Positions 1 to 37,592 of a stretch of DNA of 37,592 bases are shown here, piece by piece. Made by a program: the position numbers and the translations under genes. The stretch is taken from the IMG/VR virus record IMGVR_UViG_3300006033_000060, positions 1 through 37,592 of that record, one strand, 5' to 3'. The DNA comes from a virus. The notes beneath the pieces are model-generated. The model did no database searches. It had not been told where the DNA came from and saw only the letters and a program-made list of their open reading frames with translations. The number at the start of each line of letters is the position of its first letter. The first letter of the stretch is position 1.

Positions 1-2846
1 ACGGGCAATCGCGCTGGGTGGGCGCCGGAGGAGGGGGCGGTGGGGTGGCCTTTACGGCCGTGGCTCCCATCACCTACGACGACGTAACGAAAGAGCTCAC
101 CTGCGACGTGGCGAGCGGCTCTCAGCCCGGGTGCTTGAGCTCCTCCAACTGGACGACCTTTAATACCGGGGCCACGAACGCGAGCCAAGCCCTCTCGGAT
201 GCCGCCGCCGCCCAGGCCGATGCGGATACGGCTCTCACGAACGCGGCGACCGCCGACGGTAAAGCCGTAGCGGCGCAAGCGGATATCGACGCCCACGAGG
301 CCGATGCCACCGGAGCTCACGCAGCTTCGGCCATTTCCGTTACTCCTTCGGGAAGCCTTGCGGCCGATGATGCGCAAGAAGCCTTGGAAGAGCTCCAAAC
401 CGACGTGAACACCCGGATCACCGATCCCGGAAGCGCCCAAAACGGAATGAGCCTCCAGAGAGATGCGGGAGCAACGGCGTGGAGAGCGCAAAATCCTCGC
501 ACGAACTGGCTCTCCAACGAGAGCTTTGAATACGCTACCCCGGGCACTGACTGGACGACTTCGGGCGTAACTTTCTCGGCCGACACGTCGAACAAAAAGC
601 TAGGAGCTCAGTCGATTAAGATGCCCACGGGTTCGGCCGCTTCCATCTCGCAATCGGTTACGCCACCCGTAGACTACATTGGCCAAAGCGTGCTTCATTC
701 CGTTTGGATCAAAACGAGTGATTCCGACGTAGGGGCGTGCTCGCTTCGCTCGGGATCGACCTACGAGTGTAAATCTGCAATCGCCGACGGAAAGTGGCAC
801 CAAATATCTTTTGCTTACCCTGATCCGGGAACCGGCTCTCGTGGTATTTCCGTTTACCGCACTGGTAGCGGAACGGCTGACACCTTTATTGATTGGGCTT
901 CTGTCGGCCCGTACCAGCCGAACGTACCAGCAAATATCGTCGTAGGCGGCACGCTCCTGGGCACCGTAAAAATCTCTGGGTGCGGGTTTTACGACTCCAC
1001 GAACGGCTTCCACGACCTTGGGGTGGGCGCGGGTACTTGTACCTACACCGTCGATGGCGATGGCATTGCAGCTCCTTCTACGAATCTTGCGGGCCTCACG
1101 CTCTTAGAGCGTAAAGCTACCGGCCGGTACGTGGTGATTTACGATGGCTATATCGGTAACAATTCCGGTGCCGGAGGCTGGTGCAAGTTCCGCTTGTCGG
1201 ATGGAACGAACACTTCCGTGGAAGAAGTTACCCCCGGTTACGGCTCGGGAGCCTACGCGCTCGGCTCAAATGCTTCTTTCACGATGAAGAGCACCGGGTC
1301 GGCCACGAACGTAACCTACCGCATTCAAGCTAGTAGCGATGGGGTGGGAACCTGCCAGGTAAACAATACTGCTGGAAACCACGGCACGTTTAAAATTTAT
1401 TACTACCCCACGGCTGAGAACCTTTCGGGGACGGTGATCACCGACGAGCCTTGGTATTATCTCTCCTCGAAAATGACTACGCGGGTGACGAGCACGCCGG
1501 ATGCCGAGGGTGAATATCGCTCTTACGCGAAGAACGGAAGCGCTTTCACCGGGACCGATGCGGCGCCCACGAATCCACCCAACGTCACGGACGGGTTTAA
1601 GCTCAGCGCTGTAGCATACGGAAGTTCCGGTGGCTCAAATGGCGAGCAACGATACGAAATTTTCGTTGGTAAGAATCGCACGATCAAAGAGGAATTTTAT
1701 TCTCAAGCGGCAAGAACGGGATGGATCGACACCCAGTATCGCCAATACGGGAGCGACACTCTCGTTTCCGGCGTGGACTGGAACTATGATCCTTCTACCG
1801 GCGTGCTGGTAGTGGATACGATCCAACAGACCACGAGCACCACGAGCCGCTACGTGGGCTGGACAACCCCTACGGCAGGGGGAGCTTACGGCCAGCAATC
1901 CACCGGCTACTTCGATGTTAAGGTTTTCAGCAATCCCCTCGCGGCGGGCATGAAGACGGCGGAAGACTACCTCCAGCTAGACGGCCACGATGGCGTGGAT
2001 TCAACGAATAGCAGAATCTTGCGCTTCACGAGCACATACGTGAGCAAGGGTGATGCCTTTACTCTCGCCACAAGCTCGGCGGCAGGCTCTTCTATCACCA
2101 TTAACGAGGATGGATTTTACTCCATCTCGTTTAGCGATCGAAACCCGGCAAGCGTGGATAGCTATGCAATTACGAAAAATGCTACGTCGGTTTCGGCCGA
2201 CGCCAGCAATTTTACGAGCGCTATGGGGCTTCTCGCCGCCGCCCGCACATCGACTGATTGGGCAGCAAATCTTGCCTGGTCCGGGCCCCTTAAAAAAGGC
2301 GACGTGATCCGGGTTCACACGAACGGAAACTCGACGACAAACGCAGTGGTGAACTCAATGTTCTCCATCGCCAAGGCTCCTTCCCCCTTCGAGGTAGTTG
2401 GAACCGGAACCAGTAATTTTTCTCCCGCGTATATTCGATTCATCGGTTACAACGGGTACGGACCCGCCAGTAGCACAGGACTCCTCTACGATTCCGTAGA
2501 CGATAGCCAAAAGGGTGATTTGTCGTACACGAATAGCGGCTCTGGGGCCACCGTGACGATCGGTACCGCAGGTATTTACTGCGTCCACTTCGGTGCCGGA
2601 TTTAACTCGGGAGCTCAAACGGGGGTTTCGGTAAACCACTCTACTACGACCACGAGGATTGATAACGTGCCCGCTGCCAACCGCGTGCTTGGAATTTTTG
2701 TGGGTGATACCCCTACCGGAGATTCCGTGTGTAGGCCCTTCAATGCGGGCGACGTTCTTCGCCCCCTTGGCGATGCCTCTACGGGAGAAGCATCAAATAA
2801 CGTAGGTGGATGGCTCTTCGAATTTTCTGTCACGAGGATGAAATAA
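1..2846 (+). CDS. Tail fibre / receptor-binding protein, 5' truncated
   Basis: The frame is open from base 1 (first full codon at 3) and ends at a TAA at 2844-2846, so the N-terminus lies outside the window; the GTG at 18 is unlikely to be the start. The first visible residues are GQSRWVGAGGGG, a glycine linker common in phage fibres. An Ala/Asp-rich, coiled-coil-like stretch follows (about residues 45-125), then a block beginning NWLSNESFE and containing WIKTSDSDVG and KWHQISF, which resembles a carbohydrate-binding jelly-roll module. The rest is Ser/Thr/Gly-rich beta-type sequence. It most likely forms the trimeric fibre or spike that contacts the host surface. Family assignment is by composition and motif only. 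The stop overlaps the next start as TAATG. Confidence 0.75.
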   Translation, partial: GQSRWVGAGGGGGGVAFTAVAPITYDDVTKELTCDVASGSQPGCLSSSNWTTFNTGATNASQALSDAAAAQADADTALTNAATADGKAVAAQADIDAHEADATGAHAASAISVTPSGSLAADDAQEALEELQTDVNTRITDPGSAQNGMSLQRDAGATAWRAQNPRTNWLSNESFEYATPGTDWTTSGVTFSADTSNKKLGAQSIKMPTGSAASISQSVTPPVDYIGQSVLHSVWIKTSDSDVGACSLRSGSTYECKSAIADGKWHQISFAYPDPGTGSRGISVYRTGSGTADTFIDWASVGPYQPNVPANIVVGGTLLGTVKISGCGFYDSTNGFHDLGVGAGTCTYTVDGDGIAAPSTNLAGLTLLERKATGRYVVIYDGYIGNNSGAGGWCKFRLSDGTNTSVEEVTPGYGSGAYALGSNASFTMKSTGSATNVTYRIQASSDGVGTCQVNNTAGNHGTFKIYYYPTAENLSGTVITDEPWYYLSSKMTTRVTSTPDAEGEYRSYAKNGSAFTGTDAAPTNPPNVTDGFKLSAVAYGSSGGSNGEQRYEIFVGKNRTIKEEFYSQAARTGWIDTQYRQYGSDTLVSGVDWNYDPSTGVLVVDTIQQTTSTTSRYVGWTTPTAGGAYGQQSTGYFDVKVFSNPLAAGMKTAEDYLQLDGHDGVDSTNSRILRFTSTYVSKGDAFTLATSSAAGSSITINEDGFYSISFSDRNPASVDSYAITKNATSVSADASNFTSAMGLLAAARTSTDWAANLAWSGPLKKGDVIRVHTNGNSTTNAVVNSMFSIAKAPSPFEVVGTGTSNFSPAYIRFIGYNGYGPASSTGLLYDSVDDSQKGDLSYTNSGSGATVTIGTAGIYCVHFGAGFNSGAQTGVSVNHSTTTTRIDNVPAANRVLGIFVGDTPTGDSVCRPFNAGDVLRPLGDASTGEASNNVGGWLFEFSVTRMK

Positions 2847-3889
2847 TGAGTGATGAAGTAAAAATTTGGACCTTCGGTGGGATGTACGACAAGGTTCGCG
2901 AAGACGCTGACCTCGACGAGGATGATCCCGAAGAGCAATTCGTGAGCTTCTCGGAAATGGTGGGCTACTTCAACGAGGGCCTGGAGGCCGCCGAGAGCGA
3001 AGTCTCGAACCTCGATAAAGATTATTTTCTCACCATTGACTACCTTCCGAGCGTGGCGGGCCAAAGCGAGTACGACTTGCCGAGCAATATCTCGGCAGAC
3101 AAAATTCGCGGGCTCGTCTATTCGAATGGCTCCGTGATCTACCCGATCAAGCGCTTCCGCCGCTTGAACAAATTCGAGGAAATCGCCTTCGCCAAGCAAT
3201 ACAACTCGGCCGAGGAATACCGCTACTACCTCGTAAACCGAGGGCCCCGGGATAAGAAAATGGTGTTCGTGCCGCCCATTCGTGAAACCTCCATCCTCCC
3301 CCCGGCGAGCGGCTCCTTCACGCCGATCGAGCGCTGGTATATTCGCAACGCCAACAAAGTGCCCTACGTGGGCGACTACGTGGGCAAGGAAGACTTGCTT
3401 CCCGAAGACGTGAACATCACGGATGATGAGCTCACCGTGGCGCCCGAAGTGCCCTACGTGACGGGCGACAAGCTAAAATTTTCCGTGGTGGGCGTGAACG
3501 TGCTCCCCGCCGGGCTCACGGCCGGAACGGTGTACTACGCCATTCGGGTATCCGACACCCGGATCAAGCTCGCCTCCTCCCTGGCTTTAGCCCGAGCTGG
3601 GACGGCGATTGATTTGACTGATCAGGGAAGTGGGTTTTTCTCGATGAAAGTCGCGGCCACCGAGGCTATAATTAGAGCCACGGTGATGGATATTCCCGAA
3701 GCCGCCGTCTTCATCATGGAGTGGGTAAAAGCCAACTGCCTCTTCAAAGATGGAGACCCGAGGCTCGCCGGTACGGTGGCGAAGCTGGAGAATCAACGGA
3801 CGATGCTCGTCGATACCTTGAAAGACCGGGTACCCGACGACGATAACCAAGTGGAAGCCGACTACAGCTTCTACACCGAAATGAGCTGA
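2846..3889 (+). CDS. Putative head-to-tail adaptor (connector) protein
   Basis: This 347-residue protein starts at the ATG overlapping the fibre stop (TAATG), with GAGG just upstream. A longer reading from 2810 exists but would lie inside the fibre gene and lacks a ribosome site. The N-terminal half has the pattern of podoviral adaptor proteins: an acidic helical start, then SFSEMVGYFNEGLE, then a hydrophobic strand followed by AGQSEYDLPSNI, where Gln-x-Glu-Tyr-Asp-Leu-Pro is a recurrent signature. Such proteins dock under the portal and connect it to the tail. A beta-rich insert (about residues 180-260) and a helical C-terminus follow. A tail nozzle partner is not visible and may lie beyond the window edge. 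The role is inferred from motif and position. Confidence 0.55.
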   Translation: MSDEVKIWTFGGMYDKVREDADLDEDDPEEQFVSFSEMVGYFNEGLEAAESEVSNLDKDYFLTIDYLPSVAGQSEYDLPSNISADKIRGLVYSNGSVIYPIKRFRRLNKFEEIAFAKQYNSAEEYRYYLVNRGPRDKKMVFVPPIRETSILPPASGSFTPIERWYIRNANKVPYVGDYVGKEDLLPEDVNITDDELTVAPEVPYVTGDKLKFSVVGVNVLPAGLTAGTVYYAIRVSDTRIKLASSLALARAGTAIDLTDQGSGFFSMKVAATEAIIRATVMDIPEAAVFIMEWVKANCLFKDGDPRLAGTVAKLENQRTMLVDTLKDRVPDDDNQVEADYSFYTEMS

Positions 3890-3896
3890 GGTAAAG

Positions 3897-4595
3897 ATGG
3901 CCACCACCCCGAACGGAACTCAATACGATTGGTATAACGACCCCACGAATCCGTGGGCGTCGTCGTATTATGGCACGCCCTCGGCCCCCGGCTACCAGGC
4001 CGGATTCGACCCGAACTCCATGAGCATGGCCCCGGCCGTGGAAGCTCGCCTTGCTGCCCTCAACATGGACATGCGAGGCGTGGAAAAGTTTCGCGGCGAG
4101 GCTCTTCGCAATCGCCCGAGCGCCTGGGCGGGCCTCATGCAAAACCGCCAGTTCGCCGAAGAAGCCGGAGCTCGCGATCGCGCCCGGGCCGAATCTCGCT
4201 CGGCCGTTCGCCAAGGGGAAGCAGACCTTGCCTCCAAAGGAGGCCTCTCCTCCGGCGCCCGCGAGCGGCTTGCCAGGAGGGGGGCTTCTGATTTGCTGGC
4301 CGTGGGCCAGGACGTTTCCCGCCAGGGAAATTTGAACCGAATGCAAATTGGTATTCAGGACGAAACGAACCGCATCCAGAATCTCTCGCAATTGCCCGGC
4401 ATCGAGAACATGGTCTTCCAGACGGGCATGCAAAAAGAGAACGTGTGGAACAACGCCCGCGATAAAGATATCGCCCGCATCACGGCCGAGAACCAAAACC
4501 GCAATCAGTACAATCAAAACTTGTACAACCAGCAAATGCAGGCGTGGGCCGCCCAGCAACAAGCTGCCGCCACGGAGAACGCTGGGAAAAAATGA
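3897..4595 (+). CDS. Candidate ejection/internal virion protein
   Basis: This 232-residue protein begins at an ATG preceded by TGAGGT. It has an N-terminal Pro/Tyr/Gly-rich low-complexity part, a charged helical middle rich in Arg, Ala and Glu, the segment GGLSSGARERLARRG, and a Gln/Asn-rich C-terminus. Small helical proteins of this type sit beside ejection proteins in many podoviruses. I see no enzymatic motif. Its stop overlaps the start of the following acetyltransferase-like gene as ATGA, suggesting translational coupling. Assignment rests on composition and position only. Confidence 0.4.
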   Translation: MATTPNGTQYDWYNDPTNPWASSYYGTPSAPGYQAGFDPNSMSMAPAVEARLAALNMDMRGVEKFRGEALRNRPSAWAGLMQNRQFAEEAGARDRARAESRSAVRQGEADLASKGGLSSGARERLARRGASDLLAVGQDVSRQGNLNRMQIGIQDETNRIQNLSQLPGIENMVFQTGMQKENVWNNARDKDIARITAENQNRNQYNQNLYNQQMQAWAAQQQAAATENAGKK

Positions 4596-5011
4596 TCAAG
4601 ATTGAAGTGCTATCTCCGAAAGTCTGGGTCGAGCAATACAGTGAGAACGCTCACAAGATTGCTTTCGCCAAGCATAAGCCTGCGGCCTGGGACCGGATCG
4701 ACTTTGCCCTCCTCGCGGTGAACGAGACCGACAACCAAATCATGGGCTACCTCACCTGCCGCGAGCACGACCACGAGACGATCTACCTCCAGTTCGGGGG
4801 CGCCATGCCCGGCACTAAGGGGAGTGGGAGAACGCAGCTTGCTTTCGGCGTGATGCTCGATCACCTCTTCTCGCTCTACAAGCGCGTGACTTTCCTCGTC
4901 GAAAACGACAACTTCGCCATGCTAAAGCTCGCCATGAACGCGGGCTTCAAAGTGATCGGCATTCGCAATTACCACGGCACCGTCCTTCTCGAACACGGGA
5001 GGGAGGTATGA
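4592..5011 (+). CDS. GNAT-family acetyltransferase-like protein (first of a pair)
   Basis: This 139-residue protein uses the ATG at 4592, overlapping the previous stop by four bases (ATGA); the reading from 4544 would run into the upstream gene. The fold pattern fits GNAT N-acyltransferases: hydrophobic strands around GYLTCREHD and IYLQFGGA, then GTKGSGRTQLAF in the place of the acetyl-CoA pyrophosphate-binding loop (family pattern Q/R-x-x-G-x-G/A), and the C-terminal part NFAMLKLAMNAGFKVIG, matching the usual N-x-x-(A/M)-x-x-x-x-x-x-x-G-F. The substrate is unknown. It lies inside the structural cluster and is tightly coupled to both neighbours, so it is probably made late. Modification of a virion protein or of a host target are both possible. 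Confidence 0.6.
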   Translation: MIKIEVLSPKVWVEQYSENAHKIAFAKHKPAAWDRIDFALLAVNETDNQIMGYLTCREHDHETIYLQFGGAMPGTKGSGRTQLAFGVMLDHLFSLYKRVTFLVENDNFAMLKLAMNAGFKVIGIRNYHGTVLLEHGREV

Positions 5012-5415
5012 AAACGAAGGTGTACTTCTATGAGCACGACAAGCATTACGAGCTCATCAAGTCTTGGTTTGATGCTCGCGAGTTTCCCGCGCCCGCCAAG
5101 AAGTTCCTACCGCCGACGGGCTTTATCGTCGAGTTTGAAGAGAAGCCTGTGTGCGCTGGCTTCCTTTTTCGCACCGACGCCAACGCCGCCGTTATGGGAA
5201 ATTTTATTTCTGATCCTGGGGCTCTTAGCACTGTTCGGCACCTATGCCTTGACACTTTGATCAAGCACCTTCAAGGTGAAGCATACGCCGGGGGCTTTGA
5301 GCTCCTTGCTTGCTCGACGAACATCGAGAAGCTCGGGAGCCGTTTTGAACAAATGGGATTTACCAAAACGGATATTGGTTTGAATACTTACGGGAGGTTA
5401 CTATGCCAATCTTAG
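5008..5415 (+). CDS. GNAT-like protein (second of a pair)
   Basis: This 135-residue protein starts at an ATG overlapping the previous stop as ATGA, with GGGAGG upstream. It looks like a second, more divergent GNAT-type protein: strand-rich N-terminus, the pair of strands FIVEFEEKPVCAGFLFR, and a C-terminal STNIEKLGSRFEQMGF resembling the N-x-x-x-x-x-x-F-x-x-x-G-F end of GNAT domains. A clear acetyl-CoA pyrophosphate loop is not obvious, so it may be inactive or act differently. The gene overlaps the next one (start at 5403) by 13 bases. Duplication and divergence from the upstream gene is possible but not demonstrable by eye. Confidence 0.45.
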   Translation: MKTKVYFYEHDKHYELIKSWFDAREFPAPAKKFLPPTGFIVEFEEKPVCAGFLFRTDANAAVMGNFISDPGALSTVRHLCLDTLIKHLQGEAYAGGFELLACSTNIEKLGSRFEQMGFTKTDIGLNTYGRLLCQS

Positions 5416-5792
5416 CTATGGCGATCGGCGCCGGAGCAGGTCTTCTAAAGTCGGAGCTCGTGGATCGCCCGAAGGAAAAGCGCCAGCGCAAGCTCGCGGC
5501 GGCGACCCAGCGCTACTCCCCCTGGACGGGCTTGCAAGCCGGGCAAGTTCAAGAAGCCGACCCCATGGGTTCGGCGATCGCGTTTGGTGCGACGGGTGCG
5601 CAAATCGGCACCGGCATGGAACAGCACGCTTTGAACCAGAAGCTCGGTGAAAAAGCCTTGGCCAATTCCTACACGGGCGCCAACTACCAAGCAGGCCCCA
5701 CTCAAGCAAACGCGGCCGGGATGAATCCTTACTGGATGAACGACCCCTACGGAAACAAAAGCCCCTGGGGCGCAATGGGATATGGAGGCTAA
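5403..5792 (+). CDS. Small glycine/alanine-rich candidate virion protein
   Basis: This 129-residue protein starts at an ATG with GGGAGG upstream, inside the end of the preceding gene. The N-terminus is hydrophobic (MPILAMAIGAGAGLL), followed by a basic stretch rich in Lys and Arg, the sequence RYSPWTGL, and a Gly/Ala/Asn-rich C-terminus. I recall similar short proteins between adaptor and ejection-protein genes in other podoviruses, where they are usually uncharacterised. The hydrophobic N-terminus might insert into membrane during DNA ejection, which is inference. No enzymatic motif is seen. Confidence 0.45.
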   Translation: MPILAMAIGAGAGLLKSELVDRPKEKRQRKLAAATQRYSPWTGLQAGQVQEADPMGSAIAFGATGAQIGTGMEQHALNQKLGEKALANSYTGANYQAGPTQANAAGMNPYWMNDPYGNKSPWGAMGYGG

Positions 5793-5794
5793 AA

Positions 5795-7243
5795 ATGGCC
5801 GCACCCGTAAAAGAACAGAATCCTTGGATGGGTCTCCTCGACGATGAGGAGATGCAAAAACAGCTCGTGAGCCAGGGGATGGAAGCCATTCAAAACGGCA
5901 CCGTCACCCCGGAGCAAGCGATGGCGAATTTCCAAAGCGTGAACCCGGTGCTTAAAGCGGCCGGGGTTCAAGTTTTCGACGTGCCTCTTTCCGTGCGCGG
6001 TTCCGGCAAGCCCAACACCCCCTCGGCCGCCAAGCAAGATATGGCCGCCGCGATGGAAGCCGACTCCGCTGACCCGGGGCTTACCTCTGCCAAGATGAGC
6101 AAGCTCCCGCAGGTTACGCAAAAGCCCGTGGCTCGCGGCTCAGGTATGACTGAGCTCGAAGAGTTTAAAGAGAACGCGCTCAAAAAATTCGACAACATGA
6201 ATAAGACCCAGGGTCAATACCTTTTGTCGATGGACCCCGAGCAATTGCAAGACTTGTATGGTCGGACGGAATCGCTCCCCGTTTTCCAAGAACAAGCCGC
6301 TGGTATAAAGCGAATGCGAGATATGCTGGCAATGGAGAACGAAGCCCCGGTAGACTACCTATCGGGCCCCCTCTCCGGCCTGCTCGAAACGGAATTCGGG
6401 CGGAAAGTCGGTACCATGTCGTCGATGAGGGGGCCGTCTCCTCAAGACCAGCGCCAGAAAATTTTGGGTTACATGCAGAAAATCCAAGACGATCAGCGCG
6501 ACCTGGGCAAGGGAATTTTCGACGCTATCTCGAAACAGAAAGCCGGTTCCTTCACCGAGAGCACGGGGCTCACGAACTCCATCTCGGATCAGACCACGGC
6601 CACGAAGAGCGCCAAGGCCCAAGACCCGCGTATGCACGACCAGGCCCCCAAGGGCCCGAACCCGTTTCAGATGCGGCTCAATCTTTTCCGCGAATTCCAG
6701 AAGGATACGAAGGGCGATCGCGAAGGGCTCTATGCCGCGCAAAACGCGATCAGCGCCCTCAACTCCGGTTCGGCGATCGCGGATCAGGCGGTGCAGGTTA
6801 TGCTCGGCCGCGCCTCCGGCGACGTGGGCGCTCTCTCCAACCAAGACGTGGCTCGCTACGCTGGCTCCAAGGCGCTTGGCGAACGTGTACAGCAAGCCCT
6901 CACCCTCTGGGAAACGGGCCGCTTAACAGAAGCCAACCGCTCTGACCTTATCCTCGTGGCTCAAACCTACGAGCGGTTTAGAAAAGACCTGCTCAAGCAG
7001 AAGTCGAAATTCTACACCGAGCAAGTGGGCCCTGCGATCGGCGTAGATTCCGCCACGGCCAATACGCTCGTGATGCCGGAGGGGGGTTACGGCGTGGGGA
7101 AAGACAAGATTTACCCCAAGGCCGCGCAAGAAAAAATCGGCGGCGGCACGATCAAAGTGATCGGCCCGAACGGAGTCAAAGGCACGATCCCGGCGAGTAA
7201 GTGGGAAGCCGCTCAGAAGCGCGGCTACAAGAAGGCGGAGTAA
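5795..7243 (+). CDS. Candidate ejection/internal virion protein (482 aa)
   Basis: The ATG is preceded by TGGAGG at good spacing. The protein is largely helical and rich in Ala, Gln, Lys and Gly. The segment from about residue 330 (SGSAIADQAVQVMLGR, then LSNQDVARYAGSKALGERV) is the most conserved-looking part and resembles a recurrent domain in putative podoviral internal virion proteins. There is no signal peptide and I see no muramidase or transglycosylase motif, which such proteins sometimes carry. It sits directly before the larger hydrophobic protein at 7247. The two probably act together in genome delivery, by analogy with T7 gp14-gp16 or P22 gp7/gp16/gp20, although I do not claim homology to those. 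Confidence 0.45.
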   Translation: MAAPVKEQNPWMGLLDDEEMQKQLVSQGMEAIQNGTVTPEQAMANFQSVNPVLKAAGVQVFDVPLSVRGSGKPNTPSAAKQDMAAAMEADSADPGLTSAKMSKLPQVTQKPVARGSGMTELEEFKENALKKFDNMNKTQGQYLLSMDPEQLQDLYGRTESLPVFQEQAAGIKRMRDMLAMENEAPVDYLSGPLSGLLETEFGRKVGTMSSMRGPSPQDQRQKILGYMQKIQDDQRDLGKGIFDAISKQKAGSFTESTGLTNSISDQTTATKSAKAQDPRMHDQAPKGPNPFQMRLNLFREFQKDTKGDREGLYAAQNAISALNSGSAIADQAVQVMLGRASGDVGALSNQDVARYAGSKALGERVQQALTLWETGRLTEANRSDLILVAQTYERFRKDLLKQKSKFYTEQVGPAIGVDSATANTLVMPEGGYGVGKDKIYPKAAQEKIGGGTIKVIGPNGVKGTIPASKWEAAQKRGYKKAE

Positions 7244-7246
7244 GCG

Positions 7247-8731
7247 ATGGCGGATAAAAAGCGAAAGCCTGCAAACGACGATGATTTGGGGTTCGTGGCC
7301 GACGACGCCGCTGACCTCGGCTTCGTTCCCGAAGGTGGCGGCGATGATCTAGCTTTCCAGCCTGATCCGGCCTCCCCCACGGAAACCGATGGCGTGGTAT
7401 CGAAGGGAATCAAGACGCTCCAAGCGGGCGGCAAAGTTCTCGACTACGCTCGCGGCGCCATCGGGGGCCCGGCCCTCGCGGCGGGCCTCGAACTCCTCAC
7501 GGGCAAGGACGTGAACAAGCTAAAAAATTGGAAGAACGCGATCAACCCCACGCGCCTCGACACCTACCCCTCCTCGGCCGAGCTCATGGAAGAGGCGGGC
7601 GTGCCCGAGGGAGCGAAGGTTTCCGACTACACCGATAAGATTTCCAAGGGCGGCCTGCTCGACTTTACGCTGCGAGGCGGCGGGGGTCTAGCTCTCGACG
7701 TGGCCACCGACCCGCTCACCTACCTTTCGTTTGGCACCGCTACGGCCGCCAAGAAAGGCGCTCAGGGCGCAGCGAAGGGTGGGGCTAAGACCTTGCTCGA
7801 AATGCCCGTATTGAAGCAGGCAGCGGCCTTTGCCACTGCCCCCTCCCGGGCCGTGAGCGACATGGGCAAGAAAATCTTTTCGTGGGGCATCACGCCGATC
7901 GAGCAGGCCGGGGAGAAGTTCGGAAAAGACGCCGTGGCTGACACGATGTATAAGCACCGCATCAAGGGCTCGGCGCGGGCGATCGAAGAAAAGATCGGCA
8001 AGACCACGGGTGACTTGAAGCGCGAGCGCGACCTCGTGCTCCGCCAGGCCGATGCGGCCGGGGCCACCGTCGATCGCGGCGGAGCCTTCCAGGATTTCAC
8101 CGACGAGATTGCGCAAATGGTAGCTGACCGGCGCATCTCGCAGGAGCAGGGAAATAAAATTCTCGACGATGCCTTGCAGACCTACCTCCAGGGCGGAGAC
8201 CCGAGCACCATGCTCGCCACCCAATGGAAGTCGGACATGTACGGCGAGCTCCCGAACAAAGTGTGGGAAGCATCGAAGAATCCTTCCATCGGCCAGCGCC
8301 TAAATAAGAAGGCATCTAAGGGCTTGAAGGAAGGAATCGAAAACGCGGTTGGAAAATTCTCCGGCCGGGATGCGGCCGAAACTTTGAAGCTCAAGAACAA
8401 GGAGCTCGGCGAGCTCCTCTCGGTTTCTCCGGCCGCTCAGCGGTACGCGCAACAGCTCGATCGCCGCTACCTCGTAACTCCGTGGGACGTGGGAGGTGCG
8501 GGCTTCGGCGGCATGGTGGGCGGTTCTCCTGGAGCGGGGGCCGCGATGATCGGCGCCAAGAAGCTCCTCGAAATCGGCCGCCTCCCCTCGGTGCGCACGA
8601 ACACGGGAGCGTTCCTTCGCGATGTTTCCGAAGGCCCCCTCTCTGGCCCGTTCCTCGACATTTTGACCCGCCGGTCGGCGGCTGGTACCCTACGCAAAGG
8701 AGCTGAAAAAGATGGCAAAGACAAAAAGTGA
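7247..8731 (+). CDS. Candidate membrane-active ejection protein (494 aa)
   Basis: The start ATG lies three bases after the previous stop. The first 40 residues hold three short degenerate acidic repeats (DLGFVAD, DLGFVPE, DLAFQPD). Several glycine/alanine-rich hydrophobic stretches follow, for example GAIGGPALAAGLELL and GGGGLALDVATDPL, with a further one near the C-terminus around GAGFGGMVGGSPGAGAAMIG, separated by long charged helices. Hydrophobic Gly/Ala segments in a large protein of this cluster suggest it enters the host envelope during DNA ejection. The stop lies inside the next gene (start 8712). Function is inferred from position and composition; no catalytic motif is visible. Confidence 0.45.
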   Translation: MADKKRKPANDDDLGFVADDAADLGFVPEGGGDDLAFQPDPASPTETDGVVSKGIKTLQAGGKVLDYARGAIGGPALAAGLELLTGKDVNKLKNWKNAINPTRLDTYPSSAELMEEAGVPEGAKVSDYTDKISKGGLLDFTLRGGGGLALDVATDPLTYLSFGTATAAKKGAQGAAKGGAKTLLEMPVLKQAAAFATAPSRAVSDMGKKIFSWGITPIEQAGEKFGKDAVADTMYKHRIKGSARAIEEKIGKTTGDLKRERDLVLRQADAAGATVDRGGAFQDFTDEIAQMVADRRISQEQGNKILDDALQTYLQGGDPSTMLATQWKSDMYGELPNKVWEASKNPSIGQRLNKKASKGLKEGIENAVGKFSGRDAAETLKLKNKELGELLSVSPAAQRYAQQLDRRYLVTPWDVGGAGFGGMVGGSPGAGAAMIGAKKLLEIGRLPSVRTNTGAFLRDVSEGPLSGPFLDILTRRSAAGTLRKGAEKDGKDKK

Positions 8732-8993
8732 AAAGGAAGTAAAGCCCGCTGACCCGCACGAGAACAAAGACGGGAGCGACAAAGATTGGGAAGCCGACGA
8801 TGCCGTGCGCACGCTGGAGCGAGCTCACGAAATCAAGGCGAACCCCGAGATGATGAGCCGTGTGAAGAAACGCGCTGGCCGCAAGCTCGCCGCCTTGAAG
8901 GGCCTCTCGGCCGACCTCGAAGGCATGGATGAAAAGCCCAAGTCGATCGACGATCTACGCCGCATCCGTAACGAGAAAGCTAAACAGGTTTAA
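8712..8993 (+). CDS. Small charged protein of unknown function in the structural cluster
   Basis: This 93-residue, highly charged protein (Lys/Glu/Asp-rich) starts at an ATG with AAAGGAG upstream and overlaps the end of the 494-residue gene by 20 bases. The N-terminal third looks disordered and the rest is predicted helical by inspection (RVKKRAGRKLAALKGLSADL). I recognise no family. Its position suggests a late protein, perhaps a minor virion component or assembly helper. Confidence 0.5.
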   Translation: MAKTKSEKEVKPADPHENKDGSDKDWEADDAVRTLERAHEIKANPEMMSRVKKRAGRKLAALKGLSADLEGMDEKPKSIDDLRRIRNEKAKQV

Positions 8994-8996
8994 ATT

Positions 8997-9344
8997 ATGG
9001 CCAACCCCACCTACCAGACCTTGACCCCCGAACAGCAAGCCGCTGGCTATATGCCGTTCATGAACGTGCCCGACTACGGCACGAACCCCTGGTCGGGTAT
9101 GGTGGCGGAAGCCAACGGCAACGTGAACTCCGCGAACAACGCGGCGGCCGGAATCCCGGGGATGCAGCAAAACGCGCAAAGCCAAATGAACGCGATGAAT
9201 GCTTACGCGCAAAGCACCCAGTACCCGGCGATGGAAAACGACTACGGCCTGGGGAGTCAACCCCAGGCCGCTAAAGCCGATCCCGGTGCCACGAGCCGTG
9301 GCTTTAATCCTTGGAGCCTCCAGGGCGAGGCCCTCGCCCGCTAG
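8997..9344 (+). CDS. Low-complexity protein ending the plus-strand structural cluster
   Basis: This 115-residue protein is rich in Asn, Ala, Gln, Gly and Met, with no charged core; its composition is like that of the protein at 3897. The ATG at 8997 follows the previous stop by a few bases. The final codons and the TAG stop share the tetranucleotide CTAG with the stop of the oppositely oriented gene at 9341-9787, so the two transcription units converge with no spacer. A GC hairpin lies over its last codons. Function unknown; possibly a minor virion protein. Confidence 0.5.
   Translation: MANPTYQTLTPEQQAAGYMPFMNVPDYGTNPWSGMVAEANGNVNSANNAAAGIPGMQQNAQSQMNAMNAYAQSTQYPAMENDYGLGSQPQAAKADPGATSRGFNPWSLQGEALAR
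9323..9339. terminator. GC-rich hairpin at the convergent gene ends (possible terminator)
   Basis: GGGCGAG, a three-base loop and CTCGCCC form a perfect 7-bp stem inside the last codons of the plus-strand gene, just before the shared CTAG stop of two convergent genes. There is no T-run on either side, so it is not a classical intrinsic terminator. Its place at the only convergent junction between the two large operons makes a transcription-blocking role plausible. Confidence 0.3.
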
Positions 9345-9787
9345 CGCAATTTCATCACGTTCGGGCCGCCGGTCTTTCCTACATCGGCATCCTGCTCAAA
9401 AGAGCTCGCATCCAAAATCGGATCGAGAGCTTCGAGCTCCAAGGCCGAGAGGCGCACGTCTTTCAAGATGCGGGCAGGGAGTTGAGGGCGGTCGATTTCC
9501 ACGGTGCGGGCTTCGAACTCATCCTGCGCTTTCTTGAACTCCTCTTCCTTATCCGCGATCGGCTGGAAGGTTTGCTTGTCGAACTTGCCGTGCTCGTCAC
9601 GCTGCGCGAACTTCTCCATCACGTCGCTCTCGTATTCTTTTACGATGCGCTCACGAAGGGGCTTCAAAGCCGCATTCATTTGCTTGATGAAGTAAGCGGT
9701 GTGGCCGTCGGTCGGGGCGCTAGACAGCTTGTGCATGGCGCTTTGGAATTGGAAATTAGAAATTTGTTGGTATGTCGTTTTGATCAT
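9341..9787 (-). CDS. Conserved-looking phage protein of unknown function (148 aa)
   Basis: The ATG at 9787 has AAAGGAG upstream, lying within the end of the nuclease gene that precedes it on the minus strand (32-base overlap). The protein is helical and charged, with a Glu/Lys-rich middle (DKEEEFKKAQDEFEAR) and a C-terminal segment rich in Leu and Asp. No catalytic motif or membrane segment is seen. It is the last gene of the leftward operon. I do not recognise its function. Confidence 0.55.
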   Translation of the reverse strand: MIKTTYQQISNFQFQSAMHKLSSAPTDGHTAYFIKQMNAALKPLRERIVKEYESDVMEKFAQRDEHGKFDKQTFQPIADKEEEFKKAQDEFEARTVEIDRPQLPARILKDVRLSALELEALDPILDASSFEQDADVGKTGGPNVMKLR

Positions 9788-10094
9788 GAATCTCTCCTTT
9801 AGCTAGTTTAACAAGTACGTCTTGAATTTTTATCCAGTTCTTCGGCCGAACCACAAGGAAAATCCCCCCTCCCCGGACGATTTTCAGGCCGCGTAATGCT
9901 TGGGCCGGGGAGAGGCGGCCTACGTCGGTCTTGACTTCCATGCCCACGAACTTGCCCTTTACGCAAAGGTAGTAGTCGGGGGTGCCGACCTTACCCACTT
10001 GCTGGATGGCGTCGAAGTAAATTTTAAATTCCTTCTCCAGGAATTTTAAGAACGGGTCGATGCGGCCGACCCGGAAACGGGTCTCGGGCTTCAT
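9756..10094 (-). CDS. PD-(D/E)XK nuclease, VRR-NUC-like
   Basis: This 112-residue protein contains the nuclease core GTPDYYLCVKGKFVGMEVKT: the aspartate of the PD motif and the downstream E-x-K, followed by a Gln near SPAQALRGL and a GGGIFLVV strand. This order (G-x-P-D, E-x-K, Q, GG strand) is that of the VRR-NUC family, which includes FAN1-type and phage stand-alone nucleases acting on branched or flapped DNA. The start overlaps the previous stop as TGATG. It sits just downstream of the DNA polymerase, suggesting a role in resolving replication or packaging intermediates. Catalytic residues look intact. Substrate preference cannot be read from the sequence. Confidence 0.75.
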   Translation of the reverse strand: MKPETRFRVGRIDPFLKFLEKEFKIYFDAIQQVGKVGTPDYYLCVKGKFVGMEVKTDVGRLSPAQALRGLKIVRGGGIFLVVRPKNWIKIQDVLVKLAKGEIHDQNDIPTNF

Positions 10095-10294
10095 CAGAAT
10101 TCCTTTTTCATTTCCACTTTATCGCCAGGGCTAATCGCTACTTCCGACCACGGGAGCTTGTGCTCTTTCACCAGCATTTGGATGTAATGGGCCATGGCCT
10201 TAATTACCTCGACGACACCGATATCGTTTTCCTGGTCTTCAAAAACCATGGTTACTTTTCGTTTTCCCTCGGGAATTACTTCTACAGTTATCAT
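10094..10294 (-). CDS. Small protein of unknown function between polymerase and nuclease
   Basis: This 66-residue protein begins MITVEVIPEGK. I chose the ATG at 10294 because it overlaps the polymerase stop as ATGA and has GGAGG ten bases upstream; the ATG at 10303 would be one base from that Shine-Dalgarno. The N-terminus is beta-like, followed by a helix (VVEVIKAMAHYIQMLVKEH). It has the same beta-then-helix pattern and the words about antibody-free small phage regulators do not apply: I recognise no family. Expression is probably coupled to the polymerase. Confidence 0.55.
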   Translation of the reverse strand: MITVEVIPEGKRKVTMVFEDQENDIGVVEVIKAMAHYIQMLVKEHKLPWSEVAISPGDKVEMKKEF

Positions 10295-12234
10295 CCTGCC
10301 CATGCCTCCAAATCAGCCAAACTTGTTTTACTTGTACTCACCGAAACTTTTAGCGGGAGGTACTTGGCGGGGAAAGCCTCCTCCATAATGGTTTTGATTC
10401 TCGGAATCAAGAACTCCTCCCCATGAGCGCCATAGAAGTCGAGCTCGTCGTGGACGGTCAAAACCATTTTCGTTTTGTGACCCACGAGCAAGTCGTCGAT
10501 GCGGTTCATGGCGAGCTTCACCACGTCGGCGCACCCCCCGGCAATCAGGTAGTTCGGAGCTCGGTAGGCCCAGCGGGTGTCGGGGAAATAGTTCATGCGG
10601 CCCATCCAGTTCCGCACGTAACCCCTCCTCTCGGCCGCTTTGATCACGGCGCGAATGAGCACGTCGATTTCGGGAGAGGCATCAAGGATAGCCCGGCGAA
10701 TGGCGCGGGCTTTTTCTAAGGGAATGCCGAGCTGGTCGGCGAGCTTCTGGTCACCCCCACCGTAAATCGTCAAGAAGTTTGAAGTCTTAGCAGGTGAGCG
10801 CTTAATCTCGAATCCGGCCCGGCCAGTAGCAAGGTCGGCCGTCGCCTGGTGAACATCAGCCCCCTCCCGGACACGCTCAGCCAGAGGGGTGATATATCCA
10901 ACTTGCTCGCAGGCGTATTCGAGCATGAAGTAATATTCCATGGCCTTATAGTCGAAGCTCCAAATGTCGAAGCCGGGGGGAGGGATGATGGCTTGGCGAA
11001 TGAGCCACTCTTTGCGGGCGAGCTCTTTGCTCCCGCACTTCTCGCATTCTTGCAAGACCTCTTCGTGTTCATGCTTGCAAGCAAGGCAAACTTGTACGTT
11101 CTCTGACGTAAGGTTTTGGAAGTTTGGGCTCGACGATGAGAAGCGCCCATGCACGGCTCCATCGGGGTTGAAGTTTGGGTGAACGTAATTTCGCTTGTCG
11201 GCGTGGTAGAGGAAGCCGTGGTAGAAGCGCGAGCGCGACTCGTGATCGCGAATGGCGAGCACGGTCTTGGCGACGGGGTTTACAAACCCGGCAAGAACTT
11301 CCGATTCAAAGGTCGGATTGATTTGCCCAGTTTTCGTGGGCTTCCCGAACTCCCACCTTTCTTTGTCGGAGGCGAAGACTTCTTTGAAGAGGGGCTGGGA
11401 GTTTGAGATGTACTTCTTACCAGTGGACTTTTCAAACTCGGTGAACTTGTCGTTAAGTAGCTGGTCTTCTCGTGCGGCAGCCTTCTTGCAATAGTCAGGG
11501 TCGATGAGCACTCCATGATGTTCGATTCGAAAGACTGTGTGCGTGAGCCGACGTTCGTTTGCCAAGACCTCTTCGACAACTCTCGCTTTAGAGTTTTGAG
11601 AAAGGATTTCTCGGCTCTTTCGAGCGATGCTTTCAACTTGGCTCTCCCCGAGAGCGAAAGTTCCGCAAGCGTCGTCCAATCCGTAGCTAGATATAATTGG
11701 AAATGGTACTTTGAAATAGAATTTGTTTTTATCACGTTTCTTCCTTCCCGGTACAGTGACCCATTCCCAAGCGTGGTTCTCCTCGATCCACTTCTCAGGG
11801 CCCTCGTCTTTGGCCATGCCGATTCTTTTTAGCGCGGCGTCGAGGTCGTAGGAGAAGTGCTCATTGTATTCGACTCGGCCGATGGCTTTGGTGCAGTGGA
11901 TTTCCCCAGCAAGGAAGCAATTGTCTTGGGCAAGAATCGCCATATCGAACTTGGCGTTTTGGAGGAACCACAACTTCTGCGAATCACAAAACAGGTGTAG
12001 CCGGAGTCGCTCCAGGTGGGATGGGCTGAGAACCCATTCGGCACCAAGATCATCGTAGGCTTGGAAGTTGAAATAATAACCTTCATCTCTCCCGGCTGCG
12101 ATAATAGCCGAGAACAGTCGATCACCGTGATAGGGTCTGAGGCCATACGTTTCCGTGTCGAGCGCCAGGCGGGGCGCTTCCTTAAGCCGTTCTACAACGG
12201 CATCAAATTCACCCCGCCCGACGACTTTCTTCAT
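10291..12234 (-). CDS. polA: Family A DNA polymerase with 3'-5' exonuclease domain
   Basis: This 647-residue replicative polymerase has a proofreading domain with LALDTETYG (Asp26, Glu28), NAKFDMAIL (Asp97) and SSYGLDDACGT (Tyr184, Asp188 region). The polymerase domain has GRFSSSSPNFQNL, motif A WSFDYKAMEYY (Asp428; the usual S-Q-I of DYSQIE is replaced by K-A-M), motif B RSPAKTSNFLTIYGG and motif C LTVHDELDF (Asp596). There is no 5'-3' exonuclease domain, as usual in phages. Unusually, four cysteines (383, 386, 397, 400) form a C-x2-C...C-x2-C ribbon between the FQNL motif and motif A. The ATG overlaps the stop of the histone-like gene as ATGA. It copies the phage genome, presumably with the primase-helicase at 22030. 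Confidence 0.92.
   Translation of the reverse strand: MKKVVGRGEFDAVVERLKEAPRLALDTETYGLRPYHGDRLFSAIIAAGRDEGYYFNFQAYDDLGAEWVLSPSHLERLRLHLFCDSQKLWFLQNAKFDMAILAQDNCFLAGEIHCTKAIGRVEYNEHFSYDLDAALKRIGMAKDEGPEKWIEENHAWEWVTVPGRKKRDKNKFYFKVPFPIISSYGLDDACGTFALGESQVESIARKSREILSQNSKARVVEEVLANERRLTHTVFRIEHHGVLIDPDYCKKAAAREDQLLNDKFTEFEKSTGKKYISNSQPLFKEVFASDKERWEFGKPTKTGQINPTFESEVLAGFVNPVAKTVLAIRDHESRSRFYHGFLYHADKRNYVHPNFNPDGAVHGRFSSSSPNFQNLTSENVQVCLACKHEHEEVLQECEKCGSKELARKEWLIRQAIIPPPGFDIWSFDYKAMEYYFMLEYACEQVGYITPLAERVREGADVHQATADLATGRAGFEIKRSPAKTSNFLTIYGGGDQKLADQLGIPLEKARAIRRAILDASPEIDVLIRAVIKAAERRGYVRNWMGRMNYFPDTRWAYRAPNYLIAGGCADVVKLAMNRIDDLLVGHKTKMVLTVHDELDFYGAHGEEFLIPRIKTIMEEAFPAKYLPLKVSVSTSKTSLADLEAWAG
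11035..11088 (-). other. Zinc-ribbon-like insertion within the DNA polymerase
   Basis: Codons 383-400 of the polymerase encode CLACKHEHEEVLQECEKC. The two C-x-x-C pairs, ten residues apart, are typical of a small zinc ribbon or knuckle. Bacterial Pol I has only a short linker at this place, between the Q-N-I/L motif and motif A. Zinc binding is inferred from cysteine spacing. Confidence 0.6.
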
Positions 12235-12659
12235 GCGTGACTAGATACTTTCGTAGTGCTCGCCTTTTTCACGGGCGGCTTCTTGGAGCTCGTCGCTTTG
12301 GCTACGATGTTTTTCACCGCTGCCTTGGCTCTCGATTTGAGGTCGGCTTTCCCCCGGGCCGCCGTGGCCGGACGCTTTTTTCCAGCTTTCCCAGAGGTTT
12401 TCTTGGGAGCGGCGGGCGTCTTGGTACGGGTCTTTTTTACGGGCTTCGGGGCACGAACCTCCCTAGGGGTAAGCGCGGTCTCAGCCATATCTTTAGAGCG
12501 CTGCATGCTCTCTTTGTCACCGTGGTCCTTGGCGATAAGGAAGTTCACGTAGTTCGAGAAACTACCCCACTCGGCGCCTTTCACTTTGGCGCGGCGGGCG
12601 TTGATCGGTTCGGCATACACATAGAGGGTCGCGGTTAAGGTGCGGCCTTTAAGTTTCAT
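12231..12659 (-). CDS. Ribbon-helix-helix-like protein with histone-H1-like basic tail
   Basis: The start is the ATG at 12659, which has TAGGAG six bases upstream; an in-frame extension to 12746 would run inside the exonuclease gene. The first 50 residues contain TLTATLYVYAEPI then GSFSNYVNFLIAKDH, resembling a ribbon-helix-helix unit (strand, then S-x-Y-V-x-x-L-I helix). From about residue 65 the protein is almost only Lys, Ala, Pro, Thr, Ser and Arg, with KKP, KKT and AAKA-like patterns as in eukaryotic H1 tails and bacterial H1-like proteins. It probably binds DNA, either as a regulator or by coating it. It lies directly upstream of the polymerase (ATGA overlap), and its leader carries an ACTTG/CAAGT inverted repeat. 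Confidence 0.65.
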   Translation of the reverse strand: MKLKGRTLTATLYVYAEPINARRAKVKGAEWGSFSNYVNFLIAKDHGDKESMQRSKDMAETALTPREVRAPKPVKKTRTKTPAAPKKTSGKAGKKRPATAARGKADLKSRAKAAVKNIVAKATSSKKPPVKKASTTKVSSHA

Positions 12660-12671
12660 TTTATCTCCTAG

Positions 12672-12686
12672 ACTTGTTTCCCAAGT
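12672..12686 (-). promoter_or_regulatory. Inverted repeat in the histone-like gene leader (possible operator)
   Basis: ACTTG, five bases, CAAGT lies in the 37-base gap between the exonuclease stop and the histone-like gene start, just upstream of the TAGGAG ribosome site. Most junctions in this operon overlap, so a spacer here is unusual. The same half-sites with the same spacing occur at 26612-26626. It may bind a regulator or form a short mRNA hairpin. Confidence 0.35.
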
Positions 12687-12696
12687 AAAGCCGCGC

Positions 12697-13494
12697 TCAC
12701 CGTAGCACAGACACCCTAAAAGGTGCAGCAAGTTTTTCTTGCTCAACTTTGCCGCGTTTCACTCTCTTCACCCAGCACTTGGGAAAATTCTCATTCGTGC
12801 CCCGAACATTTTCCCACGAGTAACCGAGGGCGGTGGCCTGTTCCTTGCCTACACCGCCGTCGCCACCCTTGCCCACCCAGGGCCCCAGGATATCGGCCTT
12901 CAAAATGCTCCACGGTTCCCGGGCGTAAGCCAGGATATCGTCGATATGGTAGCACCCGAGCACGAGGTCGAGCATGAGCTCCACGTCGTTGTCGGCCCGG
13001 TGCAGTTTGCGGTGATCCATCCGAACGCCGTGATCGAGCGCGAGGTGCGAGAGTTTTTTGCAGGTAAATTTCTGGGGGTAAGGCACGTCTTGGTAGGTGC
13101 AAATCCACTCCCGCGAGAGGGGTTCTAAGCTCAGCTTCTTTACCTGACTATTATAGACGGTCTCGTCAAAGAGCTTATTGTGCGCCATGACAATATCCGC
13201 CATCGCCACGAGCTCCCTCACTTTAGCCATGGCCGGGAGGGGGGCACGCCCTCGCTCCCGTAAATCGCGGTCGGAAATGCCCGTCAGTTCGACGATCTCC
13301 TGGGTTTGAGGGGGGTAGCTAGGGTCGTATACCAAATCGCAGTAGCGCTCGATTTCGCGCCTCTCCGGCAGACCGTTTCGGTTGGCGAAAATTTCGAGCT
13401 CCACGAGCACGGCCCCCACCTCGGTCACGTTCGTGGTTTCCGCCTCTTTTCCCTGGGTCTCAAAATCGAGGCCCAAAACTTTCAAGTATCTCAT
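12697..13494 (-). CDS. DnaQ-like 3'-5' exonuclease (DEDDh family)
   Basis: This 265-residue protein shows all DEDDh motifs: exo I GLDFETQG (D-x-E), exo II AHNKLFDETVY (H-N-x-x-F-D) and exo III HRADNDVELML, where the His five residues before Asp marks the h subtype. This is the fold of the epsilon proofreading subunit and RNase T. About 90 extra C-terminal residues after the exonuclease core end in a basic stretch. The polymerase already has its own exonuclease, so this enzyme probably does separate work such as DNA or RNA end trimming or host DNA degradation. The ATG overlaps the preceding stop as ATGA. Confidence 0.85.
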   Translation of the reverse strand: MRYLKVLGLDFETQGKEAETTNVTEVGAVLVELEIFANRNGLPERREIERYCDLVYDPSYPPQTQEIVELTGISDRDLRERGRAPLPAMAKVRELVAMADIVMAHNKLFDETVYNSQVKKLSLEPLSREWICTYQDVPYPQKFTCKKLSHLALDHGVRMDHRKLHRADNDVELMLDLVLGCYHIDDILAYAREPWSILKADILGPWVGKGGDGGVGKEQATALGYSWENVRGTNENFPKCWVKRVKRGKVEQEKLAAPFRVSVLR

Positions 13495-13676
13495 TGCCCG
13501 AACCTTTTCTTAATTCGCGAGGGGCTGGCCGATTTTGCGGCGCCCTTCTTGGTTATACGCTCCGGGAGCTCGGGAGGGCTTTCCTTCTCCCACTCCTCGT
13601 AAGTCGCTTTGGTAATTTTCCCTTCGGCCACCATGGCCTGAAACTTCTTTCTTTGCGCTTCCGACTTGAACGGCAT
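13491..13676 (-). CDS. Small basic phage protein, MPFKSEAQRKKF type
   Basis: This 61-residue protein begins MPFKSEAQRKKFQAMVAEG; this N-terminus (MPFKS-x-A-Q-R-x-x-F) is one I recall in many short phage proteins without known function. I chose the ATG at 13676 because of that pattern and a purine-rich GGGGGAGA just upstream. It is highly charged and has a Trp-Glu segment (TYEEWEKE). Its end overlaps the exonuclease start as ATGA. The region also lies under the C-terminal half of another open frame (13510-13902). Confidence 0.65.
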   Translation of the reverse strand: MPFKSEAQRKKFQAMVAEGKITKATYEEWEKESPPELPERITKKGAAKSASPSRIKKRFGQ

Positions 13677-13902
13677 TCTCCCCCCTTGGCTTGATGAGCC
13701 CCTGGTCAATGTATCTCTGGCGCAAAGCCGCGATTTGCTCTGGCAACATCAGCGGGCGCTCCCACCGGGAGAGGGGCTTCTCGGGCGGCTTAATTAATCC
13801 TTGTTTAATGTATCTTGCTTTGAGCTCCTGGCAGTAGCGATCCGTAAACTCCTCGTCGATCGCCAGCATCCCCTTCACTTCACCCAGCTTCGGTCCCCTC
13901 AT
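13510..13902 (-). CDS. Protein with internal RYI-QGLIKP repeat, 3' half overlapping another gene
   Basis: The ATG at 13902 follows the preceding stop directly (TAA then ATG) with GGGAGAG upstream. The first ~77 residues look genuine and contain two copies of a repeat, ELKARYIKQGLIKPPE and AALRQRYIDQGLIKPRG, about 36 residues apart. Beyond that the frame runs about 165 bases through the MPFKS gene in another phase and becomes Gly/Arg-rich low-quality sequence. The protein may really end this way, or a frameshift may fuse the repeat part to the MPFKS protein. The N-terminal part is well supported and the C-terminal part is not. Function unknown. Confidence 0.45.
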   Translation of the reverse strand: MRGPKLGEVKGMLAIDEEFTDRYCQELKARYIKQGLIKPPEKPLSRWERPLMLPEQIAALRQRYIDQGLIKPRGENAVQVGSAKKEVSGHGGRRENYQSDLRGVGEGKPSRAPGAYNQEGRRKIGQPLAN

Positions 13903-14196
13903 TTACTCTCCCATGTAGCGCCCCCCGTGGCGCTCGGCCGGAGGAGGCTGGTGTTTTTCTACTTCGTTATTCCAGGGGATCGTAAAGTCGCCCTGCACGC
14001 GAGCAGTGATAAGCTGCATCGTGTAGGCGCTAATGGTGCCAATAATTTCCGCTACTGACAAGGGCTTGTCGAGCAAGTTTACTATGTCTATTTGCAAGTG
14101 ATCCTTTGATTCCGACCACACGGCGCGTAGCGCAACAGGCACGCCACGCTTCACCATTTCATCTTTCTCAGGGATTTCCGGTTTGTCGATTTTCAA
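13903..14196 (-). CDS. Small protein of unknown function with TTG start
   Basis: This 97-residue protein starts at TTG (14196), preceded by TAGGAG at seven-base spacing, and begins MKIDKPEIPEKDEM. A strand-rich region is followed by a helix (PLSVAEIIGTISAYTMQLI) and a Pro/His/Arg-rich tail. The protein at 10094 shows a broadly similar beta-then-helix arrangement; whether they are related is unclear. A 181-base structured spacer lies upstream. Confidence 0.5.
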   Translation of the reverse strand: MKIDKPEIPEKDEMVKRGVPVALRAVWSESKDHLQIDIVNLLDKPLSVAEIIGTISAYTMQLITARVQGDFTIPWNNEVEKHQPPPAERHGGRYMGE

Positions 14197-14377
14197 GGGA
14201 ACTCCTAAATGAAGTAGCGGCTGGAAGGTGGGCCCTTACGAGGCTTGCCACTGTACACCCCCTAAGGGGAAACCGGGGTAGCTACCCCCAGCTCATCCAG
14301 CCGTACCATTCCGCTCGCCAGCTACTAGTTCAGCCAGCTTCGAAGCCCGGGCACTATGGTTCCCGGGAAGCAGAAAC
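14197..14377 (-). other. Structured intergenic spacer
   Basis: This 181-base gap in an otherwise overlapping operon holds no convincing gene: the only minus-strand reading is a 15-codon ORF without a good ribosome site. It contains the cloverleaf-like fold at 14218-14303 and, at about 14338-14370, a second pairing in which CCCGGG and CCCGGG flank a ten-base loop, extended by GCTT and AAGC across a bulge. Confidence 0.5.
14218..14303 (-). ncRNA. Candidate structured RNA element (cloverleaf-like)
   Basis: An 8-bp outer helix (CGGCTGGA at 14218-14225 with TCCAGCCG at 14296-14303) encloses three hairpins: 14228-14251 (GTGG...CCAC with an inner GCC/GGC), 14259-14269 (CCCC-TAA-GGGG) and 14275-14288 (the perfect palindrome GGGGTAGCTACCCC). 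It has tRNA-like size but lacks seven-base anticodon and T loops. It lies in the leader of the TTG-start gene within the leftward operon. It could be a processing site, a translational control element or a stable RNA. The strand is assumed from the flanking genes. Confidence 0.4.
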
Positions 14378-14512
14378 TTATTTTCTTTCGCGCTTCAAGC
14401 GCCGCTGGAGTTTCCTCTCGGCGCGAGCTCGCTTGTTACGGGGCCGGTTGATTCTACGCAGCTTTCGCCGCGTCTCCTCGCTCGGGCCCCAAGCACTTCC
14501 TTTGAGATTCAT
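14378..14512 (-). CDS. Very basic 44-residue protein
   Basis: This short gene begins MNLKGSAWGPSEETRRK and ends RRLKRERK. Its ATG overlaps the stop of the upstream SSB-like gene by one base (TAATG), the same coupling used elsewhere in the window. Nearly half the residues are Arg or Lys and there are no cysteines, so nucleic-acid binding is likely. It could help the SSB candidate or bind RNA. No family is recognised; support comes from the overlap, the composition and the compact operon. Confidence 0.55.
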   Translation of the reverse strand: MNLKGSAWGPSEETRRKLRRINRPRNKRARAERKLQRRLKRERK

Positions 14513-15381
14513 TAGAAGTTACCGCCACCGGCACCGCCCTGCTCGGAAGCAGAGCTGCCCTCGTCGGTATCATCCACACGGAGCGTAGTGGTAGCCACGA
14601 TATTGGCCCAATACTGTACGTGCTGGAGGTCTTCTTTCGCTACCGGCGTGGGCTTGGCGCGATCTACCTTGAACACGTAGAAGGTGCCCTGGTCGTTCTT
14701 GTCGAGAAAGTTCGACAATTTCAACTTGTACTTCCATGCAGGCTGATTGAATTGCTGAGCCTGGGAGAAGAACGTCACCACTTCTTTCCCGGCCGTAAAG
14801 CCCGTGGAGCGGAACGTGATGAGGATGGGGGTGAGGGCCTTCGAGAGGTCAGGCATCTCACCGGCTTCGGCTTTCTTCATCTCCTCGGCGTAGGCCTTGA
14901 TATCGGCAGGCAGGAGAGCGAAGAGCGACAAGCACTTCACCCGGCGCCACTCCAGTGCTCCCGGCGTTCCGGCCGGAACTTCATTGCGGTCTTTGTCGGC
15001 CACGTAATTCCAGGGGAGGGTGTCGTTCTTGGCGGTACGGGGCTCGATGCCACGGAACTCGTAGCGGTTTCCTCCCACCGGCTTGCACTCATTGATCCAG
15101 GTCGGAGCGGGTTCGGCCAGGGGGATGAACTCCAGCGGTTGATCGGGATTGCCGAGCACTTCTTTCGAGGTGCTCTTCACCATATCGCCGAGCTGGATCG
15201 TCGCGCCGTCCGGGGTTTTAATCCGGTCCTTCACGAAGTCAGACGTGCCTTGCATCAGGAGCAAGCGAGGAATGATCACGTCGCTCGGCAGGATGCCGCT
15301 CGGTGCTTGGGGCGGGGCACTCGTGGCCACGGCCGTGGTTTCAGCTTTCGCTACTTGGGTCTCTTCTTTCTTTTGCTTCAT
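14512..15381 (-). CDS. Candidate single-stranded DNA-binding protein
   Basis: This 289-residue protein has AAAAAGGAG upstream of its ATG. A Lys/Gln/Ala/Pro-rich, probably disordered N-terminus precedes VIIPRLLLMQGTSDFVKD and a long beta-rich region with GDMVKSTSKEVLG, LEFIPLAE, ILITFRSTGFTAGKEV and TFYVFKVDRA. The C-terminus is acidic then glycine-rich and ends in an aromatic residue (DDTDEG...GGGNF), the arrangement typical of SSB proteins that recruit partners through an acidic tail with a terminal Phe. I recall similar beta-rich proteins next to phage replication genes. The SSB role is inferred from this tail, size and position; no OB-fold signature is provable by eye. Confidence 0.5.
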   Translation of the reverse strand: MKQKKEETQVAKAETTAVATSAPPQAPSGILPSDVIIPRLLLMQGTSDFVKDRIKTPDGATIQLGDMVKSTSKEVLGNPDQPLEFIPLAEPAPTWINECKPVGGNRYEFRGIEPRTAKNDTLPWNYVADKDRNEVPAGTPGALEWRRVKCLSLFALLPADIKAYAEEMKKAEAGEMPDLSKALTPILITFRSTGFTAGKEVVTFFSQAQQFNQPAWKYKLKLSNFLDKNDQGTFYVFKVDRAKPTPVAKEDLQHVQYWANIVATTTLRVDDTDEGSSASEQGGAGGGNF

Positions 15382-15578
15382 AGGTCTTGCTCCTTTTTCT
15401 TCGTGTAGTTGAGGTACATCGAGTCGCCGTTCTCGAAAGTCACGCTAATAGAGCGCGTGGTGCTCCAGGTGCTCTCGGTTTGTTCCACGCGCTCGCGCTT
15501 TGCTTTCTGCACCTCACCACGAGCGAGTGCCGTAATTACTTGTTCAACAAGTTCATTGATAACCTTTTCCTGATCCAT
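15378..15578 (-). CDS. Small protein of unknown function (66 aa)
   Basis: The ATG overlaps the previous stop as TAATG and the stop overlaps the next start as ATGA, so it is held between two coupled genes. An N-terminal helix (MDQEKVINELVEQVITALARG) leads to a short beta-like end (SISVTFENGDSMYLNYT). No motif is recognised. Confidence 0.55.
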   Translation of the reverse strand: MDQEKVINELVEQVITALARGEVQKAKRERVEQTESTWSTTRSISVTFENGDSMYLNYTKKKEQDL

Positions 15579-16021
15579 TACTTTTTCCCCTTTCGAAAGC
15601 CAAGGCCTTCATAGAGAGACGGCGCACCGATCCCAGGAATCGAGAGCATCTCGCCCCGTTCGGTCGCCTCCTCCACCTTGGTTTTGTAAAGGGAGTTGAG
15701 CGATTGCGAATTGACGGTCGCGTATGCCCAGTAGATGCCCTGCTCTTCGAGCCAGCCGAAAAAGGATTTCTTGTCTTCGTCGGTCTTCGGCGTTTGCACC
15801 GTCCACTTCTTCTGAATGTAGATCGTGCCATCGGGCGTGTTGTAATTGTCTCGCTTGAGCTCTTTCAAGAAAGCCACGCAGCGGCCCTCCAAGGCTTTCA
15901 CTTTCTTGTTGGCTTCCGTGGCGATGGCGTCCTTCTCGTCAGCCTCGGCCCGGGCTTCCCGGAGCTCGGCCACGAGTTTATCCATATCCTCAACGGTTAC
16001 TGTTTGGGGTACCTGATCCAT
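15578..16021 (-). CDS. Conserved-type phage protein with N-terminal coiled coil
   Basis: This 147-residue protein starts at an ATG overlapping the previous stop (TAATG). Residues 10-50 are a Glu/Ala/Lys-rich coiled coil. The rest has the pattern I recall from phage proteins of unknown function found beside SSB and recombination genes: NYNTPDGTIYIQKKWTV, TPKTDEDKKSFFGWLEEQG, ATVNSQSLNSLYK and a final SIPGIGAPSLYEGLGFRK. The coiled coil plus the compact C-terminal domain vaguely recalls Gam-type DNA-end-binding proteins, but I cannot establish that. It is cotranscribed with the SSB candidate. Confidence 0.6.
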   Translation of the reverse strand: MDQVPQTVTVEDMDKLVAELREARAEADEKDAIATEANKKVKALEGRCVAFLKELKRDNYNTPDGTIYIQKKWTVQTPKTDEDKKSFFGWLEEQGIYWAYATVNSQSLNSLYKTKVEEATERGEMLSIPGIGAPSLYEGLGFRKGKK

Positions 16022-16353
16022 TAGCGTTTCCTTTCTGCAAGCCGACTCATGAAATCGACGATGTTCTCGCCGCGAGAGAGCTCCTGTTTTTTAAGATAGT
16101 CTTCGAGAATTGCCTGGAGATGCGTCGAGCGCTGGACGCCATAGCAGAGAGCCACCCCAGTAAGCAGACCATTCACGGCCGCTGCCGATTCGAGTGAGCC
16201 TTCGTTCTTGATATCATCGACGATGAGGTTGAAGCCGCCCACGAAAGTTTGAATAGGGTCGGCCCGCATGCCCACGAACACGGAATGCACAGGGGTCTTT
16301 GCTCTGGCGGGAGAAATTTCCAAAATGAATTTTTCAATTAGCTCTAGGCTCAT
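16021..16353 (-). CDS. Small protein of unknown function (110 aa)
   Basis: I chose the ATG at 16353 (MSLELIEKFILEIS), which has GGAAGGA upstream; longer readings extend into the helicase gene region without a ribosome site. It is mostly helical, with a small hydrophobic stretch (AAAVNGLLTGVALCYG) that is probably a buried helix rather than a membrane segment, and a Lys/Arg-rich C-terminus. The stop overlaps the next start as TAATG. Function not recognised. Confidence 0.55.
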   Translation of the reverse strand: MSLELIEKFILEISPARAKTPVHSVFVGMRADPIQTFVGGFNLIVDDIKNEGSLESAAAVNGLLTGVALCYGVQRSTHLQAILEDYLKKQELSRGENIVDFMSRLAERKR

Positions 16354-16396
16354 GTCTCTCGTTTCCTTCCCCGTGTTCCAGGGGCCGAGGTGGAAG

Positions 16397-18031
16397 CTAT
16401 CCCTGGCGAGAGATGCCGTCAACCAGTTCTTTGTACCCGATCGTTTTTTCTGTCTGGAGCAACGTGTCACTCATACTTGCTTTTTGAGCAAGTTTCTCAA
16501 GTACAAGCTCATCTATCGTTTGATGGCATACGAGGTCGTAGTGCGTCACCTTCTCCGTTTGCCCGCCACGGTGATTCCGGGCCCGGGCTTGGAGGTAGTG
16601 TTCGAGCGAATGGGTGCGCGAATAAAAGATAGAGTACGGAGCGTTAACGAGATTGATACCAATGCCACCGCTACCAGGATGGCCGAGGAAAATCCTTTTG
16701 CTTGGATCGGTCTTGAATTGCTCGACGGCCTCTCGCTTCTTAGCATCAGATATTTGCCCGTGGGCTTCGACGTATCCCAATCCCAGCTTCTCGAAAATTT
16801 TCCTGAGCTGCCCATAGTTCTCCTGCCATACGGCCCACACGAGCACCTTCGAGTGGGGCGCAATTTCTTCTAAGAGCTCGATCAGTGCTTCGTCCTTCGG
16901 TGTGTCGGGGAAACGAATGTCGGCGCGATCCGCCTCATCCCCCACCCCCTCGGTCGAAACGAAGCCCGACGCGATTTGCATAAGGCGAAGCGCCTTTACG
17001 ATTGCAAGACTTGCCGAGCAAGCCTGGGTTTCGGTAACGTATGCCACTAGGTCTTTTTTCATTTGGCCGTAGACCCGGGCCTGTTCTTTCGTTAAACCTA
17101 CCCTATGGATAACGGGAACTTCATCCGGCAAATCAAGCGACTCCTTCTTAGTAGCCCGAACCGATATATGGCTGAGAATTTCCTGGAGCTCGCCGATCGC
17201 ATCAAACCCATCCCGCTCTACAGTAGCCGGGCGCCAGTCGGGGAAGTACCTGTCTTTAGGAAGCCCAGCGTTTCTGTCTCGGAAGTACATTGCCCTAAAC
17301 ACAAAGAAGTTATCGACGAGCTGACCCGAGAAAATATCGCCAGCCCACTTGATCCTCGCGAGGTCGGCCTCGCTTACATTCGCCATGCGTGTAAAGTAGC
17401 TCCGGGCCGCAAGGTGCTCCTTGTACTTGGGATGGAGAGTGGGCCACCCGCCAAGCATTACTTTGACCTGCATGAATATATCGAGAGGCGAGTTGAGAAT
17501 GGGAGAGCCCGAGAGGATTAGCACCCGAGGCCGGGGGAGGGGCCGCTTTGCTTTCTGATCCCACGGGTTCGCGAGCTCGTAAGCGAGCTTCGAGCGCTGG
17601 GCGGTGGGGTTCTTGAGGCGGTGGCACTCGTCGAAAATGAGCTCCTGTGGTAGCCAGAGCTTCATGGCGTGGAAGAGGTCTTTCATGAGGAGGGCTTCGT
17701 AGTTGGTGACGAAAATCCTCCCCTCGGCCGAGCCTTTAAGAAAAGCGGAAACGCGCTCCTTCTGGGAGCCCTGGAGCAAAGTGATCTTGCTCGCCGGTAT
17801 CTTGGTGAATTTGAGCCACTCCTCTTTCCACTGAGGAACCACGAGCGGCGGCGTAAAGATGATCGAGCGAAGGATTTGCTTCTCTTCGTTCATCCGACGC
17901 CGGAGAAGCTGGATCGCGCCGTAGGTCTTACCGAGACCCATCTCCCAGAATAGGGCGAAGCCGGGTTTTCCTGGCGCCAGCTCGAACGCCCTCTCCTGGT
18001 GCTTCCACGCTTTTACTTCCGCCACTTTCAC
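16397..18031 (-). CDS. SNF2-type superfamily 2 helicase/ATPase
   Basis: This 544-residue protein has Walker A MGLGKT (residues 31-36), an Ia-like IIFTPPLVVPQW, motif II DECHRLKN (134-141), motif III LILSGSPILNS and, in the second lobe, GSGGIGINLVNA (motif V) and QARARNHRGGQ (motif VI). The order and the G-x-G-I-N-L form match SNF2-family translocases of the compact phage type. Such enzymes move along double-stranded DNA and remodel protein-DNA complexes or aid recombination. The start is GTG (18031) with GGAG about ten bases upstream. It follows a small hairpin, so it may be partly uncoupled from the genes before it. No nuclease or methylase domain is fused. Confidence 0.88.
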   Translation of the reverse strand: MKVAEVKAWKHQERAFELAPGKPGFALFWEMGLGKTYGAIQLLRRRMNEEKQILRSIIFTPPLVVPQWKEEWLKFTKIPASKITLLQGSQKERVSAFLKGSAEGRIFVTNYEALLMKDLFHAMKLWLPQELIFDECHRLKNPTAQRSKLAYELANPWDQKAKRPLPRPRVLILSGSPILNSPLDIFMQVKVMLGGWPTLHPKYKEHLAARSYFTRMANVSEADLARIKWAGDIFSGQLVDNFFVFRAMYFRDRNAGLPKDRYFPDWRPATVERDGFDAIGELQEILSHISVRATKKESLDLPDEVPVIHRVGLTKEQARVYGQMKKDLVAYVTETQACSASLAIVKALRLMQIASGFVSTEGVGDEADRADIRFPDTPKDEALIELLEEIAPHSKVLVWAVWQENYGQLRKIFEKLGLGYVEAHGQISDAKKREAVEQFKTDPSKRIFLGHPGSGGIGINLVNAPYSIFYSRTHSLEHYLQARARNHRGGQTEKVTHYDLVCHQTIDELVLEKLAQKASMSDTLLQTEKTIGYKELVDGISRQG

Positions 18032-18064
18032 TCCATAGTCGCTCCACGATCGGAGCTCTCAAAG

Positions 18065-18087
18065 GGCACGGCCTATCGGCCCGTGCC
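18065..18087 (-). terminator. Stem-loop between the small membrane gene and the helicase
   Basis: GGCACG-(G)CC, a TATC loop, GG-CC-CGTGCC form a strong stem with a one-base bulge, overlapping the stop codon of the 66-residue gene. On the minus strand only a weak T-run follows. On the plus strand CCTTTTTC follows, so it could stop antisense transcription better than sense. It may attenuate transcription or protect mRNA ends. Confidence 0.35.
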
Positions 18088-18273
18088 ACCTTTTTCGGTT
18101 GGTAAATAGTTTTTGTAGGCATCAAATCCCCTCTCGTATTTTTCCTGAAACTCAACGTCGTGCTCGTAAAAACCGTACCACGTTCTAGCGAAAGCGTAAG
18201 TGAGCCCGATGATGGCCGCCCACCAAATTAGCTTCACCGTGAAACGGTACGGGTCCACCGGCCGACGCTTCAT
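18073..18273 (-). CDS. Small single-span membrane protein (66 aa)
   Basis: I chose the ATG at 18273 (MKRRPVDPYRF), overlapping the previous stop as TGATG. A basic N-terminus is followed by one hydrophobic span (LIWWAAIIGLTYAFA, about residues 15-31), then a charged aromatic tail (YEHDVEFQEKYERGFDAY). The positive-inside rule predicts a cytoplasmic N-terminus. It is an early-region membrane protein, so a role in host takeover or exclusion is possible, but function is unknown. Confidence 0.55.
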   Translation of the reverse strand: MKRRPVDPYRFTVKLIWWAAIIGLTYAFARTWYGFYEHDVEFQEKYERGFDAYKNYLPTEKGGTGR

Positions 18274-18524
18274 CAGTGCCCCGAGAGATTGCTTGCGATC
18301 CGAGGAATCATTTTCTTGTGGTCGCTCCACGCATCCGAGAGCGCCTTAGCGTAGGCCTGGAGGTGGGAGTGATCGGTAAGAAGGAGCTCGTTTTTCTGCA
18401 TCACGCCCTGGCGGCTGGCCTCCAGGTAGAATTCCTCCCCCGGCGTGCCGCCTACCAAAGTGTAACGCACCTTCGGCGCTCCATCTATGCCCGTGAATTT
18501 TGTCCGTTCAAACTTCATACCCAT
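18273..18524 (-). CDS. Small protein of unknown function, MKFERTKF N-terminus
   Basis: Two starts compete: ATG 18524 (MGMKFERTKF), with AAGGGA seven bases upstream, and ATG 18518 (MKFERTKF), which overlaps the previous stop as ATGA. I use 18524 for its ribosome site. The protein (83 aa) is beta-rich at first (VRYTLVGGTPGEEFYLEAS) and helical at the end. Its first residues resemble those of the protein at 20473-20772 (MEFKRVKFVG), hinting at a small paralogous pair. Function unknown. Confidence 0.5.
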   Translation of the reverse strand: MGMKFERTKFTGIDGAPKVRYTLVGGTPGEEFYLEASRQGVMQKNELLLTDHSHLQAYAKALSDAWSDHKKMIPRIASNLSGH

Positions 18525-18736
18525 GGTTTGGTCCCTTTCGTCAACCGACTGAGGCAATCTTTCACTGCCTGTGCTCCTTTACAAACAAGCCTCTGCTCGG
18601 CGCCACCCTTGGAAATGGTAAGGAGCGTGGCGCCGGGTTCCGGGGAGAGGGCTACGCCATAGCCACGGCGCAAGCACTCCCGGATCAATTCCTCTAAAGA
18701 AGGCCCTGCTTCTCCAGCCACTCGCCTACCTTCCAT
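18515..18736 (-). CDS. Small protein of unknown function (start uncertain)
   Basis: The longest reading starts at ATG 18736 and gives 73 residues, but has no clear ribosome site and overlaps the previous gene by 43 bases. A TTG at 18688 follows AGAGGA very closely. The core, LEELIRECLRRGYGVALSPEPGA region followed by ATLLTISKGG, looks helix then beta strand. The stop overlaps the next start as ATGA. Confidence 0.4.
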   Translation of the reverse strand: MEGRRVAGEAGPSLEELIRECLRRGYGVALSPEPGATLLTISKGGAEQRLVCKGAQAVKDCLSRLTKGTKPWV

Positions 18737-18894
18737 TGGGTGTAAATATTTTCTATCGCCGTTTCCTGGCCGACGGTCAAGTCTTTGCCCTGGTCGATGC
18801 GGGTTTTCATCTGCCTCACGAAGTCGGGGTCAAATTCGGTCCCGCTCTCTTCGGCCCATTGAAGGATACCTTCGATCATTTCTTCCGTTGTCAC
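18694..18894 (-). CDS. Small protein of unknown function (GTG start)
   Basis: I chose GTG 18894, which overlaps the HNH gene stop as GTGA and has AAAGGA eight bases upstream; the ATG at 18903 would touch that Shine-Dalgarno. The 66-residue protein (MTTEEMIEGILQWAEESG) is helical and acidic in its first half. No motif recognised. Confidence 0.5.
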   Translation of the reverse strand: MTTEEMIEGILQWAEESGTEFDPDFVRQMKTRIDQGKDLTVGQETAIENIYTQWKVGEWLEKQGLL

Positions 18895-19283
18895 TCGTCC
18901 CATCCTTTCGGATAACCAGCCTCGCAGAGCTCATCATCCTTCTCGTTATGCATTTGCTTTCTAAACCCGTCAGACCTGTACGTATTGTCGCACCAGTCGA
19001 TGAGCTCTAAATTGCGCTTTCGGTTATCTAAACTGTTCCCATTTACATGGTCCACCACCAGACCACTCTGATAGTGTTTGCACTCTTTCCCTGGTGGAAG
19101 GCCGAGGATGAATCGGTGCATACGAATTTTCGTCTGCTTGCCGTTGATCCGCTGCCAACGAATTGCGTAAAATTTTGTACCGCGACTTTCCTTGGAGGCG
19201 CACCACTTGAACTGATTCACCCGCTCGAAGTCTTCGTCGTCCACCAATGCCACGAGCCCCTGGCTCAAAGGTATTTCTTTCAT
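18891..19283 (-). CDS. HNH endonuclease (free-standing, homing type)
   Basis: This 130-residue protein carries a typical HNH core: MHRFILGLPPG, then VDHVNGNSLDNRKRNLEL (VDH, N, then N of HNH) and CDNTYRSDGF. The layout, with an N-terminal AP2-like beta region (LVDDEDFERVNQFKWC) before the HNH, is that of phage HNH_3 proteins, which usually behave as mobile intron-less homing endonucleases. The ATG overlaps the stop of the membrane-protein gene as ATGA. No flanking repeats or intron signs are visible. It may have entered together with its unusual upstream neighbour. Confidence 0.85.
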   Translation of the reverse strand: MKEIPLSQGLVALVDDEDFERVNQFKWCASKESRGTKFYAIRWQRINGKQTKIRMHRFILGLPPGKECKHYQSGLVVDHVNGNSLDNRKRNLELIDWCDNTYRSDGFRKQMHNEKDDELCEAGYPKGWDE

Positions 19284-20461
19284 TGGTATCCACAGTAGCC
19301 CCTAGCATCGTCAAGTTCAAAGGAGGTTTTGTAGGTAAGCCCAACAAGTACGAAAAGTAGAAACGAGTGAACGGGCCAATGGAGCGGGAAGTTAAAAAGC
19401 ATCACGCTCCCGTATGCGGCGAGAGCTGCAAAGAGGTGCGGGTTCTTCTTTAGCGCGGCGCGGCCGAGACCATATGCCCCGACAAAAGCACTCGCCAATC
19501 CAAACTGCCCTTGCTCAAACAAAATTTGTAGCCAGTCGTTATGGGCGAATAGGTACCAGGCCCCGTTCGGGTCGGTGTTGATTTGAATGATCGGGAGCAT
19601 GGTGCGCACGGTGCCGAGCCCATAGCCAAACCAGCGCACGAATACGCCACCCTCCCACCAGAAATCAAAGAGCCACTTCCACATACCAAAGCGCGAGTTG
19701 TCGTCGATTAACCCCTGGGGTGAAAGAATTACGGCGCCCAGGAATAGGGGCGCTACCATGGCGGCCATGGTGAGCGGCCAGCGTAAGGAAGCTACAAGGT
19801 GCGGGGCGCTTCTCGTCCAGTCGGGCTTAGCCCAGAGATACGCCCCACCCCCCACGGCCAGGGCGACCAGGGGGGTGGAGGTTTTCGTGAGGAGGATGGC
19901 AATTAAGCCAGTGCCCCAAAAGATGGCGCGGCCGAGGCGCACCTTTCTCCAGTAGTGCTTAACCTCGGCATCCAAAAGAAATAGGCACACGACGATAAAG
20001 CTCGCGGCCATAGATGGATTGTCGAACAGCATGGTTTGCCGGGAGGCATCCCACCAAGGCAAGCTCCCTAGAATTATGATCGCGGTGAGAAATCCGCAAA
20101 ACCCCAGGGCCCTACCGAGCTTGACGAAATTGTCCCGGGAAAAAGTGAAAAAGCAAAAGAGAAAGGTGAGAAAAACGATTAACGCTCTGCTCGAATCTTG
20201 ACGCAGCACGGCCTGGAGCTCGAACGGCTCGCCGCTGTAGCGAGAGAACCAGAAGGCAGAGACGAGACCTGAGAAACAAGTCGAGAAAGTGATCGCCGCG
20301 AGGTGCGGGTCGATGCGGCGGCTCACGAAGTAGGCAAGGTAAAGGGAGAGCATCACGAGAAGCGCAGCCCACCTGCTCATCCAAATGGAATTCATGGACA
20401 TATCGCCCAACGTCCAGAAGAACAGAATCCCGACAAGCAAGGCAGGCCACACTTTTTTCAT
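19280..20461 (-). CDS. O-antigen polymerase/ligase-like membrane protein (Wzy/WaaL/PilO type)
   Basis: This 393-residue protein is almost entirely hydrophobic, with about ten membrane spans (for example VWPALLVGILFFWTLG, AALLVMLSLYLAYF and LIVFLTFLFCFFTF). The large loop near residue 310 has AHNDWLQILFEQGQFGL, matching the HN-x-x-L-x-x-x-x-E-x-G-x-x-G-L pattern of the Wzy_C domain of O-antigen ligases, polymerases and pilin oligosaccharyltransferases. The preceding DNSRFGMWKW and GYGLGTVR also fit that family. These enzymes transfer or polymerise lipid-linked glycans on the periplasmic side of the inner membrane. The ATG has TAGGAG upstream. Its place in an early operon suggests it alters the host surface during infection, perhaps excluding other phages. 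Family call fairly secure; role inferred. Confidence 0.75.
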   Translation of the reverse strand: MKKVWPALLVGILFFWTLGDMSMNSIWMSRWAALLVMLSLYLAYFVSRRIDPHLAAITFSTCFSGLVSAFWFSRYSGEPFELQAVLRQDSSRALIVFLTFLFCFFTFSRDNFVKLGRALGFCGFLTAIIILGSLPWWDASRQTMLFDNPSMAASFIVVCLFLLDAEVKHYWRKVRLGRAIFWGTGLIAILLTKTSTPLVALAVGGGAYLWAKPDWTRSAPHLVASLRWPLTMAAMVAPLFLGAVILSPQGLIDDNSRFGMWKWLFDFWWEGGVFVRWFGYGLGTVRTMLPIIQINTDPNGAWYLFAHNDWLQILFEQGQFGLASAFVGAYGLGRAALKKNPHLFAALAAYGSVMLFNFPLHWPVHSFLLFVLVGLTYKTSFELDDARGYCGYQ

Positions 20462-20472
20462 AGCTTCTCCTA

Positions 20473-20772
20473 TTAGATCACTTGGAAGCGAAACTCGTTC
20501 TTTTTGGCGCTTCGGATCACCAGCTTATCCCCTCGGTGGGAATATTCTAGGCACCCCATCGTGATTTCAGTCTTTTCGAACGTAGGGTCGAAGGCCTCAA
20601 AGCAAAGGAAGAGCTTAGCCGGAGACCAGTCTTCGGAATTGTTATACGAGTACAACGCACCCTTTTCGTTTACGAGTGGTCGGTAGTGCTCCTCAGCTTT
20701 CTTAACATCGTGGAGCTTCGGGTTTAGAGTGTAGCCTACGAACTTCACCCGTTTGAATTCCATGTTTCTCAT
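20473..20772 (-). CDS. Small protein of unknown function, MEFKRVKF N-terminal region
   Basis: I use ATG 20772, which overlaps the stop of the 51-residue gene as ATGA (99 aa); ATG 20778 is slightly better placed after AAAGG and would add two residues. The protein is a mix of strands and charged helices (YSYNNSEDWSPAKLFLCFEA; TMGCLEYSHRGDKLVI). Its start resembles that of the gene at 18273. Function unknown. It immediately precedes the O-antigen-like gene. Confidence 0.5.
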   Translation of the reverse strand: MRNMEFKRVKFVGYTLNPKLHDVKKAEEHYRPLVNEKGALYSYNNSEDWSPAKLFLCFEAFDPTFEKTEITMGCLEYSHRGDKLVIRSAKKNEFRFQVI

Positions 20773-20924
20773 TCGCATACCCGCCTTTCACCGTAGAGGC
20801 TTTCGTAGGCATGCACCACTTCGCCGGGGCTCTGGGGGTAGAGGTCTTTCACGCTATCCATGCAGGCTTGCTCGCCGTGACAGATGGCCATAATTGCAAT
20901 GAGAACAGCTTTCGAGAGAATCAT
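20769..20924 (-). CDS. 51-residue protein with hydrophobic N-terminus
   Basis: This gene has AAAGGA six bases upstream of its ATG and its stop overlaps the next start as ATGA. It begins MILSKAVLIAIMAICHGEQA: a hydrophobic, signal-peptide-like or membrane segment, followed by a short acidic part (YPQSPGEVVHAYESLYGE). Three cysteines (positions 15, 21 and 50) suggest a possible disulphide if exported. It may be a small envelope protein made with the O-antigen-like enzyme. Confidence 0.6.
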   Translation of the reverse strand: MILSKAVLIAIMAICHGEQACMDSVKDLYPQSPGEVVHAYESLYGERRVCE

Positions 20925-20933
20925 AAATATCCT

Positions 20934-21203
20934 TTATTTGTAAGGGTTGGGTGTTTCTTTTGCGTGGGGATGAGAGCCAAGATACTCCGTGGTCTCATCC
21001 ATCCAGCCTTGAAGCGTGCTCGCCCCATCGTCTTCCGGGGTGTTTGGATCGCCCAGCACGTTATGCTGGTAGGCCAGCACGTCACGCACCGCTTTGAAAT
21101 AGGTGAGCTTCACCATTTCCTTTATTTGCGGATGAGCGCCAGGGGGAAGGGAGTGGGCCGCGAACTGATCGAACATTTGGTTGATCGTCTTATACTTGCT
21201 CAT
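20934..21203 (-). CDS. Protein of unknown function (89 aa)
   Basis: The ATG at 21203 lies inside the previous gene with GGAAGG upstream. The protein is helical (MSKYKTINQMFDQFAAH; QIKEMVKLTYFKAVRDVL) with a Pro/His/Asn-rich tail. The pattern, with a helix-rich body and GWMDE, recalls small phage proteins of unknown role. The gap before the next gene is ten bases. Confidence 0.55.
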   Translation of the reverse strand: MSKYKTINQMFDQFAAHSLPPGAHPQIKEMVKLTYFKAVRDVLAYQHNVLGDPNTPEDDGASTLQGWMDETTEYLGSHPHAKETPNPYK

Positions 21204-21543
21204 CGAGCACCTTCCCTCCGGCGGCCTTTACGAGGTCGGCCGGGGTTTCGTAGGTCTTGCACCACGATTGGTAGTCAGGATGGGCCACGTCGCGGGTCTC
21301 GTATACGTTGCCTGACTTACCCGCTTTACGAATCGAGAGCTTCACCATTCGTCCCTCGAAGTAGTCGAGGAACAAATTCCCCTCTGGATCGAGGAGGCAA
21401 TCCTTGCCGTGCGCTTTCTCCAGCTCTTCTAGGCTATAGTCTCCCGCCGTAGCGTGAAGAAAGCCCATGCCCATAGGCACCGAAGCGTTGATCGCGAGCA
21501 CACCCATTTTACTCACCTGGTCTTTTGTCGCGGTGAATCTCAT
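21190..21543 (-). CDS. Protein of unknown function (117 aa)
   Basis: Its ATG overlaps the repressor stop as ATGA, so it is the second gene of the leftward operon and probably coupled to repressor synthesis. Mixed alpha/beta, with LLDPEGNLFLDYFEGRMVKLSI in the middle split by short loops and SWCKTYETPADLVKAAGGKV at the end. No catalytic motif or membrane segment is seen. Confidence 0.55.
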   Translation of the reverse strand: MRFTATKDQVSKMGVLAINASVPMGMGFLHATAGDYSLEELEKAHGKDCLLDPEGNLFLDYFEGRMVKLSIRKAGKSGNVYETRDVAHPDYQSWCKTYETPADLVKAAGGKVLDEQV

Positions 21544-21809
21544 TGGAACGCCTCGCTCACCTTGGCCACTTCCACCGAAACAAGCTCAGCTTGCATATTG
21601 GCTGGAGGAATGTCGTAGAGCTTGGCCATTTTCTTAGCCGAAGACAACGCGGGCGAACACTTGCCCCGCTCAATATTAGATATGAATTGTGGAGAGGAAT
21701 ACCCGAGCTTCTTGGCTACCTCGCCTTGGCTCATTCCTTTTTCCTCGCGCTTCTTAGCCAAGAATTTGCCAAGACGCACGCGCTCACGCCGTACTAAATC
21801 TTTTTTCAT
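21540..21809 (-). CDS. XRE-family helix-turn-helix repressor
   Basis: This 89-residue protein has a standard Cro/CI-type HTH: LGKFLAKKREEKGMSQGEVA, then KKLGYSSPQFISNIERGK, where G-x-S-x-x-x-I-S-x-x-E-R-G is the recognition-helix signature, followed by two closing helices. The ATG is preceded by TTGGGG. It is the first gene of the leftward operon, facing the divergent primase-helicase gene across about 220 bases with repeats. It most likely binds there and represses its own and possibly the opposite promoter. It is single-domain without an autoprotease, so Cro-like action is more likely than CI-like. No integrase is seen, so it need not imply lysogeny. Confidence 0.85.
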   Translation of the reverse strand: MKKDLVRRERVRLGKFLAKKREEKGMSQGEVAKKLGYSSPQFISNIERGKCSPALSSAKKMAKLYDIPPANMQAELVSVEVAKVSEAFQ

Positions 21810-21843
21810 TTATACCCCAAGTAAGATTGTTGAACTTGTATGG

Positions 21844-21872
21844 CTTGTAACAGGGAGTATTTAGGTCGTCAA
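21844..21872 (-). promoter_or_regulatory. Promoter of the leftward operon (candidate)
   Basis: On the minus strand TTGACG (21867-21872), a 17-base spacer and TACAAG (21844-21849) resemble a sigma-70 promoter with five of six -35 matches and four of six -10 matches. Transcription would start about 28 bases upstream of the repressor ATG. Confidence 0.5.
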
Positions 21873-21969
21873 GAAAAAAGAAACCCGTTTTGACGCACCA
21901 TAACTTCACTTGGGGTTTGGAAAGGTGGGTACAAAACGGGCTCGCCCGTGAAGGCAGGAATCACTCTAC

Positions 21970-21999
21970 TTGACAGACCTTAAAAACGCAAGCTAGGCT
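21970..21999 (+). promoter_or_regulatory. Promoter of the primase-helicase gene (candidate)
   Basis: A perfect -35 hexamer TTGACA (21970-21975) is followed after 18 bases by TAGGCT (21994-21999), which keeps the three most conserved -10 positions. Transcription would start around 22006, overlapping the TACTTGGGG copy at 22009. Confidence 0.45.
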
Positions 22000-22029
22000 T
22001 CCCTTTCGTACTTGGGGGGAATCAAATAC

Positions 22030-24378
22030 GTGGAACTACGCGATAAACTTGCTGAGCAAGGCATTACAATACAGCCCATTTTCAATCACCCGCAAGGAAA
22101 ACAACGGGATGGGGCACAATGGTTAATCGCCAAAGAATTTGATATTGGCGGTAAACTTGTACAGCTTGTTTGGGCTGGAAACTTCAAGACCGGCGCCAAG
22201 CTCGAATGGAAAAGCGACAACGCTTCCGAGCTCAAGGGCGACGAAAAGAAGCAGATGGACGCCGCGATCGAAGCCATCTTGGCCGGGGAGAGACTTGAGC
22301 GCGAGGCCTTCTGGCTAGAAGTAAAGGAAAGGGCTGAGAAGCTATGGAACGAAGCCACCGACCGGGGAACCCACCCCTATCTCCAGAAGAAGAAAATCGA
22401 ATCGTTACATGGCGGGCGAGTTTGGATAAACCCGGAGAACAATCACCCGGTACTTCTGATCCCGATGCGGGATTCGGAAGGGGTCTTGTGGAACGTAACG
22501 CGCATCTATTCGAAGAAATTCGAAGGGACGGGGGCCGACAAGTTCATCCTAAAAGGCGGAAAAAAGCAGGGCTTGTTTCACCTGCTGGGAGAAATTCGTG
22601 AAGCCTCTACAATTTATTTCTGTGAAGGATGGGCCACAGGTGCATCTGTACACGAGGCTATGGGGGGAGCGCCGACTGTTATATGTTTCGACGCAGGAAA
22701 TCTCGAACCCGTTGCTCTGGTGCTTAGAGAGAAATATCCAAATGCTTCTTTCGTCTTCGCCGCTGACAACGATCTTTTCACGAAGAGAAGCAATGGCTCT
22801 CCGTGGAACCCAGGTCGCGAGAAGGCTCTTGCCGCTGCAAGCGCTACGAAGGGAACTGTTATTCTTCCGCGTTTCCCTCAGGCTCTACTTGACAGTGCTA
22901 AACCGACTGACTTTGACGACCTCCGATTTCACCTGGGCCGAAAAGAAGTTGAGGAGCAATTATCCAATCCCGCCAAGGTTATCCAAGAAGTAGTCCCGCT
23001 TGCGAAAGAGGGGAAGGGGGCCAAGGCTAAAGTTTCCGAGAAAGCCATTTGCGCTTCTCTCCTCGAATACTTTGACGGCAAGCTCGTCAAGTCTAAGAGC
23101 GATTTGTTCTCATATAGAAATAACTACTGGCATCTCCTTGATGAGAATGGCCGGGATGCGGTGAAGCGCCTGATTGCGGCTCTCGCGCCTGACTACGGGA
23201 GCCGGGACATCGACGGCGCCTTTCGGTATTTCATGCTCCACGCCCCTACTCCTCCCCCTGGCGTGAATCTCTTCCAACCCTCGCCGTTTGCCGCCAATTT
23301 CGAAAACGGCACGCTCCACGTTCGCCGGGAGGGGGGCCGATACTCGGCTGAATTCAAGGCCCACTCGCCCCACGACTGGTTGACGAGCAAGCTCCCCTTC
23401 GATTTCCCCGGCATTCCCGGCACGCCCGAGTACCGCAAGGCCGTCAACCCCGAATTCGAATCCATGCTCCGCCGGGTATGGCAAGGGGATAACGATATCG
23501 ACGATAAGATCAGGCTTTACAAGCAAGTCTTGGGCGCCTGTTTGATTCCGCTCTTTCCCACGATCGTTCTTTTTCAGGGCCGCCCCGGAACAGGCAAGTC
23601 TACCTTGCTCAAACTCCTTCGCCACCTGGTAAGCCCTGAGAACATTTCCACCGTCGATCCCGCCGATTTTCAAGGGTTCCTCATGGAGAGCATGATCGGC
23701 AAGCTGTTAAATATAAATACCGATATTGATTTAGTTAAGCCCATGAAAGATTCGATGGTGAAGAAAATCATCGACCGGGTGCCCATCCAAATTAACCGCA
23801 AAAATGAGAAGGTAGTTCACGCATTCCTCCCGGCCGTGCATGCCTTCGCGGCGAATAACCTACCCCGCACCTTGGATGGCGAATCGAGAGCTTACGAGCG
23901 CCGCATGGTGATCGTGAAAACGGAGAAGTTCCAGCCGTCGGGCAATTACGATAAGGAATTCGATTTGCACGTCTGGGAAGCTGGGCCTGAGGGCGTGATT
24001 TGCGCGGCCGTGGAGGGCTTGTTCGACTTGCTCGAATCCAATGGCCATTACCACAATTTGGAATCGGGCAAGGTCTTGGTAAGAGAGATGCAAGACCGAA
24101 ACGATCCAATCGCCCAGTTCTTAAAAGACGTGGATGCGGGCGACGTGCGGGATGGAAACGTGCTCGTGGAGCGGGGCCCCAATTGCCGTATTACCCGACA
24201 AAACTTGTGGGCTTGTTTCAAGACCTGGCGCGACGAGCAGGATCGTTATACGCAGGGCGTCGGTAAGCACCAGCTCTTCCGGCAATTGGAAGCCAAGGGC
24301 TACGAAATTGTCACGGTGCATGGGGTGCGGTGCTTCAAAGGCATAGGAAGCGCCGAGTCAGAGGGCGCCAAGTTCTAG
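22030..24378 (+). CDS. Primase-helicase: TOPRIM domain plus SF3/D5-like helicase (P4 alpha-like)
   Basis: I start at GTG 22030 (MELRDKLAEQG), nine bases after GGGGGGA; a TTG at 22012 would add six residues but lacks a ribosome site. The protein has 782 residues. TOPRIM-type motifs are at about 193-250: IYFCEGWATGASVHEA (catalytic Glu), FDAGNL and FAADNDLF (D-x-D). A linker leads to a D5-N-like region and an SF3-type helicase: Walker A GRPGTGKST (about 517-525), LLNINTDIDLV, and AFAANNLPRTLDG (sensor/motif C with Asn), followed by RAYERRMVIVKT. This primase-plus-SF3 layout is that of phage P4 alpha-type replication initiators, which also bind origin repeats. Fittingly, a dense repeat array begins at its stop codon. 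It probably opens the origin, unwinds DNA and primes synthesis. Confidence 0.88.
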   Translation: MELRDKLAEQGITIQPIFNHPQGKQRDGAQWLIAKEFDIGGKLVQLVWAGNFKTGAKLEWKSDNASELKGDEKKQMDAAIEAILAGERLEREAFWLEVKERAEKLWNEATDRGTHPYLQKKKIESLHGGRVWINPENNHPVLLIPMRDSEGVLWNVTRIYSKKFEGTGADKFILKGGKKQGLFHLLGEIREASTIYFCEGWATGASVHEAMGGAPTVICFDAGNLEPVALVLREKYPNASFVFAADNDLFTKRSNGSPWNPGREKALAAASATKGTVILPRFPQALLDSAKPTDFDDLRFHLGRKEVEEQLSNPAKVIQEVVPLAKEGKGAKAKVSEKAICASLLEYFDGKLVKSKSDLFSYRNNYWHLLDENGRDAVKRLIAALAPDYGSRDIDGAFRYFMLHAPTPPPGVNLFQPSPFAANFENGTLHVRREGGRYSAEFKAHSPHDWLTSKLPFDFPGIPGTPEYRKAVNPEFESMLRRVWQGDNDIDDKIRLYKQVLGACLIPLFPTIVLFQGRPGTGKSTLLKLLRHLVSPENISTVDPADFQGFLMESMIGKLLNINTDIDLVKPMKDSMVKKIIDRVPIQINRKNEKVVHAFLPAVHAFAANNLPRTLDGESRAYERRMVIVKTEKFQPSGNYDKEFDLHVWEAGPEGVICAAVEGLFDLLESNGHYHNLESGKVLVREMQDRNDPIAQFLKDVDAGDVRDGNVLVERGPNCRITRQNLWACFKTWRDEQDRYTQGVGKHQLFRQLEAKGYEIVTVHGVRCFKGIGSAESEGAKF

Positions 24379-24716
24379 GGTGCAAATTTGCACCCGGCAA
24401 ACGAAATAGTCGGAATAGACGCAGAGCGCAGGTGCGGTGTACCGCATCGGGGCGCTAGGTCTTTGCGCCTTGCGTCGGGGTTTGGGTGCAAAATAATTGC
24501 ACCCTAGGTGCAGTTTCAAAAGCAAAATTGCACCCACTTTCTGCGGTGCGTTATTCAATGATTTTCTATACTTGGTCCGGGGAGGGTGCAATTATGCAAT
24601 TTTAGAAGTATATTACGTGTACACGAGAGCTGGAGCTTTAACGCTATGCATATGGGATTCTGTGCAAGCGATTAAAACAAAATTGCACCCAGCCCTAAAT
24701 TGCACCCTCACGGTGC
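24315..24716. repeat. Iteron-like array, probable replication origin
   Basis: Eight exact copies of GGGTGCAA in either orientation lie at 24378-24385, 24388-24395, 24484-24491, 24497-24504, 24528-24535, 24584-24591, 24683-24690 and 24700-24707. The first two form the perfect palindrome GGGTGCAAATTTGCACCC, and the third and fourth face each other across five bases. The core GGTGC/GCACC occurs 15 times between 24315 and 24716, far above chance. An AT-rich stretch (about 24590-24680) lies between copies. There is no credible gene from 24379 to 24717. Position just after an SF3 primase-helicase suggests initiator binding sites and an unwinding region; regulation of the flanking genes is an alternative. 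Confidence 0.7.
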
Positions 24717-24717
24717 G

Positions 24718-24873
24718 TCAGCCCTTCCCCCGGCGGTAGTGCCGAAACAGGTCGAAGTCACGGCGCGTTGACAGTAGCGCGTCACGAATACACCACCAAG
24801 CGATTAAGCCGCACGGCAGCATGTAAAGATGGCTCCAAATAGCCGAAATTAGCTGGTTGAGGGTATCAAGCAC
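24718..24873 (-). CDS. 51-residue small membrane protein
   Basis: This gene starts at GTG 24873 with a perfect AAGGAG seven bases upstream. The protein begins MLDTLNQLISAIWSH and has one hydrophobic span (LYMLPCGLIAWWCI, about residues 16-29) followed by an Arg-rich tail (DALLSTRRDFDLFRHYRRGK), predicting a cytoplasmic C-terminus. Its stop lies at the edge of the iteron array. Function unknown. Confidence 0.6.
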   Translation of the reverse strand: MLDTLNQLISAIWSHLYMLPCGLIAWWCIRDALLSTRRDFDLFRHYRRGKG

Positions 24874-24908
24874 GGTTTTTCTCCTTCCGGCCGTGAAGCC
24901 GGGACAAC

Positions 24909-24946
24909 GGGAAAGGGCCCTGGCCGCCTCCAGGAGCTCCTTTCCC
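24909..24946. terminator. Imperfect stem-loop in the intergenic gap
   Basis: GGGAAAGG (24909-24916) pairs with CCTTTCCC (24939-24946), and inside CCTGG pairs with CCAGG around a six-base loop. There is no T-run. It lies in the 128-base gap between two leftward genes and could attenuate transcription or stabilise mRNA. Confidence 0.35.
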
Positions 24947-25001
24947 CCGGTTTCCTGAGCCCTGCCCCCAAAGCGGTGTCGAACGGGGCGTGGCCGGGCG
25001 T

Positions 25002-25232
25002 TTAGGCGCTTTTGGAAGTCTTACGCGCCGCCTTACGGGAATCTTGAACTAGACGCATAGCGTCTTCGGTGAAGGGTAGTAAGCCGGTCTTGATCCCGTG
25101 GAATACCTTCCACGCATCACGAGCGGGCACCTGCTCCAGGTATCCCCGGAGCACCTTTCCCTTGGCTGTACAGAGCTTAGGCTTGCTAGACTTGTGAGGC
25201 TTGCCGCAAAACATACAGAATGATTTGATCAT
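25002..25232 (-). CDS. Small zinc-finger-like protein (76 aa)
   Basis: The protein begins MIKSFCMFCGKPHKSSKPK and has C-x-x-C near the start with a further Cys at residue 21 and a nearby His, suggesting a half zinc finger or knuckle. The rest is basic and helical (DAMRLVQDSRKAARKTSKSA). The ATG overlaps the previous stop as ATGA. It may bind nucleic acid; no family is recognised. Confidence 0.55.
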   Translation of the reverse strand: MIKSFCMFCGKPHKSSKPKLCTAKGKVLRGYLEQVPARDAWKVFHGIKTGLLPFTEDAMRLVQDSRKAARKTSKSA

Positions 25233-25492
25233 ATGCCGCCCTTTCTCGCGAGAGCTATAGCCCGGTCAAGGTGCGCGACAGGTAGCCCGGCCGTATGCAT
25301 AGTTAACCTTGCCGATTCGAGAGACTGGAGCAGAATAGGTGCGGCAGCTAGCAGGGGCCCAAGTTTGTCCCATTCAGCTTGCTCTAAGGCCGTGATGCCA
25401 CGCTCGAACGTGGCTATTCGTGGTGAGTATTCTTGACTTGTGAGATTAAGCCCAAAGCCGTCGTAAGAGAGCGTGTATTTTAATTTAGGCAT
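25229..25492 (-). CDS. Small protein of unknown function (87 aa)
   Basis: The ATG at 25492 lies inside the end of the 32-residue membrane gene (ATGCCTAA overlap) with GGAGG upstream. The N-terminus is beta-like (LKYTLSYDGFGLNLTSQEY) and the rest helical with several Leu/Ala repeats (LLAAAPILLQSLESARL). It is not clearly a membrane protein. Function unknown. Confidence 0.55.
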   Translation of the reverse strand: MPKLKYTLSYDGFGLNLTSQEYSPRIATFERGITALEQAEWDKLGPLLAAAPILLQSLESARLTMHTAGLPVAHLDRAIALARKGGI

Positions 25493-25583
25493 TGAGCACC
25501 TCCCACGCTACCGCCCCCGTAAAGAGAGCGGCCACGCCGAGAATGATTAAGGGTAGAGCAAGGAATACTTGTAAGGCTAGCAT
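25485..25583 (-). CDS. 32-residue single-span membrane peptide
   Basis: The reading MLALQVFLALPLIILGVAAL is followed by FTGAVAWEVLNA. The ATG overlaps the end of the 330-residue gene (ATGCTAG), the stop overlaps the next start, and AAGGCGG lies upstream. Almost the whole peptide is one membrane span. Gene-to-gene overlap at both ends supports real translation. Confidence 0.5.
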   Translation of the reverse strand: MLALQVFLALPLIILGVAALFTGAVAWEVLNA

Positions 25584-26569
25584 GCGGCACCGCCTTGCAC
25601 GAGCGAGAGCGCTGGAGCTTTAAGCACCGCTTTAGCTTCGGAGAGCAGAATACGGTGGCAGCCGATCACTACCACGGGCTGGTTGTCGTCGGTTGATTCC
25701 ATCCCACGGAAGGTAAAGTCACCAATGCGCATGCCGGTGAGGTCTTTACCAGCTTCGAGAGCTGCAAGCATGGCTTTGGCGCGATCAAGCGGCACGGTAG
25801 CTTGACGGTTCGTTTCCACGCGACTACCGCGAACGCGCAATAGATCGTACTCGGAGTCAAAATAACCAAAGCTCTCCCCGGCCCGGAATTTAGCGAGATT
25901 TTCGGCGGCCTCTTTCTCCTCGCGCTCACGGTCTTCTTTCCAGCGTTTTTCCCAGTCAGCTCGCTCTTGATCACGTTTGGCATTATTGGCGGCACGCTTC
26001 GCAGCTCTCTCGGGAGAGTTGTAGCGCTCTTCTAGTTTGGTGAGGTGAGCCACTACCTGCGCGTATTTCGTGGGCGGCATCTTGAACGGCACGCGGCCTA
26101 GAATCTCACGGAGCTGGTTAGTGTTGGCAACCTTCTCCTGGATACCGCGCAAGGTGCGTTCTTTCTCGCTCTCCGTGTCGTCACTCCAACGGGAATCAGC
26201 GAAGAATTTACGCTTAAGAGCTTTGTCTAAAGCTAGGTAAACTTGTTTATCTAGGTCACTTACAGCGCTGGAAACATCCGACGGGTCGGACACGGTGAAG
26301 TAAGGCATTAACCCATTGAGAGCATCACGGGTATGGCCAAGGTGTTGACTGGTAGAGGAGCTGTAAACGTAAGAATTCACGAGAGCGAAGCGAACGCCCG
26401 TTTTAGTGGCTAGGTGAGTTTTAGCCATGAGGTAGTGATACCCGTAGCTGTAGAGCTTAGATTCTTCGAAGAATATATTCCCGGCTCTACCGTTGGATTG
26501 GGTGCCTTGAGCCCATACGTGGCAAACTTCGGCGTGATTGTTAAATACGGTACGTTGACGTTTAGACAT
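25577..26569 (-). CDS. Conserved phage protein of unknown function (330 aa)
   Basis: The ATG has AAAGGAAG upstream. The N-terminal block (VCHVWAQGTQSNGRAGNIFF, then LYSYGYHYLMAK) is a pattern I recall from phage proteins of diverse hosts: a Trp-Ala-Gln, an Arg-x-x-Asn, then Y-S-Y-G-x-H. The middle (about residues 195-250) is a long, very charged helix of Glu, Arg and Lys. The C-terminal part (DLLRVRGSRVETNRQATVPL to VIGCHRILLSEAKAVL) is a compact alpha/beta domain common in phage proteins. No catalytic residue pattern is certain. It is the first gene of the short leftward operon behind a candidate operator at 26611, so it may be among the first proteins made. Confidence 0.65.
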   Translation of the reverse strand: MSKRQRTVFNNHAEVCHVWAQGTQSNGRAGNIFFEESKLYSYGYHYLMAKTHLATKTGVRFALVNSYVYSSSTSQHLGHTRDALNGLMPYFTVSDPSDVSSAVSDLDKQVYLALDKALKRKFFADSRWSDDTESEKERTLRGIQEKVANTNQLREILGRVPFKMPPTKYAQVVAHLTKLEERYNSPERAAKRAANNAKRDQERADWEKRWKEDREREEKEAAENLAKFRAGESFGYFDSEYDLLRVRGSRVETNRQATVPLDRAKAMLAALEAGKDLTGMRIGDFTFRGMESTDDNQPVVVIGCHRILLSEAKAVLKAPALSLVQGGAAC

Positions 26570-26586
26570 GGTGACTTCCTTTGTTG

Positions 26587-26605
26587 AGCCTAGTTCGAAT
26601 AGGCT
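26587..26605 (-). promoter_or_regulatory. Leader hairpin of the 330-residue gene
   Basis: AGCCTA (26587-26592), seven bases (GTTCGAA) and TAGGCT (26600-26605) form an inverted repeat in the untranslated leader of the leftward gene, a few bases upstream of its ribosome site. It could fold in mRNA and limit translation or stabilise the transcript. The arms also contain the GCCTA unit repeated further along. Confidence 0.4.
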
Positions 26606-26610
26606 TGTTA

Positions 26611-26652
26611 TACTTGCACGACAAGTAATGCAGTATTGATGCCACTAGTCAA
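26611..26652 (-). promoter_or_regulatory. Operator-like inverted repeat over a candidate promoter
   Basis: TACTTG-CACGA-CAAGTA (26611-26627) is a perfect inverted repeat. On the minus strand TTGACT (26647-26652) is a good -35, with a weak -10 (ATTACT) 17 bases on that overlaps the repeat; TATAAC at 26607-26612 is another -10-like hexamer. A repressor bound here would block transcription of the leftward 24718-26569 operon. The 5-bp half-sites recur at 12672-12686. Confidence 0.45.
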
Positions 26653-26697
26653 CTAATTGAATTTACTCAAACACGTTATGTTTAAACCGTAGAACTT

Positions 26698-26713
26698 TTA
26701 CACGATCGTGTAA
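26698..26713. promoter_or_regulatory. Perfect 16-bp palindrome (operator-like)
   Basis: TTACACGATCGTGTAA reads identically on both strands, in an AT-rich stretch between divergent transcription units. Dimeric regulators typically bind such sites. I saw no second copy in the window. Confidence 0.45.
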
Positions 26714-27072
26714 TTCTTAGTCGGTAAAGGCTTCAACCAGACCCCTCCCCGGCCTCGAAACTCCCCGCGCCGTGTCGCGAACGCCCGTAATTCGAATTCG
26801 CCCGAATCATCCAATCAACATTAACGCGCCTAGCCGCCTAGAATCAGGATGCTATACACCCCGCGCCATGGCCCTAGGCAGCCTATAGCCTAGCGCATTA
26901 GCCCTTTAGCTAAGGGTGCGTAAGGATTAAGGTATTAGGCCCCGGGGCATAGCGATAAGTGACGGGGGGAGGGGGGTGCTCGCTGTTTATATTCGGATCG
27001 TCCACGCGCCCCGCAAAAAGGGGAAAAATTCGGAAAAAATTACACCCCAACCAAAATTGTCGGTTGATTAAT

Positions 27073-27870
27073 ATGAACTTTTTACCGCACCCTGAGGAAA
27101 TGAGCCGCGATTCCTTGACCCCCGCACCCCGAAATCCGACCCAAGTTGCCCAAGCCGAGGTGATCGAGCAGACGCCCGTGGTGCTTTGGGATGATTCGGA
27201 CCCGCGCTCCGTGGTGAACCTGGTTCCCGCAAAAGTGAGGGAGCGCATGCAGGAGGCGCTCTTCGAAGAGGGGGCCCTTTTTGAGATGAGCGAGCACGAG
27301 CTCTTCCGGGCTTTGAAGGAAAGAAGCACGACGGGCCTCTCGTATACGCCGAACCCCACCGACAATCGCCTGCGCCTGAAATTTTGGATGGAGTACGACT
27401 ACTGCCAGGCCTACCAGCTCTCGCGCATCGACATTTCCCGGGTGATCGCCGGTATCTGCACCCAGGAATACTTCTATAAAAAGTATTTACAGTCGCCCAC
27501 GAAGGTCGCCTGGTTCCTCTGCCCCCCGGTCAATTACGAAACCAAGGCCCGGGAAGCGCTCGAATTTTCCCTGGAGCAGATGCGCGACATTCTCGCGATC
27601 CCGCATATTACGGACGGGGGCCGGGTCGATACGAAGCTCGGGGAATTGAAAGCCAAGATTCACGCCATGCTCGATATCCGGGTGAAGGGCGCCCCGATCC
27701 AGAAGAGCGTAGTGGCAAATCTCACGGGGAAAGCGGCGGCGCAAGCGGTGGCCGCTGCGGGCGTCGGTGAGACGATGGCCGATATCCAGAAGAAACTTGA
27801 AGCCGCGAGAAAACGCGAATTGGAGCTGACGAATGGCGGAGCCATCACAATCGAAGCCCAAAAAGTCTAG
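27073..27870 (+). CDS. Probable terminase small subunit
   Basis: I use ATG 27073 (MNFLPHPEEMSRDS, 265 aa); an in-frame extension to 26959 would include a non-protein-like N-terminus, and no start has a strong ribosome site. The central region (LRLKFWMEYDYCQAYQLS, then RIDISRVIAGICTQEYFYKKYL) is helical and fits a DNA-binding helix-turn-helix unit; a second helical part (LEFSLEQMRDILAIP and LGELKAKIHAMLDIRV) may drive oligomerisation. It overlaps the large terminase by 38 bases. Small subunits recognise the packaging site, likely nearby. The call is by position and helical make-up; no sequence motif proves it. Confidence 0.6.
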   Translation: MNFLPHPEEMSRDSLTPAPRNPTQVAQAEVIEQTPVVLWDDSDPRSVVNLVPAKVRERMQEALFEEGALFEMSEHELFRALKERSTTGLSYTPNPTDNRLRLKFWMEYDYCQAYQLSRIDISRVIAGICTQEYFYKKYLQSPTKVAWFLCPPVNYETKAREALEFSLEQMRDILAIPHITDGGRVDTKLGELKAKIHAMLDIRVKGAPIQKSVVANLTGKAAAQAVAAAGVGETMADIQKKLEAARKRELELTNGGAITIEAQKV

Positions 27871-29602
27871 CGTTGCTCGCGGCCGAGCTGCGCAAAACGG
27901 GAAGCGGGCCGAGAAGGCTCGTCGAACGGCGCGTGCGCTCGATGAATCTCAGGCCGCTCAAGAACCCCTCCCCCCGGCCGCCGCGCCCTATGTCGAGCCC
28001 GAGAAGGCCCCGGACCCTAAGCCCTACATCGAGCGGATCGACGAGACGGTAGAAAAGATGGCCATGGGGGAAGAGCCCATCCCGTCTTACGAATCCCTGC
28101 AAAAGATGCAAGAAGAGCTCGCGCTCCAGGAGCGCAAAAACGAAATGCTCTACGGGCTCCCGTTCCTATACGGGTGGAAGTTCTATCCGTGGGCCCGCGA
28201 ATTCTTTGAATCGCGTAATAAACAAAACTTCTTGTGCGCGGCAAACCAAATCTCAAAGTCGTCCACGCAAATCAGAAAAGCCATTCACTGGGCGACCGAT
28301 CAGAGCTTGTGGCCGCAGCTCTGGATGAGAAAGCCCTCGCAGTTTTGGTACCTCTACCCTTCGCAAGAAGTGGTGAACATCGAGTTTAAGCTCAAGTGGG
28401 AGCGGGAATTCCTGCCCCGGGGCGCGTTTAAAAATGATCCCGTATACGGCTGGCGCGAGCTTAAAGACCGGGGCAATATCATCGGGATCGAATTCAATTC
28501 CGGCGTTTTCCTCTTTTTCAAGACCTACACCAAAGACGTGCAGCACCTCCAAACCGGAACGTGCGATGCCATCTTTTGCGATGAGGAATTGCCGGTAGAC
28601 TTGTACGACGAGCTTATCATGCGCTTGAACGCGACCGATGGATACTTCCATATGGTGTTCACCGCGACGATCGGCCAAGACCTCTGGCGCCGCTGCATGG
28701 AGCCGGATGAAAAAGAGGAGGAGGCATTCCCCACCGCCGCCAAGTGGACCGTCTCGCTTTACGAAGCCATGCTCTACGACGACGGCACGCGCTCGCACTG
28801 GACCGAGGAGAGGATTGCGGCCGTCAAGGCAAAATGTAAATCCCACCTCGAAGTGCTCAAGCGCGTGTACGGCAGGTTCATCATCCTTGAGGGTAGGAAG
28901 TATCCGACCTTCGATGCCACGAAGCACACGAGAGCCCCCCACCCCCTCCCGGCCTCGTGGTCGGTTTACTGCGGCGTGGATTCGGGGAGCGGGGGAGAAA
29001 CCGGACACCCCGCAGCTATATGCTTCGTAGCCGTCTCGCCCGACTACCGCCAGGGCCGCGTGTTCCTCGGGTGGCGGGGCGATAAGATTCAAACGACCGA
29101 CGGCGACGTGGTGGAGAAGTATCTCGACTTGAAGAATCTCCATCGCGTGAAGCAGGAGGCGGGGCGCGTATACGATCACGCCTCCAAAGACTTCGATATT
29201 ATTTCGACCCGCATGGGGCACCCTTTCCAAAAGGCGAACAAGTCGCACGAGTACGGGGAAGGGGTGCTCAATACCCTTTTCAAGAACAACATGCTCCTGA
29301 TCTACGAAGACCACGAGCTCGCGAAACTTGCCCGGGAGCTCGCTACTCTCCGGGAGGGGCAATCCAAGAAACACGCCAAGGACGACTTCATCGACGCCCT
29401 CCGTTACGCGGTAGCGGCAGTGCCGTGGGACTTTTCAGGCATTCTTGGCGAGCCCGCCGATTATATCGAGAAACCCGAAGAGGTGCTTACGCCCCTTCAA
29501 AAAGAAATCAGAGAACGGAGAGAAGCATTTGAAAAAAGTCAAGAAGACGCCGAACAAAATCTCGAAGACGAATTCTCGGAGTGGAACGAGGCCTACGGCT
29601 AA
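27833..29602 (+). CDS. Terminase large subunit
   Basis: This 589-residue packaging motor has an N-terminal ~100-residue Ala/Pro/Lys/Glu-rich extension, then the ATPase with FLCAANQISKSSTQIRKA (136-150 region) as Walker A; the family more often has AANQIGKST, so Gly is replaced by Ser here. Walker B is CDAIFCDEELP, followed by a motif III-like FTATIG. The nuclease domain shows YCGVDSGSGG (Asp), VYDHASKDFD and KHAKDDFIDALRYAV (Asp pair). It translocates DNA into the prohead through the portal and cuts concatemers. The ATG has GGAG upstream within the small-subunit gene. Confidence 0.9.
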   Translation: MAEPSQSKPKKSSVARGRAAQNGKRAEKARRTARALDESQAAQEPLPPAAAPYVEPEKAPDPKPYIERIDETVEKMAMGEEPIPSYESLQKMQEELALQERKNEMLYGLPFLYGWKFYPWAREFFESRNKQNFLCAANQISKSSTQIRKAIHWATDQSLWPQLWMRKPSQFWYLYPSQEVVNIEFKLKWEREFLPRGAFKNDPVYGWRELKDRGNIIGIEFNSGVFLFFKTYTKDVQHLQTGTCDAIFCDEELPVDLYDELIMRLNATDGYFHMVFTATIGQDLWRRCMEPDEKEEEAFPTAAKWTVSLYEAMLYDDGTRSHWTEERIAAVKAKCKSHLEVLKRVYGRFIILEGRKYPTFDATKHTRAPHPLPASWSVYCGVDSGSGGETGHPAAICFVAVSPDYRQGRVFLGWRGDKIQTTDGDVVEKYLDLKNLHRVKQEAGRVYDHASKDFDIISTRMGHPFQKANKSHEYGEGVLNTLFKNNMLLIYEDHELAKLARELATLREGQSKKHAKDDFIDALRYAVAAVPWDFSGILGEPADYIEKPEEVLTPLQKEIRERREAFEKSQEDAEQNLEDEFSEWNEAYG

Positions 29603-29960
29603 AGTCAAGTCTTCCTTGACCGGCGAAGAAATCGCCCTCATCATTGAAGCCAGTGCTAAGGCGAATGTCCGGGTTTTAGAGTTACCCGGAATCCGGCTGG
29701 AATTTGGTGAGGCCTCTCCCGCAAAGGTGGCCGTGACCCCTCCCGCTCCGGCAGAGCCAACCAGGCCCACCGATGCCGCCCTATCGGATGAACAGCACGA
29801 CAAGCAAAACAAGGAAGCGCTCGAAGTCGAGGAGGCCCGCACCAAGGAGCACCGCCTCGGCATGATGCTCATTGAAGACCCGCTTGAGGCCGAACGAATG
29901 ATCGCCAGCGGTGAGCTCGACGATGAAGAAGAGGGTGGGGATGAAGACGAAGACTTCTAG
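29529..29960 (+). CDS. Acidic-tailed protein between terminase and portal
   Basis: I chose TTG 29529, which has GGAG eight bases upstream inside the terminase gene (MKKVKKTPNKISKTNS, 143 aa); an ATG at 29445 has no ribosome site. The N-terminus is very basic, the middle has a short folded part (SLTGEEIALIIEASAKANVR, then VLELPGIRLEFG) and the C-terminus is very acidic, ending in a run of Asp and Glu. It overlaps the portal start. Proteins like this are sometimes scaffolding or portal-assembly helpers; the role is not established. Confidence 0.5.
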   Translation: MKKVKKTPNKISKTNSRSGTRPTAKVKSSLTGEEIALIIEASAKANVRVLELPGIRLEFGEASPAKVAVTPPAPAEPTRPTDAALSDEQHDKQNKEALEVEEARTKEHRLGMMLIEDPLEAERMIASGELDDEEEGGDEDEDF

Positions 29961-32142
29961 CGAAAACAAGCATAGCCTGGACGACCTAAACCGCCTTTAT
30001 TCAGATGGCGAGGGGGTCGATCAGGAAATTTTCGCGGAGATGCGTTCGAACGTGCTCCTCTACTCGGGCGAGCACTACAACCGGCGCAATTCTTCATTCT
30101 ATAAGCGCATTCGCGACTCGAAAGACTTGTCGAGCGAGCAGAAATTACGGCTCACGAAAAACCACACCCAATTTATTTGCGACACCTACGTGAACAACAT
30201 CGTCGCCCCGAACCCCGGCGTGGGCTTCTCGGCCAAGAACGAGAAGGAAGTTCACGATCAGAAGGTGGCTGAGATTCACCACTCCGTTTGGAGAGACGCC
30301 CACGAAAAATACGTGGTGGATGATTTGATCGACGACTGGGCCGACTCCTTCGTGCAAATCGGCGAAGTGGCCGTGAAAATTTTCTTCGACCCCAACAAGG
30401 GCATGGTGAAGGCCTACGGCCAGAAGACCGACGAGGAGGGCAATCCCCTTTTCTATCACCCCTACCGTGGGGAAGTGAAAGACCAGGCCGACGAAATGGG
30501 CCAACCCCTCTCCCCGGCGCCCGACGAAAACAACCCGATCCGCTGGGGCGAATTCGATTTTGAAGAGGTCTACGGTTTCAACCTGATCCGCCCGGCCGAG
30601 TGCAAGAACATGAAAAAGGCGCCGTGGCTCGGTATCCGCAAAATGGTGGATAAGAAGGAGCTCCAGAAGCGCTTTCCCGACCACGAGAAGAAAATCACCG
30701 AGACCCAAGACCGCACGTTCATTATTTTCGATACCGCTCGCGGTGGCTACACGAAGACCGACAACCAAACAATGGTTATTGAGTATTTCTTCCGCCCCTG
30801 CCACGAGTATCCGAACGGCTATTTCTACATCACCACGCAAGACCTGATTCTCGCCGAGGGGGAGCTCCCCGGCGGGATTTTCCCTATCGTGTGGGGTGCC
30901 TTCCGTAAATTCCCGACGACGCCCCGGGGCCGCTCTCCGATCAAGACGATGCGCCCCTACCAGGCTGAAATCAACCGCTCCGCTTCCAAGATGGCCGAGC
31001 ACCAAATCACTTTGGGCGACGACAAGCTCCTAATCCAAAACGGCACGAAAATCTCGGCCGGTATAGCATTGCCTGGCGTTCGCTCAATTAATTTCACCGG
31101 CCAAGACCCCAAGATTTTGGGCGGCCGGGATGGGGCCCAGTACCTCAACTATATGAATGGCCAAATCACCGAGCTCTACCAGGTGATGGGCGTGAAGGAA
31201 GACACCGAGGAGCTGCCCGCGCAGCTCGACCCATACGTGATGCTCTTCCGCTCGGCCCGCCAGAAGAAAAGGTTCCAGCGTTACATCAAGCGCTTCGAGA
31301 AATTCTTAATCGAAATCGTGAAGGTGTACCTCTCGCTCGCCAAGATTCATCTCACCGACGACTACTTTATCCAGGCCGTGGGCGCCACCGAGGCCGTGAA
31401 CATCGCCGAATTCCGCAAGATGAAAGACCTCTGCTACGAAATCAAGGTAGAGGCTCAATCCGAAGACGTGGAAACCAAGCTCGGTAAACAAATCGCATTG
31501 AACCACGCGCTCCAGTACGTGGGAAATCGCCTTTCTCCCATGGAAATCGGCAAAATCATGCGCTCGATGCCCTACACGAACCTCGACGAGAGCTTCGACG
31601 ACCTGACGATCGACTATGATAACTCTGTTAACGATATCTTGGCTCTTGACCGGGGGGAAACTCCCCCAGTTAACCAGTACGACAAGCACCCCTACTGCAT
31701 CTCGCGCCTCGTGGCGAGAATGCGTAAGTCGGATTTCAAGATGCTTCCGCCGCAGGTGCAGCAAAACTATGCGAACAAGGTAAGATTGCACGAGCAATTC
31801 GAGGCTCAGCGCCAAATTGCTCTCCAGAGAGCGCAGCAAGGGATGATCCCGACCGGCGGCTACATGGTGAAGTGCGACCTTTACGTGCCAGGGAAGAATC
31901 CCGACAGTGCGCCTAAGCGCGTGACGATCCCGTCGGAATCTATTCAGTGGCTCATGAGTCAGATGGAAGGGCAAATGGCGGGCTTGGCCCCGATCATGGA
32001 GCTCAACCCCGGTGCTCAAGAAGAAATCGCCAATCAATTTACCCAAATGGGTGGAGCTCCTGCTGGTGGAGCAAACAACCAGCCGCCCTCGCAAGGGATG
32101 ATTAACCAAGCCGCTCGTTTCCCAGCCACCGCAATGAGCTGA
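29941..32142 (+). CDS. Portal protein
   Basis: I chose ATG 29941 (MKTKTSSENKHS, 733 aa), with GAGG six bases upstream; the reading from 29911 lies within the acidic gene. Size and pattern match the large portal proteins of P22-type podoviruses. Features are a helical N-terminus with SGEHYNRRN, NHTQFICDTYVNNIVAPNPG, the core DDWADSFVQIGEVAVKIFFD, the wing and stem segments around FPIVWGAFRKFPTTPRGRS and MRPYQAEINRSASKMAEHQ, and a Gln/Ala/Gly/Pro-rich C-terminus that may form a barrel. It makes the dodecameric channel for DNA entry and exit. Confidence 0.85.
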   Translation: MKTKTSSENKHSLDDLNRLYSDGEGVDQEIFAEMRSNVLLYSGEHYNRRNSSFYKRIRDSKDLSSEQKLRLTKNHTQFICDTYVNNIVAPNPGVGFSAKNEKEVHDQKVAEIHHSVWRDAHEKYVVDDLIDDWADSFVQIGEVAVKIFFDPNKGMVKAYGQKTDEEGNPLFYHPYRGEVKDQADEMGQPLSPAPDENNPIRWGEFDFEEVYGFNLIRPAECKNMKKAPWLGIRKMVDKKELQKRFPDHEKKITETQDRTFIIFDTARGGYTKTDNQTMVIEYFFRPCHEYPNGYFYITTQDLILAEGELPGGIFPIVWGAFRKFPTTPRGRSPIKTMRPYQAEINRSASKMAEHQITLGDDKLLIQNGTKISAGIALPGVRSINFTGQDPKILGGRDGAQYLNYMNGQITELYQVMGVKEDTEELPAQLDPYVMLFRSARQKKRFQRYIKRFEKFLIEIVKVYLSLAKIHLTDDYFIQAVGATEAVNIAEFRKMKDLCYEIKVEAQSEDVETKLGKQIALNHALQYVGNRLSPMEIGKIMRSMPYTNLDESFDDLTIDYDNSVNDILALDRGETPPVNQYDKHPYCISRLVARMRKSDFKMLPPQVQQNYANKVRLHEQFEAQRQIALQRAQQGMIPTGGYMVKCDLYVPGKNPDSAPKRVTIPSESIQWLMSQMEGQMAGLAPIMELNPGAQEEIANQFTQMGGAPAGGANNQPPSQGMINQAARFPATAMS

Positions 32143-32182
32143 GAGCGGCTTTTTGCTCCCGCAAGGAGCTAGGAGACTGCAA

Positions 32183-33454
32183 ATGGATATTGAAATGAAC
32201 ACCGGCCACGAGGCCACCCCTGCTTCTACGCCCGCACCTCAAACCCCTCCCCCGGCAAACGCGCAAACCGTCTCGACGGGCGAAGCCCGCGTCGATCGTA
32301 CCCCTCGCGAAGAGAGCTACACCGATTCCGGTCGCCTCACCGCCGATAAATGGAAGGAAAAAGTAAAAAAGTTTACCGGCAAGGAGCCTAAAAGTGCTAC
32401 CGCCCAACCCCCTGCGCAGAAAGTGGAAGAGAAACCAGCCGCTACCGGAGAAACTCCTCCCCCGGCCGGAAAGCCCGTGGAAAAAGCTCCCGAGGAAGAA
32501 AAAGAGGGGGCACCGAAGGAAGAAAAGGCGCCCGATGCTCAGAAGTTTGCTGTAAACCCGAAATTTTCGGCGATCGGCAAGGAATACGAGCTTCCCAAGT
32601 GGCTGGCCGAGTCGATTAAGAGCCCCGAGCAGGAAAAAGAGGTGAAAGACCTCTATACCAAAGCCATGGGCCTCGATCACGTTAAGATGCGCCACCAAGA
32701 ACTGTCGGACAAGCATGAATCGCTCAACTCGGAGCACACCGACCTCGTAAATGGCGTGCAGGAGCTTCGGAGCATCTACGCGGAAGCGGTACAGACCGGA
32801 AATATCCGCCTGCTCGATGATTTCTTCCAGCAATTGAAAATTCCGCCCCAAGTTATCTTGCAATATGCTGCGGAACTCGTAAACTATATGGAACTCCCGC
32901 CCGAACAGAAACAAATGATCGACGGGAATCTCCAAGCCCAGCGTAGGGCGAGAGAGATGCAAAAGCAGAATGCATCCTTCTCAAATAACGCATTCCAAGC
33001 GGAAGTTCGCGCAAGGAACCTCCAGCTTGACACCGAGCTCGCAAGGCCGGAAATCAGCGCCGCAGTGATCGCCTTCGAAAGTCAGCCCGGCCGAAAGCCC
33101 GGCGATTTCAAACGAGAAGTGATCCGTAACGGCGAGTACACTTGGTATAAGGATAAGGTTGACCTGTCGATCAACGACAACGTGAGCCAAGTTCTCCAAA
33201 GGTACGGGTTGTCCACTGCCACACCGGCCCCCGCCGCGAGCCACGCACCGCAAGTGCAACAAGCTCCGCAAGCGCCGAATGCAGCTCAGACGCCGAACGC
33301 CCCGCAAGGGCAAGTTCCGGTAGTACCCGCCGCCCATAGAGACGTTCCCGTAATTCCGAGTGTCACCGGCAAATCGACGGCCTCTCCGACTAAGCAAAAG
33401 CCGAAGAGCATCGACGAGCTGAAAGCTATGCGCAAACAAAAATTTGGTTCCTAA
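32183..33454 (+). CDS. Scaffolding-like protein
   Basis: I chose ATG 32183 (MDIEMNTGHEATP, 423 aa), with TAGGAG upstream. The N-terminal third is Pro/Ala/Glu/Lys-rich and probably disordered; the middle has long helices (HQELSDKHESLNSEHTDLV, then LPPEQKQMIDGNLQAQRR); the C-terminus is Ala/Gln/Pro-rich, ending in a basic helix (SIDELKAMRKQKFGS). Position directly before the capsid gene and this composition are typical of internal scaffold proteins that guide prohead assembly. The basic C-terminal end fits the capsid-contacting helix of P22 scaffold. No protease domain is seen. Confidence 0.7.
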   Translation: MDIEMNTGHEATPASTPAPQTPPPANAQTVSTGEARVDRTPREESYTDSGRLTADKWKEKVKKFTGKEPKSATAQPPAQKVEEKPAATGETPPPAGKPVEKAPEEEKEGAPKEEKAPDAQKFAVNPKFSAIGKEYELPKWLAESIKSPEQEKEVKDLYTKAMGLDHVKMRHQELSDKHESLNSEHTDLVNGVQELRSIYAEAVQTGNIRLLDDFFQQLKIPPQVILQYAAELVNYMELPPEQKQMIDGNLQAQRRAREMQKQNASFSNNAFQAEVRARNLQLDTELARPEISAAVIAFESQPGRKPGDFKREVIRNGEYTWYKDKVDLSINDNVSQVLQRYGLSTATPAPAASHAPQVQQAPQAPNAAQTPNAPQGQVPVVPAAHRDVPVIPSVTGKSTASPTKQKPKSIDELKAMRKQKFGS

Positions 33455-33481
33455 ACTATTTAAACAAGCATGAGGTTTTAA

Positions 33482-34735
33482 GTGAGCACCACTACTACTT
33501 TCCAAGACATGCTTAACGACTACCTTCCGAATGATCTTCTGAAGGAAGAGCTCGTTAAGCGTGACTACGTTCTTCGCACCGTTGAAAAAGACGACGGCTG
33601 GAAGGGCGGTCCCCTGATCGTTCCGTTCAAAGCTGCGGGCGCGAGCTCCATTTCGTTCGGTGGCTTGACCGCTTCCGACGACGTGGCCGAAGACAAATAC
33701 GTTCGCGGCCAAGTATCCGCTCCCAAAGAAGTTTGGGGAACGATGCTTTTCAACCACCGCGATCTCATGGAGCACGGCCAGGTTTCCGAGCAGAACTTCT
33801 TGAAGCTCCTGCCCGATACCGTGGAAGACTTCATGGATTACATGAAGAACGTGGTTTCCACGAACCTTCTCAACGGCGCCCACTTCGCGACCCTTACCGC
33901 TGCGGCTACGGCCAACGACGGTTTGATCGTAGTGGATCGCCCCGATCGCTTCGTGATCGGTCAGAAGGTGAAGCTGAAAGACGGCTCTTCGGATATCACC
34001 GGCTACGTGAAGAACATCAACATCAACACCCTCACCATTCTTTTGGTGACGACTCGTGGTGGCTCTACCCCCTTGGATTTCTCGGGCGGTGAAGCTCTCG
34101 ACGTGGGCGCGCAAGCGTTCAACATGGGTGCGGATACGGATTCCTTCTCGTCCATCCGTAGCGCTTTGCTCTCTGCCACCAACGGCGGTTCGGCTCAGCT
34201 CTATGGCCAAACGAAAACGGACTACCCCTACCTCCAAGCTATCAACATCGACGGCGGCGCCTCCGGCCTCAACATCGACGCTGATAACATCCTTGCTTCG
34301 ATTTTCAATGCCATGACCAAGGTGGCTCTGTTCGGCAAAGGTAAACCTACCGAAGCCATCATGAGCCTCACGAACCTCGGCTACTGCATGCAGGTGATCG
34401 AGCGCCAGAAGGGCTCTTTCTTCGTGAACCAAGGTTCGCAGAAGCAAAGCCAATATGGCTGGATGGAGATTGAAGTAGGTACCGTTTCCAAGACCATGAT
34501 CAAGCTCGTGGGCATCCAAGAAGCCGACGACGACGTGATCATGCTCATGGACTGGAGAGCCGTAAAGTTCTACTCGAACGGTTTCTTCCAGAAGCGCAAA
34601 GGCCCCAACGGCAACGAATACTTCGAGATTCGTTCCACCTCGGGCTACCAGTACCTCGTGGATGTTTGCTTGTTCGGCGAGCTCGTCGTTCAACGGCCTT
34701 CCTACTGCGGTATCATTTTCGGCATCGACATTTAA
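33482..34735 (+). CDS. Major capsid protein
   Basis: This 417-residue protein starts at GTG with GAGG six bases upstream (MSTTTTFQDMLNDYLPNDL). It has features of HK97-fold capsids of podoviral and related phages: VLRTVEKDDGWKGGPLIVPF, SFGGLTASDDVAEDK, EVWGTMLFNHRDLMEHG, a spine-helix-like region, a central insertion with beta-rich sequence (VIGQKVKLKDGSSDITGYV), and C-terminal strands (LVDVCLFGELVVQRPSYCGI). Base composition is more CTC/ATC-rich and less variable than neighbouring genes, as expected for a highly expressed gene. A strong intrinsic terminator follows. Confidence 0.85.
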   Translation: MSTTTTFQDMLNDYLPNDLLKEELVKRDYVLRTVEKDDGWKGGPLIVPFKAAGASSISFGGLTASDDVAEDKYVRGQVSAPKEVWGTMLFNHRDLMEHGQVSEQNFLKLLPDTVEDFMDYMKNVVSTNLLNGAHFATLTAAATANDGLIVVDRPDRFVIGQKVKLKDGSSDITGYVKNININTLTILLVTTRGGSTPLDFSGGEALDVGAQAFNMGADTDSFSSIRSALLSATNGGSAQLYGQTKTDYPYLQAINIDGGASGLNIDADNILASIFNAMTKVALFGKGKPTEAIMSLTNLGYCMQVIERQKGSFFVNQGSQKQSQYGWMEIEVGTVSKTMIKLVGIQEADDDVIMLMDWRAVKFYSNGFFQKRKGPNGNEYFEIRSTSGYQYLVDVCLFGELVVQRPSYCGIIFGIDI

Positions 34736-34750
34736 GCAGGCCGGATAGTC

Positions 34751-34783
34751 GGCGGGGCAAGTTTATCTTGCCTCGCCTTCTTT
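34751..34783 (+). terminator. Intrinsic terminator after the capsid gene
   Basis: GGCGGGGCAAG, loop TTTAT, CTTGCCTCGCC form an 11-bp stem (one G-T pair), followed by TTCTTT. It would reduce transcription into genes after the capsid, adjusting their dose. Confidence 0.8.
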
Positions 34784-34798
34784 CCATCTGGAGGTTTC

Positions 34799-35341
34799 AT
34801 GAACGCTTTGTTTTTGCTTCTTGCCCTAGTCTTCGGTTTCACCGTGGAGACGGCTTTAGCGGTTCCCCTGCCTCGGCAGGTTGAGTTTATCCTCAACAAC
34901 ACCGCCAATCCTCCTCCCGAAGTGAAGCTCGGAAGCCAAGTGACCCAGAAAAAAGTGAACGTGCTCAAAGCCGTTTACGACGTTGCCGTTCTTGGCGGAG
35001 CCTCTGGCTCTTCCAAGGTGATGCGTGACGCTGCCGGTGGGGCCGCAAAGCTCCCCCGTGGCGCCATCATCACTCGCGTGACGATCGACCCTCAGACCGC
35101 GCTTGTCGCGAGCTCGGGATCGCCTACGGTATCTTTCGGGGTGGAATCCGCCTCTACCGATATCAAGGGCGCTACCGCGATCGCTACTCTCAACGCGGGC
35201 CTGGTGGCCGGTATCCAAGACGGCCAGCTCGCCAATATGAAAAAGGTGGGTGCCGATTTGCCGGTGGGGGTGAAGGTGAACACCAACAACCTCGCTTCCG
35301 GAAAAATCGTGCTCTTCATCGAGTATCTCCTCGGTCAGTGA
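34799..35341 (+). CDS. Putative virion (decoration-like) protein with N-terminal signal peptide
   Basis: The ATG has TGGAGG upstream. The first 21 residues, MNALFLLLALVFGFTVETAL plus A, form a classical hydrophobic signal sequence with a likely cut after ALA. The rest (180 aa total) is beta-rich, with segments KAVYDVAVLGGASGSSKVM, LPRGAIITRVTIDPQTAL and GKIVLFIEYLLG that match a small protein family I recall near capsid genes in many phages, usually without a signal peptide. It may decorate the head or tail. An export signal on it is odd: either the protein acts in the envelope or the hydrophobic end has another role. It is isolated between two terminators. Confidence 0.6.
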   Translation: MNALFLLLALVFGFTVETALAVPLPRQVEFILNNTANPPPEVKLGSQVTQKKVNVLKAVYDVAVLGGASGSSKVMRDAAGGAAKLPRGAIITRVTIDPQTALVASSGSPTVSFGVESASTDIKGATAIATLNAGLVAGIQDGQLANMKKVGADLPVGVKVNTNNLASGKIVLFIEYLLGQ

Positions 35342-35348
35342 CGCATCA

Positions 35349-35373
35349 GGGGAGGGAAACCTCCCCTTCTTTT
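35349..35373 (+). terminator. Intrinsic terminator after the signal-peptide protein
   Basis: GGGGAGG, a GAAA tetraloop and CCTCCCC form a perfect 7-bp stem followed by TTCTTTT. Together with the terminator at 34751 it encloses the preceding gene. Confidence 0.85.
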
Positions 35374-35383
35374 CGGAGCCTGT

Positions 35384-36262
35384 ATGAAACTTGATGGGCA
35401 ATTAGAACACGCACAATTAGAGCTCCTCGAATCCGCCGCTCCCTCGGCCGCGCCGCTAGGCCGCATTTACGCCGACATTACGAGCTCCGCTTTCATTCCG
35501 AAGGTGAAGGACCAGCAACGCTGGGGCATGTTCCTCACCGATAATACGAAGCACGCTGCCAAGACGGCCAACTATACCCTCGCGATCCACGATGAAGTGA
35601 TCATGGCGAGCGGCTCCGGCGGTTCCTTCACGCTTACCCTCCCCCCGGCAAGCGACGCCGTGGGAAAAATTTACACTCTTCTCCGCACCGACAATACGAT
35701 CGCCAACGACGTGACCGTGAGCCCCGACGATCCGGCCGAGACGATCGACGGCGCCACCTCCTTCATTTTGAAAACCAAAAGCGACTGCATTCGTATCCTC
35801 TCGAACGGCACGCTCTGGATCATGCTCGCGCACACCTACGACGAGAGCTGGTTCTCCTGGACCCCGAACGGCTCGTGGCTCACGAACGTGACCTATACCG
35901 GCCGCTGGCGCCGCAAAGGCGATTCGGTTGATTTCGACGTGAACGTGGCGCTCACCGGGGCGCCCACTGCCGCTTCTCTTTACGTGGCTTTCCCGAGCGG
36001 CTTCCAAGCCGATACCGCGAAGCTCACGAGCACCGCTGATGGCTACGCGCCGTACTTAAGCTCCGTGCTCATCTCCGATGCAGGCGCCGAGCGCTATATC
36101 GGCTACGCCGTTTACTCTGACACTGATGGATTCCTGGTCTTGAAGGACGATGGCGACGGTACGATGAGTGCCGTGAACGCCACCGCGCCGATCACGTTCG
36201 CGAACACTGATGCCGTGAGGGTAAGGATTTCTGGCGTTCCAATCCAAAAACTCAAGGGGTAA
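35384..36262 (+). CDS. Fibre-like or minor tail protein (292 aa)
   Basis: The ATG has CGGAG upstream. The N-terminus (MKLDGQLEHAQLELLESA) is helical. The middle has SGGSFTLTLPPASDAVGKIY and VSPDDPAETIDGATSF, a beta-solenoid-like pattern seen in phage fibre proteins (T-V-x-L-P-x-A, then E-T-I-D-G). The C-terminal half is beta-rich (SVDFDVNVALTGAP; AERYIGYAVYSDTDGFLVL). It may be a head or tail fibre. It is placed just before the lysis genes. Role is inferred from sequence pattern only. Confidence 0.55.
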   Translation: MKLDGQLEHAQLELLESAAPSAAPLGRIYADITSSAFIPKVKDQQRWGMFLTDNTKHAAKTANYTLAIHDEVIMASGSGGSFTLTLPPASDAVGKIYTLLRTDNTIANDVTVSPDDPAETIDGATSFILKTKSDCIRILSNGTLWIMLAHTYDESWFSWTPNGSWLTNVTYTGRWRRKGDSVDFDVNVALTGAPTAASLYVAFPSGFQADTAKLTSTADGYAPYLSSVLISDAGAERYIGYAVYSDTDGFLVLKDDGDGTMSAVNATAPITFANTDAVRVRISGVPIQKLKG

Positions 36263-36266
36263 AAGC

Positions 36267-36515
36267 ATGAGGCTTTTCAAAATATCCGAGGAGACCCTAC
36301 TCCCCATCAGCCTAGTGATTGTGCTGGTGGGCGGTGTTTTCTGGCTCTCCTCAGCCTACAGCCAAATTACTGCGAATGCGGCGGATATCGCCGACATAAA
36401 AGACGAGCGCGTTGAACTCACTACGGTGATTTCTCGCATTGACCGGCGGCTCTCGCGAATCGAGGGTCGCCTTAAAATAAAAGGAAGAGAAGACTATGGC
36501 GAAGAGACAGATTGA
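36267..36515 (+). CDS. Small membrane protein with coiled coil (lysis-associated)
   Basis: This 82-residue protein has one membrane span (LLPISLVIVLVGGVFWLSSAY, about residues 11-31) followed by a helix with regular hydrophobic spacing (ADIADIKDERVELTTVISRI). The topology, span then cytoplasmic or periplasmic coiled coil, is that of many phage holin-like or i-spanin-like proteins. It overlaps the endolysin gene by 20 bases. Which role it has cannot be decided from sequence alone. Confidence 0.55.
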   Translation: MRLFKISEETLLPISLVIVLVGGVFWLSSAYSQITANAADIADIKDERVELTTVISRIDRRLSRIEGRLKIKGREDYGEETD

Positions 36516-37107
36516 AAAAGAAATGGTTGACTACCTGGACAAGAAGCTCGCGAACAACGGGCTTGCCCAGCTAGCCATTAAGAACAAAGACGCCCGCACG
36601 CTTTTCGTGCAAGCCATGCAAGCCTGTGTAGGTATCCGTGAGGCCACCGGCCGTAACGACGGCAAAATGGTGAAGCTCATCCAGGAGACCGTAGGGAGCG
36701 CCTCCAACGAAGCCTGGTGCATGGCTCTCATGCAGACCGGCCTTGCTTACGCCGAGCTCAAGACCGGCAAGGTTTCCCCCCTTCCGGCGGCCGAGCTCTG
36801 CTCTTACGTGTGGAACAACACCGATAAGAAACAGCGCGTGAAAATCCTGCCCCTCGCAGGCGCGATCGCCATTTGGCAAGACCTTGATTCGAAGGGCAAG
36901 TTAAAGAGCTCGGGTCACACCGAAATGGTCGTTTCCTGCGACGGCAAAGTTTTCCAAGCCGTGGGTGGAAATACGGGCGGCACCACGAAGCCCGGCCAGC
37001 CTGTGGAAGCCAACGGCAACGGCTGTTACTTCACCGTGCGTTCGATGAAGAGCACCTCGAAGCGCAAGCTCCAAGGTTTCCTCATCCCCTTTCCCAAGGA
37101 GGCGTAA
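36496..37107 (+). CDS. Endolysin candidate, CHAP/NlpC-P60-like
   Basis: This 203-residue protein has AAAAGGAAG upstream of its ATG. It shows the cysteine-histidine amidase/peptidase layout: VGIREATGRNDGKMVKLIQE, then NEAWCMALMQTGLAY with the candidate catalytic Cys75, and SSGHTEMVVSCDGKVF with His141, followed by AVGGNTGG as an Asn-containing third motif. The N-terminal helix may contact the wall. Such enzymes cut peptide bonds in peptidoglycan. No signal peptide is visible, so release probably needs a holin. It sits between membrane-protein genes at 36267 and 37108. Confidence 0.7.
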   Translation: MAKRQIEKEMVDYLDKKLANNGLAQLAIKNKDARTLFVQAMQACVGIREATGRNDGKMVKLIQETVGSASNEAWCMALMQTGLAYAELKTGKVSPLPAAELCSYVWNNTDKKQRVKILPLAGAIAIWQDLDSKGKLKSSGHTEMVVSCDGKVFQAVGGNTGGTTKPGQPVEANGNGCYFTVRSMKSTSKRKLQGFLIPFPKEA

Positions 37108-37341
37108 GTGAAAGAAGTTTTGCAATTTTTCAAGGAGAACACGGAGCTCACCTACCTTACGGTGATTCTTCTCGTTCTCATCGTCGAGCGCTGGCTCGGC
37201 CGCACGCTCAAAGTGAAGGAGGCTTCGATTCTCGATATCCTCCTCGCCCGCGTGCTCCGCATTCCGTTGCCGCCATCTCCTGCGGAACTAAACCCCCCGG
37301 TCGTAAAGCCGGAACAACCTGAGGAAAAGAAAGATGCCTGA
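37108..37341 (+). CDS. Single-span membrane protein, possible holin or spanin component
   Basis: The GTG start follows AAGGAGG directly and shares the endolysin stop (TAAGTG). The 77-residue protein has a hydrophobic span (TYLTVILLVLIVERWLG, about residues 14-30), a basic region, a second weaker hydrophobic helix (ILDILLARVL) and a Pro-rich charged tail. This arrangement fits a small holin-like or spanin-like protein. It is coupled to the endolysin. Confidence 0.5.
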   Translation: MKEVLQFFKENTELTYLTVILLVLIVERWLGRTLKVKEASILDILLARVLRIPLPPSPAELNPPVVKPEQPEEKKDA

Positions 37342-37555
37342 GAATCAAGTAAAAGCCGCCGAAGTAGTAGCTCCCGTAGCCAAGCCCTTTGACACCAAGG
37401 AATTGCTGCGTGCCCTCGCGAAAGCGAATGCGCCCGTGCTAATCGACTGGACCGCCAATGGATGCGTGGCTCACGAAAATACCTTCTTGAAGGTAGCGGG
37501 CGCTGTGCTCGTGGCTTCCAAACCGGCCATCATGGCCGAAATCGCGAAGCTCTAA
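37334..37555 (+). CDS. Small protein of unknown function in the lysis region
   Basis: The 73-residue protein (MPENQVKAAEVVAPVAKPF) overlaps the previous gene by eight bases. An Ala/Val/Lys-rich start leads to a moderately hydrophobic C-terminal half (TFLKVAGAVLVASKPAIM). It is not clearly membrane-spanning. A role in lysis is suggested by position only. Its stop overlaps the next start as TAATG. Confidence 0.5.
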   Translation: MPENQVKAAEVVAPVAKPFDTKELLRALAKANAPVLIDWTANGCVAHENTFLKVAGAVLVASKPAIMAEIAKL

Positions 37556-37592
37556 TGCCGACGCGGGACGAGTATGTCGAGCTCCTAAAGAG
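37555..37592 (+). CDS. Start of a further gene, cut by the window end
   Basis: The ATG overlaps the previous stop (TAATG) and reads MPTRDEYVELLK before the window ends. Its frame does not continue into the fibre at base 1 if the ends are joined directly, so sequence is missing or the window is not circular. Coding is likely because of the TAATG overlap; nothing more can be said. Confidence 0.45.
   Translation, partial: MPTRDEYVELLK

What the first reader, a model, noticed from the sequence alone, without database searches (positions are those of the whole stretch)
24315..24716. Dense iteron array directly after a P4-type primase-helicase
Eight exact GGGTGCAA copies in both orientations and 15 GGTGC cores occur in about 400 bases, starting inside the end of the primase-helicase gene and filling a gene-free gap with an AT-rich stretch. 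P4 alpha-type proteins bind repeats at ori and crr, so this arrangement is a strong origin candidate for a phage that also has its own DNA polymerase.
Basis: partly seen in the sequence, partly recalled or inferred. Interest (0 to 1): 0.75.

Follow-up and report, generated by a model that had tools for sequence, protein, structure and literature searches.

The report
Phage replication origin beside its initiator gene
Right behind the gene for its primase-helicase this virus carries a tight cluster of short repeated DNA words, almost certainly where that protein sits down to start copying the viral DNA, and the same gene-then-repeats layout turns up, spelled with different words, across many related phages.

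Summary
All eight GGGTGCAA copies in the 37.6-kb record lie in 24378-24707 (3 forward, 5 reverse); no 8-mer clusters beyond 4 in 60 shuffles. The array starts on the last base of the primase-helicase stop codon and fills the gap up to a convergent 51-aa ORF ending at 24718. The protein has a Toprim primase domain, a D5/DUF5906 SF3 helicase (profile match to SaPI5 PriRep, PDB 7OLA, E 9e-17) and a probable C-terminal winged helix aligning weakly with the P4 alpha origin-binding domain. Among 41 non-redundant viral lineages picked only by their Toprim primase, 17 carry such an array within 700 bp downstream of the gene, against 0/34 upstream and 2/356 other windows; cellular genomes replicate this (11/39 versus 9/338). 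Repeat sequence differs by lineage and the attached motor may be DUF5906, VapE or AAA_25, yet the position holds. Best reading: a single-site replicator bound by the adjacent protein, working like the rep-ori of SaPI/PICI islands and the P4 crr, here in a phage with its own family-A DNA polymerase. It is not a PICI and lacks P4's second site. Binding and start-site mapping remain untested.

The parts
22012..24378 (+). Primase-helicase / putative replication initiator, 788 aa: Toprim_3 primase (res. 201-307), D5_N/DUF5906 SF3 helicase (421-630), C-terminal winged-helix-like region (~725-780)
   Evidence: Pfam PF13362, PF08706, PF19263 above cut-off; phrog_2249 DNA primase E 6.5e-70; TIGR01613 P4-family primase C-term E 1.5e-18 but below its cut-off; profile hit to SaPI5 primase-helicase 7OLA E 9e-17
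24378..24717 (.). Iteron array / putative replicator: 8 exact GGGTGCAA in both orientations
24378..24395 (.). Perfect 18-bp palindrome GGGTGCAAATTTGCACCC: two head-to-head iterons, overlapping the stop codon by one base
   Evidence: I25
24484..24591 (.). Second iteron group: copies at 24484(+), 24497(-), 24528(-), 24584(+)
24592..24682 (.). 91-bp iteron-free, AT-rich gap (64% AT; genome 44%); candidate DNA-unwinding element
   Evidence: the 30 bp from 24591 are among the 0.05% least stably stacked positions of the genome
24683..24707 (-). Right-hand iteron pair (24683, 24700)
24718..24873 (-). Convergent 51-aa ORF (GTG start) bounding the array
10291..12234 (-). Family-A DNA polymerase of the same genome, the likely elongating polymerase
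   Evidence: PF00476 E 4.7e-43, phrog_17
16397..18031 (-). SNF2/DEAD-type helicase of the replication/recombination region
   Evidence: PF00176, phrog_62 E 1.8e-101
12697..13494 (-). DNA polymerase exonuclease-subunit-like protein
   Evidence: phrog_192 E 2.7e-19

Best explanation
24378-24717 is the phage's cis-acting replicator (origin, or an origin-activating crr-like site). The primase-helicase encoded immediately upstream binds the GGGTGCAA iterons through its C-terminal winged helix, assembles as a ring or pair of rings on the two iteron groups, melts the AT-rich 91-bp gap between them, unwinds with its SF3 helicase and primes with its Toprim domain; the phage's own PolA then elongates. 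Shown: the array, its uniqueness in the genome, its exact placement, the protein's domains, and the family-wide association of 3' arrays with this primase class. Inferred: that this protein is what binds the array, that melting and replication start there, and which polymerase is used.
For: All 8 copies in one 330-bp intergenic stretch. Same architecture in P4, whose annotated crr (8-bp type-1 repeats, both orientations) lies 46 bp past alpha, in Marinobacter phage PS3 (GGGTGACC, 35 bp past the primase) and in Morganella phage-plasmid p46903_1 (GGTAGACA). Survey not selected for repeats: 17/41 lineages have an array (at least 5 copies of one 8-mer) within 700 bp downstream, 0/34 upstream, 2/356 other windows, Fisher p 8e-17; separate cellular-genome lineages: 11/39 downstream, 1/35 upstream, 9/338 other, p 3e-7. 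Most arrays start 0-30 bp past the stop and span about 250 bp; the iteron-free gap begins at a conserved offset (median absolute deviation 11 bp, null 45, P 0.001). Iteron sequences differ by lineage but many share a GGTG/GGTA core (P4 GGTGAACAGT, Morganella GGTAGACAGT, window GGGTGCAAtTT). The helicase matches the SaPI5 primase-helicase; the C-terminal profile aligns with the P4 origin-binding domain over 59 columns, E 5e-5, probability 68, and that P4 domain is the solved 1KA8. SaPI Rep binds iterons directly downstream of its gene through its C-terminal domain (PMC7581432); a Gram-negative PICI rep-ori of this layout supported plasmid maintenance (PMC6092414).
Against: No binding or replication data. 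The window's helicase/C-terminal lineage has no close relative: a protein search found none in viral contigs, and its nearest helicase relatives (Achromobacter JWF type) carry no array. The iteron layout is lopsided (6 left, 2 right of the gap) and the gap, taken alone, is no larger than random placement gives. About 60% of related Toprim lineages show no array under the same test. AlphaFold models were poor (mean pLDDT 36 and 50), so the winged helix rests on sequence only. GC skew shows no clear switch.
Confidence: 0.83

Rival explanations
1. Operator array: a transcription regulator (for example the HTH_3 repressor at 21540-21809) binds the repeats.
For: Head-to-head palindromes suit a dimeric regulator; an HTH_3 repressor gene is nearby.
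Against: The gap lies between convergent genes, so no promoter is expected; one weak sigma-70-like match was found there, 0.4 expected by chance. The HTH_3 gene has its own operator-like repeat, ACTTGGGG, at 21815, 21908 and 22010 in the divergent promoter gap, and no exact GGGTGCAA is there. Arrays in other lineages follow the primase gene.
Confidence: 0.05
2. Partition (parS-like) or packaging (pac) site.
For: Clustered inverted repeats are typical of such sites; a terminase-like gene starts at 27833.
Against: No ParA/ParB-like gene was identified in the proteins scanned; the array is 3 kb from the terminase; in relatives it goes with the primase.
Confidence: 0.05
3. Not the start site itself but an accessory cis site, as P4 crr is to P4 ori, or a copy-number or incompatibility iteron set, with replication starting elsewhere.
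For: Its placement equals P4 crr, which sits several kb from P4 ori; iterons often control copy number (general knowledge).
Against: P4 carries a second cluster of the same iteron at ori; the window has none, so no second site for the same protein is visible.
Confidence: 0.15
4. Bidirectional terminator or REP-like intergenic hairpins between convergent genes.
For: Convergent genes; the stretch folds better than shuffles (z -5.2).
Against: Inverted repeats give folding by construction. Only one terminator-like hit, 1.3 expected by chance; a terminator needs one or two hairpins, not eight copies of one exact octamer.
Confidence: 0.03

Closest known systems
SaPI / PICI rep-ori (SaPI5 PriRep, EcCICFT073 pri-rep-ori)
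   Same: Origin immediately 3' of a primase-helicase gene; multiple short iterons in two groups around an AT-rich gap; SF3 helicase homologous to SaPI5 PriRep (7OLA, E 9e-17); one site
   Different: Primase is Toprim, not archaeo-eukaryotic as in SaPI5; element encodes terminase- and portal-like proteins and PolA, so is not a satellite; iteron sequence differs; groups lopsided
Satellite phage P4 alpha protein with ori/crr
   Same: Toprim + SF3 helicase + C-terminal DNA-binding domain in one protein; 8-bp iterons in both orientations directly 3' of the gene (crr); repeat core GGTG
   Different: P4 repeat is GGTGAACA and occurs at two separated sites, ori and crr; window GGGTGCAA at one site only; overall protein identity about 25%
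Marinobacter phage PS3 primase locus (unannotated array found here)
   Same: Related N-terminal Toprim half; array GGGTGACC, 7 copies, directly after the gene
   Different: Helicase half is not readily alignable with the window's; PS3 has an integrase
SCCmec Cch2 helicase and downstream putative origin
   Same: D5-type helicase binds direct repeats just downstream of its operon (PMC7581432)
   Different: Separate primase-polymerase partner (CCPol-MP) instead of a Toprim domain; only three 5-nt iterons

Membership tests
SaPI/PICI-type rep-ori | Origin region immediately 3' of the initiator gene | tested here: met
   First iteron overlaps the stop codon
[quoted passage not shown]
   6 and 2 iterons around a 91-bp gap of 64% AT; gap size within random expectation, though local duplex stability is among the lowest in the genome
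SaPI/PICI-type rep-ori | SF3/D5 helicase initiator | tested here: met
   PF08706, PF19263; 7OLA E 9e-17
SaPI/PICI-type rep-ori | Initiator plus array sufficient for autonomous replication | not testable with these tools
   needs a plasmid assay
PICI (as an element) | Satellite lacking a full structural/packaging gene set | tested here: not met
   terminase large subunit-like and portal-like proteins plus PolA encoded
P4 alpha / ori-crr | Toprim primase + SF3 helicase in one protein | tested here: met
P4 alpha / ori-crr | C-terminal winged-helix origin-binding domain (1KA8) | tested here: inconclusive
   hhalign probability 68, E 5e-5 over 59 columns; structure model too weak
P4 alpha / ori-crr | Type-1 iteron GGTGAACA | tested here: not met
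   Window repeat is GGGTGCAAtTT; only the GGTG core is shared
P4 alpha / ori-crr | Two separate iteron sites (ori and crr) | tested here: not met
   All exact copies in one cluster
P4-family primase (TIGR01613) | Score above curated cut-off 108.7 | tested here: not met
   66.8 bits, E 1.5e-18

The most novel reading that the evidence does not exclude
A Toprim primase module with a 3' iteron replicator is a mobile, self-contained replicon cassette spread over many full-size phages, in which helicase halves (DUF5906 SF3, VapE, AAA_25) have been swapped while the 3' array, with lineage-specific spelling, stays put. The window is a case where this satellite-type replicon runs alongside a phage-encoded family-A polymerase. 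If so, the layout described in 2018 as shared by PICIs and no other known bacterial replicon (PMC6092414) is general among these phages.
Probability: 0.6. Interest if true: 0.65.

Novelty: new variant of a known kind. Interest (0 to 1): 0.55.

Why it matters
Origins are unknown for most phages. A rule such as 'look directly behind the Toprim primase-helicase gene for an 8-bp iteron array' gives immediately testable origins in dozens of uncultured phages, and a natural set of matched protein and repeat pairs from which the recognition code of these DNA-binding domains could be worked out. It also places the satellite-type rep-ori in ordinary phages, bearing on where satellites got their replicons.

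Tried and rejected
Direct protein searches of viral and genome contigs with the window protein alone found no relative. An alignment of 11 diverse primases was too divergent to search with. Helicase-half relatives (JWF type, prim-pol N-termini) were found but have no arrays. Known phages with a P4-type primase, PolA and a DEXD helicase (Proteus RS10pmA, Henu15, Carvaje, PD0307, Lizalica, TP1604) showed no array beside the primase. PolA was found in 1 of 16 array-bearing records, the window itself. GC skew gave no origin signal. No tandem repeats. AlphaFold without and with 7 sequences gave low confidence; the fold search ranked D5 and SaPI5 helicases on top but is treated as weak support only. 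A fixed pattern of two facing iterons with a 3-base AT spacer was not present.

Full report
OBSERVATION. The octamer GGGTGCAA occurs eight times in the 37,592-base record and all eight lie between 24378 and 24707, three on the plus and five on the minus strand; about one is expected and none of 100 shuffles reaches eight. Counting every 8-mer on both strands, the densest 400-bp cluster in the window has eight copies, while 60 dinucleotide shuffles give three (59 times) or four (once). The 15 GGTGC cores between 24315 and 24716 are as reported, but that pentamer is common in the window (129 copies), so the three cores inside the coding sequence need not be sites. The first exact repeat begins on the last base of the TAG stop codon at 24376-24378 and forms with the second the perfect palindrome GGGTGCAAATTTGCACCC. 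The array ends against a convergent 51-codon ORF whose stop codon ends at 24718. It therefore fills a convergent intergenic gap almost exactly.

THE NEIGHBOURING PROTEIN. The 788-residue product has a Toprim_3 domain, D5_N and DUF5906 helicase domains, all above Pfam cut-offs, and falls in PHROG 2249, DNA primase. It scores E 1.5e-18 but below cut-off on the P4-family primase C-terminal model. A profile of its helicase and C-terminal half with six viral relatives finds the SaPI5 primase-helicase 7OLA at E 9e-17 as top solved structure by sequence (identity of 7OLA as SaPI5 primase-helicase). The last 120 residues align with the P4 alpha C-terminal region over the winged-helix stretch with E 5e-5 but a probability of only 68; the P4 profile retrieves its solved origin-binding domain 1KA8. 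Structure predictions were too poor to settle the fold. The genome also encodes a family-A DNA polymerase, a SNF2-type helicase, and terminase- and portal-like proteins. The record is an IMG/VR virus record without end repeats.

COMPARATIVE TEST. P4's annotated crr, with its 8-bp type-1 repeats in both orientations, lies directly 3' of alpha. An unsupervised 8-mer cluster scan on phages and plasmids with distantly related primases picked up, besides P4, an array directly after the primase of Marinobacter phage PS3 (GGGTGACC) and of a Morganella phage-plasmid (GGTAGACA), and no comparable array directly after the primase in the other phages scanned. To avoid choosing examples, 80 viral loci were fetched purely by similarity of the Toprim primase, reduced to 47 lineages at 80% identity, and tested: at least five copies of one 8-mer within 300 bp occur in the 700 bp downstream of the gene in 17 of 41 usable lineages, in the 700 bp upstream in 0 of 34, and in 2 of 356 other windows (Fisher p 8e-17). 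Lineages from cellular genomes that are not in the viral set gave 11 of 39, 1 of 35 and 9 of 338 (p 3e-7). Most viral arrays start 0-30 bp past the stop codon and span about 250 bp. Their longest iteron-free gap is usually 70-110 bp and starts near +95; the scatter of that start (median absolute deviation 11 bp) is far less than random placement gives (45 bp, P 0.001), although no single gap is significant by itself. Examples that can be read by eye are L090 and L087. Iteron spelling differs between lineages, with a recurring GGTG or GGTA core. The Toprim domain is joined to DUF5906, VapE or AAA_25 ATPases in different array-bearing lineages, so the array's position does not depend on one helicase class.

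MECHANISM. In SaPIs the Rep helicase recognises with its C-terminal domain iterons directly downstream of its gene (PMC7581432), and in PICIs two iteron sets flank an AT-rich region immediately 3' of the initiator gene, with rep-ori function shown on plasmids for EcCICFT073 (PMC6092414). By analogy, the window's protein would bind GGGTGCAA, assemble as rings, melt the 91-bp AT-rich gap at 24592-24682 (64% AT; the 30 bp from 24591 are among the 0.05% least stable positions in the genome), unwind and prime, with PolA elongating. Binding, melting and polymerase choice are inferred. The window departs from the commonest layout: six iterons lie left and two right of the gap, and the array is 330 bp long.

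RIVALS. A repressor operator is unlikely: genes converge here, no good promoter is present, and the nearby HTH_3 gene has its own repeated operator-like word ACTTGGGG in the divergent gap. A partition or packaging site is not excluded but does not explain the association with the primase. A crr-like accessory role with initiation elsewhere is the most serious rival; against it, no second cluster of the same iteron exists in the window. A terminator does not need eight exact octamers.

NOVELTY. The kind is known (P4 crr, SaPI/PICI rep-ori). New here are its presence in a PolA-encoding phage genome and the demonstration that 3' iteron arrays are a common, position-conserved companion of Toprim primases with swapped helicase halves, which broadens a layout described in 2018 as found in PICIs and no other known bacterial replicon. 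Limits: the literature search was of open-access papers only; terminase and integrase content of the relatives was checked with single families, so their full-size status rests on annotation of PS3 and on contig lengths and integrase hits for others.

Noticed in passing
window 21815-22017: Three of the four ACTTGGGG copies of the window sit in the divergent gap between an HTH_3 repressor gene (21540-21809, minus) and the primase-helicase gene: probable operators of an early-gene switch.
   Followed up: partly
window 19280-20461 and 20811-21452: Weak Wzy_C (O-antigen ligase-like, just below cut-off) and GNAT acetyltransferase matches lie between the replication genes and the repressor; unusual cargo if real.
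   Followed up: no
L051 around 8260-8520 (and the L039/L053 group): In this lineage the iteron array (GGTGGGAC) begins about 385 bp past the primase stop instead of 0-30 bp, with similar span; what fills the spacer was not examined.
   Followed up: no
L055 7945-8300: An array (CAGGAACG, 9 exact copies) follows a Toprim protein whose ATPase is AAA_25, not an SF3 helicase: same layout with a different motor.
   Followed up: partly
L099-L106: JWF-type primase-helicases share the window's helicase and C-terminal half but lack arrays downstream.
   Followed up: partly
window 24417-24462: Imperfect 22-bp inverted repeat (73%) within the array between the first two iteron groups; possible hairpin of unknown role.
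   Followed up: no
L121 and L185: Dense arrays of 13 (TGAAACAA) and 12 (GATCCCGA) copies 320-630 bp past Toprim primase genes in cellular contigs; could be iterons or another repeat class.
   Followed up: no
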